From Streptosporangium carneum (GTDB taxonomy: Bacteria; Actinomycetota; Actinomycetes; Streptosporangiales; Streptosporangiaceae): a DNA stretch of 64,000 nt. Shown here piece by piece: positions 1-64,000 of the stretch (positions are counted from its first letter, which is position 1; every line of letters begins with the position of its first letter). Below the pieces are notes generated by a model. The model did no database searches, was not told the origin of the DNA, and saw nothing but the letters and a program-made list of their open reading frames with translations. A program made the translations under genes and the position numbers. The DNA is taken from assembly GCF_027922005.1 (NCBI RefSeq), contig NZ_BSEV01000011.1:1-64000 (forward strand), written 5' to 3'.

Positions 1-509
1 TGCCCGCCATGCCCCTCACCCACAACGGCAAAATCAACCGCAACACCCTGCCCCCACCCCACACCTGCACCCCCCTGCCCCACCACCACACCAACACCGA
101 CACAACCAACGGCGCGGACACAGACGCACAGAAGACCGGGGACGCGGCCGCCGACACCAGCACCGACCACGCCGTCTCCCCCCTCCACCACACCCTCACC
201 CACATATGGACAGAAGTCCTCGGCGTGCCGAGCGTCTCGCCCAAGGACAACTTCTTCACGCTGGGCGGACACTCCCTGGCAGCCGTACGCCTGCTGTTCC
301 TGGTGCGTGACCGGCTGAAGGTCGAGCTGGCGCTCCGCGACCTGTACGAGACCGATGACTTCGCGGCCTTCGCCGCACGGGTCGAGCAGCTGCTCCCCGG
401 CGGCGCCCCCGCGGGCGCGGACGGCGTCCCCGACGGCGCCCCTGACGCCGCCCCTGACGATGCCTCTGACGGCGCGGACGTCCCGGCAGAGTCCCGCGAT
501 GGACGTTGA
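1..509 (+). CDS. Non-ribosomal peptide synthetase, C-terminal fragment (end of A domain + carrier domain)
   Basis: The 5' part lies outside the window; the frame is open to the left edge and the first whole codon is at 3. The first residues, PLTHNGKINR, match the A10 motif that closes an adenylation domain. After a linker rich in Thr, His and Asp comes a carrier (T) domain with the phosphopantetheine motif FFTLGGHSLAAV at about 255-290; the Ser of GGHS carries the arm. The protein ends in an Ala/Pro/Asp-rich tail without condensation, epimerase or thioesterase domain. The bound intermediate must therefore be passed on in trans, most simply to the free condensation protein encoded next, whose ribosome-binding site follows the stop. 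About the first 220 bases of the coding strand are C/A-rich and G-poor, unlike everything downstream. The amino acid used cannot be read because the pocket motifs are upstream. Confidence 0.93.
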   Translation, partial: PAMPLTHNGKINRNTLPPPHTCTPLPHHHTNTDTTNGADTDAQKTGDAAADTSTDHAVSPLHHTLTHIWTEVLGVPSVSPKDNFFTLGGHSLAAVRLLFLVRDRLKVELALRDLYETDDFAAFAARVEQLLPGGAPAGADGVPDGAPDAAPDDASDGADVPAESRDGR

Positions 510-528
510 GCGCGCCGGAGGGAAGCAG

Positions 529-1929
529 ATGACCCGGACCGGCCAAGACGCCGACCATCTCGCGCTGTCTCCCGCGCAGCAGCGGCTCTGGTTCCTCCAG
601 CAGCTCGACCCCCGGTCGACGCAGTACAACGTGTGCGTCGGCTACGAGCTGCGCGGCGCGCTCGACGTCGCCCTGCTGCGACGGGCCCTGACCGAGGTGG
701 TCGCCCGCCACGACGCGCTGCGCACGAGTTTCCCCTCGGAGCGGGGACGGCCCAGGGTGCGGATCGGGACGCCGGAGGAGGCGGTGCCGTTGCCGTACAC
801 CGACCTGTCCGGGGACCCCGCCCCGCGCTCGCGCGCCGCCGAGTTCGCCGCGGTCCAGGTGGACCGGCCCTTCGACCTGGCCGCCGACGCGCCGGTGCGG
901 GCGCACCTGCTGGGGCTCGGCCCCGACCGGCACATCCTGCTGCTGACGCTGCACCACATCGTGGTCGACGCGTGGTCCCTCCAGATCGTCGTCGCGGAGC
1001 TCGGGGCCCTGTACTCCGGTCACGTGCGCGGGGAGGCCGTCGAGCTGCCGGTTCCCGAGGCGCAGTACGCGGACTACGCGACCTGGCAGCGCGGCCTGCT
1101 GCGCGGCGAGCACCTGGAACGGGAGCTCGCCCACTGGGATGGATTCCTGGCGGGAGCCCCCGCCGTGCTCGACATCCCCACCGACAGGCCGCGCTCGTCG
1201 GCGACGTCCCCCGCGGGCGACGAACTGCCGGCCCCGGTGCCGCCGGCGGTCGCCGAGCGGTTGCACCGGCTGGCCGCCGACCTGAGGTGCACGATGTTCG
1301 TCACGACCCTCACCGCGTTCATGATGCTGCTCGCGCGCTGGAGCGGGACGCACGACATCGTGGTGGCCGTCCCCGTCGCCGGCCGGGCCAAGCCGGAGTT
1401 CCACTCGACCGTCGGGTTCTTCGTCAACACCGTGCCGCTGCGCGGCGACCTGTCCGGAGACCCGACCTTCCGGCAGGCGGCGGCCCGAATCGGCGCGGCC
1501 ACGCTTGACGCGCTCGAACACGACTCCGTCCCCTTCGACATGCTGGTCGACGGGCTCGGGGTGCCGCGCAACCCCACGTGCAACCCGATCGCCCAGGTGG
1601 GCTTCCAGCTGCTTCGCACCCCGCACCGCGCGGAGGCGACGCGCTGGCACGACGTCGAGGTCGCCGAGTGGGACGAGGTGCGTCAGCAGGTCACCCGGCT
1701 CGACCTGGAGATGCACCTGCTCGACACCTCGGCCGAGACCCTCGAAACACTGCTCTGCTACCGCACCGACCTGTTCGACCCGAGTTCGGCCGAGCAGCTC
1801 GCCGCCGCCTACCAGGCCCTCCTCGCCGAGGTCGTGACCGACCCCGACCGGCCCCTGTCGAAGTTGTCGGTCCCCTCACGCCGAGCCGGCGAAGCAGACC
1901 AAGAAAACACGGAGAACGGGGGAATGTGA
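529..1929 (+). CDS. Stand-alone NRPS condensation-domain protein
   Basis: A 466-residue protein that is one complete condensation (C) domain, the enzyme that joins two carrier-bound acyl or aminoacyl groups. Motifs in order: C1-like LSPAQQRLWFLQQLDP near the N-terminus, the catalytic HHxxxD at residues 142-147 (HHIVVDAW, with Ala where the usual motif has Gly), YADYATWQR, and GFFVNTVPLR. There is no A or T domain, so both substrates are delivered by other proteins, probably the synthetase upstream and the free A-T protein downstream. The start at 529 has a strong GGAGGGAA at 517-524; an in-frame ATG at 499 would overlap the previous gene but lacks such a site. Its stop overlaps the next start by one base (TGATG), so it is translationally coupled in the operon. 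The Gly-to-Ala change sits beside the catalytic His and is not expected to abolish activity by itself. Confidence 0.9.
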   Translation: MTRTGQDADHLALSPAQQRLWFLQQLDPRSTQYNVCVGYELRGALDVALLRRALTEVVARHDALRTSFPSERGRPRVRIGTPEEAVPLPYTDLSGDPAPRSRAAEFAAVQVDRPFDLAADAPVRAHLLGLGPDRHILLLTLHHIVVDAWSLQIVVAELGALYSGHVRGEAVELPVPEAQYADYATWQRGLLRGEHLERELAHWDGFLAGAPAVLDIPTDRPRSSATSPAGDELPAPVPPAVAERLHRLAADLRCTMFVTTLTAFMMLLARWSGTHDIVVAVPVAGRAKPEFHSTVGFFVNTVPLRGDLSGDPTFRQAAARIGAATLDALEHDSVPFDMLVDGLGVPRNPTCNPIAQVGFQLLRTPHRAEATRWHDVEVAEWDEVRQQVTRLDLEMHLLDTSAETLETLLCYRTDLFDPSSAEQLAAAYQALLAEVVTDPDRPLSKLSVPSRRAGEADQENTENGGM

Positions 1930-2684
1930 TGCCGCCGCCGATACTGGTGACCGACTGGTTCTGGGTGCCGGTGCCCAGGCCGAACGCGGTGACCCGGCTG
2001 TTCTGCTTCCCGCACGCGGGCGGGGACGCGCCCGCCTTCGCCGACCTGGGCCGGGCGCTGCCGCCTGACATCGAGGTGTGGGCCGTGCGCATGCCGGGCC
2101 GCGGCGGCAGGTTCACCGCGCCGCACGCGACCGACGTCGACGAGCTGGTCCACTGGGTCAGCGCGGCGATGCGGCCGTTCGTCTCGGGCAGGTACGCCCT
2201 GCTCGGACAGAGCCTCGGCGCGCTCGTCGCCTACAACGTGGGCAGGGAGCTGTCCTCGCTGAACCCTCCCGCCGCGTGCGTGCTGGCCGCGCTGCTGCCG
2301 CCGAACCACTGGCACGGTCCTCCGGGGCCGACGGGGTCGCAGGACGTCGTCTCCTTCCTGCGGAGCATCGACGACACCGTGACGGAGGTCCTCGCCCACC
2401 CCGACATGCGCGCGCTCCTGCTCTCGGTCGTACGCGCCGACCTCAACCTGTGCCAGGACTACCTGCACCAGTGGGAGCCGCCGCTCAACTGCCCCGTGCT
2501 CGGCCTGGTCGGCACGGACGACCCGACCGTGACCGGCGAGCAGATGACGGGCTGGGCGCGCAGCACCACGGGACCGTTCAGCATGCGGGTTCTCTCCGGA
2601 GGGCATCTGGTGGTCCAGACGGCGGCCGAGACGCTCGCGCGGACCGTCGCGGAGTTCCTGCGCGTCCCCGCGGGGGCGGCGTGA
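1929..2684 (+). CDS. Type II thioesterase
   Basis: A 251-residue alpha/beta hydrolase of the type II thioesterase family, which removes wrong or stalled acyl groups from carrier domains. The N-terminal FCFPHAGG motif is typical of the family. The nucleophile elbow is GQSLG with Ser95 (most relatives have GHSxG). The His of the triad is in GGHLVV (His226), and an acidic residue in the GTDDP segment is a candidate third member. Length matches the family (about 240-260). The ATG overlaps the stop of the condensation gene, and its own stop is overlapped four bases by the next GTG start (GTGA), so it sits inside the NRPS operon. A chain-releasing role cannot be excluded, since no type I thioesterase is visible in the window, but the fragment's upstream part is unseen. 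Confidence 0.93.
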   Translation: MPPPILVTDWFWVPVPRPNAVTRLFCFPHAGGDAPAFADLGRALPPDIEVWAVRMPGRGGRFTAPHATDVDELVHWVSAAMRPFVSGRYALLGQSLGALVAYNVGRELSSLNPPAACVLAALLPPNHWHGPPGPTGSQDVVSFLRSIDDTVTEVLAHPDMRALLLSVVRADLNLCQDYLHQWEPPLNCPVLGLVGTDDPTVTGEQMTGWARSTTGPFSMRVLSGGHLVVQTAAETLARTVAEFLRVPAGAA

Positions 2685-4537
2685 ACCGCCACGACGGCGT
2701 CCTCGCCGTCATCTCGGCGTCAGGCGGCCTGACGTACCAGCGACTCGAAACGCGGGTCGCCCGCTACAGCGCGGCGCTCGTCCGCGCCGGGCTGCGCCCC
2801 GGTGACGTCCTCGCCGTCACCGTGCCGGACGGCCCCGACTCGATCGCGGCGCTGCTGGCCGCCCAGCGGGCGCGCACCCCGTTCGTCTGGCTGACCGCCG
2901 ACCAGCCCATGGACAGACGGTTGTCGATCGTGGCCGACTGCGCTCCGCGCGCCGTACTCGCGCAGGCGGGCTCCGACCCCTTCCCCGCCGTGCCTGCGGC
3001 CACGGGTTCCGGGCCGCTTCCCACCGCGCTCGTCCAGGTCGAGGACGACGAGGCCGTGGTGGTACGGCGGGCGCCCGACACGCCCCCCGGCTCGACCGTG
3101 CCGCCGGGCACCGAGTACGTGGCGTACACCTCGGGCTCGACCGGCGCGCCCAAGGGGATCATGCAGCGCACGGGCAACCTCGACCAGCTCGCGCGGTGGC
3201 TGACGACCGTGAACGGCGTGCGTCAGGGCTCGCGCGTGTTCCAGTGGGCCAGGCTCACCTACGACGCCGCCTATGTCGAGATCCTGACCGCGGTGCACGG
3301 GAAGGCCACCCTGGTCATTCCTCCCGGAGAGATCAAGGGCGACGCGGGACGGATCCACGAGTGGATCGTCGGGCACGAGGTGACGCACCTGCAGACCGTG
3401 CCGAGCCTCTGCCGCCACCTGCTGGACGCCCGCCCGTACGGCATCGCCCCCGCGGGCTCGTTGCGGGTGCTCAGCCTGTTCGGCGAGGCGCTGCACGCCG
3501 ACCTCGTCCAGGCGGCCAGGGAGCACTTCCCCAAGGCGGCGGTCCACAACTTCTACGGGCCCACCGAGTGCATCCTCGCCACCTTCCAGCCGGTTCCCGA
3601 GGAGGTCTCGGACCCGATCGCCCTGGGTGAGGCCATTCCGGGACGCGAGATCCTGCTGACCGACGAGAACGGCGTTCCCGTGCCGGACGGCGAGGTGGGG
3701 GAGATCCGCGTCCGCACCGGGTTCCTCGCCCACGGCTACCTCAACAGGCCGGATGAGACGCGGAAGGTCTTCCTGCCGGAACGCACCTACCGCACCGGCG
3801 ACCTCGCCCGCCGCGCACCGGACGGCGGGCTCCTGTTCGCGGGCAGGAGCGACGACCAGGTCAAGATCAGGGGTGCGAGGGTCGAGCTCGGGGAGATCGA
3901 GGCGGCTCTGCACCGGGAGCCGACGGTCGCCCAGGCCGCCGTCCGCACCTACGGAGACACTCCCGAGTCTCTGCGCCTCGCCGCCTACGTCCAGCCGCGT
4001 CCCGACACGGCGGTCGACGTGCCCGGCCTCCACCGGCGGCTGACCCGGACGCTGCCCACCTACATGATCCCGGCCGCCTACGTCGTGGTCGACCAGATGC
4101 CGACGACGGTGTCAGGCAAGATCGACCGCCTCCTGCTGCCCGTTCCCGACGCCCGTGACCACGCCGTCGAGCCGGTCGAGTTCAGCACGGAGACCGAGCG
4201 CGGGCTGGGGGCGATCTGGTGCGAGGTCATCGGCTGCGAGCAGGCGGGGCCGGACGACGACTTCTTCACCGTCGGCGGCTACTCGATGCTCGCGCCGCAG
4301 ATCACGGCCGAGGTGCAGGAGCGTTTCGGGGTCGAGCTGCCGGTCATGGCGGTGTTCGACCACCCGACCCTGCGGGAGCTGTCCGCCCGCATCGACCAGG
4401 AGCTCGCGGGCGTGCCGACCCGTGCGGCGCAGTTCCAGACAGCGGAGTCCCAGACAGCGGAGTCCCAGACAGTGGAGTCCCAGACAGCGGAGTCCCAGAC
4501 GGTGGAGAGGAACCCCAATGCTGCTGGACACCTATGA
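2681..4537 (+). CDS. Free-standing NRPS adenylation + carrier (A-T) didomain protein
   Basis: A 618-residue A-T module that activates one amino acid as its adenylate and loads it on its own carrier domain. Motifs in order: A3 YTSGSTGAPKG (from residue 149), A5 NFYGPTE, A7 YRTGDL, A8 GRSDDQVKIRGARVELGEIE, A10 VSGKIDR, then carrier motif DDFFTVGGYS with Ser535. The A4 segment reads TYDAAYVEI, keeping the Asp that usually binds the alpha-amino group, so an alpha-amino acid is likely; I do not assign which. The C-terminal tail is a five-unit QTAES/QTVES repeat encoded by 15-bp DNA repeats. A free A-T gene followed at once by a P450 recalls pairs such as NovH/NovI in which a carrier-bound amino acid is beta-hydroxylated; that role is inference. 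GTG start in a GTGA overlap with the thioesterase. No MbtH-like gene is visible. Confidence 0.93.
   Translation: MNRHDGVLAVISASGGLTYQRLETRVARYSAALVRAGLRPGDVLAVTVPDGPDSIAALLAAQRARTPFVWLTADQPMDRRLSIVADCAPRAVLAQAGSDPFPAVPAATGSGPLPTALVQVEDDEAVVVRRAPDTPPGSTVPPGTEYVAYTSGSTGAPKGIMQRTGNLDQLARWLTTVNGVRQGSRVFQWARLTYDAAYVEILTAVHGKATLVIPPGEIKGDAGRIHEWIVGHEVTHLQTVPSLCRHLLDARPYGIAPAGSLRVLSLFGEALHADLVQAAREHFPKAAVHNFYGPTECILATFQPVPEEVSDPIALGEAIPGREILLTDENGVPVPDGEVGEIRVRTGFLAHGYLNRPDETRKVFLPERTYRTGDLARRAPDGGLLFAGRSDDQVKIRGARVELGEIEAALHREPTVAQAAVRTYGDTPESLRLAAYVQPRPDTAVDVPGLHRRLTRTLPTYMIPAAYVVVDQMPTTVSGKIDRLLLPVPDARDHAVEPVEFSTETERGLGAIWCEVIGCEQAGPDDDFFTVGGYSMLAPQITAEVQERFGVELPVMAVFDHPTLRELSARIDQELAGVPTRAAQFQTAESQTAESQTVESQTAESQTVERNPNAAGHL
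4436..4510 (+). repeat. Five 15-bp tandem repeats at the A-T / P450 junction
   Basis: Five units of the form CAGACAGCGGAGTCC, starting at 4436, 4451, 4466, 4481 and 4496, the last diverged. They encode the QTAES-type tail of the A-T protein. The last unit contains GGAGAGG, which serves as the ribosome-binding site of the P450 gene starting at 4518, so the repeat covers a translation signal as well as a protein tail. Confidence 0.95.
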
Positions 4538-5678
4538 CCTCACCGATCCCACGTTCTGGGCCGAGGACGACGCGTACACGATCCTGGACGAGATACGCCG
4601 TGAGGGCGCGGTCCAGCGGCACGAGTCGGCCGAGGAGGGGGTGCTGTGGGCGGTGCTCACCCACCGCGACGCCCTCGCGGTGCTCGGGGACGCGCGCTCC
4701 TTCAGCTCGCAGGGCGGCTCTCTGCTCGGCACCGGCGACGGGCCGCCCGCGGGGGCGGGGAAGATGATGGCGCTGAGCGACCCGCCCAGGCACCGCGCGT
4801 ACCGGGAGCCGGTCGCCCCGTTCTTCTCCGCCCGGCACGCCGCGCGCCTGGAGGAGCGCGTCCGCGAGCTGACCGAGCAGGTCGTCGAGCGGCTCCTGAT
4901 CCGCGAGAAGATCGACTTCGTCAGGGACATCGGGGCGATCGTCCCGCTCACCGTCATGTGCGACCTCATGGGGATCCCCGCGGAGGACCGCGACGAGGTC
5001 ACGGCCATGTGCGACCAGGCGTTCCTCGGGCACAACCCGGCCGAGCGCCGCGCCGCCCACCAGCGGCTCCTGCCGTACCTGATCCAGCTCGCGATGCAGC
5101 GTCGCGAGGAGCCGCGTGACGACATCATCAGCGCGCTCGCCGCCTCGCTCGAACTGGACGAGGTCGTGCTGAACTGCGACAACATCATCGTCGGCGGCAT
5201 CCAGACCGTACGGCACACCGCCGCCATGGCGATGCTCTCCCTGATGCGGAACGCGGACGCGTGGCGGGAACTGCAGGAGAAGGCCGACCAGAAGGTCGCG
5301 ACCGAGGAACTGCTCCGGTGGACCTCGGTCGGCCTCCACGTGCTGCGCACCGCGAAAACGGACGTGGAACTCGCCGGGCAGCGGATCAGCGCGGGGGACC
5401 GGGTCGTGGTGTGGACCCCCGCGGCCAACCGCGACGCCGCCGTCTTCGAGGACCCCCACCGCCTCGACCTGGCCCGGCATCCCAACCGGCACATCGCCTT
5501 CGGCTGGGGCGAGCACTACTGCATCGGCGGCCCGCTGGCGCGGACCGAGCTCAGGGTGCTGTTCACGGTGCTGTCCACCCTCGTGGCCGAGGTCGAGCCG
5601 CTCGGCGCGCACGAGTACAACCAGTCCATCATCAACTTCGGGTTGGACTCCTTCCCGGTCCGTCTCCACCGGAGGTGA
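4518..5678 (+). CDS. Cytochrome P450, probably acting on a carrier-bound amino acid
   Basis: A 386-residue soluble P450. The heme-binding motif is FGWGEHYCIGG with the proximal Cys335, and the K-helix ExxR is in EELLRW. The I-helix reads VGGIQTVRHTAAM: the usual acidic residue before Thr is replaced by Gln, and the following R-H pair is reminiscent of P450s that hydroxylate carrier-bound amino acids (GNETxRH type). Position directly behind a free A-T protein supports beta-hydroxylation of the loaded residue; this is inference. The gene overlaps the A-T gene by 20 bp and has its Shine-Dalgarno GGAGAGG (4504-4510) in that gene's repeat tail. No ferredoxin is encoded nearby; the ferredoxin at 48870 belongs to another operon. 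Confidence 0.93.
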   Translation: MLLDTYDLTDPTFWAEDDAYTILDEIRREGAVQRHESAEEGVLWAVLTHRDALAVLGDARSFSSQGGSLLGTGDGPPAGAGKMMALSDPPRHRAYREPVAPFFSARHAARLEERVRELTEQVVERLLIREKIDFVRDIGAIVPLTVMCDLMGIPAEDRDEVTAMCDQAFLGHNPAERRAAHQRLLPYLIQLAMQRREEPRDDIISALAASLELDEVVLNCDNIIVGGIQTVRHTAAMAMLSLMRNADAWRELQEKADQKVATEELLRWTSVGLHVLRTAKTDVELAGQRISAGDRVVVWTPAANRDAAVFEDPHRLDLARHPNRHIAFGWGEHYCIGGPLARTELRVLFTVLSTLVAEVEPLGAHEYNQSIINFGLDSFPVRLHRR

Positions 5679-5682
5679 CGCC

Positions 5683-6831
5683 GTGTGGAACCCGGAGGCC
5701 CACGCGACGCGGGCGAACGGCGTCTCGGCTCTCCTGTCCCTGGCCGGGGCGTTCCGCGACGTCGGCTTCACCGAGGCGGAGACGGTTCGCGCGCTCTCCG
5801 CGGAGGACGCGGCGGACCTGCTGAGCAACGCGGCGTTCTACGCCTTCTGCTCGGCAGGGCAGGTCGCCGAGCTGGTCACGACTCCGGCGGGTGTCATGGT
5901 CCAGCTCTTCGTGCGCAACGGCGACGTCGCGCGGGACCGTTACGAGCGGGTCGTTCCCGCCCCGACGCGCGAACTGCTCGCGACGCTGGGGCTGGTCTCG
6001 TCCGACGGGGACACGGTGACGTCCGAGGTCTCCGTCTCGCCGGGCCGCTCCATGTACTTCCTGTCGGACCAGCTGTTCAGAAGCGACGCGCGTGTCGCGA
6101 TCGCGAACAGGTCCACGCTGGTCATGCCTCCGCACGCCTCAAGTTTCGCGCTGCTGGACAACCTCGGCGCCGTGAGCGGGAAGCTGGTCGACGTCGGTTG
6201 TGGATGCGGCGTCCTGTCCCTGGTGTTGCGGGAGCGCTGCTCGTCGGTCGTCGGCGTCGACCTCAACCCGAGGGCGGTCGCGTACTCCCGGGTCAACGCC
6301 GTGGTCAACGGGGTCGAGGCCGGCTTCGGCCTGGCGGACCTCAGGGGGGACCTTGACGTCGGCAGGCTCGCCGACCACCTGGTGTTCAACAGCCCGACCG
6401 GTCCGGGGCACCACGAGGAGGCGGAGATCGGCTGGATGACCGCTCAGGACGCGCTCGGGCTCGTGGTGGACACCATGCCGGGAGTGCTCCGCCCCGAGGG
6501 GGCGGCCGAGGTGCTGCTGATCGTGGAGGTGCCGGAGGACCGGTCGTCGGCGACCGAGCTGGTGCGGAGCTGGCTGCCCCCGGGCACCAGGGCCGACGTG
6601 GTCGAACTGCGCGACTCCCCGCTGGCCGCCTCCCCGCAGGCGGTGGCCGGAGGCAGGCTCGCTCCGGGCTGTCTGCTGGCGGACGACGCCCAGGAGGCGG
6701 TGCGCCTGATCGACCACCTGCGCGCGAACCGGATCCGCGAGGTGGTGCCCGCCCTGGTGACCCTCACCAGGACACGGCCCTTCCCGTCCGGTCGCGAACC
6801 GTCCTCCCGGACGACCGCCGCCCGGTCGTGA
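5683..6831 (+). CDS. SAM-dependent methyltransferase of the MTS/HemK-like type
   Basis: A 382-residue class I methyltransferase. Residues 1-150 form an N-terminal domain of unknown role. Motif I is LVDVGCGCGVL from about residue 168, followed by the acidic end of strand 2 in VVGVDLNPRAV. The segment at residues 235-240 reads FNSPTG, in the place of the (N/D)PPY loop of N-methyltransferases such as HemK, RsmC and RlmG, so the polar-ring signature is only partly kept. GTG start with a good GGAGGTGA at 5671-5678, four bases after the P450 stop, making it the last gene of the NRPS operon. It may methylate the peptide or a precursor, most simply at nitrogen; the target cannot be told from sequence. 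Confidence 0.85.
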   Translation: MWNPEAHATRANGVSALLSLAGAFRDVGFTEAETVRALSAEDAADLLSNAAFYAFCSAGQVAELVTTPAGVMVQLFVRNGDVARDRYERVVPAPTRELLATLGLVSSDGDTVTSEVSVSPGRSMYFLSDQLFRSDARVAIANRSTLVMPPHASSFALLDNLGAVSGKLVDVGCGCGVLSLVLRERCSSVVGVDLNPRAVAYSRVNAVVNGVEAGFGLADLRGDLDVGRLADHLVFNSPTGPGHHEEAEIGWMTAQDALGLVVDTMPGVLRPEGAAEVLLIVEVPEDRSSATELVRSWLPPGTRADVVELRDSPLAASPQAVAGGRLAPGCLLADDAQEAVRLIDHLRANRIREVVPALVTLTRTRPFPSGREPSSRTTAARS

Positions 6832-6968
6832 CCGCTCGTCGGAGAACCGCCGCCGGACGGCGGACCGTCCGCTCACGGTCGTGAACCGTCCCCGCCCGTG
6901 ACGTGCCGGGACCCGTCGCGGCCTCCCACGGCCTCTCGTGTTCCCCTGTGTCCTCCCGTGGTTTTCCC

Positions 6969-6996
6969 GGGGCTCCCCACCGCGGTGGGGAGCCCC
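6969..6996. terminator. Perfect 28-bp palindrome between convergent genes
   Basis: Arms 6969-6981 (GGGGCTCCCCACC) and 6984-6996 are perfect inverted repeats around a central GC. It lies between the end of the methyltransferase gene and the end of the MFS gene on the other strand, so it can stop transcription from both sides. There is no T-run, as is common in actinomycetes. Confidence 0.8.
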
Positions 6997-7003
6997 GCCG
7001 TTC

Positions 7004-8191
7004 CTACACGGTCGCGAGCCGTGGAGCCCTGCGGAGCAGTACGGCGCCGGAGAGCGTCAGGACCGCGCAGCACACGGCCAGCAGGACGCGGTAGTCGACC
7101 GCGGCGATGAGCGCCGCGCCGAGCGCGATGGAGATCGTCTGCGGCCCGATCATGGACAGGTCCGCCGCGGCGGCGACCCGGCCGAGGACCTCCTGCGGCG
7201 TCGAGCGCTGCCACGCCGTCGTGTATCCGACGACCAGCCACGGAACGCCGCAGCCGATCAGCGCGAATCCCGCGATCACCACGGGCAGGCTCGAGGCGGC
7301 CAGCAGCGCCGTGCCGACGGCGCCGAGCAGAAGGCCCGCGCTGACCGTCCTGGCCTCGCCGTACCTGCGGATCATTCCGGCGACCGTCAGTCCGCCGCAG
7401 ATCCCTCCCGCGCCCTGGACCGACATCAGCACCCCGAAGAACGAGGTGGGGAGGCCGAGGCCGAACTCGATGACCGCGAAGTCGACGGTGTCCAGGAGTC
7501 CGATGACCGCGAAGCTGGCGGCGACGGCCGCGGTGGTGAGAGCCGCGAGGGGGGTGCGCGCGATCTGCCGGGCGCCCGCCATGATCTCCCGCCGGAACGG
7601 CTCCCGCTCCTGGGGCGGTGTGGGCGCGGGCTCCTCGACGCGGAGGGTGAGCAGGACGACGACCGCGACGGCGAAGGTGAGGGCGTCGATCACGGCGAGC
7701 GCGTGGCCGCCGATCGCGGTGTAGACGGCGGCGCCCGCCAGCGGGCTGAGCAGGCGCGTCCCCTCGCCGATCGTGCGGATCGCGGCGTTCGCGCCCGCCA
7801 GGTCCTCACCGGGCAGGATCAGCTTGACCAGTCCGATCTGGGCGGGCCGTAGCAGGGCGAAGGCGACGCCGTACCCGAAGGCGACGGCGTAGACGATCCA
7901 CAGGTCGGCCTCGGAACGCACCCCGAGCAGGGCCAGCACCCCGAGCCCCGCGACGGTGTTGACCACGATGAGCAGTGGCCGGCGGCGTAATCGGTCGACG
8001 AGGTGTCCGGCGAAGGGGGTGAAGAACACCGGTATGGAGAGGAAGAGGAAGACCACTCCGGCCGCGGAGTTCTCGCCGGTCAGGTCCTTGGCCCAGATGC
8101 CCAGGGAGAGGTAGAGCGCGCTGTCTCCGAAGGAGCTGAGCGAGTGGCCGGCCAGGAGTCTGCGAAACCGTGGATCGGCGAGTGCGCTCAC
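7004..8191 (-). CDS. MFS transporter (probable drug efflux)
   Basis: A 395-residue membrane protein of the major facilitator superfamily with about 12 hydrophobic segments. It opens with ALADPRFRRLLAGHSLSSFG, typical of the MFS_3-like exporters of actinomycetes, and has the loop motif FAGHLVDRLRRRPLL between helices 2 and 3 (a relative of GxLaDrxGrr). GTG start overlapping the regulator's stop by four bases (GTGA), so both are made from one mRNA under the operator at 8789-8812. An export role for a small toxic compound fits this regulator-pump arrangement; the substrate is unknown. Convergent with the NRPS operon, so a role in self-resistance to its product is possible but not shown. Confidence 0.9.
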   Translation of the reverse strand: MSALADPRFRRLLAGHSLSSFGDSALYLSLGIWAKDLTGENSAAGVVFLFLSIPVFFTPFAGHLVDRLRRRPLLIVVNTVAGLGVLALLGVRSEADLWIVYAVAFGYGVAFALLRPAQIGLVKLILPGEDLAGANAAIRTIGEGTRLLSPLAGAAVYTAIGGHALAVIDALTFAVAVVVLLTLRVEEPAPTPPQEREPFRREIMAGARQIARTPLAALTTAAVAASFAVIGLLDTVDFAVIEFGLGLPTSFFGVLMSVQGAGGICGGLTVAGMIRRYGEARTVSAGLLLGAVGTALLAASSLPVVIAGFALIGCGVPWLVVGYTTAWQRSTPQEVLGRVAAAADLSMIGPQTISIALGAALIAAVDYRVLLAVCCAVLTLSGAVLLRRAPRLATV

Positions 8192-8769
8192 CGCAGGCCC
8201 GCCGGGCCGGCGGTGTCGGGCGGCCGCTCGGCGCTGCTGGCCATGAACAGCCGCACCGGCCGCGCGCCCTCCGGCCTGAGCTCGGCCTTCTCCACACGGT
8301 CGAGGTAGCCGACGATCATCGACCTGATGAACTCGCGGAACTCGGCCAGCTCCGTGGAGGTCATCCACAGGGTGGCGCCCAGGACGAGGCTCGCCGCCTG
8401 CCAGTCCTCGGGTTCCGACTCGACGCGCCGCCGCCAGGCGCGCAGGCGGGAGAACTCCTTCTCCAGGAACACCTCGGTGAGCGCGTTGCCCATGGGGGTG
8501 TTCTCCGTGGCGGTGTCGACGGACTGGACGGGCTTGGCCAGCCGCCACGGCTTCTCCCTGGTGTGGGAGGGCGCCCGTTCGATGAACCCGTATTCGGCGA
8601 GCGTGCGGAGATGGAACGAACAGCTGGCGACGCTCTCTCCGGTCAGCTCCGCGCATCGGGTGGCGGTCGCGGTGCCGAGCACTCCGAGGACCTCGAGCAA
8701 CGCCAGCCTGATCGGGTGTGCCAGGGCACGCAGGGAGCGAGGATCGGTGATGGTGGGGGGCTCGTCCAT
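8188..8769 (-). CDS. ArsR-like winged-helix repressor
   Basis: A 193-residue DNA-binding protein if it starts at the ATG at 8769. The N-terminal half is a winged helix of the ArsR/HTH_20 kind: RSLRALAHPIRLALLEVL, then the recognition helix region around ESVASCSFHLRTLAEYGFIE. The C-terminal half is helical and has no metal-binding Cys motif, so it is not a metal sensor of the classical kind. It is the first gene of a two-gene operon with the MFS pump and has a near-perfect operator directly upstream, which suggests autorepression. A TTG codon at 8790 is an alternative start, but it would lie inside the operator and is less likely. Confidence 0.88.
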   Translation of the reverse strand: MDEPPTITDPRSLRALAHPIRLALLEVLGVLGTATATRCAELTGESVASCSFHLRTLAEYGFIERAPSHTREKPWRLAKPVQSVDTATENTPMGNALTEVFLEKEFSRLRAWRRRVESEPEDWQAASLVLGATLWMTSTELAEFREFIRSMIVGYLDRVEKAELRPEGARPVRLFMASSAERPPDTAGPAGLR

Positions 8770-8788
8770 GGCGCCATTATGATGAGAC

Positions 8789-8812
8789 AAGAACCCTTTC
8801 GCAAGGATTCTT
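8789..8812 (-). promoter_or_regulatory. Operator of the ArsR-like regulator
   Basis: A 10-4-10 inverted repeat: AAGAACCCTT, spacer TCGC, AAGGATTCTT, with one mismatch between the arms. It lies 20 bp upstream of the repressor start and is AT-rich against the local background. Its position makes it the likely autoregulatory site for the repressor and pump operon. Confidence 0.75.
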
Positions 8813-9008
8813 TAGGATCGAGCGGATGCTAACTCACGGTAGTCGAACCTAGTCCCCGAGTGAGATTGCGACGGCGGGCGCGCCGGGACGGGCGGGCGTC
8901 TTCCCCGTAGGGGAATCCGGTCCCCTTGTGTCCTCGGCTTGTGTCCTCGGCCCGATGACCGAAAAGCCGAACGCTGAACCGCCGGGATCCGAAGCACGTC
9001 TCACCTGT

Positions 9009-9632
9009 GTGAAGAAGATCCTGACTGTCTGCGCCCTTGCCGGTGTCACGGTGATCGTCACGCCCCCCGCCCTCGCGGCCACCTCCGCCGGGGCGCTCCC
9101 CAAGGGTTTCCTGCTGTACGAGAAGGCGGCCGAGAACAGGAACGCCGCCCCCGGCTGGTCCGTCAGCCAGAGCAAGGACGCCAAGTTCGCGGTGAACCCC
9201 TGCCAGAAGGCGTCGCTGGCCGTCGCGGGCAGGACCGCCGCCCGCACGGTCTCCCACATCGCCGTGTCCGACCAGAGATGGGAGCAGGTGATCCTCTACT
9301 CCACGGCGAAGGCCGCGAGACAGGCCCTGGCCGCGGTGCGTAAGGCGCTGCCCGTCTGCCCGCCCTTCCGGACGTCGCAGACGGCCTACAAGTACTCCGG
9401 CGCGGCCGTGGCCCTCGGCGACGAGGGCCTGGCCGTCACGGGCCAGCTCTACCAGGCGGGAAAGGCCGCGGTCGGCGGTGAGCGGGCGATCGTGGCCCGC
9501 AGAGGGAACGCGCTCGTCGTCTACTCCCGGGCCGCCGAATGGGGCGCCCCCGACAGGGGGGACTTCGCCCGGCAGACGAAGGACGCCAGAAGGATGCTCG
9601 CCAAGATCTGCCAGGTCGCGAGCTGCTCCTGA
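9009..9632 (+). CDS. Secreted protein of unknown function with paired cysteines
   Basis: A 207-residue protein. The start at GTG 9009 gives a clear Sec signal peptide: KK, a hydrophobic stretch ILTVCALAGVTVIVTPP, then the cleavage-type site ALA-AT. The mature part has four Cys (in NPCQK, PVCPP and ICQVASC), suggesting two disulfides. Layout and length recall the extracellular PknH-like sensor domains of actinobacteria (PF14032), but I cannot confirm this by eye. In-frame starts further upstream (for example ATG 8955) would bury the signal peptide behind a charged extension and are less likely. Monocistronic, between the repressor's promoter region and the end of the response-regulator gene. 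Confidence 0.75.
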   Translation: MKKILTVCALAGVTVIVTPPALAATSAGALPKGFLLYEKAAENRNAAPGWSVSQSKDAKFAVNPCQKASLAVAGRTAARTVSHIAVSDQRWEQVILYSTAKAARQALAAVRKALPVCPPFRTSQTAYKYSGAAVALGDEGLAVTGQLYQAGKAAVGGERAIVARRGNALVVYSRAAEWGAPDRGDFARQTKDARRMLAKICQVASCS

Positions 9633-9673
9633 GAGGAACGGACGCTCCTGGCCGCGGGCCTCGGCCTCGTCTC

Positions 9674-10321
9674 TCAGCCGTGGCCCGCGTCCCGGACCAG
9701 CAGGGCCGCCTGGACGCGGTTGGAGCAGTTGAGCTTGACCAGGATCCTGCTCACGTAGGTCTTCACGGACGCCTCGCTCATCCGCAGCCGGCGGCCGATC
9801 TCGGCGTTCGACAGGCCCTCCGCCACCAGGCGCAGGACCTCGGACTCGCGGGCCGTCAGCGCCGAGAGCAGCCCGGACGCCTCCCGTCTGCGCCGTGCCT
9901 CGACGGGCGTGACCATGTCCAGCACCAGCCGGGTCACCGAGGGGGACAGGTAGGCGTCGCCGCCGTGCGCCGCCCTGACCGCGCGGATCAGCTCATCGGG
10001 CGTGCAGTTCTTCAGCACGAACCCGGCCGCGCCGTTCTGCAGGGCGCGCAGGACGTTCGGCTCCGTGCCGAACGACGTCAGCACCACGGTCCGCAGCGCG
10101 GGCGCCCGCCCGCGCAGCTCCTCGATCGCGCTCAGCCCGTCCAGCACCGGCATGTTGACGTCGATCAGCGCCACGTCGGCGCGGCGCCTGATCGCCTCCT
10201 CGACGGCGGCCCTGCCGTTCTCCGCCAGCGCCACGACCCTGATGTCGGCCGCCGACTCGAGCACCGTGCGGATCCCCGTCGTGATCAGGGGTTCGTCGTC
10301 GGCGACCAGCACCCTGATCAT
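9674..10321 (-). CDS. NarL/LuxR-type response regulator
   Basis: A 215-residue response regulator. The receiver domain (1-120) has the acidic pocket in VADDE, the phospho-acceptor Asp in ALIDVNMP and the conserved Lys in FVLKNCTPDE. The C-terminal LuxR-type HTH reads LTAREsEVLRLVAEGLSNAE and continues with the recognition helix in SEASVKTYVSRIL. Its ATG overlaps the kinase stop by four bases (ATGA), so it is the second gene of the kinase-regulator pair. The divergent ABC exporter at 11666 is the natural target. Confidence 0.95.
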   Translation of the reverse strand: MIRVLVADDEPLITTGIRTVLESAADIRVVALAENGRAAVEEAIRRRADVALIDVNMPVLDGLSAIEELRGRAPALRTVVLTSFGTEPNVLRALQNGAAGFVLKNCTPDELIRAVRAAHGGDAYLSPSVTRLVLDMVTPVEARRRREASGLLSALTARESEVLRLVAEGLSNAEIGRRLRMSEASVKTYVSRILVKLNCSNRVQAALLVRDAGHG

Positions 10322-11544
10322 CCGGCCACCCCCAGCAGCAGGCTCGCGGGCAGGAAGGCGAACATCAGGGCGCCGGCGGCGACCCCGACCGCGGCCGTGC
10401 GGAGCCGTCCCGCCGTCGACAGGCGGTCGTCCCACGCCTGCTCCTCGACACGCTCCCCGGCGGGCTCGACGGCGGCGGGCAGCATCGCGAAGAGCCGGAA
10501 CCGGTCCCCGGACAGCCCGTGGTCCAGGAATCCGCCCGCGGGCCGTACCCGCTCCTCGAGGCCGGACAGGCCGTGTCCGGCGCCGGCGACCTCCCGGTCG
10601 TCCGGCATCGGGTTGGCGACGGTGAGCAGCAGCGCGTCCGACTCCCAGCCGACCTCCACGGTGACCGGCAGGCCGGGAGCGTGCCTGGCCGCGTTGGTCA
10701 GCCCCTCCTCGACCACCCGGTACGCCGCCTGGCCCGCCGCGGGGGACAGCGGCAGGGGCTCCCCGTGCGTCCGCAGGGTCACCGCCACCCCGGCCTCGCC
10801 GAACTCCTCGACCAGGCCGCCGATCGCCTCGGCCGTCAGCGGCCTCGAAGGCGTCTCCTCCGCGCCGCGCAGCGCCCCGACCAGCTCGTGCAGCTCGTTC
10901 ACCGCGTCGCGCGCCGCCCCTGCCAGCTGCCGCACCGCCTGCCGCTGCGGCGCGGGCAGCGCGGAGACCTCCAGCGCGGCCGCCTGGACCGAGACCAGGC
11001 CGAGCCGGTGCCCGAGGGAGTCGTGCATGTCCCTGGCGATCCGCAGCCGCTCGCGCAGCCGTTCCTGCTCGCCGAGCAGTTCTCGCTGAAGCAGGAGCTG
11101 CCGGTTGTGCCGGTCGAGGGCCGAGACCAGCCGCCGGTGCTGGGCGAGGTAGAGGCCGACGATCAGTGGCAGGGCCACGAACACGCCGTGGACGGCCAGG
11201 ACGCTCATGACGGCCCGGGGGTCCGCGAAGTGGACGGAGAGCCGCACGACGAGGTTGCCCAGCGTCGCGCCGACGACGACGGCCATGCCCGACCGGGAGA
11301 CGACCTCGGTTCCCGCCTGGTAGGCGCTCCACAGCAGCAGGACGTAGGCGCTGTCGGTCAGCAGGGCGAGCACCAGCGCGCCCGCGAACGCGGCGACGGG
11401 GAACCGGAACCGCAGCGCGACCAGCAGCACGGCGGCCAGCGCGTACGCGGGGGCGCCCCACGGGGGCAGATCGTCCCGGTGTCCGGCCACCAGCAACGCG
11501 GTGTCCACCACGACCACGAAGGCGGCGAGAAGGTGTCGGCCCAT
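10318..11544 (-). CDS. Membrane sensor histidine kinase (HisKA_3 type)
   Basis: A 408-residue kinase of the NarX/DesK-like class. Residues 1-140 hold about five hydrophobic helices as the sensor. The dimerisation/phospho-acceptor helix reads RIARDMHDSLGHRLGLV, with the His of MHDSLGH as acceptor. The ATPase domain has the N-box in EEGLTNAARHAPG and a G-box in GAGHGLSGLEERV. Unusually, an extra hydrophobic helix (ALMFAFLPASLLLGVAG) sits at the very C-terminus. Paired with the response regulator through an ATGA overlap and divergent from an ABC exporter, an arrangement common in actinomycete envelope-stress or drug-response modules. Confidence 0.93.
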   Translation of the reverse strand: MGRHLLAAFVVVVDTALLVAGHRDDLPPWGAPAYALAAVLLVALRFRFPVAAFAGALVLALLTDSAYVLLLWSAYQAGTEVVSRSGMAVVVGATLGNLVVRLSVHFADPRAVMSVLAVHGVFVALPLIVGLYLAQHRRLVSALDRHNRQLLLQRELLGEQERLRERLRIARDMHDSLGHRLGLVSVQAAALEVSALPAPQRQAVRQLAGAARDAVNELHELVGALRGAEETPSRPLTAEAIGGLVEEFGEAGVAVTLRTHGEPLPLSPAAGQAAYRVVEEGLTNAARHAPGLPVTVEVGWESDALLLTVANPMPDDREVAGAGHGLSGLEERVRPAGGFLDHGLSGDRFRLFAMLPAAVEPAGERVEEQAWDDRLSTAGRLRTAAVGVAAGALMFAFLPASLLLGVAG

Positions 11545-11595
11545 GGCAAGCAGGCTACGTGTTCACGGCGGGCGGGCCGGGTGCCCGCCCTGGCC

Positions 11596-11625
11596 GACTT
11601 TCGTCGCCGGGAACGACGACTTTCG
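11596..11625. promoter_or_regulatory. Direct repeat GACTTTCG in the kinase / ABC exporter divergent promoter
   Basis: Two exact copies of GACTTTCG at 11596-11603 and 11618-11625, start to start 22 bp apart, that is two helical turns. They lie about 40-70 bp upstream of the ABC exporter start and 50-80 bp from the kinase start. Spacing and location suit the NarL-type regulator encoded by the divergent pair; this is inference. Confidence 0.5.
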
Positions 11626-11652
11626 AGGACTGCCAGGCGGCGGCCCCGTTCC

Positions 11653-11658
11653 TAGCCT
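11653..11658 (+). promoter_or_regulatory. Likely -10 box of a leaderless promoter for the ABC exporter
   Basis: TAGCCT ends seven bases before the GTG at 11666. This is the spacing expected when transcription begins at or next to the start codon, and no Shine-Dalgarno sequence is present. Confidence 0.45.
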
Positions 11659-11665
11659 GGGTCAG

Positions 11666-12580
11666 GTGATCGAAGTACGTAACCTCAGCAAGAGATACGG
11701 AAGGGCGGTCGTGGTCGACGACCTGTCCTTCACGGTACGGCCCGGCCACGTGACCGGCTTCCTGGGGCCGAACGGCGCGGGCAAGTCCACCACGATGCGG
11801 ATGATGCTGGGCCTCGACCGTCCCACCGCGGGACGGGTCCTCATCGACGGAGAGCCCTACGGGCTGTTCCCCGAGCCGCTGCGACGGGTCGGGGCCATGC
11901 TGGACGCCTCCGCCGTGCACGGCGGTCGCAGCGCCCACAACCACCTGCTGTGGCTGGCGCGGACCAACCGCATCCCCGGGGCGCGGGTGCGGGAGGTCCT
12001 GGCGGCGGTCGGCCTCGAGGACGTGGCGGGGAAACGGGCGAAGGGCTTCTCGCTCGGCATGACCCAGCGGCTGGGCATCGCCGCCGCGCTGCTCGGGGAC
12101 CCGCCGGTGCTGCTCTTCGACGAACCGGTCAACGGGCTCGACCCCGAGGGGGTCCTGTGGATCAGGAACCTGCTGAAGGGACTGGCCGCGGAGGGGCGGA
12201 CGGTGTTCGTCTCCAGCCATCTGATGAGCGAGACGGCGCTCACCGCCGAGCACCTCGTCGTGATCGGCAGGGGCCGGCTGCTCGCCGACACCACCGTGTC
12301 GCGGTTCGTGGAGGCCAACTCCCGTTCGTACGTGCGGATCCGCACGCCGGAGCCCGAGCGGATGCGCGACGTGCTGGCCGCGGCCGGGATCCAGGTCGAG
12401 GAGACGCGGGACGGGGCGCTCGAGGCCTACGGGACCGAGGCCGCGAGGCTCGGCGAGCTGGCCGCCGTCAACGGCCTGACGGTGCACGAGGTCAGCACGC
12501 AGCGGGCCTCGCTGGAGGAGGCGTTCATGAGGCTCACCGGGGACGCCGTGGAGTACCGGGCCGGGGGTGGCCGGCGGTGA
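11666..12580 (+). CDS. ABC exporter ATP-binding protein
   Basis: A 304-residue ATPase of the DrrA/CcmA-like drug or antibiotic exporter class. Walker A GPNGAGKST, a diverged signature reading FSLGMTQRLGIA, Walker B LLFDEPVNGLDP, and the switch His in VSSHLMSE. The C-terminal 80 residues are the extension typical of this class. GTG start preceded by a -10-like box rather than a ribosome-binding site. It overlaps the membrane-protein gene by four bases (GTGA). Divergence from the two-component system suggests induction by that system, probably in answer to an envelope-acting compound. Confidence 0.94.
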   Translation: MIEVRNLSKRYGRAVVVDDLSFTVRPGHVTGFLGPNGAGKSTTMRMMLGLDRPTAGRVLIDGEPYGLFPEPLRRVGAMLDASAVHGGRSAHNHLLWLARTNRIPGARVREVLAAVGLEDVAGKRAKGFSLGMTQRLGIAAALLGDPPVLLFDEPVNGLDPEGVLWIRNLLKGLAAEGRTVFVSSHLMSETALTAEHLVVIGRGRLLADTTVSRFVEANSRSYVRIRTPEPERMRDVLAAAGIQVEETRDGALEAYGTEAARLGELAAVNGLTVHEVSTQRASLEEAFMRLTGDAVEYRAGGGRR

Positions 12581-13398
12581 GCGCGACCTCCACACGGGTG
12601 ACGGCCGAGGGGCGGGCGACGGTGAGCGCGGCGTCCGCGTGGGCGGTGGTGACCGCCGAATGGACGAAGATCCGCACCGTGCGGTCGACGTTCTGGACGC
12701 TGCCGCTGACCTTCGTCCTCAGCGTCGGCCTCGGCCACCTGATCGGGCTCAGCTTCGCCGACGGCGTGTCCGGCAGGGAGGAGACCTTCGACCCGCTGTT
12801 CGCCGCCTTCTACGGTCTCACCCTCGGCCAGCTCCCCCTGGTGGCGTTCGGGGTGCTCCTGGTCGGGGCCGAGTACACCTCGGGGACGATCAGGGCCTCG
12901 CTGGCGGCGGTGCCCCGGCGCGGCCTGTTCTACGGCGGCAAGGCGTTCACCGGGCTGCTGACCGCCCTCGCGGTGTCGGTGGTCACCGTGGTCGCGACCT
13001 TCCTCGTGTCGCAGGCGGCGCTGGGGCGGTACGGGACCTCCCTCGGCGCGGAGGGGGCGCTGCCCGCGGTCGTCGCGGCCTGCCTCTACCTGACGCTCAT
13101 CTGCGTGTTCGCCATGGGGGTCGCGACGATGCTGCGCAGCTCGACGCTCTCGCTCGGCGTCCTGCTGCCGGTGTTCTTCCTCGGCTCGCAGGGGCTGGGC
13201 AACGTCCCGGGGCTGAAGGTCGTCACGCAGTACCTCCCGGACCAGGTGGCCGCGGTGGCCATGCACCTCACCGGGCCCGCGGGGGACCCGAGGTTCGGCC
13301 GCGACTACGGCGCCTGGACCGGGATGGGGATCCTCGTCCTGTGGGTCGTCGCCGCCCTCGTCGGCGGCTACCTGGTGTTGCGCCGTCGCGACGCCTGA
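12577..13398 (+). CDS. ABC exporter membrane protein (ABC-2 type)
   Basis: A 273-residue permease with six hydrophobic segments. The N-terminal amphipathic segment VVTAEWTKIRTVRSTFWTLP is the hallmark of ABC-2 permeases that pair with DrrA-like ATPases. The segment AEYTSGTIRASLAAVPRRG between helices 2 and 3 is also typical. GTG start inside the ATPase stop codon region, so the two subunits are coupled. Substrate unknown. Confidence 0.92.
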   Translation: MSATSTRVTAEGRATVSAASAWAVVTAEWTKIRTVRSTFWTLPLTFVLSVGLGHLIGLSFADGVSGREETFDPLFAAFYGLTLGQLPLVAFGVLLVGAEYTSGTIRASLAAVPRRGLFYGGKAFTGLLTALAVSVVTVVATFLVSQAALGRYGTSLGAEGALPAVVAACLYLTLICVFAMGVATMLRSSTLSLGVLLPVFFLGSQGLGNVPGLKVVTQYLPDQVAAVAMHLTGPAGDPRFGRDYGAWTGMGILVLWVVAALVGGYLVLRRRDA

Positions 13399-13559
13399 GC
13401 CGTACGGGGCCGCGGCGGGCGGTGCGGGGTCGCCGTGCCGGGCCGTACGGGATCGGGCGGGATCGGGGGCGGGGACGCGCGGCGTCAGGACGGCCGGGGC
13501 GCGTGGGAAGGGGCGGGGACGGCGGCGGAGGGGTGTGGGACTCTGGCGAAGGAGGACCG

Positions 13560-13611
13560 AGGAATAAGGACGGGCGGGGCGCGATTATTCCTTCTATTCG
13601 TGTAGGAATAA
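13560..13611. promoter_or_regulatory. AT-rich repeated element AGGAATAA upstream of the GNAT gene
   Basis: AGGAATAA occurs at 13560-13567, and TTATTCCT (13585-13592) with AGGAATAA (13604-13611) forms a perfect 8-bp inverted repeat with an 11-base spacer. The block is strikingly AT-rich in a very GC-rich neighbourhood and ends about 20 bp before the GNAT start, so it is a candidate operator or promoter core. Confidence 0.5.
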
Positions 13612-13631
13612 CGGGAATGTGGAGGGGCCGG

Positions 13632-14369
13632 ATGCCGAAGGCACATGTGTCCACCCAGCACGGAAGTCCGGCGGGCGAGCCGCATCCGCTGGACAACCCC
13701 GGAAGATCATCCCTGACGGGACCGCACGCGCACTTCGCCGAACGGCGCGGCAACGTGGCGCGCTACCCGGTCGACGTCTCCCCGTTCCTCGCGCTTCCCG
13801 ACGAGCCGGACGACGACGACTGGAACGACGTCGCCGCGCTCGCCGGTCCCGGCGCGATGGTCTCGCTCGGGGGCCTGAAGGCGGCGCCGCCGGACGGGTG
13901 GAGAGTGGTGATGCGCGGGACGGGCGTCCAGCTGGTCGACGACGGCGTCGCCGCCGCGTCGGACGAGGAGGCCGTCCCGCTGGGGGCGGAGGACGTGCCG
14001 GAGATGCTGGCCCTCGTCAGACGGACCAAACCCGGCCCCTTCCTGCCCCGTACGGTCGAGATGGGCACCTACCTCGGCATCCGTCGCGACGGCGAGCTGG
14101 TCGCGATGGCGGGCGAACGGCTGCACCCGCCGGGCTGGACGGAGATCAGCGTCGTCTGCACCGACGAGCGCTTCCGCGGGCAGGGGCTGGCGACCCGGCT
14201 CGTGCTCGCCGTCGCCGCGGGCATCCGCGAGCGGGGGGAGACGCCGTTCATGCACGCGGCGGCGGACAACGTCAACGCGATCAGGCTGTACGAGTCGCTC
14301 GGGTTCAGGCTCCGCCGCTCGGTGACGTTCCTCGCCGCCCGCGTGCCCGACCGGGTCCCGGCCGCATGA
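13632..14369 (+). CDS. GNAT-family N-acetyltransferase
   Basis: A 245-residue protein whose C-terminal half is a GNAT domain. The acetyl-CoA loop is RFRGQGLATR (R180-xx-G-x-G), and the end region has NVNAIRLYESLGFR, the usual closing motif. The N-terminal 120 residues contain an acidic stretch (DEPDDDDW) and resemble the FR47-like extension. The ATG at 13632 follows GGAGGGG at 13620-13626; an ATG at 13617 is a possible alternative. Its stop is overlapped by the start of the M20 peptidase gene (ATGA), so the two act together or at least are co-expressed. The acetyl acceptor is unknown. Confidence 0.85.
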   Translation: MPKAHVSTQHGSPAGEPHPLDNPGRSSLTGPHAHFAERRGNVARYPVDVSPFLALPDEPDDDDWNDVAALAGPGAMVSLGGLKAAPPDGWRVVMRGTGVQLVDDGVAAASDEEAVPLGAEDVPEMLALVRRTKPGPFLPRTVEMGTYLGIRRDGELVAMAGERLHPPGWTEISVVCTDERFRGQGLATRLVLAVAAGIRERGETPFMHAAADNVNAIRLYESLGFRLRRSVTFLAARVPDRVPAA

Positions 14370-15676
14370 GCGTGGAGTCCGCCGTCGCCGAGGTCGTGAC
14401 GCTGACCAGCGAGCTGATCGCGATCGACACGACCAACACCGGCGACCCGAGCGCACAGGGCACGGAGCGGGCGGCGGCCGAGTACGTCGCGGCCAAGCTG
14501 GCCGAGGTCGGCTACGAGCCGACCTACGTCGAGTCGGGGGCCAAGGGACGCGGGAACGTCGTCGCGAGGCTGCCGGGCGCGGATCCGTCCCGAGGGGCGT
14601 TGCTCGTGCACGGCCACCTCGACGTGGTGCCCGCGGACGCGGGGGAGTGGTCGGTGCACCCGTTCTCCGGCGAGGTGCGCGACGGCTACGTGTGGGGGCG
14701 CGGCGCGGTCGACATGAAGGACATGGTGGCCATGACGCTGGCCGTCGCGCGCTCCTTCAAGCGCGACGGCGTGATCCCGCCCAGGGACCTGATCTTCGCC
14801 TTCCTCGCCGACGAGGAGGCGGGCGGTTTCTACGGCGCGCGGTGGCTGGTCGACAACCGTCCCGAGCTGTTCGAGGGAGCCACCGAGGCGATCAGCGAGG
14901 TGGGCGGCTTCTCGGTCACGCTCGCCGACGACGTGCGCGCCTATCTCGTCGAGACGGCCGAGAAGGGCGTGATGTGGCTGCGGCTGACGGCGCGCGGCAC
15001 GGCGGGGCACGGGTCGATGCTGCACACCGACAACGCGGTGGCGAAGCTGGCCGCCGCGATCACCCGCCTCGACCGGCACCGCTTCCCGCTCATCCTCTCC
15101 GACCCGGTGCGCGAGCTCCTCACCGGCGCCGCCGAGCTGACCGGGATCCCGTTCGACCCCGACGACCCCGAGGCCGCGGTCGCCCGGCTGGGCAACCTGT
15201 CCCGGATGATCGGCGCGACGCTCAGGGACACCGCGAACGTCACCATGTTCGACGCCGGTTACAAGGCCAACGTCGTCCCCTCGGTGGCGCGGGCGACCGT
15301 CGACGCCCGGATCCTGCCGGGCAGGGAGGAGGCCTTCGAGGCCGAGCTCGCCGAGATCCTCGGCCCTGAGATCGTCCGTGAGTGGGACAGCCTGCCACCC
15401 GTGCGGACCACCTTCGACGGGGCGCTCGTCGACGCGATGGCGGCCGCGATCGGGGCGGAGGACCCGGGGGCCAGGGTGCTGCCCTACATGTTGTCGGCGG
15501 GCACGGACGCGAAGTCCTTCCAGCGGCTCGGCGTCCGCCATTTCGGGTTCTCGCCGCTGAAACTGCCGCCCGACCTGGACTTCACCGCGCTGTTCCACGG
15601 CGTGGACGAGCGAGTGCCGGTCGAGGCGCTCGAGTTCGGCACCCGGGTCCTCGACCGCTTCCTGCGCACCTGCTGA
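14366..15676 (+). CDS. M20-family metallopeptidase (ArgE/DapE/Acy1-like)
   Basis: A 436-residue di-zinc amidohydrolase or peptidase. Metal ligands are visible in LLVHGHLDVVP (His82 or His84 and Asp86), GRGAVDMKD (Asp) and LADEEAGG (Glu pair: general base and ligand). A later His ligand is in the FHGVDER segment near the C-terminus. The small dimerisation domain sits in the middle, around the RLTARGTAGHGS segment. Length is normal for the family. ATGA overlap with the acetyltransferase suggests an acetylation/deacylation or peptide-processing pair; substrate unknown. Confidence 0.92.
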   Translation: MSVESAVAEVVTLTSELIAIDTTNTGDPSAQGTERAAAEYVAAKLAEVGYEPTYVESGAKGRGNVVARLPGADPSRGALLVHGHLDVVPADAGEWSVHPFSGEVRDGYVWGRGAVDMKDMVAMTLAVARSFKRDGVIPPRDLIFAFLADEEAGGFYGARWLVDNRPELFEGATEAISEVGGFSVTLADDVRAYLVETAEKGVMWLRLTARGTAGHGSMLHTDNAVAKLAAAITRLDRHRFPLILSDPVRELLTGAAELTGIPFDPDDPEAAVARLGNLSRMIGATLRDTANVTMFDAGYKANVVPSVARATVDARILPGREEAFEAELAEILGPEIVREWDSLPPVRTTFDGALVDAMAAAIGAEDPGARVLPYMLSAGTDAKSFQRLGVRHFGFSPLKLPPDLDFTALFHGVDERVPVEALEFGTRVLDRFLRTC

Positions 15677-15691
15677 ACGGCCTCGGCGTCC

Positions 15692-16270
15692 TCACTCCGG
15701 AGGGGCGGTGGCGTCGAGCGCCGCCGGGGCCTCCGGAGCGGCGGCGTCGAGCGCCGCCAGGGACTCGTCGGCCCAGGCGATGACGCCTCGGGCGGAGTGC
15801 TCGCCGGCGGAGATCGTGATCAGCGAGTAGGGCAGCTGGTCGGGGTTGTCCTCCGCCGTTATGGCGGCGCGCAGGGCCTGGAAGCCGGCCAGGCGCTGCC
15901 GCGCGTCGGCCCTGGCCTGCTCCAGCAGGGCACGGCACGCGTCGGGGCCGAGAGTGCTCCCGAAGAACAGCCGCAGCAGCAGGCCGTTCCTGGGAGGGGC
16001 CTGCTGGATCGGCTCCCCGAGCAGCTCTTTGAGGTGTTCGTGGCCTTCGGGGGTGATGGCGAACATCGAGGACCCGGGGCGGGCGCCGTGCTGACGCCGG
16101 ACCAGGCCCTGCCGCTCCAGGTCGGCCAACGTGGGGTAGATCTGGCCGACGCTCTCGCTCCAGAAGTGCCCCAGCACGTCGCGGATGTTCTCGCGGACGG
16201 CGTATCCGGTCATGGGCTCCACGCTGAGCGCGCCCAGCACGGCGATCACGGTCTGTCGGGTCCTTGGCAC
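15692..16270 (-). CDS. PadR-family transcriptional regulator
   Basis: A 192-residue PadR protein. The N-terminal winged helix reads VIAVLGALSVEPMTGYAVRE then SESVGQIYPTLADLERQGLV, the standard PadR signature, followed by a C-terminal helical dimerisation domain (Vir_act_alpha_C type). GTG start with AGGAAGG upstream. It is divergent from the nuclease/ATPase cluster and convergent with the peptidase gene, with only 15 bp between stops. A short inverted repeat lies upstream (16294-16315). Whether it controls only itself or also the cluster at 16505 is open. Confidence 0.92.
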   Translation of the reverse strand: MPRTRQTVIAVLGALSVEPMTGYAVRENIRDVLGHFWSESVGQIYPTLADLERQGLVRRQHGARPGSSMFAITPEGHEHLKELLGEPIQQAPPRNGLLLRLFFGSTLGPDACRALLEQARADARQRLAGFQALRAAITAEDNPDQLPYSLITISAGEHSARGVIAWADESLAALDAAAPEAPAALDATAPPE

Positions 16271-16293
16271 ACCGAATCCTTCCTGCCAGACCT

Positions 16294-16315
16294 ATCTCAT
16301 AGAAATACCAGAGAT
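16294..16315. promoter_or_regulatory. Candidate PadR operator
   Basis: ATCTC at 16294-16298 and GAGAT at 16311-16315 form a short inverted repeat with a 12-base AT-rich centre, about 25 bp upstream of the PadR start. PadR proteins commonly bind AT-rich dyads near their own promoters; assignment is inferred from position. Confidence 0.4.
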
Positions 16316-16504
16316 CGACGGTCTCGTGCCGAGGCAGACATGCTCCCATCCCCGCCCCGTCCGTCGGCGACCGGTCTCGGGTCGGGCCGTGCGCGCAGGC
16401 CGTGGAATCGAGGGGGAAGCGCATTTCACGCAAAACACGTGCGTCAATCTGCGGGCTCCCCTACCCTCTGCAAAGTCGAACCTCGCACAACAAAGGAAAA
16501 CGAC

Positions 16505-17758
16505 GTGGGGCAGTCGTGGGCCGAGTTGCCGACGTGCCGTGTCGTGTGGGTGCGCGAGACGAATTCCGCGACGGTCACGGCGTCGGCGGACGCGTTGCCC
16601 GAGGGTTTCCCCGCGATATTCACCTGTGCCGTGCGAACGGGGCGAGTCTCGGGGGATTCGGGCAGAGGGCGGACCGTGGGGGAGACGGTCGCCGACGTGC
16701 TCGACGAGCTGGAAGAGGCCGTCGTCGGGCTCTTTCCCGCCTGGCTCCCCGGCGCGGAGGGCGTCGTGGGCGCGGGGGGCGTCGCGCTGCTCGCCGTACG
16801 CGAACTCGTGGGGCGGGCCGTGCCGGGCCGCCGCCACCTCGTCCCCTTCCTGACCGGCCTCGCCGTGAGGTCCCTGGCGGGCACAGCGGCAGGCACAGCG
16901 GCGGGCACGATGGCGGGCACAGGGGCGGGCCCGGTGTCCCGTGGCCGTCGCCCCGGCGTCGCCGAGGCGCGCGCTGAGGGGCTGGCTCTGGCGTTCGCCG
17001 CGAGCTTCGGCCGTCCCGGCGCGTCGCTCCTCGTCCAGGTGCCCGAGGGGTTGTCCCCCGTGGAGGAGGAGACGCTGGTCTCCGCCGGTGAGTGGCTCGC
17101 CCAGCGGGGAGGGTTCGGGGTCTGGCTCACCGGCGCCGCGCCGGTCGCCGTGGACCGGATCAGGACGGTCACCGTACGGCCCGCCCCGCCTCCGCGCCCT
17201 GTGTCGTCCTCGCACCCCGTGCCTTTCCCCCGCCCCGCCCCGCCTCCGCGACCTGCGCCGCCCCCGCGCCCCGTGTCGTCCACGCGGCCCCCGCCGGTCG
17301 GTTCCCCGTCTTCGGGTTCCCCGCCCGCCGGTTCCCCGCCCGCCGGTTCCCCGCCCGCCGGTTCCCCGCCCGTCGGTTCCCCGCCCGTCGGTTCCCCGGC
17401 CACGGCGGGGCGGCCGCATCCGGCCAGCCTCGTGGAGTCCGCGCTGGAGCGGGCGCTCAGTTCCCACGCCTGGGCCGAGGGACGGGCCTGGAACCAGACC
17501 CACCAGCCGCATCCGCTGGCCAATCCCATCCGGGTGGACCTGATATGGCGGGACGAACGCTGTGTCGTCGAGCTCGACGGTCCCGAGCACCGCACCCCGG
17601 GCAGGCTCGCCGACGACCGGTCGCGGGACGAGCGGCTCGAAAAGGACGGCTACGCGGTTCTGCGTCTCACCAACGAGCGCGTCATGGCGGACATGCCGGC
17701 CGTACTCCGTGAGATGAGACGGTTTCTCCAAGCTCACCGTGGCACGTACGAAGGATAG
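16505..17758 (+). CDS. Proline-rich fusion protein with C-terminal DUF559 (Vsr-like) nuclease domain
   Basis: A 417-residue protein in three parts. Residues 1-225 are an unrecognised domain with Ala/Gly repeats and a segment LLVQVPEGLSPVEEETLVSA followed by GVWLTG, which looks like the core of a degenerate P-loop fold but has no Walker A. Residues 225-302 are a Pro-rich linker (PPPRP runs, then GSPPA/GSPPV repeats). Residues 305-417 match DUF559: VDLIW with Asp345, CVVELDGPEH with Glu356 and Asp358, then DRSRDERLEKDGYAVLRLT. DUF559 proteins are PD-(D/E)XK nucleases related to the mismatch endonuclease Vsr, so DNA cleavage is likely. GTG start after AAAGGAAA. First gene of a three-gene operon with a winged-helix-like protein and a double ATPase. 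Confidence 0.78.
   Translation: MGQSWAELPTCRVVWVRETNSATVTASADALPEGFPAIFTCAVRTGRVSGDSGRGRTVGETVADVLDELEEAVVGLFPAWLPGAEGVVGAGGVALLAVRELVGRAVPGRRHLVPFLTGLAVRSLAGTAAGTAAGTMAGTGAGPVSRGRRPGVAEARAEGLALAFAASFGRPGASLLVQVPEGLSPVEEETLVSAGEWLAQRGGFGVWLTGAAPVAVDRIRTVTVRPAPPPRPVSSSHPVPFPRPAPPPRPAPPPRPVSSTRPPPVGSPSSGSPPAGSPPAGSPPAGSPPVGSPPVGSPATAGRPHPASLVESALERALSSHAWAEGRAWNQTHQPHPLANPIRVDLIWRDERCVVELDGPEHRTPGRLADDRSRDERLEKDGYAVLRLTNERVMADMPAVLREMRRFLQAHRGTYEG
17300..17404 (+). repeat. Seven 15-bp repeats encoding a GSPPA linker
   Basis: Seven units of GGTTCCCCGCCCGCC type, in frame, encode GSP-x-x repeats that separate the N-terminal domain from the nuclease domain of the DUF559 protein. Units 2-4 are identical and 5-6 share one change, which shows recent expansion. 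Confidence 0.95.
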
Positions 17759-17762
17759 TGAT

Positions 17763-18533
17763 ATGTCGGAAAAAGGGCTTTCTTTCACTGAGATAGCGGT
17801 TTTGGTGGTTTTGGCGGTCGAGGGGGAGGAGGTCTCCAATCCCGACCTCACAAAGCGTCACGGTGTGGTCCTCGACAAGAAATCACGCCTGAAGCTGAAC
17901 GACCTGAAGCTCATCGAGAGCCGCAAACAGGGGCGTGCGCTTGTCCACGTCCTGACCGACGCGGGCTGGGCCAGGGTGTCCGAGGAGATCGAGTCCCCCA
18001 TTCCCACACCCCGTGGCGCGGCCGGGGCGATGAGCCTCGCCTTGTTGTCCCTGCTGCGTGGCTTCCTGGCACGGAGCGGGCAGCGGTTCACCGACCTCTT
18101 CCTCTCCACGGGCGCCTCGGCCACGGGTGACCCGGTCCTTTCCACGGGCGACCCGGCCACGGGCGACACGGCCACGGGCGACACGGCCGCCCTTGCTCCC
18201 GAGACCGAAGCCGTCCTTTCCCCCGAGAGCGAGCCCGGGGACGTCACCGCTTCCCTCGAAGGCGAGCCCGGAGACGTCACCGCGCGCATCCGCGCCGCCT
18301 ACGCCGAACTGGCCGTCGAACCAGGCGCGTGGGTCAGCCTGGCGCGGCTGCGTCCGCTGCTCGGCGGCTTCGCGAGAGCGGAGGTGGACAGCGCCCTCAA
18401 GGGGATGATCCACCTGCCGGAGGTGAGCATCGTGCCGGAGAACAACCAGAAGGCCCTCACCCCGGAGGCCAGGGCGGCGGCGGTGGTCATCGGCGACCAG
18501 GACAAGCACCTGATCTCGATCGAGGCGCGATGA
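17763..18533 (+). CDS. Double winged-helix-like protein linking nuclease and ATPase genes
   Basis: A 256-residue protein. Residues 1-80 look like a winged helix: FTEIAVLVVLAVEGEEVSNP, then LTKRHGVVLDKKSRLKLNDLKLIES and a wing ending in ALVHVLTDAGWARV. Residues 85-175 are a low-complexity linker of STGD/ATGD and EPGDVTA repeats. The C-terminal 80 residues (WVSLARLRPLLGGFARAEVDSALK then NNQKALTPEARAA) look like a second winged helix. It has no enzymatic motif, so a DNA-binding or adaptor role is likely. The ATG at 17763, after AAGGA and four bases past the nuclease stop, is preferred over a GTG at 17739 inside that gene. Its stop overlaps the ATPase start (ATGA), so the two proteins are probably made in fixed ratio and may form one complex. 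Confidence 0.75.
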   Translation: MSEKGLSFTEIAVLVVLAVEGEEVSNPDLTKRHGVVLDKKSRLKLNDLKLIESRKQGRALVHVLTDAGWARVSEEIESPIPTPRGAAGAMSLALLSLLRGFLARSGQRFTDLFLSTGASATGDPVLSTGDPATGDTATGDTAALAPETEAVLSPESEPGDVTASLEGEPGDVTARIRAAYAELAVEPGAWVSLARLRPLLGGFARAEVDSALKGMIHLPEVSIVPENNQKALTPEARAAAVVIGDQDKHLISIEAR

Positions 18534-21500
18534 CCGGCAGGGATCTCGAAGCGCTCCAGAGACTGAGGTTCAACTGGGCCGAGGGTCCCGAGGACGTGTG
18601 GAGCCCCTCGAGCTTCCACGTGGAGGGACTGAACCACACCGTGGAACGCGGTGTCCTCGGCGGGGTGGCCGACGTGGTCGGCGGCGGCGCGACCAGCCCG
18701 ATCGGCCTGGTCCTGCGCGGACAGCGAGGCTCGGGCAAGACCCACCTGCTCGGCTGGGTCCGCGAGAGGATCCAACAGGAGAGCGGTTACTTCTTCCTGG
18801 TCGGCCTGCTGGACGCGCGGACCTTCTGGGAGAGCACGCTGGTCTCCATGCTCGACGGTCTGTCCCGCGATGGAAACGAGGGGGAGAGCCAGCTCAAGGT
18901 TCTGCTGCGGCGTCTGTCCGAGCTGACCGAAATGCCGCGCTGGGTGCAACGTGAGGTGATCGGGAACCGCTCGGTGACACGTGAGGGGCTCGACGCCTTC
19001 GTCGACGGAGTGCGCCGGCTCAACCCCCACGTCGGCAAGGACACCAAGGACACCCTGCGCGCGCTGGTTCTGCGCGCGGGAGCCGACTACGCCGCGCAGG
19101 ACGTCGGCGACGGCTTCCTGTCCGCCCTGCCCGAGGAGGAGGTCGGCGAGCGCGCGGCCTGGGGGATCCGGCAGCTTCCGAAGACGCCGCAGGAGATCGT
19201 CAAGGACCTGTCCCGCCTCATCGCGCTGACGGGCCCCTCCGTCATCGCCGTCGACCAGATCGACGTGCTCGTCGCACAGTCCACGCTCGCCGGTGAGAGC
19301 GCCGCCGCGCACGACTGGCACGACCTGATCGTGGTCGACCAGGTCGCGGGCGGGCTGATGGCCTTGCGCGAGATCACCCGCAGGACTCTGACGATCGTCT
19401 CCTGTCTGCCGCACACCTGGACCCTCATCGAGAAGTTCGCCACCGACACCGCGCGCGACCGGTTCAGGGCGATGCCCTTCCTCAAGCCGCTCCCCGACGC
19501 CGAGGCCGCCCGCGCCCTCGTCGAGAAGCGGTTCACCGCCCGGTTCGCCGAGCTCGGCTTCGAGCCGCCCTATCCGACCTGGCCGGTACGGCCGACCGCG
19601 TTCGACGACGCCAGCGAGTACACCCCCAGGCAGCTCCTGATCAAGATCGACGCGCACATCGCGGCCTGCCTGGACGACCAGGAGGCGCGGGAGCTCGAGC
19701 GCCTCGACCAGAGCGCCGACCGGAGTTCGACGCTCCCAAGGGAAACCGTCGACCTCGGTGTCCTCGACGCCCGTTTCGCCGAGCTCAGGCGTCAGGCGCA
19801 GGTGGCCGACGCCCTGAAGGCCGACATCGAGGACGCCGTGATGCCCGCCCTGCTGGCTGCGGGGCTGTCGGCCTGGATCGACGGGCTCGGGGAGGCCGGA
19901 CGCCGTTTCAGCGTCGACCCGCCGCCCAGCAGCAAGCCTCCGCTCCACGCGCGCCTGCGGCTCACCCTGGACGAGGAGACCGAGGACGAGGCGCACTGGG
20001 CGTTCCGCGCCATCGCCGCCGAGCACCCGATCGCCGCGCTCAGCCGCCTGCGCGCCGCCTCGGTGACGGCGGGGCTGACCGCCGAGGTTCCCCGGCGGCG
20101 GCTGTTCGTGCTGCGCTCGGTGCCCTGGTCGAAGGGCCCCCGTACGGTCGCGGCCGTCGCCGCGTTCGAGCAGGCGGGCGGCAGGGTGTTCGCGATGGAG
20201 CCAGAAGATCTCAGGGTCCTGGCCGCGCTGCGGCAGTTGTACGCGGACAACCCGCCGAACCTGCGGGCCTGGCTCGCCGCGCGGCGGCCCGCGCAGGAGG
20301 TCAAGCTGCTGAGCGAGGCCCTCGGCGACGCCGAGCCCACGCACGTCGAGCCCGTGGCGGCCGCAACGGCGTCCCAGGAGCCCGTGGTCGCCGCCGCCGC
20401 GGTCGTCGAGTCCACGCGTGCCGTGTCCGTGGTCGTCGGGTCCGGACACGGCGAGGCCGGAGGCGCTGAACCCGAGCCTTCGGAGCCCCCGCCTTCGGAG
20501 ACCGTGGTCGTCGAGCCCCCATACGCCGACTCCGTGGCCGCCGCGCCCGTGGTCGTCGAGCCCGTGACCGCCGAACACTCGACCGTCGAACCCCCGGTGA
20601 CCGAACACGCGACCGTCGACCCTCCTGTGACCGGACCCGCGGCCGTCGAGTCCGGTGCGGCCGGACCTGGAACCACCGGATCCGAGATCACCGGGCCCCA
20701 GGTCGTCGACCCCGAACTGGTCGAACCTGAACTCGTCGAAGCGGTGAGCGCCCCGCCGTACATTCCGCTGGGGAGAACCATCTCCGAAGGGCGGCCCGTC
20801 GGGATCGAGCTGGAGGCGCTTAGGAAGCACACCGTGATCTTCGCCGGGTCGGGGTCGGGGAAGACCGTCCTCATCCGCAGGCTGGTCGAGGAGTGCGCGC
20901 TCCAGGGGGTCTCGGCGATCGTGCTCGACCCGAACAACGACCTGGCCCGGCTCGGGGACGGCTGGCCCGAGCCGCCGTCGCAGTGGGGGGAGGGCGACGC
21001 GGAGAAGGCCGCCGACTACCTGGCCTGCACCGACGTCGTCGTCTGGACGCCGCGCCGTGCCGCGGGACGGCCGCTCAGCTTCCAGCCCCTGCCGGACTTC
21101 GCGGGCGTCGTCGACGACCCCGACGAGTTCGGCACGGCGGTCGACGCCGCCGTCGCCTCGCTCGTGCCGCGCGCCAAGCTCGACTCCAGGACGGCCAAGG
21201 CCCAGCTCGGGCAGGCCGTGCTCAGGGAGGCCGTCGCGCACTACGGACGCGGGGGCGGGCAGGGGCTGCCGGGCCTCATCGACCTGCTGGCCGCTCTGCC
21301 GGACGGCGTGAGCGGACTCGGCAACGCCGAGAGGATCGCCGCCGACCTGGCGCAGACCCTGAAGGCGGCCATGGTCAACGACCCGCTGTTCGCCGGTGCG
21401 GGAGTGCCCGTGGACCCCGGGGTCCTGCTCACCCCGCCGCCGGGGAAGCGGGCGCGGGTCTCGGTGATCAGCTTCGTCGGCCTGCAGTCGGACGAGCAGC

Positions 21501-21979
21501 GCCAGGGCTTCGTCAACCAGTTGCAGATGGCGCTGTTCGCCTGGATCAGGAGGCATCCCGCCGGTGACCGTCCGCTGGGCGGCCTGTTCGTGATGGACGA
21601 GGCGCAGACCTTCGCGCCGTCGGGCGCGATGACCGCCTGCACACAGAGCACGCTGGCACTGGCCGCGCAGGCCCGCAAGTACGGTCTCGGCCTGGTGTTC
21701 GCCACCCAGGCCCCCCGGGGGCTGCACAACCGCATCCCGGGGAACGCGGCCACCCAGTTCTTCGGCCTGCTCAACGCGCCCGCCCAGATCGAGGCCGCCA
21801 AGGAGGTGGCCAGGTCGAAGGGCGGCGACGTCTCCGACGTCTCCCGGCTGACGACGGGCCAGTTCTACCTGGCGGCCGAGGGGGCCTCGTTCGCCAAGAC
21901 GCGGACCCCGCTGTGCCTGACCCACCACCCCAAGGCCCCCCTCACCGCGGAGGAGGTCGTCGCCAGGGCGAACAGCTGA
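18530..21979 (+). CDS. Double ATPase: N-terminal AAA-like ATPase fused to C-terminal HerA/DUF87-like ATPase
   Basis: A 1149-residue protein with two nucleotide-binding modules. Module 1 (about 30-420) has Walker A GQRGSGKTHL (64-71) and a Walker-B-like strand SVIAVDQIDVLV in which Gln243 follows Asp242 where Glu is usual; it resembles STAND/AAA-type or BrxC/PglY-like ATPases. Residues 420-600 are helical. A Val/Pro/Glu/Thr-rich linker spans about 605-745. Module 2 (about 750-1149) is HerA-like: AGSGSGKTVL (Walker A 773-779), LDPNNDLARL, Walker B GGLFVMDEAQTF (Asp1023-Glu1024), then FATQAPRGLHNRIPGNAATQ. HerA-family proteins are hexameric DNA translocases that partner with nucleases in repair and in phage defence (HerA-NurA, Sir2-HerA). 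Its operon partners here are a DUF559 nuclease and a winged-helix-like protein. Confidence 0.85.
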   Translation: MTGRDLEALQRLRFNWAEGPEDVWSPSSFHVEGLNHTVERGVLGGVADVVGGGATSPIGLVLRGQRGSGKTHLLGWVRERIQQESGYFFLVGLLDARTFWESTLVSMLDGLSRDGNEGESQLKVLLRRLSELTEMPRWVQREVIGNRSVTREGLDAFVDGVRRLNPHVGKDTKDTLRALVLRAGADYAAQDVGDGFLSALPEEEVGERAAWGIRQLPKTPQEIVKDLSRLIALTGPSVIAVDQIDVLVAQSTLAGESAAAHDWHDLIVVDQVAGGLMALREITRRTLTIVSCLPHTWTLIEKFATDTARDRFRAMPFLKPLPDAEAARALVEKRFTARFAELGFEPPYPTWPVRPTAFDDASEYTPRQLLIKIDAHIAACLDDQEARELERLDQSADRSSTLPRETVDLGVLDARFAELRRQAQVADALKADIEDAVMPALLAAGLSAWIDGLGEAGRRFSVDPPPSSKPPLHARLRLTLDEETEDEAHWAFRAIAAEHPIAALSRLRAASVTAGLTAEVPRRRLFVLRSVPWSKGPRTVAAVAAFEQAGGRVFAMEPEDLRVLAALRQLYADNPPNLRAWLAARRPAQEVKLLSEALGDAEPTHVEPVAAATASQEPVVAAAAVVESTRAVSVVVGSGHGEAGGAEPEPSEPPPSETVVVEPPYADSVAAAPVVVEPVTAEHSTVEPPVTEHATVDPPVTGPAAVESGAAGPGTTGSEITGPQVVDPELVEPELVEAVSAPPYIPLGRTISEGRPVGIELEALRKHTVIFAGSGSGKTVLIRRLVEECALQGVSAIVLDPNNDLARLGDGWPEPPSQWGEGDAEKAADYLACTDVVVWTPRRAAGRPLSFQPLPDFAGVVDDPDEFGTAVDAAVASLVPRAKLDSRTAKAQLGQAVLREAVAHYGRGGGQGLPGLIDLLAALPDGVSGLGNAERIAADLAQTLKAAMVNDPLFAGAGVPVDPGVLLTPPPGKRARVSVISFVGLQSDEQRQGFVNQLQMALFAWIRRHPAGDRPLGGLFVMDEAQTFAPSGAMTACTQSTLALAAQARKYGLGLVFATQAPRGLHNRIPGNAATQFFGLLNAPAQIEAAKEVARSKGGDVSDVSRLTTGQFYLAAEGASFAKTRTPLCLTHHPKAPLTAEEVVARANS

Positions 21980-22161
21980 GAAGAACCGTCCGTCGTACCG
22001 TTCCCACGGCTCTCGCCGACACCGTCGTCCGGGAGCACGGCCCCGCGTCCGAAGGGTGGCAGGCGCGGGGCGTCACGGGAGGACCGCGATCGCTCACGGG
22101 TGGCTCCGTCGCCGGCCGTGGACACGCGGTGTGCGCCACGAAGCGCGACGAGGAGGAAACG

Positions 22162-23070
22162 ATGTCGAGGATCGCCTACGACGTGAGAAACCTCGTGAAG
22201 ACCTATCCGAAGCAGTCGAGCCGCGCCACGGACGACGTGACGTTCCAGATCGCCGAGGGGGAGATCTTCGGCCTGCTGGGCGACAACGGCGCGGGCAAGA
22301 CCACGCTCGTGCGTCAGATGGTCAATCTGCTCCGTCCCGACGCGGGGAGGATCGAGCTCTTCGGCCGTGACATCACCGAGGATCCGCGACATGTCTCCAG
22401 GCTGGTCGGCTACATGCCGCAGAGCGGTTCCGCGCTCAACAGGCTCACCGTCGGCGAGGCGGTCTACTTCGCCGCCCACCTTCGCGGACTGGGCGCGAGC
22501 GCGGCGAAACGGGAGCGTGACGAGCTCCTCGACCTGCTGCGGGTCACGGAGATCAGGAACAAGTCGAGCTCGCACCTGTCGGGAGGGCAGTGCAGGCTGC
22601 TGCAGCTCGCGGTCGCGATGGCGGCCCGCCCACCGGTTCTCGTGCTCGACGAGCCGACCAACGACCTCGACCCGGCCAACAGGAAATACGTCTGGGAGGT
22701 TCTCCGGCACTGGAACAGCGAGTACCGCACCACGATCATTCTGATCACCCATGACGCCGTGGAGGCCGAGAAGGTGATAAAACGCGTGGGAATCGTGCAG
22801 CGGGGCAGGTTCACCGCTCTCGGCACGCCGGCCGAGCTGAAGAGCGCGACAGCGCTCAAACTGCACGTGGAGCTGTCCTTCCTCCCCGGGGATCCCCCTG
22901 AGCTGCCGCCCGGCATGACGCCCTGGAAGACGGCCGACGACTCCTGGGCGCTCACCGTCGATCGCGGGGACGCCCAGGAGCTTCTGGCGAAACTGGACTT
23001 CGCGAAAATCACGGACATACGCCTGTATTCGGCCACGCTAGAGGATCTGTATCTTCACTATGTCTCATGA
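22162..23070 (+). CDS. ABC exporter ATP-binding protein
   Basis: A 302-residue ATPase of the ABC-2 exporter class. Walker A GDNGAGKTT, Q-loop region GYMPQSGSALN, signature LSGGQCRLLQ, Walker B VLVLDEPTNDLD, switch His in LITHD. The C-terminal extension of about 85 residues is typical of DrrA-like proteins. Strong ribosome-binding site AGGAGGAAA before the ATG at 22162. It overlaps the permease gene by 11 bp. It lies 180 bp downstream of the double-ATPase gene on the same strand, with its own upstream space, so it is probably a separate unit. Confidence 0.93.
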   Translation: MSRIAYDVRNLVKTYPKQSSRATDDVTFQIAEGEIFGLLGDNGAGKTTLVRQMVNLLRPDAGRIELFGRDITEDPRHVSRLVGYMPQSGSALNRLTVGEAVYFAAHLRGLGASAAKRERDELLDLLRVTEIRNKSSSHLSGGQCRLLQLAVAMAARPPVLVLDEPTNDLDPANRKYVWEVLRHWNSEYRTTIILITHDAVEAEKVIKRVGIVQRGRFTALGTPAELKSATALKLHVELSFLPGDPPELPPGMTPWKTADDSWALTVDRGDAQELLAKLDFAKITDIRLYSATLEDLYLHYVS

Positions 23071-23863
23071 CCTCAGGGACGCCGAGGCCCACGAACCCGC
23101 CGTGTCCCACGACCTCAGGGGGCAGCCCCCGCACCGGCAGCTCGTCGACCTGCTGCTCATCCAGTTGTCGAACTACCGCTGGTCCTGGCGGGGCATGGTC
23201 GTCACCGGCGTCTGCGCGCCCCTGATGAGCACCGTCGGGCTGGGGCTCGTGGTCAAGCAGAGCGCGCAGGCGAACCTGCTGTACGTGCTGACCGGCAGCA
23301 TCGTGCTGTCGCTGATGTTCCAGAACCAGAACAACGTCGCGGGCAACTTCGCGTTCATGAAGGCCGTCGGCACGCTGGACTTCTTCGCGACCCTGCCCAT
23401 CTACCGTCACATCGTCATCGTCGCGACCGTGCTGGCCTTCTTCGTGCTGTCGATCCCGTCGCTGCTCGTGACGGTGATCTTCGGTTCCTTCTTCCTCGAC
23501 GTCCCGTTGCACGTCAGCCCACTGGCCGTCGTCGTGGTCCCGCTCTGCGTGATGCCGATGGCCGGCATCGGCGCGCTCATCGGCGTCCTCGCCCGAACAC
23601 AGGCGGAAGCCGGCTCCACCAGCCTGCTGGTCAGCATCGCGCTGCTGTTCGCGGGGCCGGTGATCCTGCCGCCTGACACCCTTCCCGACTGGCTGCTGGC
23701 CGTGAGCCGGGTCAGCCCGTCGAGCTACGCCGCCTCCGCGATCCGGCAGGTGGGTTTCGGTCCGGTGACCGGGCAGCTCTGGGTGGACGTCGGAGTGCTC
23801 GCCACCCTGACGCTCGTGGTCCTGTGGACCGTCGGGCGGAAGATCCAGTGGCACGAGCGGTGA
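23060..23863 (+). CDS. ABC exporter membrane protein (ABC-2 type)
   Basis: A 267-residue permease with six hydrophobic segments and a long cytoplasmic N-terminus that contains a short imperfect repeat (SHDLRDAEAHEPAVSHDLRG). The helix 5 region has PPDTLPDWLLAVSRVSPSSY, the conserved loop of ABC-2 permeases. It overlaps the ATPase gene by 11 bp, so the two form one transporter. Convergent with the flavoprotein gene, with an 11-bp gap. Substrate unknown. Confidence 0.9.
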   Translation: MSHDLRDAEAHEPAVSHDLRGQPPHRQLVDLLLIQLSNYRWSWRGMVVTGVCAPLMSTVGLGLVVKQSAQANLLYVLTGSIVLSLMFQNQNNVAGNFAFMKAVGTLDFFATLPIYRHIVIVATVLAFFVLSIPSLLVTVIFGSFFLDVPLHVSPLAVVVVPLCVMPMAGIGALIGVLARTQAEAGSTSLLVSIALLFAGPVILPPDTLPDWLLAVSRVSPSSYAASAIRQVGFGPVTGQLWVDVGVLATLTLVVLWTVGRKIQWHER

Positions 23864-23874
23864 CCTCGCGACGG

Positions 23875-24945
23875 TCAGCCGGGCGGGCGGGAGAGCTCCC
23901 AGCGCAGCTGGATCTCGCTCGGTGACTGCGCGGGGAGGAAGGCCGCCTCGCGCAGCCTGCGGTTCGTCGGGCTGGAGACGACGTAACCGAGCCCGCCGCG
24001 CGCGGTCGCCTCAAGACGCGTCGCCTCAAGGGTGAGCCTCGCGGCGTCGAACCGGAGCCGGGTGACCGCGCGCGGATCGGCCGAGGCGGGCCGCCGCTGG
24101 GCGTGGCGGGCCTCCTCGTCCACCCTGGCGAGACGCGCGCCGAGGTCCTCGACGTCGGCGGCGAGCACGGAGCCCTCGCCCGTCGCGGCGGAACGGGCCT
24201 CCTCAAGCGCCCGGCCCGCCAGCCCGACGCAGAACGCGGTCTGCAGGAGCAGGAGCACGGGACGGGCACGCCGGACGAACGCCCGCAGGTCGTCGGCGAC
24301 GACGTGCTCCGCGTCGGCCCACGCGCCGGAGAGGGTGATCGACGACGACGCGGTCGCGTCCAGCGCCAGCAGCCGCTGGGGCGGGGCGACCGAGACGCCG
24401 GGATCGTCGGTGCGCACCACCACGACGACGCGCTCGTCGGTGTCCCCGACCCGCGCCGGCAGCACGACCGCCGCGCCGGGCACGAGGTTGGAGGCCCACC
24501 TGATCGGGCCGTCCAGCCGGAAACCGCCCGGCCCCGGGGTGGCGACGACGGGGACGGTCCGCATGCCCGCCACCTCCTGGAGCGCCGCGGCCATCGCGGT
24601 CGAGCCGACCTCCGTGCCCGCGGCGAGGCCGTCGCGCAGCTGCGCGAGAACCGAGCCCGGCTCGGCCCCGCGCAGGTACTCGATCGTCATCCGGTGCGCC
24701 CAGAACGAGAAGGCCGAGCTCAGGCACTCGGTGGCGATCAGCTCGATCAGCCGGGCGACGTCGGCGACGCTCGTGTCTCCCGGCGCGGAGTCCAGGCCGA
24801 GGAGATCTCGCTCCCCGAGGTGACGCAGGGTGTCCCGCAGATCGGTCTCGCCCCGGTCGGTGGCCTCGGCCCGGCCCCCCACGTATTCGCGGACACCGGG
24901 CAGATGACGCCGCCAGCTCCGTACGGCGGTCGCGTTCTCGCTCAC
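23875..24945 (-). CDS. Acyl-CoA dehydrogenase-like flavoprotein (SfnB/DszC-like)
   Basis: A 356-residue protein with the acyl-CoA dehydrogenase fold: helical N-terminal domain (FSFWAHRMTIEYLR), a beta middle domain (GFRLDGPIRWASNLVPGA), and a C-terminal helical domain ending in a GLGYVVSSPTNRRLREAAF segment. No catalytic Glu of classical dehydrogenases is evident to me, and the family also contains FMN-dependent monooxygenases and SfnB-type proteins linked to organosulfur use. GTG start with GGAAGGACGGAG upstream. About 105 bp downstream of the DUF4242 gene on the same strand and likely in its operon. With the TetR-controlled sulfonate/nitrate-type importer nearby, a role in sulfur or small-molecule scavenging is plausible inference. 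Confidence 0.75.
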   Translation of the reverse strand: MSENATAVRSWRRHLPGVREYVGGRAEATDRGETDLRDTLRHLGERDLLGLDSAPGDTSVADVARLIELIATECLSSAFSFWAHRMTIEYLRGAEPGSVLAQLRDGLAAGTEVGSTAMAAALQEVAGMRTVPVVATPGPGGFRLDGPIRWASNLVPGAAVVLPARVGDTDERVVVVVRTDDPGVSVAPPQRLLALDATASSSITLSGAWADAEHVVADDLRAFVRRARPVLLLLQTAFCVGLAGRALEEARSAATGEGSVLAADVEDLGARLARVDEEARHAQRRPASADPRAVTRLRFDAARLTLEATRLEATARGGLGYVVSSPTNRRLREAAFLPAQSPSEIQLRWELSRPPG

Positions 24946-25051
24946 CGCTCCGTCCTTCCTGCGTGCCGGGGAGCCGTCCCGTCCACGGGGACGGGCCGCT
25001 CCCGCGCTCACCACGTTCTTTCGTCCGACGCCCGGCGGAATCCCGGTCGCG

Positions 25052-25579
25052 TCATCGGTCGAGCTCGAAGAGCCGGCTCACCGGGGTGGAGACCGCCTCG
25101 CGGGCGCGCAGCACGGCGGGCTCGTCGGGGCCGTCGTAGAAGCACAGGCACTTGGCGGTGTCCTCACGCACGTAGGTGCGCAGGAAACTCACCTCCGGAA
25201 CCTGCGCGTACAGCGGCGCGCGGGCCTTCTTGCGCGCGAGGTAGTCGTCCATGCCGAGGTCCTCGGGGATGTCCCACTCGACGAGATAGTCCGCCGAGCC
25301 CTTGGCGCGCCTGATGTCCTCGAGCTCGGCGCCGACGAGCCGGACCTCGTCCGGCCCCGCGACCGAGGCGACGCCGGGCAGCCGCGCGGCGTCCAGTCGC
25401 AGGTCGCCGCGTGAACGGGCTTCGAGGACGACGTAGGCCCGCGACAGGTCTCCCGTCACCTGGGACTCGACCAGCTCGACGCCCGCTTCCGCGGCCTGCC
25501 GTGAGACCTCCGCGATCGCGGCCTCCACCACCGGCCGGTCCGCGGCCTCGATGCTCAACTCGACGAGGTACAGCGCCAT
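25052..25579 (-). CDS. DUF4242 (SCO4226-like) protein with duplicated ferredoxin-like domain
   Basis: A 175-residue soluble protein. The C-terminal half matches DUF4242: YLVEWDIPEDLGMDDYLARK, then VSFLRTYVREDTAKCLCFYD. The N-terminal half (ALYLVELSIEAADRPVVEAA) looks like a second, diverged copy of the same alpha/beta fold. The best-known member, SCO4226, binds nickel; no function is established for most relatives. Two ATG codons are adjacent; the second (25579) has better spacing to AGGAGG. It is divergent from the TetR gene, and the TetR-type operator lies between them (25651-25676). Confidence 0.8.
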   Translation of the reverse strand: MALYLVELSIEAADRPVVEAAIAEVSRQAAEAGVELVESQVTGDLSRAYVVLEARSRGDLRLDAARLPGVASVAGPDEVRLVGAELEDIRRAKGSADYLVEWDIPEDLGMDDYLARKKARAPLYAQVPEVSFLRTYVREDTAKCLCFYDGPDEPAVLRAREAVSTPVSRLFELDR

Positions 25580-25650
25580 CATGCCTCCTTCGAGGGCGGG
25601 CGCACCCGGTCAGGGTGCGTGAGGGGACCACCGGGGCCACCCAAGTTCTC

Positions 25651-25676
25651 TACTAGACAGATCGGTATATCTGGTA
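25651..25676. promoter_or_regulatory. TetR-type operator, copy 1
   Basis: An imperfect 13+13 inverted repeat, TACTAGACAGATC facing the complement of GGTATATCTGGTA, lying between the DUF4242 gene and the TetR gene. The core TAC-Y-AGACAGA-YY-GGT recurs in the opposite orientation at 26340-26355, matching at 13 of 16 positions, which argues that the same TetR protein binds both. Confidence 0.75.
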
Positions 25677-25736
25677 AGGAGCATACGCCACGCTTCGCCG
25701 CGCGCAAGCCCGCCGCGGCCGGAAGCGTAAACTGCC

Positions 25737-26300
25737 GTGGTGGCCGCCCTCTCGTCTTCCAGACCCGCCGAACGCCTGCTGGAGACCGCGGGCAGGCTCT
25801 TCCCCCTCCAGGGCATCCGGGCGGTGGGAATCGACCAGATCCTCAGCGAGGCCGGGGTCGCGAAGGCGAGTCTGTACCAGGCGTTCGGCTCGAAGGACGC
25901 CCTCGTCGTGGCCTATCTCGAACGGCAGGACGCCGCCGACCGCGCCGTCTACCGCGCGGCCGTGACGGGGCTCGCCGACCCGGTCGACCGGGTGCTCGTC
26001 TCGTTCGACCTGGCCATGGCGGCGGCGCGGCGGCGCTCCTACCGCGGGTGCCTGTTCCTCAACGCCGCGACCGAGTTCCCCGACCCCGACCACCCGGTGG
26101 CGGAGGCCGTCGAGGCGCACCGCGTCTGGGTGCGGGCCAGGTGGGCCGAGGCGCTCGCCGGGCGCGGCGCCGGGCGGACGGACCTGGTCGAGCGCCTTCA
26201 GGTCCTCTACGACGGGGGTGTCGCAGGGACGAAGGCGTCGCGCTCGGCCGCGCCGATCGCCCTGGCACGGGAGATGGCCCGCGAGCTGCTGGCCGGGTGA
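25737..26300 (+). CDS. TetR/AcrR-family regulator
   Basis: A 187-residue TetR protein. The N-terminal HTH reads RLLETAGRLFPLQGIRAVGI then DQILSEAGVAKASLYQAFGSKDALV, the standard TetR pattern; the rest is the ligand-binding helical domain with CLFLNAATEFPDPDHPV. GTG codons at 25737 and 25740 are both possible; TAAACT at 25728-25733 would place the transcript start on the second, giving a leaderless mRNA. Operators on both sides of the gene suggest that it controls itself, the divergent DUF4242/flavoprotein genes and the importer operon downstream. Confidence 0.92.
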   Translation: MVAALSSSRPAERLLETAGRLFPLQGIRAVGIDQILSEAGVAKASLYQAFGSKDALVVAYLERQDAADRAVYRAAVTGLADPVDRVLVSFDLAMAAARRRSYRGCLFLNAATEFPDPDHPVAEAVEAHRVWVRARWAEALAGRGAGRTDLVERLQVLYDGGVAGTKASRSAAPIALAREMARELLAG

Positions 26301-26339
26301 GCCTCGCCCGAAGACCTTCGAAGGGCGTGTTCAATAAAA

Positions 26340-26355
26340 ACCAGTCTGTCTGGTA
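26340..26355 (-). promoter_or_regulatory. TetR-type operator, copy 2
   Basis: On the plus strand ACCAG-TCTGT-CTGGT (26340-26354) is a perfect 5-5-5 palindrome. Read on the minus strand, TACCAGACAGACTGGT matches the copy at 25651. It is followed by an AT-rich stretch (GGTTTTTT) in the leader of the importer gene starting at 26481, so it probably controls that operon. Confidence 0.75.
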
Positions 26356-26480
26356 GGTTTTTTGGGCGGGCGCTTTTCGCGCCGTGCGCCCGTCGCCGCG
26401 TCCTGTCGTCGTGGCCGTCGTCGCGGCGCTCGAAACGGCCTGTCGCGCCCACCGCCAGGCCACCCTCCAGGGACAGTCAC

Positions 26481-28769
26481 ATGTCGCAGAACACCCCAGG
26501 GAACACTTCTCCCCGAAACACCCCCTCGAAGAACACCCCCTCGAAGAACGCGGTCCCGAAGAACGCGGTCTCGAAGAACACCGTCCCGAAGAACGCGGTC
26601 CCGAAGAAGGACGCCTCGCGGAGCGTCGCCGAGCTCTCCGCCGTCGGCGTCCGCTACGGCCGTCACGAGATCCTCGCCGGCATCGACCTCGATCTCGGGC
26701 CCGGTGAGCTCCTCGCCCTCGTCGGCCCCTCCGGCGCGGGCAAGTCCACTCTTCTACGGGTCCTGTCCGGACTCCAGACGCCGACCTCGGGCGCCGTGCG
26801 CCGCCCCGAGGACGAAGGCGGCGCGACCCGTTCGGTCTTCCAGGCGCCGCACCTGCTGCCGTGGCGGACGGTCGCGCGCAACGTACGGCTCGGCCTGGAG
26901 TACCGCGCCAACGGCGGACGCTGGATCGGAGACAGGACGGCCGCGAACCGCAGGGTGGACGATGTCCTCGCCGAGCTGGGCATCGCCGACCTGGCGCACC
27001 GCTACCCGTCGCAGCTGTCCGGTGGGCAGGCACAGCGGGTCGCGGTGGCCAGAGCCGTGGTTGCGGGCCCGTCCCTGCTGTTGCTGGACGAGCCCTTCGG
27101 CGCGCTCGACCCGCTGACCCGTGCCGACCTCCAGGACTGGTTGCGCGCCGTCCACGACAGACTGGGGCTCTCGACCGTCCTGGTGACCCACGACCTGGAC
27201 GAGGCGCTGCTCCTCGGCGACCGGATCGGGCTGCTGCACGCCGGCGGCGGGTCGCTCGACGTGCTGCCCTCTCCCGTGACGCGACGTGAGGAACTCGCCG
27301 ACGGCTCGGCCAGACGCGCTCTCCTGACGCACTTCACCTCCCGCGCCGAACGGTCCGAACTGGGCGGTCCGGACGCCGACCTCGACACGGACACCGGCAC
27401 CGGCACCGGCACAGACGTCGACACCGACACCGGCACCGACACCGACACCGACACCGGCACCGGCACCGGCACAGACACAGACACAGACACAGGCACCGGT
27501 TCGGGCTCCGGCCGCGAGGCCCACACCGACACCGCGACGGCCGGGCCAGAGGCGACCGAGAACCCGGGTGCGACCCGCAGGGAGGCGCTGGTCGTCGCGG
27601 GCGCGCTCGCTCTGCTCTCCCTCCCCGTCGCCGCCTCCGCGCTGACCTCGAAGGACGGCTCCGTCACCGCGGGGAGAACAGGCGGCGGCGCGGGCTCCGC
27701 CGCCCGCGGGGCGTCCGCGACGCTGCGCGTCGGCTACCTGCCCATCACCGACGCCGCCCCGCTGCTGCTGGCCCACGACTCGGGGCGGTTCGCCGAACGC
27801 GGCATCACCACCCCGCCCCCGATCCTCTACCGCGGCTGGGCCCCGCTCGTCGAGGCGCTCCAGGGCGGCAACGTCGACCTCGTCCACCTGCTGATGCCGC
27901 TCGCCGTACAACTGCGCTACGACGCCAAGGTGCCGGTGAAGGTGCTCGCCTGGAACCACACGAACGGCTCGGCGCTGACCGTCGCCCACCAGGTCGGCTC
28001 CGTCGAGGACCTGGCGGGAACGAACGTGGCGATCCCCGCCTGGTTCTCCGTGCACAACGTGGTCCTGCAGAAGCTCCTGCGCGGCGCGGGCGTCACCCCC
28101 GTCATCGACACCGCGCCGAGCGCCGCCTCCCGTACGGCCCAGCTCGTCGTGCTCCCCCCGGCCGACATGCCCGCGGCCCTCGAGTCGGGCTCGATCTCCG
28201 GGTACATCGTCGCCGAGCCGTTCTGCGCGGTCGGGGAGGTGCGCGGGATCGGGAAGATCCTGCGCTTCACCGGCGACGTGTGGAAGGACCACGCGTGCTG
28301 CGTGACGGTCGTGCGCGAGTCGCTGGTGCGCGACCGGCCGGACGTGGCGCTGCGTGCGACCGAGGCCATCGTCGCGGCGCAACTCGCCATCAGGCAGGAC
28401 CGGGAGGCGGCGGCGGAGCGCCTGTCGGCGGGCGGCTACCTCCCCCAGCCCCTGCCCGCGCTGAGACGGACCCTCACCGCGCACCAGGACCCGGCGTACG
28501 TCGCCTCGGGCGCGGTGCGGCACCCGCAGTGGCGCTCCAACCGCATCGACTTCCAGCCCCACCCCTATCCCACGTACACCGGCGAACTCGTCCGGGCGAT
28601 GAAGGAGACAACCGTGGACGCGGACGTGAGCTGGCTCGACGCGCTCGACCCCGCGGGGGTCCACGCCGACCTCGTCGCCGTGGACGTCTCGTCGGCCGCG
28701 ATCACCGCGGCGGGCGGGCTGGGAGCCTTCGGCGTGACCGGGAGCCGCACGGAAGTCGTCGAGCTGTGA
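26481..28769 (+). CDS. ABC importer ATPase fused to its substrate-binding protein (NrtA/SsuA type)
   Basis: A 762-residue fusion. Residues 1-45 are a Lys/Asn/Pro repeat tail (KNAVP units). Residues 48-300 are an importer ATPase: Walker A GPSGAGKST (about 82-90), signature LSGGQAQR, Walker B LLLLDEPFGALD, switch His in VTHD. Residues 302-341 are a Thr/Asp/Gly repeat linker. At 364-388, TRREALVVAGALALLSLP is a Tat-like signal or membrane anchor. Residues 412-740 are a binding protein of the nitrate/sulfonate/taurine class (LRVGYLPITDAAPLLLAHDS, then GWAPLVEALQGGNVDLVHLL). The two parts are normally separate, on opposite sides of the membrane, so the buried signal would act as an internal anchor. 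I find no internal start codon just before the signal. The permease follows with a GTGA overlap. Substrate unknown. Confidence 0.85.
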   Translation: MSQNTPGNTSPRNTPSKNTPSKNAVPKNAVSKNTVPKNAVPKKDASRSVAELSAVGVRYGRHEILAGIDLDLGPGELLALVGPSGAGKSTLLRVLSGLQTPTSGAVRRPEDEGGATRSVFQAPHLLPWRTVARNVRLGLEYRANGGRWIGDRTAANRRVDDVLAELGIADLAHRYPSQLSGGQAQRVAVARAVVAGPSLLLLDEPFGALDPLTRADLQDWLRAVHDRLGLSTVLVTHDLDEALLLGDRIGLLHAGGGSLDVLPSPVTRREELADGSARRALLTHFTSRAERSELGGPDADLDTDTGTGTGTDVDTDTGTDTDTDTGTGTGTDTDTDTGTGSGSGREAHTDTATAGPEATENPGATRREALVVAGALALLSLPVAASALTSKDGSVTAGRTGGGAGSAARGASATLRVGYLPITDAAPLLLAHDSGRFAERGITTPPPILYRGWAPLVEALQGGNVDLVHLLMPLAVQLRYDAKVPVKVLAWNHTNGSALTVAHQVGSVEDLAGTNVAIPAWFSVHNVVLQKLLRGAGVTPVIDTAPSAASRTAQLVVLPPADMPAALESGSISGYIVAEPFCAVGEVRGIGKILRFTGDVWKDHACCVTVVRESLVRDRPDVALRATEAIVAAQLAIRQDREAAAERLSAGGYLPQPLPALRRTLTAHQDPAYVASGAVRHPQWRSNRIDFQPHPYPTYTGELVRAMKETTVDADVSWLDALDPAGVHADLVAVDVSSAAITAAGGLGAFGVTGSRTEVVEL
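26515..26610 (+). repeat. 15-bp repeats encoding the KNAVP/KNTPS N-terminal tail
   Basis: Six imperfect units of AAGAACGCGGTCCCG type encode the lysine- and proline-rich tail before the ATPase domain of the fusion protein. The first two units read CCCTCG at the end and the later ones GTCCCG, a pattern of stepwise duplication. Confidence 0.85.
27384..27500 (+). repeat. Hexanucleotide repeat tract (GACACC/GGCACC) encoding a DT/GT linker
   Basis: About nineteen in-frame 6-bp units, GACACC, GGCACC, GGCACA and GACACA, encode alternating Asp-Thr and Gly-Thr pairs between the ATPase and binding-protein parts of the fusion. Gain or loss of units keeps the frame, so linker length can vary freely between strains. 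Confidence 0.95.
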
Positions 28770-29590
28770 GCGCCCTCGCCGGAGCCGTGGCGCGTCGCGG
28801 CGGGGAGCCGGAACGCCCCGAGAGGAACGGGCGAGCCGGGAGGACGACGGCGCGGATCACGGCCCGCGCCGGTGTGGTCGTCCTGGTCGTCGCGCTGTGG
28901 TGGCTGGCCGTACGGGTCGTGTTCGCCGACAACGCCGTCCTGTCCCGGATGGGGCCGGACTCGGCGTTCGCGGCGCTGACGGAGACACTCGGCGAGCACT
29001 CCACCCTCTCGGCCATCACCCTGTCACTGCGCAGGCTGCTCCTCGGCCTGTCGATCGCCACGGCCGCCGGTGTCCCGCTGGGACTCCTCTTCGGTTCCAG
29101 GGCACTGGCCGAGTACGCCACCGCCCCGGTGGTCCAGTTCCTGCGCATGACGTCGCCGCTGGCGTGGGCGCCGCTCGTGATCGTCCTGCTCGGCTCGGGC
29201 GACGCCCCCGTGGTCGCGCTCATCGCGCTCGCCGCCGTGTGGCCGATCGTGCTCGGGGTGTCTGCGGGGACCCGGGCGCTCGACCCGGGGGCGGCGATGG
29301 TCGCGCGCTCGCTGGGGGCGACGCGGTGGGAGGTCGTCCGCAGCACCGTCGTCCCGGGCCTGGCCGGTCCGCTCCGTACGGCGCTGCGAGTCGCCCTCGG
29401 CGTCGCCTGGGTGGTGCTCGTGCCCGCGGAGATGTTCGGCGTCTCCAACGGACTGGGTTACCTGATCCTCAACGCCCGCGACGAGCTCGACTACGAGAGC
29501 CTGGCCGCCACGATGCTGCTCATCGGCGCCATCGGCTTCCTCCTCGACCGCGTCCTCAGCGGCGGCCGTGCCGAGCCCCGCTCCAACTGA
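28766..29590 (+). CDS. ABC importer permease (NrtB/SsuC type)
   Basis: A 274-residue permease with six hydrophobic segments and the EAA-type cytoplasmic loop (AMVARSLGATRWEVVRSTVVPG) that docks on the ATPase. The sequence FLRMTSPLAWAPLVIVLLG is typical of nitrate/sulfonate/taurine permeases. GTG start overlapping the fusion gene's stop by four bases, so transporter parts are made together. With the fused ATPase-binding protein this operon encodes a complete importer in two polypeptides. Confidence 0.93.
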   Translation: MSALAGAVARRGGEPERPERNGRAGRTTARITARAGVVVLVVALWWLAVRVVFADNAVLSRMGPDSAFAALTETLGEHSTLSAITLSLRRLLLGLSIATAAGVPLGLLFGSRALAEYATAPVVQFLRMTSPLAWAPLVIVLLGSGDAPVVALIALAAVWPIVLGVSAGTRALDPGAAMVARSLGATRWEVVRSTVVPGLAGPLRTALRVALGVAWVVLVPAEMFGVSNGLGYLILNARDELDYESLAATMLLIGAIGFLLDRVLSGGRAEPRSN

Positions 29591-30023
29591 GGAAAGAAAG
29601 TCGCGGCGAACCGGAAACGGTGTCCTCCGGACCGTGCTCCACTGTCACGGGATCACGTGACGGGCGAGGTCGCCGGAGATTTATGGGCGACATTGACCGA
29701 CACCCGTGAAAAATCATTTTCCCTTGCCGCCGGACGGGAGGAGCCTTCGACAGCGTGAGTTCTCTGACCGGATCGCTTCCCGGTGTCGTGCGTGATCGAG
29801 AAACCGGTCGGTGTCCCACGATCGGGCGAACGGACAGCGGTGAGAAGGTCGGGCCACCTGGCCGGCGCCTGGGTCCTCGACGAGGAAAGCTCTGTCAGGC
29901 TCGCTTCGTCGGGGTTCACCCGTCGTCGGAGTTCGTTTCTTCGGAAGGTCGCCGCCTTCCCTGCGACGGGGCCCGAGTCCGCGTCCCAGAGCCGGGTTCG
30001 TGGCCCATGCCGAGAAGGTGGAG
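29591..30023. other. Intergenic stretch without a recognisable gene
   Basis: About 430 bp between the importer permease and the first small orphan gene. Open frames here lack coding character. A short dyad GTCACG...CGTGAC at about 29644-29661 is the only notable element. Base composition becomes less GC-rich from here to about 32300. Confidence 0.5.
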
Positions 30024-30383
30024 ATGGAAAAAATCGCCGAGTGGCATCGTGAGTTCCAGGTCTGGCACTATTCGGTAAGCCATTCGACTCTTCTTCTGCG
30101 CAGTGTCCGCGTCGACGGCTTCACGACTCGGATCGACGTGCTCTTCGCCGGGGTCGAGCTCATGCGGATAAAGCCGGTGTACAGTCGGATCGCGGTCCTT
30201 CGAGCGAGCGAAGAGGAGAAGCGGGCGAGGCTGCTCGGGGAGTCTGAAGCGGTGCTCGGAAAGCATCTCTTTCTCATCGACGGAGACAACGATTACGTGG
30301 TGGCCGGCGGCTTCGCCTGGCACGAGGACGAAGGAGACCACCACACCCCGTCGAGATTCGGCCCCCTACGGGGAACCGAGTAG
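30024..30383 (+). CDS. Small orphan protein, immunity-like, paralogue of the gene at 31490
   Basis: A 119-residue soluble protein of no recognised family. A central block SHSTLLLRS...TTRIDVLF is shared, with the same spacing, by the protein encoded at 31490-31867 (SHSTFLLRS...TTRIDVAF), so the two are paralogues. The start at ATG 30024 has AAGGTGGAG in front; a GTG at 30000 is possible. The gene sits in a cluster of short, unrelated-looking genes of lower GC content, the usual setting of orphan immunity genes of polymorphic toxin systems, but no toxin gene is visible. Function not assigned. Confidence 0.65.
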   Translation: MEKIAEWHREFQVWHYSVSHSTLLLRSVRVDGFTTRIDVLFAGVELMRIKPVYSRIAVLRASEEEKRARLLGESEAVLGKHLFLIDGDNDYVVAGGFAWHEDEGDHHTPSRFGPLRGTE

Positions 30384-30695
30384 GCCGGACAGTCGTTTTC
30401 CAACGGCTTGTTTCGAAGACTCAGAAGGCGCGCCGATGTCTACGACATGGTCATACGGAGTGCTCCATGAGTGGGGTGACGAGACGAACGTGCGGCCGGG
30501 GCCGAACGCGTTCAGGGCTGTCGTCATGGTGCGGGGCGTCGTCTCCGGGAGGAGATCCTTTCTTCTCTCCGTCTCGCCTTTGATCGAAGACGAGTGATCC
30601 TTCCCTGACTGTTCGAGCGGATGCTTCACTGGTGGCGACAGGGCCTGAGCGGCTCGGGTCTGAACGGTTCTGAGCTTCGTTGAAAAGGGGCAGCC
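30384..30695. other. Intergenic stretch holding one very short candidate gene
   Basis: About 310 bp between two small orphan genes. Apart from the 53-codon frame at 30436-30597 I see only the ribosome-binding site AAGGGG at 30686-30691 that belongs to the gene at 30696. Confidence 0.5.
30436..30597 (+). CDS. Possible 53-residue small protein or gene remnant
   Basis: An ATG-to-TGA frame coding for 53 residues, starting MSTTWSYGVLHEWGDE and ending SVSPLIEDE. AGAAGG at 30422-30427 is a weak ribosome-binding site. Composition resembles the neighbouring small genes, and it may be a shortened member of that cluster. It has no recognisable motif, and could equally be chance. Confidence 0.3.
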   Translation: MSTTWSYGVLHEWGDETNVRPGPNAFRAVVMVRGVVSGRRSFLLSVSPLIEDE

Positions 30696-31070
30696 GTGAA
30701 GTCGGTCGGATTCTTCCGGGAGCTCGGGCACGGAGCGCCGGACGGCCAGAGCCTGCATGTCGTTCGGGGGAAGGGGGCGTACGAGGTCGGAGAAGTGGCC
30801 GGTTACCTGAGGGGCGCCGACGTCGTCGCCGCTTCGGCGGGAGCGGCGTACGACGTCTTGAGCGACGATCCGACGCCCATCGGCGGTCTGAACATTCACA
30901 CCGACGGCGAATGGGTGTGGCCAAGCGATCTGGCCTTCTATGTCGAAAAATACAACGTCGAGCTTCCGGAGGAGCTGGTGACTCGGATCAAGGAGAGCTT
31001 CGGTGTGCCCTCACCTGTCTCTGAAAAGAGAATGTCCGAGATAACCGACTCCTCCCGCAGGGAGTACTAG
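30696..31070 (+). CDS. Small orphan protein, immunity-like
   Basis: A 124-residue acidic protein with no recognised domain. It contains the phrases HIHTDGEWVWP-like (NIHTDGEWVWPSDLAFYVEK) and VELPEELVTRIKE, a style I associate with small actinomycete proteins encoded next to polymorphic toxins; this is impression, not proof. GTG start with AAGGGG five bases ahead. It lies between the two paralogues at 30024 and 31490 and has the same lower-GC composition. Confidence 0.65.
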   Translation: MKSVGFFRELGHGAPDGQSLHVVRGKGAYEVGEVAGYLRGADVVAASAGAAYDVLSDDPTPIGGLNIHTDGEWVWPSDLAFYVEKYNVELPEELVTRIKESFGVPSPVSEKRMSEITDSSRREY

Positions 31071-31217
31071 GTAGGGTCGGGGCGCCGGGTCGGCCTCTTC
31101 GACACGGCGGTCGTCGAGAGTCGCATGGTGAGCCAGGAGCAGGCGAGGTCGCCGGCCGGGAAGTTCATCGCCACGAAGCCACGCTGATCGGTTTACGGTC
31201 GGCCCGAGGAGGGCGGT

Positions 31218-31454
31218 GTGGGCAAGTTCAACTGTGCGTGCGGCAACCTCATGAGAACCAGCGGACTGATTCCCAACCCGATTGAGTGGAAGATCATTTC
31301 CGATGTGGATTTCGACTGCTTCAATGGACTGGTCGACGCCGAGGACGTCTACTCCGTGGGCAGGTCGGCGTTTCGCTGCGAAGGATGCGGGCGTCTGTGG
31401 ATCTACTGGGACGGTTTTGACCGCCCGCCCCGTTGTTACGTGCCGGAAGACTGA
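31218..31454 (+). CDS. Small zinc-ribbon-like protein
   Basis: A 78-residue protein with two cysteine pairs, NCACGN near the N-terminus and RCEGCGRLWIYW later. This spacing suits one structural zinc site. Between them is the segment PIEWKIISDVDFDCFNGLVD. GTG start with GAGGAGGG at 31206-31213. It is the third gene of the small-protein cluster; a regulatory or immunity role is possible, none is shown. Confidence 0.65.
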   Translation: MGKFNCACGNLMRTSGLIPNPIEWKIISDVDFDCFNGLVDAEDVYSVGRSAFRCEGCGRLWIYWDGFDRPPRCYVPED

Positions 31455-31489
31455 GGCGGTCGGGAGGGATGCCGAAGGACGGAGGCAGG

Positions 31490-31867
31490 GTGGAGTGCCT
31501 GATGAATTACCCTGACAGGGAGTTTCGCTGGTGGATCTATCTGCCAAGCCATTCGACGTTCCTGCTTCGGAGTGGTAGGGAGACATCGGGGACGACGCGC
31601 ATAGACGTTGCGTTCAACGATGTCAGCGCACTCGAACTTCCCGTGATCATGTCAGGATTGACAATTGAGAAGCCGGAGCCTGTGAAGGTGCGGGAGCTTC
31701 TGGCGAGAGGGTGCGTGAACGCACACACTCTAGACAATCTGATGACTGTCCGCGGTTCGGGATACGAAGGTTACATCGTTGCCGCGATAATCGGGACCGA
31801 CGAGAGCGCGAAGCGTTTCCAAGAGGATGACGTGTGGGGGATCTGCTCCTGGGCCTGGGGCGTCTGA
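31490..31867 (+). CDS. Small orphan protein, paralogue of the gene at 30024
   Basis: About 125 residues. The block SHSTFLLRS...GTTRIDVAF repeats that of the protein encoded at 30024-30383, so an ancestral gene was duplicated and the copies diverged around unrelated genes. GTG 31490 follows GGAGG at 31481-31485 and gives an N-terminus of the same length as the paralogue; ATG 31502 is a good alternative. The C-terminal half (SGYEGYIVAAIIGTDESAKR) has no recognised match. Last gene of the cluster. Confidence 0.6.
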   Translation: MECLMNYPDREFRWWIYLPSHSTFLLRSGRETSGTTRIDVAFNDVSALELPVIMSGLTIEKPEPVKVRELLARGCVNAHTLDNLMTVRGSGYEGYIVAAIIGTDESAKRFQEDDVWGICSWAWGV

Positions 31868-31946
31868 CCCCCTTCGGCGGTCCTGGAACCGGCCACGGCG
31901 CACCCGGATGCAGAAACAGCGGCAGGGACCCCCGTGACCGGATCGG

Positions 31947-32190
31947 TCACAACCGCGCCAACCAGTCAGCGATGACCACGAAGTCGGTGCGCGTGAGGCC
32001 ACGGCAATCCCGACAGCCGTACCCCGTTCCGGGGGTCGATCCTGGTCAGCAGCGGGTGTGATCCTGCCGACGACAGCGGCGCGGCCTGGTTGCCCGAGTG
32101 ACCACCGGGACGCGGCTCGGGTGCCCCGAACGGAATGAGCGGTCCGTCGACGTCCAGGAACAGCAACGGTCGCCCCGTGGAACCAGGCAT
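31947..32190 (-). pseudogene. Decayed HAD-like hydrolase gene
   Basis: On the minus strand from ATG 32190, the protein begins GRPLLFLDVDGPLIPFG, which is the DxD motif (DVDGP) of HAD hydrolases, followed by HPLLTRIDPRNGVRL. Intact relatives run to roughly 180 residues; here the frame ends at 31966. In the neighbouring frame a plausible genuine C-terminus, LTRTDFVVIADWLARL, ends at 31947. The middle of the gene is missing and the frame has shifted, so this is a deletion remnant. Confidence 0.6.
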
Positions 32191-32354
32191 TGCCACAGGA
32201 CAGCGATGGGCGTTCACAGCGGAGACGCTGCTGGGTGGACCCGGGGGTGAACGGACGGAACGATCAAGTGGGATGTGGGATCTGTGCCGGGAGATCCCAC
32301 AAGAGTGCAGGGAGCGTCAAGCCCTGGCGCTGAGGGCGGTCCTACGTTCGTCGC

Positions 32355-33182
32355 GTGCTCGACGAACTCTCGAAGATGGCCATCGCGCCGCGACGGCGAC
32401 TGGGTTCGCGCTGGGGTCTCGGTGCGTTGCTGCTCGCGCTGACGGCCTGGTTGTGCTGGACCGTGGTCACCAGTCCCAATCTGGAGTGGGAGGTGATCGG
32501 ATCCTACCTGTTCGCCGAACCCGTCCTCAGCGGGGTCGGCGTGACCCTGCTGCTCACCGTCGCCACCCTGGTGCTCGGCCTGCTCATCGGGATGCTGCTG
32601 GCCCTGATGCGCCAGTCGGGCAACCCGGTGCTCAGCGCGGCCTACGCCGCCTACATATGGTTCTTCCGGGGCACGCCACTGCTGGTGCAGTTGGTCTTCT
32701 GGTTCAACCTGGCCCTGCTGTTCCCCCGGATCGGCATCGGGATCCCCGGCACCTCGCTCGGCTGGTACGGCGAGGCCAACAACCTCATCACCCCGTTCGT
32801 CGCCGCGCTGTTCGGGCTGGCCCTGCACGAGGGCGCCTACATGGCGGAGATCATCCGGGGCGGGTTCCTCGCGGTGCCGCGCGGGCAGGTGGACGCCGCC
32901 CTCATGATCGGCATGACGCCGGGGCAGGCGGCGAGACGGATCGTCGTCCCGCAGGCCGTTCGGGTGATCCTGCCCGCGCTGGGCAACCAGTTCATCCTCA
33001 TCCTCAAGGGCACCTCGATGGTCTCGGTCATCGGCGGCGGTGACCTGCTGACCCGCGCCCAGCAGATCTACGGGCAGAACTACCAGGTCATCGCCCTGCT
33101 CGTGGTCGCGTCGCTGTGGTACCTGGCGCTGGTCAGCCTGGCCTCGATCGGTCAGCACTACCTGGAACGGAGTCTGCGGTGA
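32355..33182 (+). CDS. Polar amino-acid-type ABC importer permease
   Basis: A 275-residue permease of the HisMQ/GlnP family with about five or six hydrophobic segments. [20 protein letters not shown] is the family signature; the ATPase-docking loop is in [20 protein letters not shown], followed by [19 protein letters not shown] start with TACGTT six bases ahead and no ribosome-binding site, so probably leaderless. GTGA overlap with the ATPase gene. The three genes to 34955 form a complete importer. Confidence 0.94.
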
Positions 33183-33940
33183 AGGGCGCGCTGAGCGTAC
33201 GGGGGCTGCACAAGTCCTACGGCGGCACCCCGGTGCTGCGCGGCGTCGACCTCGACGTCGCTCCCGGTGAGGTGGTCTGCTTCCTCGGCCCGTCCGGCGG
33301 CGGCAAGAGCACGCTGCTGCGGTGCGTCGCCCATCTGGAGCAGCCCGACGCGGGGCTGGTCGCCGTCGACGACGAGGTCGTCGGATACGAGCCGCGCGCC
33401 GGCAGGCTGGTCGAGTCGTCGCCGAAGCGGCTGGCCATGACGCGCCGCCGGATGGGGATGGTCTTCCAGCAGTTCAACCTGTTCGCCCACCTCACCGCGC
33501 TGGAGAACGTCATGCTCGGCCCGGTGACGGTGCTGCGGCGCGACCGGGAGGCGGTCAGGGAACGTTCCATGGAGCTGCTGGGCAGGGTGGGGCTGGCCGC
33601 CCACGCGGGCAAGCGCCCGGCGCAGCTGTCCGGAGGTCAGCAGCAGCGGGTGGCGATCGCGCGGGCCCTGGCGATGGACCCGTCGGTGCTGCTGTTCGAC
33701 GAGCCGACGAGCGCGCTGGACCCTGAGCTGGTCGGCGAGGTCCTCGGGGTCATGCGGGACCTGGCGGGCCAGGGGATGACCATGCTCGTCGTCACGCACG
33801 AGGTGGGGTTCGCGGTGGAGGTGGGGGACACCGTGGTGTTCCTCGACGGGGGCGTCATCGAGGAACAGGGCCCGGCGAAGCAGGTGCTGCGCTCGCCCGC
33901 GTCGGAACGCACCGCCGCGTTCCTGGCCCACGTCCTGTGA
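33179..33940 (+). CDS. Polar amino-acid-type ABC importer ATPase
   Basis: A 253-residue ATPase of the GlnQ/HisP family. Walker [11 protein letters not shown]-loop MVFQQFNLF, signature LSGGQQQR, Walker [14 protein letters not shown], switch His in VVTHEVGFA. Length and the GxVIEEQGP end-loop fit the family. Coupled to the permease by a GTGA overlap. Confidence 0.95.
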
Positions 33941-34025
33941 GGAGCGCCGGAGCGCGCCGTCGTGTTCCCGCCGTGCCCGTGAAACTTCGCAAATCCCTAT
34001 AAAGCCTCGTAAAGCAAGGAGTGAC

Positions 34026-34955
34026 ATGCCGTCTGTCATCACCCGTGGTTCCGTTCTGGTCGCCGCCGTGGCCATGCTCGCGGGATGCGGCACCTCGACC
34101 CAGCCGTCCACCGCCGCGCAGCCCACCGCTCCGGCCGCCGCGCCCTCGGAGGGCGCGTCGGAGGCCCCGGCGTCCTCCGGAGCGGAGTCCGCCGCTGCGG
34201 CGGCCGTACCCGACCGGATCAAGCAGGCGGGCGTCCTCAACGTGGGCACCACCCTGCCGAACCTGCCCTACCTGCTGACCGACGCCGACAACAACATCAC
34301 CGGCGGCATCACCCCCGACGTCGGCAAGGCGGTCGCCGCCAAGCTCGGCCTGAAGTACACCATCCAGAACGTGGCCTGGGAGGCGCTGCTGCCGGGGGTG
34401 GCGGGCGGGCGGTACGACATGGCCGACGACGGCATCTCCGACACGGCCGAACGCCAGAAGATCGGCTACTTCGTCGACTACATGCAGTCCTCGCAGGTCC
34501 TGGTGACCAGCAAGGACAAGGCGGGGGCGATCAAGACGCTCGACGACGTCTGCGGCAAGAAGGTCGCCGCGATCCGCGGCACGACCGACGTGCAGGTGGT
34601 CGAGGAGGCCGCCAAGAAGTGCACCGACCAGGGCAAGCCCGCCGCGCAACCGGTGGAGTTCCCCACCGCCCAGGACGCCGACCTCGCGCTGCGCTCCGGC
34701 CGGGTCGACGTGGAGGTGCTGACCGCCGAGACCGCCAAGTACGCCGTCAGCCAGGGCTCGCCGGTCGCCATCGTGGCCGAGGGGTTCGCGCCGACCTACG
34801 TCGGCATGTTCGTGGCGAAGAAGGACAAGGCCCTGGCCGACGCCCTTCTCGTCGCGCTCAAGGAGCTCAAGGCCGACGGCACCCTCGACAGGATCCTGGG
34901 AGGGTACGGCCTCAAGCCCGTCGACGAGCCCGGAATCAACCTCGCCACGTCCTGA
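34026..34955 (+). CDS. Amino-acid-type ABC substrate-binding lipoprotein
   Basis: A 309-residue lipoprotein. Lipobox LAGC with Cys21, then a 40-residue Ala/Pro/Ser linker and an SBP family 3 domain (VLNVGTTLPNLPYLLTDADN, then DDGISDTAERQKIGYFVDYM). Arg/Asp positions that bind the amino-acid backbone in relatives (for example the Arg in AAIRGTT) are present. Good ribosome-binding site AAGGAG. It supplies the binding function for the importer genes just upstream. The ligand is probably an amino acid or related small molecule. Confidence 0.93.
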   Translation: MPSVITRGSVLVAAVAMLAGCGTSTQPSTAAQPTAPAAAPSEGASEAPASSGAESAAAAAVPDRIKQAGVLNVGTTLPNLPYLLTDADNNITGGITPDVGKAVAAKLGLKYTIQNVAWEALLPGVAGGRYDMADDGISDTAERQKIGYFVDYMQSSQVLVTSKDKAGAIKTLDDVCGKKVAAIRGTTDVQVVEEAAKKCTDQGKPAAQPVEFPTAQDADLALRSGRVDVEVLTAETAKYAVSQGSPVAIVAEGFAPTYVGMFVAKKDKALADALLVALKELKADGTLDRILGGYGLKPVDEPGINLATS

Positions 34956-34978
34956 GTCCGGTTCCTACACTCGGGGGT

Positions 34979-35848
34979 GTGAGCCAGGTGCTGCCGATGC
35001 ATGAGATCGAGGTGCCGGTGCCGATGGGGCTCTCGCCCTTCGCGGTCGGCACCTTCGACGAGATGGGGTCGTGGTCGCGGGCGGCCTTCCCGCACCGCCA
35101 CGTGTTCTACGAGATCCTCTACGTGAGCGCGGGAAGCGGCACGCACACGGTCGACTTCAGGTCGACTCCCATCCGGCCCGGCACGATGTACTTCATCGCG
35201 CCGGGCCAGGTCCACCACTGGAACTACGACGTGCCGATGCAGGGCACCCTCGTCCTGTTCACCGAGGAGTTCCTGCTCTGGCAGGAGGAGCCGCCCTTCT
35301 TCCACGGGCTCAGCGAGCGCAACGAGCTGAGCCTGTCCGGCGCCGACGCGGCAGGGATGACCAGGCTGCTCGCGCTGATGTGCGAGGAGTACCAGGGGCG
35401 GGCGCCCGGGTTCGCCTCGATGCTCCAGTCGTACCTGCAGATCCTGCTGGTCACGAGCGGGCGGCTGCTCGAGGCGGGCGGCGGCGGCGAGCAGGGCGCG
35501 CGCTCGTCGGTGCTGACCCGGGCGTTCACCCGGCTGGTCGCCCGGCACGTGGTCGGCGTCCGGTCGGTGAAGGCCTACGCGGACCGGCTCGGCGTCACCT
35601 CGGGGCACCTGGCCGAGACGGTCAAGGAGGCGACGGGACGCAGCCCCGGCGAGATCATCAGGGACGCGCTCACCCTGGAGGCCAAACGGCTGCTCGCCCA
35701 GAGCGACCTGTCGATCGCGCAGATCGCCAGGTCGCTGGCGTTCGACGACATCTCCTACTTCGGTCGGTTCTTCAAGCGAGAGGCCGGTGTGACACCAGGG
35801 CACTTCCGTCGGGAGATCCGGGAAAAGTACCATCCTGGCCACGCTTAG
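34979..35848 (+). CDS. AraC-family regulator with N-terminal cupin sensor
   Basis: A 289-residue regulator. The N-terminal half is a cupin-type sensor (FPHRHVFYEILYVSAGSGTH, then PGTMYFIAPGQVHHW). The C-terminal half has two HTH motifs: VKAYADRLGVTSGHLAETVK and IAQIARSLAFDDISYFGRFF. GTG start at 34979 with TACACT at 34965-34970, so probably leaderless. It lies 23 bp after the binding-protein gene and 76 bp before the cupin gene; it could control either. Confidence 0.93.
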   Translation: MSQVLPMHEIEVPVPMGLSPFAVGTFDEMGSWSRAAFPHRHVFYEILYVSAGSGTHTVDFRSTPIRPGTMYFIAPGQVHHWNYDVPMQGTLVLFTEEFLLWQEEPPFFHGLSERNELSLSGADAAGMTRLLALMCEEYQGRAPGFASMLQSYLQILLVTSGRLLEAGGGGEQGARSSVLTRAFTRLVARHVVGVRSVKAYADRLGVTSGHLAETVKEATGRSPGEIIRDALTLEAKRLLAQSDLSIAQIARSLAFDDISYFGRFFKREAGVTPGHFRREIREKYHPGHA

Positions 35849-35924
35849 TCTCTGTCTGCCCAGGTCAGCGCCTCCTTAGTGTGAGGGAAACCCCCGCACC
35901 GACCCCCCTCACCAAGGAGGCCAC

Positions 35925-36362
35925 ATGGCCGGCACCCATGAGCACCTGTTCGTCCGCGACATGGTCCGCGAGGAGCTGCCCAACGAGGGCGAGCTGGCCT
36001 ACGGCGAGGTGGAGAAGGGCACCAGCGGCGCGTTCGCCCTCATGAGCGGCTGGCAGGTCGACCCCAGCAAAATCCACATCGCCTACAGCTGGATCTACGA
36101 GGTCCCCACGCCCGACCCGTACGTCCTGGAACACACCCACCCCTACGACGAGGTCCTGATCTGGATGGGCAACAACCCCGAGGACAAGAACGACCTCGGA
36201 GCCGTGTCCTGGATCGAGCTGGAGGGGGAGCGCTACACGATCGACACGACCACGGCGCTCTACATCCCGGCGGGCATGCGGCACTGCCCCCTCGGTTACA
36301 TCCGGGTGGACCGGCCGATCTCCTTCATCGCGCTGTCGCTCAACGGGGAGTACGTCTCCTGA
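35925..36362 (+). CDS. Cupin-domain protein
   Basis: A 145-residue single-domain cupin. Metal ligand candidates are in EHTHPYDEVLIWMG (His-x-His...Glu) and AGMRHCPLG (His). Strong ribosome-binding site AAGGAGG. Its stop is overlapped by the AraC start (TGATG), so it is coupled to that regulator and could act as an enzyme on a small ligand or as an accessory sensor. No substrate can be read. Confidence 0.85.
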   Translation: MAGTHEHLFVRDMVREELPNEGELAYGEVEKGTSGAFALMSGWQVDPSKIHIAYSWIYEVPTPDPYVLEHTHPYDEVLIWMGNNPEDKNDLGAVSWIELEGERYTIDTTTALYIPAGMRHCPLGYIRVDRPISFIALSLNGEYVS

Positions 36363-36871
36363 TGGACGAGACGGTGTCGGTGACGTACGTCTCCGCCGAC
36401 GACGTCGAGATGCTGGTGCTCGTGCTGCCACGGCGCCTGATGGTGGACACCGCCACCCTGGAGCGTCTGAGGGATGTCGTGAGCGACACGTTGCGGGACG
36501 CTGTCACCGACGTCGTCTCGGCCACGGCCGGTCCCTGCGACGGCCTCCTGCCGCGCATCCGCGCCTACATCGACGACAACCTGGGCGATCCCGGCCTGTC
36601 GCCGGAGACGGTGGCCGCGGCGCACCACATCTCCACCCGCTACCTGTACAAGCTGTTCGCCCGGCAGGGCATCTCGGTGGCCCGCTGGATCAGGCAGCGC
36701 CGCCTGGAACGCTGCCGCATGGACCTGTCCGATCCCCGCCTCGGCGGCCGGGCGGTCGGAGAGGTCGGCGCGCACTGGGGTTTCGCCGACTCCTCCTACT
36801 TCAGCCGCGTCTTCAGGGAGACGTACGGCTGCTCGCCCAGGGCCTACCGCCACGGCCGGCTGGCCTCCTGA
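36362..36871 (+). CDS. Short AraC-family regulator lacking most of its sensor domain
   Basis: A 169-residue protein. The C-terminal 105 residues are a complete AraC DNA-binding domain (LSPETVAAAHHISTRYLYKL and VGEVGAHWGFADSSYFSRVF). The N-terminal 60 residues (DDVEMLVLVLPRRLM) match only the last part of the ligand-binding domain of 300-residue AraC-like relatives, so most of the sensor is missing. It is coupled to a cupin gene through TGATG, and that separate cupin may supply the lost sensing function; this is inference. Confidence 0.85.
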   Translation: MDETVSVTYVSADDVEMLVLVLPRRLMVDTATLERLRDVVSDTLRDAVTDVVSATAGPCDGLLPRIRAYIDDNLGDPGLSPETVAAAHHISTRYLYKLFARQGISVARWIRQRRLERCRMDLSDPRLGGRAVGEVGAHWGFADSSYFSRVFRETYGCSPRAYRHGRLAS

Positions 36872-36893
36872 ACGTGGCGGAGCGGGCCATGGG

Positions 36894-36977
36894 GGAGGGT
36901 CTCCGCGAACGGGCATGGGGCGCGGAGACCCTCCGAACGGCGGGCACGGGCGCGGGCAGGAACCGCGCCCGTGCCCG
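36894..36977. terminator. Double perfect hairpin between convergent operons
   Basis: Two perfect stem-loops in a row. The first has 14-bp arms at 36894-36907 and 36921-36934 around a 13-base loop. The second has 15-bp arms at 36941-36955 and 36963-36977 with a 7-base loop. They lie between the end of the AraC gene and the end of the AidA-like operon on the other strand, so they should stop transcription from both sides. Confidence 0.85.
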
Positions 36978-37060
36978 TCACCACGGGCACCGGTCGGCCA
37001 TGGTCGCCACCGGCGGCGACCATGACCTCCGCCTTCACCGGACCGCGCCCGCGGAGACCG

Positions 37061-37609
37061 TCAGACGGGCAGTACCCGCAGGGCGGGATGGTTGACCGAG
37101 TTCAGGTACAGCTTGTCGGTGCCGTGTTCCTTCTCCAGCTCCAGGACGAACCGGTAGCGGTAGAGCCCAGGCCGGGCTTCGCTCATCACCGCCCCGGCCC
37201 AGTAGTAGTAGACGGCGGTGTACTTGTCGCGCATCCGGTCGGGAGCGCCGTAGACCTTGAGCTCGGTCATGATCCGGCGTTCGGCGACGTCCTCCTCGTC
37301 ACCCTTCTCGATGTCGAGGAAGACCAGATTGTTGATCTTCGGCATCGGAGGCCAGGTGCCGTCAGGACGGCGGTGCATGTCGATCGGGCGGATGATCCAG
37401 TTGATCACCTGACCCTGCTTGCAGACGGTCTCCAGATGGTCGGTGCCCTGCCCGACCCCGCCGACGCTGTTGTCCATCATGTAGAGGCAGCCGTCCAGGG
37501 ACTGCGTCGCGGCGGCCTTCTCCATGTCGACGAGGGTCACCACGTTCAGCTGGACGGAGTTGAGCTGGCCACGGTCGACGAAGTCCGCGGCCTCGTACGC
37601 CTGGGTCAT
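37061..37609 (-). CDS. AidA/PixA-like protein, paralogue 4 of the operon
   Basis: A 182-residue protein. Its N-terminal layout (LNVVTLVDMEKAAAT, LDGCLYMMDNS, GQGTDHLETVC, GQVINWIIRPID) matches the AidA/PixA inclusion-body protein pattern, a beta-rich fold with a conserved aromatic (W) after a Gly-Gln turn. The C-terminal part (YYYWAGAVMSEARPGLYRYR) is shared with the other three paralogues. ATG start coupled to the upstream gene by ATGA. PixA forms crystalline inclusions in Xenorhabdus, and AidA is quorum-controlled in Ralstonia; neither has a firm biochemical role. Last gene of the six-gene operon. Confidence 0.7.
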   Translation of the reverse strand: MTQAYEAADFVDRGQLNSVQLNVVTLVDMEKAAATQSLDGCLYMMDNSVGGVGQGTDHLETVCKQGQVINWIIRPIDMHRRPDGTWPPMPKINNLVFLDIEKGDEEDVAERRIMTELKVYGAPDRMRDKYTAVYYYWAGAVMSEARPGLYRYRFVLELEKEHGTDKLYLNSVNHPALRVLPV

Positions 37610-38064
37610 CGGCCTTCCTTTCCCTCGTCGGAGGGACCGGCCAGGGCCGGCCGGGCGGTGGGGGAGAACGGCGTGCTGACGGTGCCGAGCAGGAACGAGA
37701 GCCGGTACGGGACCGGTTCGGTGAGGTCCTGCTTGACCTCGGCGGTCCAGAACACGATGTCGGTGCCGGGGTAGACCTTCCGCGTGGGCTCGGCGATCCG
37801 CGGGTCGATCTCGATGTCGGTGAGGGCCACGTAGGTCTCGCACTCCAGCGGGAGCACGTTCCACAGCAGGGTGTCGCCCTTGCGGACCCGGCTGCGCAGC
37901 TCAGGGGTGCCGAAACCGGTGGACCCGGCGGCCTTGTTGGTGTCGTAGAGATAGAGGTTGTCGTCCAGGTTCTCCGACGCCAGTGCGGCCACGGGGTCGA
38001 CCACCGCGGTGATCGTCACGGGCCGGACGGGCCGGCGTTCTGTCTGTCTGGTCCTCGGGGGCAT
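37606..38064 (-). CDS. AidA/PixA-like protein, paralogue 3
   Basis: A 152-residue paralogue beginning with a basic tail (PPRTRQTERRPVRP), then VTITAVVDPVAALASENLDD, a YLYDTNKAAGSTGFGTPELR turn and GDTLLWNVLPLE. The core ends in PVPYRLSFLLG, equivalent to the PYRYRLSLKL of paralogue 1. It lacks the 30-40 residues that paralogue 4 has before this strand. A 39-bp gap separates it from the gene upstream; its stop overlaps the next gene. Confidence 0.65.
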   Translation of the reverse strand: MPPRTRQTERRPVRPVTITAVVDPVAALASENLDDNLYLYDTNKAAGSTGFGTPELRSRVRKGDTLLWNVLPLECETYVALTDIEIDPRIAEPTRKVYPGTDIVFWTAEVKQDLTEPVPYRLSFLLGTVSTPFSPTARPALAGPSDEGKEGR

Positions 38065-38103
38065 GCGGATCCTCCGTTCGAAGTTGTTCCGGCTCGGGCC
38101 GGG

Positions 38104-38886
38104 TCAGCCGGCGGCGGGGACGGGCGGAAGGGGGAGCACGCCCAGTCCGGCGCCGGTGAACCCGTTGCGCTTCGGATCGCTGATGATCTTGAGGCTGGAC
38201 TCGCAGGTCAGGTCCACGGACTCCCAGACCAGCTCGTCGTTCCGCTCGACCAGCTCGTGCAGCTGGACGTGCACCGTGTACGCGTAGACCCCAGGCCTGC
38301 TCGTGTCCACGGTCGCGGCCCAGTACCAGCCGTCGTAGATCATGTCCGGCGATCCGTACTGGGCCGGGTAGATGATCTTCTCGGTGACGGCCTCGCCGGT
38401 GATGTCGGTGATCACCGGAGCCGGGTAGTTGTAGGCCTCGGTGCTGCTCGTGGCCTTGCCGGTGACGTCCAGCAGCTTGGCCGGGGTGAGGCCGCGCCCG
38501 CTCTCCGCCTTGCGGGCGCGCTTGCCGACCCGCCGCTGCAGTTGCTTGACCTCGGTTTCGCCCACGCCGCCCTCGGCGCTGAGCGAGGCCAGTTCCTCCA
38601 GCGTGCGCCGGTCCTCGGCGCGTGCCTGCTCGGCCAGGTAGTTGCGCGGCACCGTCGGGGGGATCGACCCCAGCGCCGCGGGCAGCCAGTTCAGCACCTG
38701 CTCGGTCGCCTGCGACCCGTCGAGGAAGTAGGTGCCGGGCACGATCGTTTCCAGCTGCTCGGTGCCCACCCCGGACGAGCCGAGGAACTTCATGTTGTCG
38801 AACCAGTAGGTGTTGCCGTCGAGCGATCGCGTCCTGAGCGCGTTCTCGACGTCGAAGAGCACGATGATCCCGTGTTGCTGGGCCAT
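38104..38886 (-). CDS. AidA/PixA-like protein, paralogue 2, with a charged helical insert
   Basis: A 260-residue paralogue, the longest of the four. It starts IIVLFDVENALRTRSLDGNT, keeps the GTEQLETIVPGTYFL turn, and ends with WYWAATVDTSRPGVYAYTVH. Between these, about 75 residues form a charged, probably coiled-coil segment (AEQARAEDRRTLEELASLSA) absent from the others. This insert could mediate assembly. ATG start; 25 bp downstream of paralogue 1. Confidence 0.65.
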   Translation of the reverse strand: MAQQHGIIVLFDVENALRTRSLDGNTYWFDNMKFLGSSGVGTEQLETIVPGTYFLDGSQATEQVLNWLPAALGSIPPTVPRNYLAEQARAEDRRTLEELASLSAEGGVGETEVKQLQRRVGKRARKAESGRGLTPAKLLDVTGKATSSTEAYNYPAPVITDITGEAVTEKIIYPAQYGSPDMIYDGWYWAATVDTSRPGVYAYTVHVQLHELVERNDELVWESVDLTCESSLKIISDPKRNGFTGAGLGVLPLPPVPAAG

Positions 38887-38911
38887 GAAACCGCCTTTCG
38901 CAGAACGTGGC

Positions 38912-39400
38912 TCACACGCGCAGCAGCGCGGGCGAGTCGATGTGCAGCACGCTGTTGGGTCCGTCGTGGAGCTTGAGGGAGAGCCGGTACCGGTACGGGA
39001 CGCCGGGCGTCATGTCGTAGGGCACGACGCCCTCCCACACCAGCAGGTCGTGGTTGTCGTGCCCGTTGGAGGCCGTGGCGTCGGCCCCCGTCCATGGCAC
39101 GGGAACGGCGGAGGGCTCCACCGGATACGGCGGCACGGTCTCGTCGGCAGGGGGCGGGACGGGCGCGCCGGACAGGAACTCGATGGCGTGGATCTCGACC
39201 GGGGTCTGCACGTCCACGTGGATGGGCGTCCACTGGACGACCTGTCCCGGGACCACCGCCGTGACGAGGTCGGGGGTTCCCTGGTGCTGGCTTCCCGCCG
39301 CGCTGTCGTCGACCAGCGAGAGGTTGCCGTTGTGCAGCGTCCGTTCGGACAACGCCCCGACGGCGTCGACCATCACGACGATGCTGATCCTGTCTTTCAT
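38912..39400 (-). CDS. AidA/PixA-like protein, paralogue 1
   Basis: A 162-residue protein and the clearest member: ISIVVMVDAVGALSERTLHN, LSLVDDSAAGSQHQGTPDLV, GQVVQWTPIHVDVQTPVEIH, and YRYRLSLKLHDGPNS near the end. The start at ATG 39400 has GGGAGG with four bases spacing; an upstream ATG would add nine residues but lacks a ribosome-binding site. It follows the ligase gene by 48 bp and leads the block of four paralogues. Confidence 0.7.
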   Translation of the reverse strand: MKDRISIVVMVDAVGALSERTLHNGNLSLVDDSAAGSQHQGTPDLVTAVVPGQVVQWTPIHVDVQTPVEIHAIEFLSGAPVPPPADETVPPYPVEPSAVPVPWTGADATASNGHDNHDLLVWEGVVPYDMTPGVPYRYRLSLKLHDGPNSVLHIDSPALLRV

Positions 39401-39448
39401 CGATCCTCCCTTGTCGGATGTCATTCGGGCGTACGGGCCACCACGTGC

Positions 39449-40990
39449 TCAGCCCCGGTCTCTGACCAGCGGCGTCTTGCCGACGGTGGTCCGCTCGATC
39501 TGTGGTGAGGAAGGCGGCACGAACACCAGCCGGAAGCCGTATCCGGTCTGCTCGATGGCCGCCGCGTTGGCCTCCCGGTCGTTGAAGAGCGACAGGGAGC
39601 TCGGCAGCGCCTGGGTGAACAGCCGCCGCGTCCCGCTCTGGCCGAGGGCCTGCTCTACGGCCGCGGCCGTCCCCTCGGCGTCGTCCACCGCCACGAGCAG
39701 GGTGAGGGTCCGGTCCTCACGGTGGTTGTGGAACTGGATCTCGTGCGCGACCAGGTCCAGGTCGATGCCGGTCGCCGAGCGCAGCCGTCCGCGCAGGGCC
39801 GCGTAGGCCAGCGTCGCCGAGTACTGGCTGTCGCTGAGGTGCAGCACGTCGGCGGTGCGTCCGGCGAACTCGAACTGCTCGGTGCGCAGCCCGGGCCCGT
39901 CCAGGGCGGGGCGGCGGATCATCCGGTCGCCGAGCTTGAGCCGGAGCAGCGGCGTCTCGTCGGCGTGCAGCCGGGTGACGACCAGCTCGCCCTCCTCGCC
40001 TTCGGCGACGGCACGGCCGTGCTCGTCCACGATCTCCACCAGGTGCAGTCCCGGCACGGCGGAGAGCTCCGGAGAGGTGTGGTCGAGCTGGAGCCCGACG
40101 CACTCGGCCTGGGTCGCGGCGAAGTAGCTGAGGATCGACACGTTGGGGAAGAACGCCTGCAGTTCGTCGCGCTTGCGCTGCGGCAGGGAGCCGCTGCCGT
40201 ACATGGCGACCCGGAAGCTCGCCCTGGCCTGCGGGGACAGGCCCGCGCCCAGCTCGGGCAGGAGCGCGATGCCGGCGGTGATGCCCATCAGCGCCTTGTG
40301 GCCGGGGTAGGAGAACATGTGCTCCAGCACCGGCGCGCTCACCGGTCCGGCGCCGATGTAGTTGACCCCCGGGACGTGGGACAGGACGCCGCCGACCATG
40401 GTCCCGCTGCTCCACATCTGGTAGTCGGCCAGGGTGGTGAACAGCCAGCGCGGCGCGGGGCCGTGCAGGTAGCGGTCGAGCTGGTAGGCGCCCATGAACG
40501 CCCCGGAGATGCGGTAGGTGTCGCGCAGCTCCCGCAGGGAGTACACGATCTCCAGGGGCATGCCGTCACCGGTGCCGCCGCTGGCCACCACCTCGAACCC
40601 GCCGCGGTCGAGCGGCACGACCATTCCGGCCCGCGCGCCCATGAACATGTCCCGCTGCACGATCTTGTCCGACAGCGGGATCCGCTCCCACTCGGACATG
40701 TCGGCGGGAGCGTTGCGGATCCCGAAGTAGTGCAGCCGCTCGCGCCACAGCGGGTTGAGCAGGGCGATGCCGACGAGCTGCTGGAGCCTGCGGAACACCA
40801 GCGCGTTCTGGAGGTCGAGCGAGGACTCGCTGTACGGGATTCCGGTGAGCCGCTCGGACTCCTCCAGTTTGCCGGCGAACGACGGCAGCCGGGTGACGTC
40901 GTCCACCGAGCGGGGCCGCAGCTCCTCCTCGGGGATCAGCCGTGCCGCCAGCTCCGCCGAGGCGGCGATGTCCAGATCCGTCATGGTCAT
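39449..40990 (-). CDS. AMP-forming acyl ligase, phenylacetate-CoA-ligase-like
   Basis: A 513-residue member of the adenylate-forming superfamily, PaaK-like branch. The phosphate-binding loop reads VVASGGTGDGMPLEIVYS. The A5-like region is SYFAATQAECVGL, and the C-terminal hinge region lies around LRLKLGDRMIRR and EFAGRTADVL. It should activate a carboxylic acid as adenylate and pass it to CoA or another acceptor. ATG 40990 with GGGAG upstream; ATGA overlap with the decarboxylase gene, so the two enzymes are coupled. The acid is not known. The family includes ligases for aromatic acids, and the upstream PLP enzyme could supply an amine partner. Confidence 0.82.
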   Translation of the reverse strand: MTMTDLDIAASAELAARLIPEEELRPRSVDDVTRLPSFAGKLEESERLTGIPYSESSLDLQNALVFRRLQQLVGIALLNPLWRERLHYFGIRNAPADMSEWERIPLSDKIVQRDMFMGARAGMVVPLDRGGFEVVASGGTGDGMPLEIVYSLRELRDTYRISGAFMGAYQLDRYLHGPAPRWLFTTLADYQMWSSGTMVGGVLSHVPGVNYIGAGPVSAPVLEHMFSYPGHKALMGITAGIALLPELGAGLSPQARASFRVAMYGSGSLPQRKRDELQAFFPNVSILSYFAATQAECVGLQLDHTSPELSAVPGLHLVEIVDEHGRAVAEGEEGELVVTRLHADETPLLRLKLGDRMIRRPALDGPGLRTEQFEFAGRTADVLHLSDSQYSATLAYAALRGRLRSATGIDLDLVAHEIQFHNHREDRTLTLLVAVDDAEGTAAAVEQALGQSGTRRLFTQALPSSLSLFNDREANAAAIEQTGYGFRLVFVPPSSPQIERTTVGKTPLVRDRG

Positions 40991-42561
40991 GAATGACTCC
41001 CGTTTCGCTGGTCGTGCCGGGCCACGGTGCTCGCGCGCAGCACCCGTTGCCCGATGTCCCTGATTTCGGCGATGAGCATGGCCAGGTGGTCGGCGTCGAT
41101 CAGGTGGTTCATCACCACCACGCGCAGTGCCGCCGCCCCGTCGATGTCGACCTTGGAGATGAAGAAGCGTCCGCCGCCCCGGATCCGGTTGCGGATCTCC
41201 AACTGCAGCCGGTGCGCGGCCGCCGGTTCCAGGCCGTCCGGCAGGTACCGGAAGCACAGGATGTTGGACTCCGGCTCGTGCGCCACGGCGAAGTCCGGTT
41301 CGGCGGCGAGCATCCGGTGCGCCTGCCGGGTCACCTCGCACAGCCGGTCGATCTTCTGCGCGAACAGCGCCGGGCCGTAGACCGACCAGACCGTCCAGAG
41401 CGGCATGATCATCGGGCGTTTCGTGCACTCGAAGTTCTTGTCCGCGCTGTCGTAGGCGCTGTAGATGTCCGGTTCCTCGTCGAAGACGTAGCTGGCGCGC
41501 TGCCGGAACGCGCCGCGCGCCGCCGTGCCGTCGCGGTAGAAGAGCAGCGTGCACGGCGCCGGCATGAACAGCATCTTGTGGGCGTCCCAGGTCAGCGAGT
41601 CGGCCTGCTCGATGCCCCGCAGCCGGTGCCGGTGCCGGTCCGACAGCAGCAGGCTCGCCCCGTGCGCCCCGTCCACGTGCAGCCAGAGCCCGTACCGGCG
41701 TGCCACGGCCGCGAGCTCCTCCAGTGGGTCGTAGGCGCCCATCGACGTGGTCCCGGCCGAGGCCACCAGGCAGAACAGCCGCAGACCGCGCCGACGCGCC
41801 TCGTCCAGCACCGGGCCTGCCAGATCGGGACGGATCCGCCCGGCCCGGTCGACCGGGAGCCGGACGATCTGCCGTTCCCCGATGCCGAGCACCCCGGCCG
41901 CCCGGGTCACGCTGTAGTGGGCCTCCTCGCTGACCGCGATGGCCGGCAGGCCTGACGCGCCGTCGGCGCCGCGTGTCCAGATCTGCGGGAAGGCGCGGTT
42001 GCGGGCGGCCAGCAGGGCGGTCAGATTGGCCAGGGAGCCCCCCGAGGTCGTCACCATGGCGAACCGGTCACGGTCCCAGCCGATGAACCGGTTGAGCTCC
42101 TCGGCCATGAGCCGCTCGGCGACGCTGGGGAGCTGTCCGGCCTCGTAGAAGGAGGAGGGCTGGTTGACCACCGAGCTGACCAGGTCCATGAGACTGGCCA
42201 GCGGCACCACACCGGAGAACTGCCGTCCCATGTAGCCGGGTGAGTGGACCGGGATGCCGGTCTCCGTGTACAGGTCGACGATCTGGCTCACCCGGTCGGC
42301 GTCGAAGTCGGCGACGTGCTGCCGTTCCGGGGTCATCAGCTCCCGCGCTGCCTTCAGCAGCACCGCCGGATCGAGAAGGTCCAGTCCCCGGACCGACCGG
42401 TCTCCCAGATACGTCGTCAGACGGTTGACGATGTCCAGGGCGCCGTCGTGGAAACGCCCGGGGTCGAAGGCCTCTGTGAGACCCGCTGTGGGCGACCGGG
42501 AGCCTTCGCCGGTCACCGGCTCTGGAAAGGAACTCTGGACATCGGAAAGTGAACTCGTCAC
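40987..42561 (-). CDS. PLP-dependent group II amino-acid decarboxylase
   Basis: A 524-residue fold-type I PLP enzyme of the group II decarboxylase family (aromatic-amino-acid, glutamate or 2,4-diaminobutyrate decarboxylases). The PLP lysine is Lys329 in TWDAHKMLF. Further signatures are SEEAHYSVTRAAGVLG (stacking His), LVASAGTTSMGAYDPLEEL and LWLHVDGAHGAS (Asp pairing with the pyridine nitrogen). Substrate cannot be read from this. GTG 42561 preceded by GGAG at eight bases is preferred; a longer frame reaching ATG 42630 or beyond exists but has no ribosome-binding site. First gene of the operon with a long upstream region. Confidence 0.88.
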   Translation of the reverse strand: MTSSLSDVQSSFPEPVTGEGSRSPTAGLTEAFDPGRFHDGALDIVNRLTTYLGDRSVRGLDLLDPAVLLKAARELMTPERQHVADFDADRVSQIVDLYTETGIPVHSPGYMGRQFSGVVPLASLMDLVSSVVNQPSSFYEAGQLPSVAERLMAEELNRFIGWDRDRFAMVTTSGGSLANLTALLAARNRAFPQIWTRGADGASGLPAIAVSEEAHYSVTRAAGVLGIGERQIVRLPVDRAGRIRPDLAGPVLDEARRRGLRLFCLVASAGTTSMGAYDPLEELAAVARRYGLWLHVDGAHGASLLLSDRHRHRLRGIEQADSLTWDAHKMLFMPAPCTLLFYRDGTAARGAFRQRASYVFDEEPDIYSAYDSADKNFECTKRPMIMPLWTVWSVYGPALFAQKIDRLCEVTRQAHRMLAAEPDFAVAHEPESNILCFRYLPDGLEPAAAHRLQLEIRNRIRGGGRFFISKVDIDGAAALRVVVMNHLIDADHLAMLIAEIRDIGQRVLRASTVARHDQRNGSHS

Positions 42562-43442
42562 GGAGGAAACTCCAAATGATCCGGCGTCGAGACCGCTCAG
42601 GTGGCCGCGCCGGGACGAGAGTTCGGGCATGGTGAAACGAATCCCCGGGCGATCACGTGAGGGTTCTCGCGAATAAACGTTTGTTTCGCGGTGCTGCGTC
42701 GAGCGAGAAATGGATCCCCGGAGTCCGGGGACACGAGGGCATTCGTGTCGTCGCTGGGCCGTCCTGGCTGGTTGAACCGTTCCAACGTCGGAAGGGAATG
42801 CCGATCGACGATAGTGAGAAAGGCCTCGTTGTCCCCCGTTCACGAGCCGTTCAAGCAGTTCGAGCCGTCCGGCGACGATGTCGCCGGCGATCAGGATCCG
42901 GAGGATGCCCGTCGTGGACGAACCGCAATGAATTCGGTCTGAATTTCACCTGACACGTGCGTTGGCACGCCTGTCACGTAAGCGACCTAATCATTGATCA
43001 CCAGGGGGACGCAAGTCCTCGGATGCAGGTGGAGTGACAGATTCCGGCCACAGTTACGCATGGTGATTGAGGTGGGGAGATGTGCGATGAGACTCGGTTG
43101 TTTCGAGCTTATGAGTTTTTTTCACGAACCATGATCAAGCTCGGCTTTCGCAGTTTTCGCTTCAGCGGGCGATCCTATTAACAGGACACTCTTGTTGTGT
43201 GTGGCTGTATCCGCCAAAATCTGGTGACGGGGCGACGTGCCGGTCTTTCTCGGCGTGTCGCTGCCAGGAGGGGACACCTCGGACGTTCTCGGGCGACGCC
43301 CGCCCGCCGAGGCTCCGGGCGGCGTCACCCTCGAACCGGTCGTACGGCACGCCCGTCACACCCGCCCGCGATCCCGAGGGTTGTCGGTGACTCTGTCTAC
43401 TGTGGAGCGGCACAAGATCCGCGACGAGAGACAGAGGCTCCC
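42562..43442. other. 880-bp divergent intergenic region
   Basis: It separates the decarboxylase operon (minus) from the isochorismatase gene (plus). No frame here looks coding. The stretch 42940-43170 is distinctly AT-richer. A dyad CGTGC-GTTG-GCACG lies at about 42957-42970, flanked by GACA and TGTC. This is the natural place for promoters and regulator sites of both units. Confidence 0.55.
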
Positions 43443-44000
43443 ATGACGACCCTGCCCGACCGGCCGAACAGCGCGCTGCTCGTCATCGACGTCCAGAACG
43501 GGGTGGTGGCCGGCTCCCACAACCGCGACGATGTGATCAAGAACATCAACGTCCTGGTCGACAGGGCCCGAGCGCAGGACGTGCCCGTGGTCTGGGTGCA
43601 GCACTCCAGCGAGTATCTCCAGCGTGACAGTGAGGGCTGGCAGTACGTCCCGGAGCTGGTCCGCCGCGACTCGGAGCCCCTCGTCCACAAGACCCACGGC
43701 GACTCCTTCGAGGACACCGACCTGGAGGAGCGGCTCGCCGAGCGCGGGGTCGGCCGGCTCGTCGTCACCGGCGCCCAGACCGACGTGTGCGTCCGCTCGA
43801 CCCTCCACGGAGCCTTCGTACGCGGATACGACGTGACGCTGGTCGGCGACGCGCACACCACGGGGGACCTCAGCGAGCACGGCGCGCCCACCCCGGACCT
43901 GGTGATCGCGCACACCAACCTCTACTGGCAGTGGCAGAGCGCGCCCGGCCGCCAGGCGGGAACGGTCGACACGTCGGAGGTGACCTTCACGGCGGGCTGA
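43443..44000 (+). CDS. Isochorismatase-family cysteine hydrolase
   Basis: A 185-residue alpha/beta hydrolase of the isochorismatase/nicotinamidase superfamily. The catalytic triad is visible: Asp in ALLVIDVQNGVV, Lys in LVHKTHGDSF, and Cys in GAQTDVCVRSTLHG, preceded by the VTGAQT cis-peptide turn. Isochorismatase proper lacks the Cys, so this is more likely an amidase or related hydrolase. The ATG at 43443 follows GAGGCTCCC, a weak site. Monocistronic. Confidence 0.93.
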   Translation: MTTLPDRPNSALLVIDVQNGVVAGSHNRDDVIKNINVLVDRARAQDVPVVWVQHSSEYLQRDSEGWQYVPELVRRDSEPLVHKTHGDSFEDTDLEERLAERGVGRLVVTGAQTDVCVRSTLHGAFVRGYDVTLVGDAHTTGDLSEHGAPTPDLVIAHTNLYWQWQSAPGRQAGTVDTSEVTFTAG

Positions 44001-44066
44001 GGCCGGCGCGACGATCCGCGAGCGACGGGTTCGCCGATCCGCGGTGCCTCACGTCGCCGGACACGC

Positions 44067-45239
44067 TCAGTGCGGGTTTCCCGTGACGCCTTCGTTCGGG
44101 TCTTCGCCGGTGTCCCCGGCCTCTCCTCTGCCGACGCTTTCCTCGCGCAACCGGCTTGCCAGCTCCAGGAACTCACGCCTGGCGCGCTCAGGGTCCTCGC
44201 CTGCGAGCAGCGCCTCGGTCAGCGCGTCCAGGGGCCAGGCCACGAGCACGCCATGCCGTGCGAAGTACAGCGCGACGTTCCGAATCCGATAAGCGTCGGC
44301 GGTGTCGAGCCAGGCGCAGGCGAGCAGCCGCCAGATCCAGCGTCGCGAACGGCTCAGCTTGTTGGTCGCGATGACCGAGCTGACATCGATCAGTGTCGCG
44401 CCGTTCGGGCCGCCGACCAGGATGTCGTTGTCGGACCAGTAGGAACCGAAGACCGGCCTGGCGATTCCCCAAGGGCGTCCCGTCGGGGGATGTCCGGCCA
44501 GGCGGCGCATCTCATTCAGGCTGCCGGAGGTGTGGAGCCGTCGCACCAACTCGACCGACTCGGTGACGACGGCCTCATCGGCGGCGGCGTGCAACTGCTC
44601 GACAGTCGGCGTGCTCTCCTGGAACAACCGGTAGAACGGCTCGTCGACGAGGTCGTTCCGGTAGACGTACTCCAGCGTCGCCAGCAGCCAGCACAACCGT
44701 GCCAGCCCCTTCTCCGCCCCGACCTGCCCGAACGGGGCATTCATCGCAAAATAAGCACGAATCCTGTCAAACAAATCACTCAATATCGACTCTGCTGAGA
44801 AGTCGGGAAACCTTGAGAAAGGCGACAGGTAATCATCGTTCATGTACTTTCCGGCGCCGTGCTCGGTGGCGATGTCCAGCCATCCGGTCAGGGTGGGGCG
44901 CAGATCAAGCGCCCTGCGGCGCTCGGCCTCTCGCAGGAAAACATGGGTCGGATAAAGGCCGGCCTGTCGGTGTGCCCAGTCGAGCCCCACCAACCCGACC
45001 TTCACGAGTCCGTACAGCGCCGAATAAGGCGGAGCGGGTTGCACCAGTGTGGCCATTCGAATGCCGAAAGCCCGGTCGACCTGCGTCCAGTGACGTCTGC
45101 CGACCCGTTCGGCCGGTCGCACGGCCGACTGTTCCTTGGTCTCAACGGTCACTCGACGCGCGACCTCGTCCGACCCGGTCAACCGCTCAGCGCACCATTC
45201 CCCCAGCTCGCCGAAGTACAAATGTGAAATGAGCGACAT
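44067..45239 (-). CDS. Conserved unknown protein, possibly a PD-(D/E)XK-like fold
   Basis: A 390-residue soluble protein I do not recognise with certainty. The C-terminal third has the outline of a restriction-endonuclease-like core: SYWSDNDILVGGPNGATLID, then RRWIWRLLACAWLDTADAYR and VALYFARHGVLVAWPLD. In nucleases of this type the segment after LID would be V-K; here it reads LIDVSS, so the catalytic Lys is missing and the protein may be inactive or only bind DNA. N-terminal two thirds are helical. ATG start; convergent with the isochorismatase gene. Confidence 0.6.
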   Translation of the reverse strand: MSLISHLYFGELGEWCAERLTGSDEVARRVTVETKEQSAVRPAERVGRRHWTQVDRAFGIRMATLVQPAPPYSALYGLVKVGLVGLDWAHRQAGLYPTHVFLREAERRRALDLRPTLTGWLDIATEHGAGKYMNDDYLSPFSRFPDFSAESILSDLFDRIRAYFAMNAPFGQVGAEKGLARLCWLLATLEYVYRNDLVDEPFYRLFQESTPTVEQLHAAADEAVVTESVELVRRLHTSGSLNEMRRLAGHPPTGRPWGIARPVFGSYWSDNDILVGGPNGATLIDVSSVIATNKLSRSRRWIWRLLACAWLDTADAYRIRNVALYFARHGVLVAWPLDALTEALLAGEDPERARREFLELASRLREESVGRGEAGDTGEDPNEGVTGNPH

Positions 45240-46026
45240 GCCCTGACTGTAGCGGGCCGTAAGTCGTTCCAGAAGGGCTGCTCTGGCCGTTTGCCTTCGA
45301 CATCCGTGCTCCCCGGCTCCGGGGTCTGACCTTTGTTCGCCTGGTCAGAGGGTTGGCGTCGTCAGCCAGGCGCGAGGCGTCCAGGAAGGCGGAGAGTCTG
45401 GTAAGGGGTCCCCATGGCGTGGACCGCCTGAGCGCTGGATCATGGAGCCCTGACGCGCTCCGAGGTTTTCGGAAAACTGTTCCGTGGTGGGTTCGTGCTG
45501 CTTTCCGTTTTTCCAGATGACCGTCGTGAGTCCGTCGGAGGCCGCGATAACCGAGCGCGGAGTTTCGACGCCGGGAATCGTGTCAGAGTTCGATGTGCCC
45601 GACGACGCCGCAGCGGACTCTTCGGGAAATCCTTCTCCGCCCACGTTTCCTGGGCCTGAGCGATTCCTAAACAAACGGAACAGGCTGTGCCGCACCCAGC
45701 CCGACTTCGAGAACCCCGAAAGCCTGAAGAGCTTCCTGGAGGAGCGGGAACGCATCCGCGCCGGGACCCTCTTCGAGGACTCCGGAATAGAAGACAGGGT
45801 GTAGGCGGCGCGGTGACGGACGTCCCCTGGCCTCCGCCACCGCGCCGCAGCCCCAGAGCATTCTTACCGGAGCGTCGCCTGACAAACATGGAAGAAACTC
45901 CTATCTCAGCCGGAACGACGCGGGAGCGGTGTGACGTGCTGCGACAGAAGCGTCTCGACCGGCATATTTCTTCTACGACCCGGGCATTCGCGCCCGCCCG
46001 CTCCTCGGTGATCCGCGAAACGGAGG
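45240..46026. other. Intergenic region with at most one small gene
   Basis: About 790 bp between two minus-strand genes. Only the plus-strand frame at 45517-45804 has coding character. No repeat, tRNA or hairpin stands out. Confidence 0.5.
45517..45804 (+). CDS. Possible small hypothetical protein
   Basis: A 95-residue frame from ATG 45517. The C-terminal half (DFENPESLKSFLEERERIRA then GTLFEDSGIEDRV) looks like a genuine charged helical protein, and the third codon positions in this half are GC-rich as in real genes of this window. The N-terminal half is less convincing. No ribosome-binding site is evident and no family is recognised. It may also be the tail of a decayed gene. Confidence 0.35.
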   Translation: MTVVSPSEAAITERGVSTPGIVSEFDVPDDAAADSSGNPSPPTFPGPERFLNKRNRLCRTQPDFENPESLKSFLEERERIRAGTLFEDSGIEDRV

Positions 46027-47223
46027 CTAGGCGACGCGGAGGCCGGCGAGGGTGGCCACTCGGAGGCCGGTGTGGAGCTCGCGGCGCACCTGACCGTCGG
46101 ACAGGTCGCTCTGGACGATCTCGTGGATCCGGCCGAGCCGGTAGTACAGCGTGCTGCGGTGGATGACCAGGACGCGGGCCGTCAGCTGGGCGTCGGCGCC
46201 GTTGTCGAGGTAGGCCTCCAGGGTCCTGGCCAGCTTCTCGCCCGAGGGGGCCTCGAGCAGCCGCCGGACCGTCGGCGGAAGGTCGTCCGCGGTGAGCGAG
46301 TCCAGCGGCAGCTGGACGAGCAGGCGGTCGAGGCCCAGAGCGTCCCAGTGGGCCGACGGGCCGTAGCGGGCCGGGTCGGCCGTCGCGGCGCGCCAGGCCA
46401 GGACGGCCTCCCGGTGGGACTCGCGCACCTGCGTCAGGGACTCGCAGGCGCGGCCCGCCCCTGCCCTGAGCGACTCCAGGCCGGGGCGTCTCAGCAGGGA
46501 GGCGAGTCGTTCCGGGTTCACCGGCCTGGGGATGACCAGCACTCCCTCGTCGCCGATCACCGCCCCGCACGCCTTCAGCGAGGTCGACCGGACGATCGTC
46601 GCCAGGGCCTGCTCGATGGCGAGGCGGGGCCCGCTCATGAAGCGCGCCGCGGAACCCGTGGACCGCGCCGGGGAGTGGGCCGGTCTGAAGACCATCACGG
46701 CGTATCTGGCGGCGGAGCTCAGCAGTCCGGCCTCCAGGAGCTCCTCGGCGGCGGCGGCCCGGCACGCGGGATCCTCCGAGAGGAGGTCGGTCAGCAGGCG
46801 GCGCGCGTCCCCGGAGGACTGGCGGTGCTGAAGGCTGCGCAGGGCCAGCATGGTGCCGATCTCGTCCTCGGCGGCGGACAGGACCCACTCGTGGTGCGGC
46901 TCGAGCTCTCCGTCGGGGTCGCCGTCGATGTAGGCGATGTATCCGACGACGAACCTGTCGCGCCAGATCGGGTAGATCACCCGGGCGGGCGTCCCCTCGT
47001 GCGGCGGCAGCCGTACGGGGGAGTGCGCCTTCCCCACCTGGTGGGCGGCGATCATCTCCTGGGCGCGGGCGCTCGCCCTGCGCGACAGGATCACCGACCT
47101 GCGCGCCTCGTCCACGTCGTCCCCGTGGACGCTGAACGCCACGAGGTTCAGGTCGGCGTCGTAGAGCACGACGGGGCCGTCGAGCTGCTCCGCGAGTGTC
47201 TGGACCATGTCGTCGAGGCTCAT
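46027..47223 (-). CDS. PucR/CdaR-type transcriptional regulator
   Basis: A 398-residue regulator. Residues 1-130 form a GAF-like sensor region (LDGPVVLYDADLNLVAFSVH, then RVIYPIWRDRFVVGYIAYID). The C-terminal 70 residues are the PucR-type HTH (AYLDNGADAQLTARVLVIHR, then STLYYRLGRIHEI). Length is normal. It is divergent from the aromatic catabolic operon and is the obvious candidate regulator, probably an activator responding to an aromatic ligand. The inverted repeat at 47334-47355 lies between the two starts, nearer the operon. Confidence 0.93.
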   Translation of the reverse strand: MSLDDMVQTLAEQLDGPVVLYDADLNLVAFSVHGDDVDEARRSVILSRRASARAQEMIAAHQVGKAHSPVRLPPHEGTPARVIYPIWRDRFVVGYIAYIDGDPDGELEPHHEWVLSAAEDEIGTMLALRSLQHRQSSGDARRLLTDLLSEDPACRAAAAEELLEAGLLSSAARYAVMVFRPAHSPARSTGSAARFMSGPRLAIEQALATIVRSTSLKACGAVIGDEGVLVIPRPVNPERLASLLRRPGLESLRAGAGRACESLTQVRESHREAVLAWRAATADPARYGPSAHWDALGLDRLLVQLPLDSLTADDLPPTVRRLLEAPSGEKLARTLEAYLDNGADAQLTARVLVIHRSTLYYRLGRIHEIVQSDLSDGQVRRELHTGLRVATLAGLRVA

Positions 47224-47333
47224 GTCACCCCTCCCGTTCCGACACGGTGTCGAAGTATTAGCACGGAGATTAGTTCACCTGGTGCGAAGCGACACCCGGA
47301 TACCGCGACGTAACCTCCTGAAAACGCCGATTT

Positions 47334-47355
47334 AACCCAAGCCCTTGCTTGGGTT
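47334..47355. promoter_or_regulatory. Perfect inverted repeat upstream of the catabolic operon
   Basis: AACCCAAGC, spacer CCTT, GCTTGGGTT: 9-bp perfect arms, ending 22 bp before the first structural gene. This is operator-like in size and place. The PucR protein encoded divergently is the nearest candidate, but a regulator elsewhere is not excluded. Confidence 0.7.
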
Positions 47356-47377
47356 CCGCGTGATTTGGAGCGTTTCA

Positions 47378-48838
47378 GTGAGCCAATGTGATTTCGCGTC
47401 GGTCTCCGGTCAGCTGTTCTCCGACGGGTGGCGTCCCGGTGGCGCAGGGACCGCGGACGTGCTCGAGGTGGCGACCGGCGAGCGCATCGGCGAGATCGGC
47501 CTGGCGGACGGCGCGGACGTCGAGCGGGCCGGGGCGAGCGCGTCGGCGGCCCAGCGCGAATGGGCTCGCGCCTCCTTCAGGGAGCGCATCGCCGTGATGA
47601 CCAGGGCGGCCCAGGCGCTCGAGTCCATGCGGGCGGACATCGTGGAGACGATGATCCGGGAGACCGGCGGCATCCGGGCCAAGGCCGAGCAGGAGGTGAC
47701 CAAGGCCCTGGACGAGCTGCGTTCTGCGGCGGGCCTGCCGGACCAGCCGTACGGCCAGCTCCTGCCGCACGACGACCCGTCCACCCTGAGCATGGCCAGG
47801 CGTGTCCCCGTCGGAGTCGTCGGTGTGATCGCCCCCTGGAACGCTCCGCTCATGCTCGCCATCCGGTCGGTGGCCCCGGCGCTGGTCCTCGGCAACGCCG
47901 TGCTGCTCAAGCCGGACGTCAAGACCTCCCTGAGCGGGGGCGTCGCGCTCGCCCGCGTGTTCGAGGCCGCGGGGCTGCCCTCCGGGCTGCTGCACGTCCT
48001 GCCGGGCGGCCCGGAGACGGGCGAGGCCGTCGTGCGCTCCCCGCACACGTCGGTCATCTCCTTCACCGGCTCCTCCGCCACCGGGAAGCGGGTCGGCGAG
48101 ATCGCGGGCGGCCTGCTCAAGCGGGTGGTGCTGGAGCTGGGCGGCAACAACGCGTTCGTCGTCCTCGACGACGCCGACCTGGACGCCGCCGTCAACAACG
48201 CGGCCTGGGGCTCCCTGCTGCACCAGGGCCAGATCTGCATGGCGACAGGGCGTCACCTCGTGCACGAGCGGATCGCCGACGAGTACGTCGAGCGCCTCAC
48301 CGAGCACGCCGCCTCCCTCGTCATGGGAGACCCGAAGCGCCCCGAGGTGCGGGTCGGACCGCTCATCGACGCCCGTCAGGCGAGCAGGGTCCACGACATC
48401 GTCACCGCCTCGGTCGCCTCAGGCGCGGTGCTCAGCACCGGCGGCTCGCACGAAGGGCCCTTCTACCGGCCGACCGTGCTCGACCGGGTCACGCCCGAGT
48501 CCCGCGCGTTCACCGAGGAGATCTTCGGCCCGGTGATCCCGGTGACCAGGTTCGCCTCGGACGACGAGGCGGCCGACCTGGCGGGCATGACCGCCTACGG
48601 CCTGTCGGCGGCCGTCCACACCGGGTCCATGGCCCGCGGCCTCGCCCTGGCGGAACGGCTGCGCACGGGCATGGTCCACATCAACGGGCAGACGATCAAC
48701 GACGCCGCCCACGTGCCGATGGGAGGCATGGGCGCCTCGGGGAACGGCGGTCGTTACGGCGGCCACTGGAACCTGGACGAGTTCACCTACTGGCAGTGGG
48801 TCACCGCCCGTCCCACCCCGCCCGCCTACCCCGTCTGA
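47378..48838 (+). CDS. Aldehyde dehydrogenase (vanillin/benzaldehyde dehydrogenase-like)
   Basis: A 486-residue NAD(P)-dependent aldehyde dehydrogenase. Motifs: VIAPWNAPLMLAIRSVAPAL (cofactor site), SFTGSSATGKRV, the general base Glu in LELGGNN, the catalytic Cys287 in GQICMATGR, and EEIFGPVIPV. The overall pattern is that of aromatic aldehyde dehydrogenases. In this operon it probably oxidises an aromatic aldehyde, for example a hydroxy- or methoxybenzaldehyde, to the acid. GTG 47378 with GGAG seven bases ahead; first gene of the operon, 22 bp after the inverted repeat. Confidence 0.93.
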   Translation: MSQCDFASVSGQLFSDGWRPGGAGTADVLEVATGERIGEIGLADGADVERAGASASAAQREWARASFRERIAVMTRAAQALESMRADIVETMIRETGGIRAKAEQEVTKALDELRSAAGLPDQPYGQLLPHDDPSTLSMARRVPVGVVGVIAPWNAPLMLAIRSVAPALVLGNAVLLKPDVKTSLSGGVALARVFEAAGLPSGLLHVLPGGPETGEAVVRSPHTSVISFTGSSATGKRVGEIAGGLLKRVVLELGGNNAFVVLDDADLDAAVNNAAWGSLLHQGQICMATGRHLVHERIADEYVERLTEHAASLVMGDPKRPEVRVGPLIDARQASRVHDIVTASVASGAVLSTGGSHEGPFYRPTVLDRVTPESRAFTEEIFGPVIPVTRFASDDEAADLAGMTAYGLSAAVHTGSMARGLALAERLRTGMVHINGQTINDAAHVPMGGMGASGNGGRYGGHWNLDEFTYWQWVTARPTPPAYPV

Positions 48839-48869
48839 TCGCCCGAGACTTCGCAACAGAGGTGCTGAC

Positions 48870-49061
48870 ATGAGGATCATCGTCGACGAGACGCGCTGCG
48901 AGGGCTACGGCTTCTGTGCCGAAGCCGCCCCCCACCTGCTCGAACTCGATGACGAGGGCGAGTTGACGGTCCTGTCCGAACAGGTCGCGCCCGACGAGGC
49001 CGCGAACGCGGAGGCCGCGGTGCGCGTGTGCCCGGTCGCCGCGCTGAGGCTGCAGTCATGA
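48870..49061 (+). CDS. 3Fe-4S-type ferredoxin
   Basis: A 63-residue ferredoxin of the kind that feeds actinomycete P450s. Cysteines: CEGYGFC near the N-terminus and CPVAAL near the C-terminus. Tyr occupies the position of the second Cys of the 4Fe-4S motif, giving a 3Fe-4S cluster with a variant residue, as in several mycobacterial and streptomycete P450 ferredoxins. ATGA overlap with the reductase gene. With that reductase it should carry electrons to the P450 at 50378. Confidence 0.94.
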   Translation: MRIIVDETRCEGYGFCAEAAPHLLELDDEGELTVLSEQVAPDEAANAEAAVRVCPVAALRLQS

Positions 49062-50227
49062 GCGTGACCGGGGACACCGTGAAGGACACAGTGAAGGACA
49101 TCGTGGTCGTCGGCGGCTCGATCGCCGCCGTCACCGCCGCCGACGCGCTGCGCCGGCACGGGCACGAGGGTTCGATCACGGTCGTGAGCGACGAGCGGTA
49201 CACGCCCTACGTACGGCCGCCGCTGTCCAAGGGGATGCTGAAGGGCGTCGAGACCGAGGAGTCGGTCTTCATGGCGCCGCCGCGATCCGACGTCGACTTC
49301 CGCGTCAAGACCCGGGCCGTCGGGCTCGACCGCGAACGGCGGCGGGTGCTGCTCGAGGACGGGGAGGAGCTCCCCTACGACGGCCTGGTCGTGGCCTCGG
49401 GAGCGCGGGCCAGGCGGCTCGGGCCGCCGGAGGCGGGCGAGCTGGTGGTGCGCGACCTGGACGACGCGCTGCGCCTGCGCGCGGCGTTCGCCGAGGCGGG
49501 CTCGCTGGTCGTCGTCGGCGGCGGCTTCCTCGGCATGGAGATCGCCTCGACGGCGCGCGGGCTCGGCCTCGAGGTCACCGTCGTCGACCAGGACCCTCCG
49601 CTGGTCCGGCAGTTCGGGAGCCTCCTGGCCGAGCACATGACGCGGGCCGCCCTCGACGAGGGGGTGCGGATCGTCCGCTCCCCCGGCGGAGTCCGGCTCG
49701 TGGGCCAGGCCCCGGTCACCGGGGTCCGGACGGCCGAAGGGGAGCTCCTCGAGGCCGACGTCGTCGTCAGCGCGGTCGGCGACCTGCCCAACGTCGAGTG
49801 GCTGGCGGGTTCGGGGCTCGGCGGACCTGAGGGCCTGCTCGTCGACGACCGCTGCCGGGCCGCGCCGGGCGTCGTCGCCGCCGGGGACGTCGTCGCCCGC
49901 GTCAGCGACCGCACCGGCAGGCCCAGGCGTTCCCCGCACTGGGGCAGCGCCATCGACCAGGCCAGGGCCGCCGCCCTCGCCCTGCTCAGGGGGGACGAGG
50001 CCCCGCCCTACCGCCCCGCGCCGTACTACTGGACCGAACAGTGGGGCCTCGACATCAAGATCTGCGGCCGGATCCTGCCGGGGGCGATCCCGGAGGTCCT
50101 CAGCGGGTCGCTCGACGAACGCGGCGCCCTCGTCCGGTGGACCCACGACGGCGTTCCCGTGGCCGCCGCCACCGTGAACCACCGCATGCCCGTGGTCAAA
50201 CTCCGCAAGCTCGCGACCGCGAGCTGA
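49058..50227 (+). CDS. FAD-dependent ferredoxin reductase
   Basis: A 389-residue NAD(P)H:ferredoxin reductase of the class I P450 system. FAD-binding Rossmann motif VVVGGSIAAVTAADALR at the N-terminus, NAD-binding motif VVVGGGFLGMEIAS in the middle, and VVAAGDVVAR, the second FAD-binding motif. The PPLSKGML segment is typical of the putidaredoxin-reductase family. It overlaps the ferredoxin gene, and the P450 follows after 150 bp, so the operon encodes a complete electron chain. Confidence 0.94.
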   Translation: MSVTGDTVKDTVKDIVVVGGSIAAVTAADALRRHGHEGSITVVSDERYTPYVRPPLSKGMLKGVETEESVFMAPPRSDVDFRVKTRAVGLDRERRRVLLEDGEELPYDGLVVASGARARRLGPPEAGELVVRDLDDALRLRAAFAEAGSLVVVGGGFLGMEIASTARGLGLEVTVVDQDPPLVRQFGSLLAEHMTRAALDEGVRIVRSPGGVRLVGQAPVTGVRTAEGELLEADVVVSAVGDLPNVEWLAGSGLGGPEGLLVDDRCRAAPGVVAAGDVVARVSDRTGRPRRSPHWGSAIDQARAAALALLRGDEAPPYRPAPYYWTEQWGLDIKICGRILPGAIPEVLSGSLDERGALVRWTHDGVPVAAATVNHRMPVVKLRKLATAS

Positions 50228-50264
50228 CCGCGAGTCGACCCCGAGCTGACCGCGAGTCGACCCC
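50221..50264 (+). repeat. Two 22-bp direct repeats after the reductase gene
   Basis: GAGCTGACCGCGAGTCGACCCC occurs twice in tandem (50221-50242 and 50243-50264), overlapping the reductase stop codon. More diverged copies of the CCGACC-type theme fill the rest of the spacer up to the P450. Confidence 0.9.
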
Positions 50265-50377
50265 GAGCCGCCCACGGCCCGATCGCGGCCCGACCACAGA
50301 CCGGCTGCGGCCCGGTCCCGGACCGCCCGCGGCCCGACCCTGGTCACCCCCCACACCGTTCCCCTAAGGAGCACAGC

Positions 50378-51562
50378 ATGACCGGCATCCCGGATGGTCC
50401 CTCCCTGGACCTCGACCTGTTCAGCGACGACGCCCTCACCGACCCGTTCCCCGGCTACCAGCTCATTCGTGACACCGCCCCCGCCGTCTACCTGCCCCGC
50501 TACCGGTCGTGGGCGATGGGCCGCTACGCCGACGTGCGGGCCGCGCTCGGCGACTGGGAGAGCTTCAGTTCCGCCCAGGGGATCGGCCTGAACGACCTCG
50601 CCAACGCCGCCACCCAGGGCATGATCATCGCCACCGACCCGCCGGAGCACGACAAGCTCCGCAACGTGCTGGCCGCGCGGCTGTCGCCCAAGGCGATCAG
50701 GAACCTCAAGGCGGACATCGAGCGCAGGGCGGACGAGCTCGTCGAGCCGCTCGTCAGGCAGGGGAGCTTCGACGCGGTCGGCGACCTCGCGCGGGCCTTC
50801 CCCATCTCCATCGTCCTGGACCTGATCGGCCTGCCCCAGGACGGGCGCGACAAGGTGCTCGGCTGGGCCGACGCCGCGTTCTCCGCCAGCGGCCCGCCCG
50901 GACCGCGCACCGACGCCGCCTTCCCGCTCCTTCAGGACCAGCTCGCCTACCTGTCGAGCGTCCAGCCCGACCAGCTGACGCCGGGAAGCATGGGCCGCGC
51001 GATCTACGACGCGGCGGCGGCGGGCGAGATCCGCCAGGAGTCCTGCGTCCCGCTCATGTCGGCGTACGTCACGGCCGGGCTCGACACGACGATCAACGCG
51101 ATCAGCAACGCGGTCTGGTACTTCGCCCGCGACCCCGAGCAGTGGGACCTCGTCCGCGCGGACCACTCCCTGATCCCCGGCGCGTTCAACGAGGTCCTGC
51201 GCATCGAGGCGCCGGTGCAGTTCTTCTGCCGGGTCGCCACCCGCGACGTGGAGGTGGACGGCCAGAGGCTGGCCGCCGGATCCCGGGTCATGATGCTGTA
51301 CGCCTCGGCCAACCGCGACGAGCGCAAGTGGCAGGACCCTGACCGTTTCGACGTCACCCGCAACCCGGTGGACCACCTCGCGTTCGGGTACGGCATGCAC
51401 GGCTGCGCCGGTCAGGGCCTTGCCCGCCTGGAGGGCCACTCGATCCTCGGCGCGTTGGCGCGGCGGGTCGAGCGGTTCGAGGTCGGCACGCCGGTCCGGC
51501 GGATCAACCAGCTCATCCGGGGCCTCGACGGGCTGCCGACCACGGTCGTCCCCGCCGCCTGA
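50378..51562 (+). CDS. Cytochrome P450, CYP199-like (aromatic acid O-demethylase candidate)
   Basis: A 394-residue soluble P450. Heme motif FGYGMHGCAGQGLAR with Cys343, I-helix TAGLDTT with the oxygen-activating Thr, K-helix ExxR in NEVLRIEAP. The stretch APVQFFCRVATRDVEVDG is strongly reminiscent of CYP199A enzymes, which demethylate 4-methoxybenzoate. Encoded behind a dedicated ferredoxin and reductase and ahead of ring-hydroxylating and ring-cleaving genes, it is most likely the O-demethylase that opens the pathway. Ribosome-binding site AAGGAG before ATG 50378. Confidence 0.9.
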   Translation: MTGIPDGPSLDLDLFSDDALTDPFPGYQLIRDTAPAVYLPRYRSWAMGRYADVRAALGDWESFSSAQGIGLNDLANAATQGMIIATDPPEHDKLRNVLAARLSPKAIRNLKADIERRADELVEPLVRQGSFDAVGDLARAFPISIVLDLIGLPQDGRDKVLGWADAAFSASGPPGPRTDAAFPLLQDQLAYLSSVQPDQLTPGSMGRAIYDAAAAGEIRQESCVPLMSAYVTAGLDTTINAISNAVWYFARDPEQWDLVRADHSLIPGAFNEVLRIEAPVQFFCRVATRDVEVDGQRLAAGSRVMMLYASANRDERKWQDPDRFDVTRNPVDHLAFGYGMHGCAGQGLARLEGHSILGALARRVERFEVGTPVRRINQLIRGLDGLPTTVVPAA

Positions 51563-51659
51563 GCCCCGAAGCCCCGAACCAGAAGAACCGGGTCCGAGGA
51601 CCCGGGGCTCCGAACACCTGAGCCCCGGACAGCCGGGCCCGGAGAAAGGCCGAAACAGC

Positions 51660-52700
51660 ATGCGCGCAGCGTGGTTCACCGAGCCGGGACGGATCGGTGT
51701 CAAGGATCTGCCGGAACCGGAGGTCGTCGACCCGACCGACGTCGTCGTCGACATCCTCTTCGCCGGGATCTGCGGCTCCGACCTGTGGACCTTCCGCGGG
51801 CTCGTGCCGCACGGCGAGGGCGGCATCGGACACGAGTTCGTCGGCCGGGTGCGTGAGGTGGGCCGGGACGTCGCCACCCTGAGACCGGGTGACGTCGTCA
51901 TCGCGCCGTTCCTGTTCTCCGACGGCGAGTGCGAGGAGTGCCGGCGCGGCCTGCAGCCGCTCTGCGAGCACGCCGGCATCTGGGGCAAGGACTGGGACGG
52001 CGCGCAGGCCGAGAGCATCCGCGTGCCGTACGCCGACGCGACGCTCGTGAGGCTCCCCTGGCGGGAGGAGGAGATCGACGCCGACCTCGCCCGCAGGCTG
52101 ATCCCGCTCTGCGACGTCTTCGCGACCGGCACCCACGGCGTCGTCCTGGCCGGCGTCGAGAGCGGCGAGACCGTCGCCGTGATCGGCGACGGCGCGGTCG
52201 GCGTCTCCGCCGCGATGGCCGCCGTCCGCGCCGGAGCCGCCCAGGTGCTCGTGCTCGGCGAGCAGCCGGACCGGTTGAAGGTCGCAGAGGCGGCCGGGGC
52301 GCGGACGCTGCTGGTCTCGCGGGAGGAGTCACCGGTCGAGGCCGTACGGGAACTGCTGGACGGCCGCCTGCCCGACCGGGTCGTCGAGTGCGTCGGCATG
52401 CAGGCGGCCTTCGACACGGCGCTCGACGTCGTCCGTCCGGCCGGTTCCGTGGGATTCGTCGGCGTGCCCCACGGCGTGAGGCAGATCGCCCCGATGCGGC
52501 TGTTCGGACGGCAGGTACGGCTCGCGGGCGGCGTCGCGCCCGCGCGCCACTACCTGCCGGGCCTGATCGACGACGTCGTGAACGGCCGCCTGGACCCGTC
52601 GCCGCTGGTCGACCGGGTCCACCGGATCGACGACATCGCCGAGGGCTACGCGGAGATGGACCGGGGGTCGGCGCTCAAGGCGATCCTCCGGATGTCCTGA
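51660..52700 (+). CDS. Zinc-dependent alcohol dehydrogenase (MDR family)
   Basis: A 346-residue medium-chain dehydrogenase. Catalytic zinc site: Cys in GICGSDLW and GHE in GIGHEFVGRV. Structural zinc loop ECEECRRGLQPLCEH with four Cys. NAD-binding motif AVIGDGAVGVSAAM. In this operon it may oxidise an aromatic alcohol to the aldehyde used by the dehydrogenase at 47378, or act on the formaldehyde released by demethylation; both are inference. ATG 51660, GGAGAAAGG about ten bases ahead. Confidence 0.93.
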   Translation: MRAAWFTEPGRIGVKDLPEPEVVDPTDVVVDILFAGICGSDLWTFRGLVPHGEGGIGHEFVGRVREVGRDVATLRPGDVVIAPFLFSDGECEECRRGLQPLCEHAGIWGKDWDGAQAESIRVPYADATLVRLPWREEEIDADLARRLIPLCDVFATGTHGVVLAGVESGETVAVIGDGAVGVSAAMAAVRAGAAQVLVLGEQPDRLKVAEAAGARTLLVSREESPVEAVRELLDGRLPDRVVECVGMQAAFDTALDVVRPAGSVGFVGVPHGVRQIAPMRLFGRQVRLAGGVAPARHYLPGLIDDVVNGRLDPSPLVDRVHRIDDIAEGYAEMDRGSALKAILRMS

Positions 52701-52811
52701 CCCCTCTCCGACTCTTCGACGACACCCCCGCACATCCCCGGTTTCACCGTTCGCGGCGCCACGGACGCCGACGGGCCATGCCGTCATGCCGTCATGCCCG
52801 TCGCGTCCGGG

Positions 52812-52891
52812 CCGCACAGGGCGAGCGCCGCACAGGGCGAGCGCCGTACAGAGCGAGCGCCGTACAGAGCGAGCGCCGCACAGAGCAAGCA
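52812..52891 (+). repeat. Five 16-bp tandem repeats upstream of the FAD hydroxylase gene
   Basis: Units of CCGCACAGGGCGAGCG type start at 52812, 52828, 52844, 52860 and 52876; units 1-2 and 3-4 are identical pairs. They fill the spacer between the alcohol dehydrogenase and hydroxylase genes and end 17 bp before the latter's start. The unit length is not a multiple of three, so the tract is probably non-coding. Confidence 0.93.
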
Positions 52892-52907
52892 GAGGAAGGA
52901 GTCGCAG

Positions 52908-54149
52908 ATGGCGACCAAGCCCAGGGTCACGGTCCTCGGCGCCGGGATCGGAGGCCTCACCCTGGCGCTCGAACTCCACCGGTCGGGGATCGAGTGCGTG
53001 GTGCTGGAGGCCGTGCCGAAGCTGGACGCCCTCGGCGTGGGCATCAACCTGCTGCCGCACGCCACCAGGAACCTGACGCGCCTCGGCCTCCAGGAGGCCC
53101 TCGCCGCCGTCGCCGTGACCACCAGGGAGTCGGCGTTCTTCAACCGGTTCGGGCAGCTGATCGCCGCCGAACCGGCGGGCAGGTTCGCCGGTTACGAGTG
53201 GCCGCAGTTCTCGATCCACCGCGGGGACCTGCAGCAGGTGCTGCTCGGGGCCGTACGCGACAGGCTCGGGCCCGACGCCGTACGGCTCGGCTGCCGGGGC
53301 GTCCGCGTGACCCAGGACGAGACCTCGGCCACCGTCCACGTCGAGCACCCGGACGGCTCGGTCTCGGCCGTCGGCGGAGACGTCGTCGTCGGTGCCGACG
53401 GCGTCCACTCGGTCGTGCGCAGGCAGTTCCACGGCGACGTCGCCCCCCGCTACACGGGATACATGATGTGGCGCGGCACGACCGTCTGGCCGCGCTTCCT
53501 CACCGGGGCGAGCATGGTCAGGGCCGGGTGGCTGGCCACCGGGAAGATGGTCGTCTATCCGATCCGCGACGACGTCAACGACCGGGGAGACCAGCTGGTC
53601 AACTGGGTCGCGGAGGTCGAGGCCCCGATCCGCGACGCCCGCGACTGGAACCGCCCCGGGCTGGTCGACGACTTCATCGGCCCCTTCGCCGACTGGCGCT
53701 TCGACTGGCTGGACGTGCCCGCGATGATCCGGGCGGCCGACGCGGTGCTGGAGTACCCCATGGTCGACCAGGACCCGCTCGGCCACTGGACCGAGGGGCG
53801 CGTCACGCTCCTCGGCGACGCCGCCCACCCGATGGTGCCGCGCGGTTCCAACGGGGCCGCCCAGGCGATCCTGGACGCGCGCGTCCTGGCCGCCCGCCTG
53901 GCCGACACCCGGGACCCCGGCCAGGCGCTGCGCGCCTACGAGGCGGAGCGGCTGCCCGCGACCTCCCGCGTCGTGCTGACCAACCGGACCAACCCGCCGG
54001 ACGCCCTCCTGAGGGAGGTCTACGACCGGACCGGGGACCGGCCGTTCGAACGCGTCGGCGACGTCATCACCCCCGAGGAGATCAGGCGGTTCAGCGAGGG
54101 CTACCGGTCCGTCGCCGGGTTCTCCCACACCGCCCTCGCACGTCCCTGA
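52908..54149 (+). CDS. FAD-dependent aromatic hydroxylase (salicylate-hydroxylase-like)
   Basis: A 413-residue single-component flavoprotein monooxygenase. FAD-binding GAGIGGLTLALELHRSG at the N-terminus, the DG motif VVGADGVHSVVRR in the middle, and GRVTLLGDAAHPMVPRGSNG, the GD motif, late. This is the group A hydroxylase layout, which adds OH to phenolic rings using NAD(P)H. In the operon it probably makes a di- or trihydroxybenzoate for ring cleavage. The ATG at 52908 has AGAGGAAGGAG ahead; the frame is open upstream through the 16-bp repeats, but that part is not likely to be translated. Confidence 0.93.
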   Translation: MATKPRVTVLGAGIGGLTLALELHRSGIECVVLEAVPKLDALGVGINLLPHATRNLTRLGLQEALAAVAVTTRESAFFNRFGQLIAAEPAGRFAGYEWPQFSIHRGDLQQVLLGAVRDRLGPDAVRLGCRGVRVTQDETSATVHVEHPDGSVSAVGGDVVVGADGVHSVVRRQFHGDVAPRYTGYMMWRGTTVWPRFLTGASMVRAGWLATGKMVVYPIRDDVNDRGDQLVNWVAEVEAPIRDARDWNRPGLVDDFIGPFADWRFDWLDVPAMIRAADAVLEYPMVDQDPLGHWTEGRVTLLGDAAHPMVPRGSNGAAQAILDARVLAARLADTRDPGQALRAYEAERLPATSRVVLTNRTNPPDALLREVYDRTGDRPFERVGDVITPEEIRRFSEGYRSVAGFSHTALARP

Positions 54150-54196
54150 CCCGCGACACCCAGACGACCACCGCAGAAACCACGAGGAGGAAAACC

Positions 54197-55654
54197 GTGG
54201 ACATCACCAACGCCCGCGGCGCCATGACCGGCGACAGGTACCGCGAGAGCCTCGACGACGGACGGGAGGTCTGGCTGGCCGGGGAGCGGGTGAAGAACGT
54301 CGCCGAGCACCCCGCCTTCCGCGACACCGTCGAGGAGTTCGCGAGGCTGTTCGACCTGCGCCTGTCCGACCCGGAGGCCAGGGAGACCAGCCTGTTCGCC
54401 TCCCCGGAGACGGGCAACCCGGTCAGCAGGTCGTACGCGCTGCCGACCACGGCCGAGGAGCTGAGGGCGAAGTTCGCCGCCGCGGAGTGGTGGATGCGGG
54501 AGAGCTGGGGACAGCTCGGCCGCTCGCCCGACTTCATGGCCAACGTCGTGGTCGGACTGTACGACTACCGCGACGAGCTGGAGAAGGGCCGTGCCGGGTT
54601 CGGCGCCAACGCCGCCGCCTACCACCGCTACGCCATGGAGCACGACCTCGTGCTCACCCACGCGCTCGGCGACCCGCAGATCGACCGGAGCGCCAGCCCG
54701 CTCGACGACCCCGACCTGGCGCTGCGCGTCGTCGAGGAGAACGAGCGGGGCGTCGTGATCCGGGGCGCCAAGCAGCTCGCCACCCTCGCGCCGTTCTCCC
54801 ACGAGGTCCTCGTCTACCTCAACAGCGTCACCGCCCAGCGCGGCGCCGAGGAGTTCGTCATGTGGTTCGCGCTGCCGATGAACGCCAAGGGCCTGAAGAT
54901 CCTCTGCCGGGAGCCGCTCGGAGACCGGGGCAACGGCCACAGCCACCCGCTGGGCCGCCGGTTCGACGAGCAGGACGCCATGCTCTTCTTCGACGACGTC
55001 GAGATCCCGTGGGAGCGGCTGTTCCTGCTCGGCGACAGCATGCTCGCGCTGCGCGGGCTCAGCCGGATCAACGCCTGGAGCATGCAGAGCACCCACATCC
55101 GCTTCCACGAGCGGCTGCGTGTCTTCGTCTCCGTGGCCGCCATGCTCGCCGAGAGCATCGGGGTGAACGGCTTCCGCGGCATCCAGGAACAGGTCGGCGA
55201 GCTGATCTCCTACGCCGAGACGCTGCGCCTGGGCATCGTGGGGGCCGAGACGTCGGCGCAGCCGACCCCCGGCGGGCTGCTGGCCCCCGCGCCCAGCTAC
55301 GGCCTGGGGTTCTGGTCGGCCGACGTCTCCGCCCGCGTGGTGGAGATCGTCCGCCGCATCGGCGCCTCCGGGCTGATCATGCAGCCGACCGAGGCCGACC
55401 TGGCCAACCCCGAGCTGCGGCCGTTCCTGGAGAAGTACATGCGCGGCCACGACATCGACGTGGACCGCAAGGCGCGGCTGTTCCGCGTCGCGTGGGAGCT
55501 GGTCGGCGACGGGTTCGGCTCCCGCCAGGAGCTCTACGAGTACCTGCACCGGGGCGACCCGGGCGCGGGCCGCACCCGGCTGCTGCGGACCTACGACCGC
55601 TCGTACGTCGACGGCCGCATCGCCGAGCTCATCTCCTCCCCGCTCTCCGCCTGA
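54197..55654 (+). CDS. HpaB-family flavin-dependent phenol hydroxylase, oxygenase component
   Basis: A 485-residue protein of the 4-hydroxyphenylacetate 3-hydroxylase family (two-component, reduced-flavin-using). Family landmarks include REVWLAGERVKNVAEHPAFR at the N-terminus, HRYAMEHDLVLTHALGDPQI with Asp/Arg nearby (PQIDRS), RGAKQLATLAPFSHEVLVY and FFDDVEIPWERLF. It needs FADH2 or FMNH2 from a reductase, and the flavin reductase fusion at 60178 in the same operon is the obvious partner. GTG start with GAGGAGGAAA upstream. It adds an ortho-OH to a phenolic substrate. Confidence 0.92.
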   Translation: MDITNARGAMTGDRYRESLDDGREVWLAGERVKNVAEHPAFRDTVEEFARLFDLRLSDPEARETSLFASPETGNPVSRSYALPTTAEELRAKFAAAEWWMRESWGQLGRSPDFMANVVVGLYDYRDELEKGRAGFGANAAAYHRYAMEHDLVLTHALGDPQIDRSASPLDDPDLALRVVEENERGVVIRGAKQLATLAPFSHEVLVYLNSVTAQRGAEEFVMWFALPMNAKGLKILCREPLGDRGNGHSHPLGRRFDEQDAMLFFDDVEIPWERLFLLGDSMLALRGLSRINAWSMQSTHIRFHERLRVFVSVAAMLAESIGVNGFRGIQEQVGELISYAETLRLGIVGAETSAQPTPGGLLAPAPSYGLGFWSADVSARVVEIVRRIGASGLIMQPTEADLANPELRPFLEKYMRGHDIDVDRKARLFRVAWELVGDGFGSRQELYEYLHRGDPGAGRTRLLRTYDRSYVDGRIAELISSPLSA

Positions 55655-55730
55655 GCCGCTCTCCGCCCGAGCCGGTTTCCCGCCTGAGCCGGTTTCCCGC
55701 AGCACCGATCCGCACCCCTGGAAGAACGCA

Positions 55731-56735
55731 ATGATCATCGATGTCCACGGCCACGTGACCGCCCCCGCGGAGCTGTACGCGTGGAAGGCCAACCTCCTGT
55801 CCCACCGCGGGGCGCACGGCGGAAAGGGCCCGTCCATCAGCGACGACCAGATCCGCGCCGTGCACTCGGAGCCGCACCCCAGCTTCGGGAACGTCTCCCA
55901 CTTCGACCACATCGACGGCGCGGGGGTGGACGTCCAGCTCATCTCGCCCCGCCCGTACCAGATGATGCACAGCGAGCGGCCCGCCAAGATCGTCCAGTGG
56001 TTCACGGAGGAGACGAACAACGTCATCCACCGCACCTGCGAGCTGTTCCCCGGCCGGTTCAGGGGCGTGGCGGGGCTGCCGCAGAGCCCGGACCTCGAGC
56101 CGGGGGAGTGGGCCGGGGAGCTGCGCCGCACGGTCACCGAGCTGGGGTTCGTCGGCGCGCTGCTCAACCCCGACCCGTACGAGGGCACCGCGACGCCGCC
56201 CGCGCTCGGCGACCGGTACTGGTACCCGGTGTACGAGGCACTGTGCGAGCTGGACGTGCCCGCGCTCATCCACGCCGCGGGGTGCAAGCCCCCGGCGCGC
56301 GAGCCGTACAGCCTGCACTTCATCCAGGAGGAGACGGTCGCGATCTGGAGCCTGCTCTCCTCGCAGGTCCTGCGGGACTTCCCCGACCTGAAGATCGTCG
56401 TCTCGCACGGCGGCGGGGCGATCCCGTACCAGGTCGGGCGGTTCCTGCCGTCGGGCGTCCGGGCCGGAGGCACGCCGTACCTGGAGAAGCTGCGCCGCCT
56501 GTGGTTCGACACCTGCCTGTACACCCAGGAGGCCATCGAGCTGCTCATCAGGGTCGTGGGCGTCGACCGGTGCCTGTTCGGCACCGAGAAGCCGGGCACC
56601 GGCTCGCAGATCAACCCGGAGAACGGGCGCTGGTTCGACGACATCCACCTGCTGGTCGACGACATCGACTGGCTCACCGACGCCGAGCGCGAGGCGATCT
56701 TCAACAAGAACGCGAGCGACCTCTTCCGTCTCTGA
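55731..56735 (+). CDS. ligJ: 4-oxalomesaconate hydratase, LigJ-type amidohydrolase
   Basis: A 334-residue amidohydrolase-superfamily protein. It begins MIIDVHGHV (metal-binding His-x-His), has VQLISPRPYQMMHSERPAKI, then LLNPDPYEG and GDRYWYPVYE, SLHFIQEETVAIW, VVSHGGGAIPYQVGRF and CLFGTEKPGTGSQI. This order and wording closely follow LigJ of Sphingobium, which hydrates 4-oxalomesaconate to 4-carboxy-4-hydroxy-2-oxoadipate. It is the most diagnostic gene of the operon: it places ring cleavage at the 4,5 (meta) position of protocatechuate or gallate. ATG 55731; a short 18-bp duplication precedes it. Confidence 0.9.
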   Translation: MIIDVHGHVTAPAELYAWKANLLSHRGAHGGKGPSISDDQIRAVHSEPHPSFGNVSHFDHIDGAGVDVQLISPRPYQMMHSERPAKIVQWFTEETNNVIHRTCELFPGRFRGVAGLPQSPDLEPGEWAGELRRTVTELGFVGALLNPDPYEGTATPPALGDRYWYPVYEALCELDVPALIHAAGCKPPAREPYSLHFIQEETVAIWSLLSSQVLRDFPDLKIVVSHGGGAIPYQVGRFLPSGVRAGGTPYLEKLRRLWFDTCLYTQEAIELLIRVVGVDRCLFGTEKPGTGSQINPENGRWFDDIHLLVDDIDWLTDAEREAIFNKNASDLFRL

Positions 56736-56785
56736 CGGGACGCACCGAGTTCCGTCTTCGACGGGACGCACCGAGAGAAAGGCAG

Positions 56786-57820
56786 ATGATGGCAACCGTC
56801 GTAGCCGGCGTCGGCACCTCGCACGGGCCGCAGCTGAAGACGCCCTCGATCCGCTGGGCGGAGCGCGGCGAGGCCGACCGCCGAAGCTCGACGCTGGAGT
56901 TCCGCGGCGGGCGCTACACCTTCGACCAGCTCAGGGCCGCGCGCGACGACTTCTCCCACGAGTGCGCGCCCGACGTCCAGCACAACCGGTGGGCGGCCTG
57001 CCAGCGGGCGATGGACCGCCTGGGACGGCACGTGACCGACGCGGACGTGGACGTGCTGGTCATCGTCAGCAGCGACCACAAGGAGGTCTACGACGACGAG
57101 CTGCTGCCCGCCTTCGCGGTCTACTGGGGGGACGCCGTCGACCACGTGCCGTTCACCCCCGAGCAGATCGCCGCGATGCAGCCGGGCCTGGGCGAGGCGG
57201 CCCTGGGCGACGTGCCGTCCAGCACCGTCACCCGCCCCTGCCACGCCGACCTGGCCAGGCACCTGATCGAACGCTCGGTCGAGGAGGGCTTCGACGTCGC
57301 CGCGTCGCGGACGCTGCCCGCGGGGCGGTACGGCAACCACGGCGTCCCCCACGGGTACGGCTTCGTCTACCAGCGGATCATGGGCGAGGAGTCGCGGGTG
57401 CCGATGGTGCCGGTCTTCGTCAACACCTTCTACGAGCCGAACCCGCCCACGGCGCGACGCTGCCTCGACTACGGCCGCGCCCTCGGCCGCGCCATCGCGT
57501 CCTTCCCCGGCGACCTGCGCGTCGGCGTGGTCGCCTCCGGCGGCCTGTCGCACTTCGTCATCGACGAGGACCTCGACCGGGCCTTCGTCAGGGGCCTGGA
57601 GACCGGCGACGAGGCGTATCTCGCGTCGCTCCCGGCCTCCGAGATGCGCTCGGGCAGCTCCGAGCTGCGCAACTGGATCGTCGTCGCCGGGATCGCCGCC
57701 GAGACCGGGCTGACGGTGAGTTCCGTCGACTACCAGCCCTGCTACCGGACCGAGGCGGGCACGGGCAACGCCATGGGGTTCGTGACCTGGTCCCCCGCGA
57801 CCGGGAAGTCCGGCCGATGA
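56786..57820 (+). CDS. Class III extradiol ring-cleavage dioxygenase (LigB superfamily)
   Basis: A 344-residue non-heme Fe(II) dioxygenase of the LigB superfamily. Metal and acid/base candidates: His in VGTSHGPQL near the N-terminus, His in VIVSSDHKEVYDDE, and the late SGGLSHFVIDEDLDR, which are the landmarks of the family. GNHGVPHGYGFVY is a further conserved block. Followed by oxalomesaconate hydratase and aldolase steps in the same operon and with no LigC or LigI, it most likely cleaves gallate or a gallate-like ring directly to oxalomesaconate. No LigA-type alpha domain is seen. Two ATG codons are adjacent (56786, 56789). GAAAGG is the ribosome-binding site. Confidence 0.85.
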   Translation: MMATVVAGVGTSHGPQLKTPSIRWAERGEADRRSSTLEFRGGRYTFDQLRAARDDFSHECAPDVQHNRWAACQRAMDRLGRHVTDADVDVLVIVSSDHKEVYDDELLPAFAVYWGDAVDHVPFTPEQIAAMQPGLGEAALGDVPSSTVTRPCHADLARHLIERSVEEGFDVAASRTLPAGRYGNHGVPHGYGFVYQRIMGEESRVPMVPVFVNTFYEPNPPTARRCLDYGRALGRAIASFPGDLRVGVVASGGLSHFVIDEDLDRAFVRGLETGDEAYLASLPASEMRSGSSELRNWIVVAGIAAETGLTVSSVDYQPCYRTEAGTGNAMGFVTWSPATGKSGR

Positions 57821-58650
57821 CCGCGAACGAGACGGCCGCCCGCGAGGCGGCCGGGAACGGGACAGCCATGCATGACACTCCCGGGGACGGGACGGCCTCT
57901 CACGGGACGGCCGTGAACGAGAAGGCCGTGAACGGGACGGCCGTGAACGAGAAGGCCGTGAACGGGACGGGTGCGTCCGGCGGGGCCGCCGCCGAGGTCG
58001 CCCGGCTGCGCGCCCTCGACGCGTGCGCGATCTCCGACGCCCTCGACACCCTCGGCCTGCCGGGGGCGGTGACGGTGCTGCGGCCGATGTGGTCCGCAGG
58101 GCGGGTCGTGGCCGGTGTCGTACGGACCGTCAAGGCGGCCCCCAAGTCGGCCGCGGGGCCCGCCACGCACATCGCCACCCCGCTCGTGGCCGTCGCCGAC
58201 CCCGACGACGTGGTCGTCGTCGACAACCACGGGCGCACCGACGTCTCCTGCTGGGGCGGCCTGCTCGCCGAGGCCGCCGCGCAGCGCGGGGTCGCGGGCG
58301 TCATCGTCGACGGCGCGTGCCGGGACGTGCAGGACTGCGAGGGCGTCGACCTGCCGTTGTTCGCCCGCGCGGCCGTGACCGTCAGCGCCAGGGGGCGGAT
58401 CGTCCAGGAGGCCATGGACGTGCCGATCCAGGTCGGCGGGGTCCGCGTCTGCAGCGGCGACTTCGTGATCGCCGACCGCAACGGCGTCGTCTTCGTCGCC
58501 CGGCACGAGATCGGGCGAGTCCTCGGCCTCGCCGAACGCATCGCGGCCCGCGAGGCCGACATGGCGCGGGCCGTGCGATCCGGCCGCAGCGTCATCGACG
58601 TCATGCACGACTCGCAGTTCCCGACCGTCACCGAGGAGGCGACATCATGA
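57817..58650 (+). CDS. RraA-family protein 1, candidate 4-carboxy-4-hydroxy-2-oxoadipate aldolase
   Basis: A 277-residue RraA/HMG-aldolase-like protein. After an unusual 60-residue N-terminal tail with NGTAVNEKAV repeats, the core starts ISDALDTLG. The key motif is VDGACRD (Arg169-Asp170), preceded by the glycine loop in WGGLLAEAAAQRGVAGVIVD, and GDFVIADRNGVVFV comes later. In the LigK/GalC aldolases the Arg-Asp pair and a divalent metal cleave 4-carboxy-4-hydroxy-2-oxoadipate into pyruvate and oxaloacetate, which would complete this pathway. ATGA overlap with the dioxygenase gene. Which of the three tandem paralogues is the true aldolase is unknown; this one looks closest. Confidence 0.82.
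   Translation: MTANETAAREAAGNGTAMHDTPGDGTASHGTAVNEKAVNGTAVNEKAVNGTGASGGAAAEVARLRALDACAISDALDTLGLPGAVTVLRPMWSAGRVVAGVVRTVKAAPKSAAGPATHIATPLVAVADPDDVVVVDNHGRTDVSCWGGLLAEAAAQRGVAGVIVDGACRDVQDCEGVDLPLFARAAVTVSARGRIVQEAMDVPIQVGGVRVCSGDFVIADRNGVVFVARHEIGRVLGLAERIAAREADMARAVRSGRSVIDVMHDSQFPTVTEEATS
57904..57970 (+). repeat. Two 30-bp tandem repeats in the N-terminal tail of RraA-like protein 1
   Basis: Units at 57904-57933 and 57934-57963, each encoding NGTAVNEKAV-type ten-residue blocks, followed by a partial third. The tail has no counterpart in ordinary RraA proteins. Confidence 0.9.
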
Positions 58651-59357
58651 CCGGAACCACCGAACACACCGGCACCGTCGGGGAGACCGGCGCCGCCGAG
58701 GATGCCCGTTCCGCCGAGGAGCGGTTCGCCGCCTTCTCCACGGCGACCGTCTCCGACGCCCTGGACCGGCTCGGCCGTACGGGCAGCCTGCTGGGCATCG
58801 CGCCGCTCGGGCCTGGGCAGCGGATGGTCGGCCGCGCCTACACCGTCCGCTACGTGTCGGCGAGCACGCCTCCCGGCACCGTCGGCGACTACCTGGACGA
58901 CGTGCCCCCCGGAGGGGTGGTCGTCCTCGACAACGACGGCCGCACCGACTGCACCGTCTGGGGGGACATCCTCACCGCCGTCGCGAACGCCAAGGGCGTC
59001 GCCGGGACCGTCATCGACGGCGTCTGCCGCGACGTCCACCGGGCGCTCGACCTCGCCTACCCCGTCTACAGCCGGGGCCGGTTCATGCGCACCGGCAAGG
59101 ACCGCGTCGAGGTCGCCGAGGTGCAGGGCCCGGTGAACATCGGCGGGGTGCAGGTCCGCCCCGGCGACCTGATCGTCGGCGACCAGGACGGGGTCGTCGC
59201 CGTTCCCCAGGACTGCGAGGAGCAGGTGCTCGCGGTCGCCGGGGAGATCGCCGAACGCGAGGAGGGCATCCTGCGAGCGGCGCTGGCAGGGGCGTCCATC
59301 GCCGAGGCCCGCGCCGCGTACGGCTACCACAACCTCCAGCGAAAGGCCGGGTCATGA
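58647..59357 (+). CDS. RraA-family protein 2
   Basis: A 236-residue paralogue of the gene before it: VSDALDRLG, VVVLDNDGRTDCTVWGDILT, VIDGVCRD (Arg128-Asp129), and GDLIVGDQDGVVAV. All positions thought to matter in RraA-type aldolases are present. ATG start overlapping the previous stop by four bases, with GAGGAGG inside that gene. It may be a second aldolase or decarboxylase (members of the fold also decarboxylate oxaloacetate), or work on another pathway intermediate. Confidence 0.85.
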   Translation: MTGTTEHTGTVGETGAAEDARSAEERFAAFSTATVSDALDRLGRTGSLLGIAPLGPGQRMVGRAYTVRYVSASTPPGTVGDYLDDVPPGGVVVLDNDGRTDCTVWGDILTAVANAKGVAGTVIDGVCRDVHRALDLAYPVYSRGRFMRTGKDRVEVAEVQGPVNIGGVQVRPGDLIVGDQDGVVAVPQDCEEQVLAVAGEIAEREEGILRAALAGASIAEARAAYGYHNLQRKAGS

Positions 59358-60181
59358 CCGCGTCGAGCTCGACGGCCGCTCCGGCGGCCGGGACACCGGA
59401 CCCGGCGAGCACACCGGCGGGCGTTCCCGTCGCGGCGGCGTCGGACGTGGCGGGAGTGCCGGTCTCCGAGGTCCTGGCGATGGGATCGGCGACCCTGTAC
59501 GAGGCGTCCGGGCTCGGCTGCGACCTCGATCCCGCCTTCCGCCCCGCCTGGGCGGGGGCGCGCCTCGTGGGACGGGCGCTGCCCGTCCAGGCGGCCGCCG
59601 GGGACAACCTGCCCCTGCACTGGGCGCTCGAGGAGGCCCGCCCGGGTGACGTCCTCGTGGTGGACGCGGGCGGTTCGCCCTTCGGCTACTGGGGCGAGGT
59701 CCTGGCGGTGGCGGCGCTGCGGCGTGGCGTGGCCGGCCTGGTGATCGACGGCGGCGTCCGCGACACCGACCGCATGCGCGCCCTGGAGTTCCCGGCGTTC
59801 AGCACGCACGTCGCGATCCGGGGGACCGGCAAGCGGTGGCCGGGCACGATCGGGTCCCCGGTCGTCCTGCGCGGCCGGGTCGTCCATCGCGGCGACCTCG
59901 TCGTGGCGGACGAGGACGGGATCGTCGTGCTCCCCGCCGCGTCGGTGAGCCGTGTCCTCGAGGCGGCCCGGCAGCGGGTGGCCAAGGAGGAGGCCTTCAT
60001 GCGGCGGCTGCGGGAGGGAGAGCTCACCCTGGACCTCTACGGCTTCCGCGAGCTCGGACGTCCGGTGGTCGCCGAGCCGGACGCCCCGACGACCGGCGAC
60101 AGGCCGGGGGACGCCCCGGTGACGGCCGGACGGCCGGGGAACGTCCCGGCGACCGGTGAGCGGACGGGGGAGGCCCCGTGA
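59354..60181 (+). CDS. RraA-family protein 3, more diverged
   Basis: A 275-residue paralogue. The core keeps VLVVDAGGSPFGYWGEVLAV, VIDGGVRDTDRM (Arg136-Asp137) and GDLVVADEDGIVVLP, but ISDAL is replaced by VSEVLAMGSATLYEA, and a KRWPGTIGSPV segment differs from the other two. The C-terminus carries a Gly/Pro/Thr repeat tail (TGDRPGDAP-like). Overlaps both neighbours by four bases. Function different from protein 1 is likely, for example on a methoxylated intermediate; this is inference. Confidence 0.8.
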   Translation: MTASSSTAAPAAGTPDPASTPAGVPVAAASDVAGVPVSEVLAMGSATLYEASGLGCDLDPAFRPAWAGARLVGRALPVQAAAGDNLPLHWALEEARPGDVLVVDAGGSPFGYWGEVLAVAALRRGVAGLVIDGGVRDTDRMRALEFPAFSTHVAIRGTGKRWPGTIGSPVVLRGRVVHRGDLVVADEDGIVVLPAASVSRVLEAARQRVAKEEAFMRRLREGELTLDLYGFRELGRPVVAEPDAPTTGDRPGDAPVTAGRPGNVPATGERTGEAP

Positions 60182-61275
60182 ACGCGCGGACGGACACCGC
60201 TTCGGACACCGTGCCGGACCCCGTCGCCACCGCGAACTCCTTCCGGCACGCCGCGGGCCGGTTCGCGTCCGGCGTCACCGTGGTGACGACCAGGAACGGC
60301 GACCACCTCTACGGCATCACCGCGACGTCGTTCGTCTCGCTCTCCATGAGCCCGTTGCTGGTGGCCGTGTCGATCAACGCCCACAGTCCCTTCCTGGACG
60401 AGGTGAACTCGGCGGGCTGCTTCGCCGTCAACGTGCTGGCGAGCGACCAGCGGGAGGTGTCGCAGTACTTCTCCACGCGCGGCAGGGGCAAGGCGGAGGG
60501 AGCCTTCCCCGGAGTCGCCACCGGCACGGAGCTGACCGGCGCCCCCGTGGTCTCCGGCTGCCTGAGCTGGTTCGACACCCGGCTGCACGCCATCCTCCTC
60601 GGAGGGGACCACCAGATCCTGATCGGGGAGGTGGTGGCCGCGGGCGGGACGGACAGCGGCGCGGACCTGGCGGCGGGAAGGCCGCTGCTGTACTGGGCGG
60701 GCGGCTACCGGCGGCTCGACCCCGACGACGCGGGGACCCCGGCCACCGGGATCGAGGCGTTCGCCGACGCCCTGTCCGCGCGGCTGCACGAGGACGGCCT
60801 GTCGCCGAGCGAGCTGATCGAGGCCCAGCACGCCCTCGAACCGGCCGCCGCCGAACTGGCGGCCTTCCGGCGGTCGCCGGAGGGGCTGGCCGCGCTGCGG
60901 GAGGCCATCGAGGGCTCCCGCGTGGCCGCGTCCGTCCCCGAACGCTTCACCGAGGAGTCGGTGCGCTTCCACGCGGCGCTGGGCGCGGCCGGCGGCAACC
61001 CCGCCATCGCGGCCTCGCTGCAGTCCCTGGCCCGTTCCCGCCACGCCCACTACTCGACCGGCACGAACCCCCAGGCGACCCGGCGGACGCTGGAGGCGCA
61101 CCAGGAGATCTACGACGCGATCGCCGCGGGCGACGCGGTCAGGGCCAGGGAGGCGATGACCGCGCACCTGGCCGTGGTGAGCCGACGCCTGTGCTGCCCC
61201 GCGGAACCGGCCGCCGTGCCGTCCACCGCGCAGACGGCCTCGACAACCCCGGCGCCGCCGACGAAGGAGTCGTGA
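60178..61275 (+). CDS. Flavin reductase fused to an FCD (FadR C-terminal) ligand-binding domain
   Basis: A 365-residue fusion. Residues about 18-175 are an HpaC-like flavin reductase (ANSFRHAAGRFASGVTVVTT, ITATSFVSLSMSPLLVAVSI, CFAVNVLASDQ). Residues about 205-340 are an FCD domain, the ligand-binding half of GntR/FadR regulators (LIEAQHALEPAAAELAA, ESVRFHAALGAAGGNP, AHQEIYDAIAAGDAVRAREA with the His metal-ligand candidates). There is no DNA-binding domain. The likely role is to supply reduced flavin to the HpaB-like oxygenase at 54197, with the FCD part sensing the aromatic substrate. In Acinetobacter 4-hydroxyphenylacetate hydroxylase the reductase carries a MarR-like domain for the same purpose. 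Last gene of the operon. Confidence 0.85.
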   Translation: MNARTDTASDTVPDPVATANSFRHAAGRFASGVTVVTTRNGDHLYGITATSFVSLSMSPLLVAVSINAHSPFLDEVNSAGCFAVNVLASDQREVSQYFSTRGRGKAEGAFPGVATGTELTGAPVVSGCLSWFDTRLHAILLGGDHQILIGEVVAAGGTDSGADLAAGRPLLYWAGGYRRLDPDDAGTPATGIEAFADALSARLHEDGLSPSELIEAQHALEPAAAELAAFRRSPEGLAALREAIEGSRVAASVPERFTEESVRFHAALGAAGGNPAIAASLQSLARSRHAHYSTGTNPQATRRTLEAHQEIYDAIAAGDAVRAREAMTAHLAVVSRRLCCPAEPAAVPSTAQTASTTPAPPTKES

Positions 61276-61347
61276 AGGGAGAACGCAGGCGGTGTCCGCC
61301 GATCTCGCGGATCGCGGTCCTGTGGGCGCGGGACCGCGCGGAGCGGG

Positions 61348-61836
61348 TCACTTGCCGGTGAAGTACTTCTCCGCGATCCGGGTGTGCAACGGGAAGGCCA
61401 GCTCCCGAGCGCCGTCGATCAGCAGCCACTCCGTCGTCTCGGCCGTGGGCGTCATCGGGGGGAGATCGGCCGCGTCGAGTCGCGGTCCCAGGCCGAAGAC
61501 CAGCACGGTGCCGTCGGGGGCGCTGAGCACGTCGAACAGCTCCACGCTGTCCGCGTCGACGACGACGCCCGTCTCCTCGCGGAGCTCGCGGGCGGCCGCC
61601 TGCTGCCATGACTCGCCCACGTCGACGAAGCCGCCGGGCAGGGCGAGTTCGCCGCGGCGGGGCTCGACGTCCCGGCGGATCACCAGCAGGCCTTCGCCGA
61701 CCGGGAGCACCATCACCGCGACCGGCAGCGGGTTGAGATAGCTGCTGTTTCCGCAGCCCGCGCAGGTCCGGGGCCAGGCCTGGTCGGGGGCGAAGGCCGC
61801 GCCGCAGAAGGAGCAGTGGGAGTTTCTGATCGTCAC
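61348..61836 (-). CDS. Nudix hydrolase with N-terminal zinc ribbon
   Basis: A 162-residue protein. A zinc ribbon at the N-terminus (HCSFCG, then TCAGCGN) precedes the Nudix domain, whose box reads GGFVDVGESWQQAAARELRE followed by ETGV. NudC-like enzymes have this order, but the SQPWPFP signature of NADH pyrophosphatases is absent, so the substrate is open. GTG 61836 with TACTCT (complement of 61844-61849) ahead, so probably leaderless. Convergent with the catabolic operon. Confidence 0.92.
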   Translation of the reverse strand: MTIRNSHCSFCGAAFAPDQAWPRTCAGCGNSSYLNPLPVAVMVLPVGEGLLVIRRDVEPRRGELALPGGFVDVGESWQQAAARELREETGVVVDADSVELFDVLSAPDGTVLVFGLGPRLDAADLPPMTPTAETTEWLLIDGARELAFPLHTRIAEKYFTGK

Positions 61837-61906
61837 GACCGTGAGAGTAGACCAGGCCGGGGCCGGCGGCGGCCCCGGCCCGGCGGCGTCACACCGGTCG
61901 CACCGG

Positions 61907-62197
61907 TCACACCAGGGGCTGCCACAGCGCGGGGACGCCGGGCGGCTCCCAGCCCTCCAGGGCGGAGTGGGCCTGGAGGCACCTGTAGACGACGAGGTCG
62001 TACAGGACCAGGTCGCCGACCTTGTAGTCCTGCGCCGTGGTCCACGTCCTCGGGATGTTGGTGGGGGTGGCGGTGTGCATCGCCCGGGGGCCGGAGGCGG
62101 GGGAGGCCAGGGCGGCCGAGGCGCCGTACAGACCGGCGCCCAGCACGACCGTTGTGATGAGCGCGACGGCGGGGGCCGCGCGGTTCGCATCAACCAT
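61907..62197 (-). CDS. Small secreted carbohydrate-binding protein (CBM5/12-like)
   Basis: A 96-residue protein. A signal peptide (VALITTVVLGAGLYGASAALA) leads to a mature part of about 65 residues that ends in a CBM5/12-type chitin-binding module: TWTTAQDYKVGDLVLYDLVV, YRCLQAHSALEGWEPPGVPA, LWQPL. These modules bind chitin or cellulose through exposed Trp/Tyr. No catalytic domain is present, so it is a lone binding module. ATG 62197 with AGAGGAG ahead. Confidence 0.85.
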   Translation of the reverse strand: MVDANRAAPAVALITTVVLGAGLYGASAALASPASGPRAMHTATPTNIPRTWTTAQDYKVGDLVLYDLVVYRCLQAHSALEGWEPPGVPALWQPLV

Positions 62198-62403
62198 GGG
62201 TGACTCCTCTGGGGGGAAGGGGAGACCAGCCCCCTCACACTGCCCCAGGCCGCCGGACAGGAGGAGCCAACGCTTTCTCATACCGTTTTCCTATGGGGCT
62301 CCGCTTTCCTGCGGGGCTCCACGAGCTTTCCTGCGGGCTCCACGATTCCTCACGGTCCGCGGGCTCCCGCGGGAAGAGCGGGCGACCGCTCACAGACCCC
62401 TCG

Positions 62404-63381
62404 TCACACGCCCGGGGCGTCCCGGTCGTCCCGGTCGTCCCGGCGGGCGGTCAGGCGGTCGGGGTCCGGCCAGTGCACGCCGTAGGCCCACCTCGCCTGC
62501 TCGAACCAGCGGATCAACCGGGCGCTCGGGTCGAGCTGGCCCCTGAGCACCCCGTGTCTGGCGCAGGTCGGCTCCACGTGGTGCCAGTTGTGCCAGCCCT
62601 CGCCGAGCGTCAGCATCGCCACCCACCACACGTTCGACGAGCGGTCCCTGGTCCTGAACGGGCGTTCGCCGAAGGTGTGCGAGACGGAGTTCACCGACCA
62701 CGTGACGTGGTGCACCACGGCGTAGCGGACCAGCCCGCCCCAGAAGAGGGCGCTCCACGCGCCCGCCCACGACATCGACCACAGCCCGCCGACCGCGGCG
62801 GGCAGCGCGAACGACAGCGCGACGACGGCGGGGTAGGCGGCGTCGAAGCGCCGTACGTCCGGGTCGGCCAGCAGGTCCGGCACCCAGTGTCCGCGGCTGG
62901 AACGGCGGCGCGCGGTGTAGAACCAGCCGACGTGGGCGTGCGCCATGCCGCGCAGCAGCGCCAGGCCGCCGTCGCCGTAACGCCAGGGCGAGTGCGGGTC
63001 GCCGTCGCGGTCGGCGTACTTGTGGTGGCGGCGGTGCTCGGCCGCCCACAGCGTGACCGGGCCCTCGACCGCCATTCCTCCGGCCAGCATGAGCGCCACG
63101 CGCAGCGGCCTGCGGCACCTGAAGGACCGGTGGGTCAGCAGCCGGTGGTAGCCGACGGCGATCCCGAAGACGCTGACGAGGTACATCACGACCGCGATGA
63201 CCACGTCGCGCGGGCCGACGCCCCACCCCCAGGCGGCGGGCACGGCAACGGCGAGCAGCAGCAGGGGAAGCACCACGAGGACGACGAGATAGACGGTGCG
63301 GCGTCCCGCGGTGACCCTCACCGTCTCGGCCGTGCCCGCCGCCGGGCGCGGGTGCGGCGGTGGGGCCGGTGACGGGGTCAC
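62404..63381 (-). CDS. Acyl-CoA delta-9-type fatty acid desaturase
   Basis: A 325-residue membrane desaturase. The three histidine boxes that hold the di-iron centre are present: HRLLTH, EHRRHHKY and EGWHNWHH, separated by two pairs of hydrophobic helices. It introduces a double bond in acyl chains, probably for membrane fluidity. GTG 63381 with GGGAGG four bases ahead; a longer frame from 63426 lacks such a site. A 206-bp spacer with short repeats of CTTTCCTGCGGGGCTCCACG type lies between it and the chitin-binding protein gene. Confidence 0.93.
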   Translation of the reverse strand: MTPSPAPPPHPRPAAGTAETVRVTAGRRTVYLVVLVVLPLLLLAVAVPAAWGWGVGPRDVVIAVVMYLVSVFGIAVGYHRLLTHRSFRCRRPLRVALMLAGGMAVEGPVTLWAAEHRRHHKYADRDGDPHSPWRYGDGGLALLRGMAHAHVGWFYTARRRSSRGHWVPDLLADPDVRRFDAAYPAVVALSFALPAAVGGLWSMSWAGAWSALFWGGLVRYAVVHHVTWSVNSVSHTFGERPFRTRDRSSNVWWVAMLTLGEGWHNWHHVEPTCARHGVLRGQLDPSARLIRWFEQARWAYGVHWPDPDRLTARRDDRDDRDAPGV

Positions 63382-63622
63382 GCTGCCTCCCTGCGGTCGG
63401 CGAAGACGACAAGACGATTCGGCCACTCATTCAACGACCGTGCACCCAGGTCACGGCAATGGCCTGGAAGTGACGGAGTAGTCACTCAGAGGAAGCAAAA
63501 CAATCCATACGGTAGCCATCGGGGGAGGGTGTATCGCGCGCCTAGATTGTGGCTACACAACGTGATGATCTCTGTTCGCTCCGGTTTCACCGGGGTCCGC
63601 TTTCAACGGAAGGGCCTACGGC

Positions 63623-64000
63623 ATGGGTGCTGTCGACCAGGCGACCACGGGCGGCCATCTGGCGAGATACGACGAGGCCCTGGCGCGTGACCCGATGTCC
63701 GCGTTCGGCCTCGTCCGTGAGTGGATGCGCACCGACTGGCGCGCCCTGTTCGCCGAGCTCCGCGAGCGACGGCCGGTCTTCGTCACGCCCGCCTTCACGG
63801 TCGTGACCCGTTTCGCCGACGTCGTCGAGGTGCTCTCCCACGAGGAGGTCTTCACGGTGCGCGCCTTCGGGCCGCGTCTGGAGGCCGCGCTGGACGGGCC
63901 CTTCATGCTCTCCAGGGACGCGACCCCGATGAACTGGCGGGAGAAGGGGCTGATGCAGGTCATGCTCGCCCCCGGCGACGTGGCGGCCGTGCGCGAGCTG
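63623..64000 (+). CDS. Cytochrome P450, N-terminal part (runs off the window)
   Basis: The first 126 residues of a P450, cut by the right edge. The stretch FTVVTRFADVVEVLSHEEVF is the typical early beta-sheet and B-helix region. The heme site is outside the window, so the family cannot be named. The start ATG 63623 has GGAAGG about nine bases ahead. Divergent from the desaturase gene with a 240-bp spacer. Confidence 0.8.
   Translation, partial: MGAVDQATTGGHLARYDEALARDPMSAFGLVREWMRTDWRALFAELRERRPVFVTPAFTVVTRFADVVEVLSHEEVFTVRAFGPRLEAALDGPFMLSRDATPMNWREKGLMQVMLAPGDVAAVREL

Follow-up and report, generated by a model that had tools for sequence, protein, structure and literature searches.

Operon Layout and Gene Calls

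What might be the function of an operon in which a nuclease gene and the gene of a small protein precede that of a large double ATPase? The question is raised by three genes of Streptosporangium carneum, here called A, B, and C, that are located on the same strand at positions 16505-21979 of the window, that is, of the analyzed stretch of 64,000 nucleotides (contig NZ_BSEV01000011.1, positions 1 to 64,000). As argued below, the operon is probably a variant of a mobile immune system that is directed against invaders and occurs mainly in Actinomycetota, with B-C as the constant core and with A activated as the effector.

An earlier reading of the sequence alone (the sequence-only reading) had described a compact operon with a 4-bp gap followed by an ATGA overlap, and the gene coordinates were found to be as claimed (Table 1). 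A gene-calling script of our own recovered all three genes, with the highest score for C (478.6) and the lowest for A (50.7). The start assigned to A by the script (16676) is later than the GTG at 16505; several relatives, whose starts were taken from the same gene caller, can be aligned with A from the first residues onward. A promoter scan found none, and three terminator-like sites were counted, versus 1.6 expected. The long linkers reported for all three proteins are present and are encoded by tandem repeats of 12-36 bp, every period of which is divisible by three.

Table 1. Genes and protein domains of the operon, with window positions.
Feature	Position	Strand	Description
Gene A	16505..17758	+	GTG start, 417 aa; DUF559 (PD-(D/E)XK-like) nuclease, own N-terminal alpha/beta domain, proline-rich linker
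A N-terminal domain, residues 1-224	16505..17176	+	alpha/beta; AlphaFold mostly confident save 132-147
A nuclease domain, residues 303-412	17411..17740	+	DUF559, 3hrl match, invariant residues
Gene B	17763..18533	+	256 aa; 4-bp gap after A; two putative winged-helix-like halves, variable linker between
Gene C	18530..21979	+	1149 aa; ATGA overlap with B; AAA/STAND-type ATPase, alpha/beta middle domain, HerA/FtsK ATPase
C ATPase module 1, residues 36-382	18635..19675	+	Walker A 64-71; Walker B VDQID 241-245
C middle domain, residues 405-600	19742..20329	+	predicted ordered alpha/beta core 434-554, then predicted helices 558-597
C disordered linker, residues 604-739	20339..20746	+	repeat-built; pLDDT <50 nearly throughout
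C HerA/FtsK module, residues 740-1149	20747..21976	+	Walker A 773-779; Walker B D1023 E1024; R1049; Q1060

Domain Assignments of the Three Proteins

The description of A as a PD-(D/E)XK-type nuclease fusion was borne out by a Pfam match to DUF559 (residues 344-408, E 2e-11) and by a profile match to the endonuclease of PDB entry 3hrl (E 1.1e-11); the AlphaFold model has a mean pLDDT of 81.8. Residues D345, E356, D358, G359, H362, D371, R374, and D375 are invariant in all 80 aligned A proteins (those of more than 150 residues from our own gene calls), and in an alignment of 40 A proteins the majority of the invariant columns fall within the nuclease domain. Judged from its sequence, the nuclease appears to be active. 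Residues 1-224 are presumed to be the docking part. This N-terminal domain gave no Foldseek match at E ≤0.001 and no profile match to the other partner proteins described below. When all partners were compared with hhalign, no docking domain common to them was found: A reached a probability of at most 1.2% with any partner, and the best pair overall (15.4%) matched a P-loop with a P-loop-like protein.

Both P-loops claimed for C, at residues 64-71 and 773-779, are present, and the AlphaFold model (mean pLDDT 83.5) is ordered in three stretches, approximately 36-382, 410-597, and 744-1149. The HerA-like nature of the second module was confirmed by a DUF87 match (E 6.8e-9; DUF87 was found in 39/39 C members) and by Foldseek, with which the HerA-NurA complex 9x1m was the best structural match of the HerA half (E 1.1e-10). 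SIR2/HerA and other anti-phage HerA structures were likewise among the matches of C, and a likeness of the HerA half to the conjugation ATPase TrwB was seen in the structure search too. With PADLOC, chiefly the HerA half was recognized, as mad8 or HerA; the mad8 model matches C in all 39 members, in the window protein at residues 745-1117. Module 1 was matched by AAA_16 in 39/39, by NACHT in 35/39, and by ORC-CDC6-like models in 6/39 members (E up to 0.01), and its assignment to the AAA/STAND class is supported at the level of sequence profiles.

The key ATPase residues of C are retained across all partner classes. K70 is found in 156 of 157 C proteins (the first P-loop is gapped in the remaining row), and position 71 is Ser instead of Thr in six of the 157; D242, Q243, K778, D1023, E1024, R1049, and Q1060 occur in 157/157, and R311 is likewise unchanged. 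The Asp-Gln that had been noticed in place of Asp-Glu in the first Walker B is indeed present. That it should be an oddity of the window copy was rejected, since every one of the 157 C proteins has it, and it is a family trait. The middle domain of C is a candidate inactive nuclease plus wHTH; positions 482-483, the sole acidic positions checked in it, are variable among the 157 C proteins. PF24389 was considered as a parent family and discarded, with partial matches only, in 3/60 genomes, and none at the C gene.

For B, the alignment pattern is compatible with two winged-helix-like halves. Winged-helix models of Pfam gave weak matches only, in few of the 39 B members, and among the library models none confirmed a winged-helix fold. 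Of the double winged helix that had been claimed, the pattern thus stands and the fold went unconfirmed; a winged-helix-like pair of domains is plausible. An assignment of B as an EF-hand protein, suggested by a calmodulin profile match (best E 1.2e-5), was rejected: the match was attributed to a chance helix pattern, because such a pattern also suits a winged helix and because Pfam lists no EF-hand in the 39 B proteins.

Conservation of the B-C Pair and Classification of Its Partners

Genes were called at 182 loci with our own script, the starts and splits of which may err; after removal of three loci without C by our cut-off and of 13 duplicates, 166 distinct loci remained. In 163 of them B immediately precedes C, and the three exceptions are truncated at contig ends. 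Partner labels were assigned by Pfam for example proteins only and by phmmer similarity to these examples at the other loci, and were distributed as follows: A 91, trypsin-like 19, ParA/CATASP-like 17 (15 of them with TIR), AIPR 12, DUF4365 3, none 21, and cut 3. These class sizes are not frequencies, since 80 loci (L129-L208) were hand-picked from family and order matches, and 80 of the loci are the top 80, out of 225, for the window protein and hence biased to class A. The A label comprises 89 loci assigned by rule together with L039 and L074, in which C is broken in our own gene calls. A fixed A-B-C trio was rejected on the basis of these counts: of the conserved trio in the sequence-only reading, the conserved operon with its constant B-C stood, and the constancy of A, present in 91/166 only, did not. 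The stable unit is the B-C pair, and its partners are exchangeable.

The positions of the genes are regular. The B-C gap is -4 bp at 90/158 loci and the A-B gap is at most 20 bp at 79/82; many partner genes are separated from B or C by no more than a few bases, and for many of the A, ParA, and AIPR genes the stop and start overlap with those of B or C. The ParA/CATASP-like gene occupies position -2 on the same strand (17/17), the TIR gene position -3 in 15 loci (two further matches lie elsewhere, in the single locus L067), and the AIPR gene position +1 (12/12). The trypsin-like gene (trypsin-WD40-like, divergent) is found upstream on the opposite strand (19/19); its label is based on a Trypco1 neighbor (13/19), a GxSG-like motif, and our own reading, and the best 25 of its 42 Pfam rows are WD40 families. 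In the TIR proteins E86 is kept in 15/15, at what we take to be the place of the TIR catalytic residue. The examples on which the labels are based gave the following Pfam matches: Trypco1 and WD40 repeats (L077); PDDEXK_1, pPIWI_RE_Y with REase, pPIWI_RE_Z, PIWI, and AIPR (L081); AIPR (L090 and L174); TIR (TIR_2) and CATASP (L099); DUF4365 (L120); and NaeI (L170).

In a FastTree phylogeny of 157 C proteins, from which nine loci with short or broken C were left out, the trypsin-like loci are united in a single clade (support 100), which is placed beside class A rows; two changes are required for ParA/CATASP and seven for AIPR, and the total is 19, versus 66.7 in shuffles. A quick IQ-TREE analysis, limited to 68 hand-picked rows, requires two changes for class A, and a single class A clade was rejected, at p 0.038 only. 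The trees support an exchange of partners around the constant core, with modest strength as regards the replacement of A by the trypsin-like partner.

Several individual loci deserve mention. At L081 (816-14931) a pPIWI_RE island (PDDEXK_1, Y with REase, Z, and PIWI) lies directly upstream of B-C, with AIPR downstream, and the same arrangement was matched by similarity at L097. At L170, where B-C is divergent and has a DUF4365-like gene upstream, a gene for a NaeI-type restriction enzyme (5634-7208) lies downstream of the pair. A protein of 700-743 aa, with relatives at L060, L078, and L151, is encoded directly upstream of B-C at L159 (12120-14222) and L164 (5566-7797); the L159 protein gave a weak TPR match only (Pfam), and this protein is a possible further effector. 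Genes near B-C at L110 (1088-5120) resemble, by eye, the SMC-like Wadjet ATPase set. C is split or short in our own calls at L039, L060, L069, L074, L081, and L165; these are candidate broken genes, and some may be caller errors. The L165 gene had an uninterrupted frame in the family genome search.

Distribution and Genomic Setting

Among 120 related genomes, the N-terminal half of C was matched in 29 (E 1e-5; two are fragments) and A in 26 (E 1e-12; three cover the nuclease part only). Full-length A was found in 23 genomes, all of them among the 29 and each time with A immediately before C on one contig, and in 0/91 genomes without C (Fisher p 2e-19, which ignores relatedness and is therefore no true probability). 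A lack of co-occurrence in other genomes, named in the sequence-only reading as a refuting outcome, was not observed. In five of the 23 full-length matches there is one in-frame stop each, representing either the gene end or damage. A search of 72,556 plasmid records gave three with C; the nuclease part of A was matched in these same three, adjoining C.

In the genus, 9/16 genomes (own included) are positive, with nine loci in five contexts. Broader genome searches, in which few candidates per genome were scored (two in phylum and order, five in family), gave counts that are lower bounds: at least 5/395 others besides the own genome in a draw from the phylum, at least 56 of 298 genomes of an order, and, in the family to which one relative belongs, at least 94 of 150 genomes, a number of which carry two or three copies of C at separate places. 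The figure of 94 of 150 is high for an accessory system and counts against the immune reading. An Acidobacteria MAG (L040) is the only positive among 297 genomes of its phylum and could be contamination.

Contexts were counted as separate if no outer neighbor was common at 50% identity, and by this rule, under which short contigs inflate the number, the class A loci fall into 48 contexts and the ParA/CATASP loci into only 3, so that the latter set could reflect an inherited neighborhood. The operon is thus not confined to one conserved core locus, in keeping with the sequence-only reading; it is accessory and patchy. Of the five genus contexts, the window shares one with relative L037; the left flank is common to the window and genus relative G013 (the M20-type peptidase gene is 90% identical), so some copies have not arrived independently of one another. 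No empty site was found via this left flank, which is common to one relative that is operon-positive as well, or via the right flank (ABC transporter), which matched only the own genome at E 1e-60. Phage and viral collections yielded no copy at the sensitivity of the search; this, like the lack of a common docking domain among the partners, counts against the immune reading.

Four neighboring minus-strand genes at 37061-39400 of the window share a motif by eye (like LDG.LY..D....GSSG) and perhaps represent one expanded family. At two loci, the ribosomal S10 operon contains A-B-C as an insert that separates rplN from rpsQ (L106, 10242-15240, from annotation, adjoining a VapBC-type pair; L112, 7506-12369, read by eye). 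At L107 (10234-15243) A-B-C lies in order on a 1.57-Mb mobilizable megaplasmid of the alphaproteobacterium Methylobacterium aquaticum, the clearest case outside Actinomycetota.

The two S10 inserts, the megaplasmid, and the resemblance of the HerA half to TrwB would also suit a function in the transfer, segregation, or maintenance of integrated elements instead of immunity. Such a function is unlikely, as the partners are conflict proteins and as nothing with the look of an integrase, relaxase, or replication protein was seen by eye among the 45 largest neighbor clusters listed, which are unannotated. It is rather improbable that B-C is a stress-signaling ATPase with its regulator and that neighbors such as A are regulated cargo with no direct physical role: B does resemble a winged-helix protein, and the 21/166 loci with B-C and no recognized partner fit this explanation and count against the immune one, but the overlap of stop and start that couples B or C to many of the A, ParA, and AIPR genes and the restriction of full-length A to places beside C in the 120 genomes argue against it.

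Proposed Mode of Action

The interpretation as a defense system in the sequence-only reading is partly supported, by the conserved operon, the active-looking nuclease, the HerA motor, the patchy accessory distribution (9/16 genus genomes), and conflict genes beside related copies (TIR, AIPR, and pPIWI_RE neighbors). In the course of events that we infer, B and C would recognize invading DNA, or its transfer or replication; B, with its winged-helix-like pattern, would probably bind DNA and help in the choice of target. C would probably form a ring through its HerA half, as HerA homologues suggest, with its N-terminal AAA/STAND-type ATPase as a switch or loader. When the core meets invading DNA, ATP would be used by C to activate the partner encoded alongside. 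In the window this partner is the DUF559 nuclease A, which would then cut DNA, either that of the invader or indiscriminately.

HerA-type defense proteins are commonly portrayed, for instance in the text of PMC10853773, as pumps delivering DNA to a nuclease. In the sequence-only reading the HerA part was suggested to drive the nuclease; as a sole function this is doubtful, because B-C also adjoins non-nuclease partners. One type of invader signal might be passed to effectors of different chemistry (nuclease-like DUF559 and AIPR, NADase-like TIR, protease-like trypsin-WD40), and this variety tentatively favors signal transmission over the simple feeding of DNA into a nuclease. It is conceivable, and is put forward tentatively, that B-C is a general sensing or trigger module that has been re-armed more than once, its HerA half serving as a signaling ring and not merely as a DNA pump. 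If a HerA protein retains its ATPase residues although the genes beside it vary from nuclease-like to TIR and protease-like, its motor could be a reusable alarm, and natural versions of B-C with different partners offer a direct test of which part recognizes the invader.

Relation to Known Systems

The claim that no described system has this composition was too strong: the text of PMC10853773 (2024) predicts a class of like composition, the Orc/CDC6-coupled HerA/FtsK capture systems, with a proposed anti-invader role. As described there, the class combines an Orc/CDC6 AAA+ protein, an inactive nuclease domain, HerA/FtsK, and an active nuclease, in a subset together with a small multi-wHTH protein; when not associated with HerA, related Orc/CDC6 genes occur as fusions with STAND NTPases, pentapeptide repeats, or TIR. 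The operon fits this plan in outline, sharing a AAA/STAND-type ATPase module, HerA/FtsK, the presumably active nuclease, and the mobile neighborhoods; B is a putative counterpart of the small multi-wHTH protein of the subset, and the middle domain of C is a candidate for the inactive nuclease domain. Two features were found: a HerA/FtsK ATPase with sensor-1 Gln and upstream Arg finger (DUF87 in 39/39, R1049 and Q1060 in 157/157, Foldseek), where the reading of R1049 as the finger and Q1060 as the sensor is modeled on the description of DndH in PMC10853773, and, for class A loci only, an apparently active REase (DUF559 motif kept in 80/80). In contrast to the operon, the passages of PMC10853773 with which it was compared name no DUF559, no constant B-C pair, and no B-C-type pairing with TIR and ParA/CATASP, trypsin-like, AIPR, or pPIWI_RE genes. 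No description of a constant B-C pair with exchangeable partners was found in those passages or in open-literature titles and abstract beginnings (subscription papers, preprints, and supplements being outside this scope), and it is this pair that may be new here, the capture class itself having been predicted already in the text of PMC10853773.

HerA-DUF4297 and SIR2-HerA share with the operon a HerA-type motor and an effector, but the effectors are others and B is absent; a scan of the three window proteins found no DUF4297 or SIR2 match. To our knowledge, the HerA proteins of these two systems carry no second, N-terminal ATPase. HerA-NurA, a core archaeal repair pair, likewise combines a HerA domain with a nuclease partner, but the nuclease is of another family: no NurA match was found in A at E up to 1, so A is not a NurA-family partner. 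DNA repair or end processing after the manner of this pair, in which C would unwind or pump broken ends and A would resect them, is very improbable: its archaeal complex is the best structural match of the HerA half, but the nuclease is DUF559, the distribution is patchy, multi-site, and sometimes multi-copy, and TIR, trypsin-like, or AIPR genes in the place of A fit repair poorly.

As a presumed anti-invader immune system, the operon may also be compared with MADS, which includes other mad proteins besides mad8. The mad8 model matches the HerA half of C, whereas the N-terminal half lies outside the match, and in a scan of A, B, and C no mad model matched A or B. A BREX-related capture system, as described in PMC12839542, unites an Orc/Cdc6-type ATPase with HerA and a DNA-binding protein and is similar in composition to the operon, in which the Orc/Cdc6 type of module 1 and the DNA binding of B are putative. 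DUF6079/BrxC-type ATPases and PglZ gave no match in A, B, and C of the window at E up to 1. Among the 39 B proteins, one is BrxC-like (E 6e-5).
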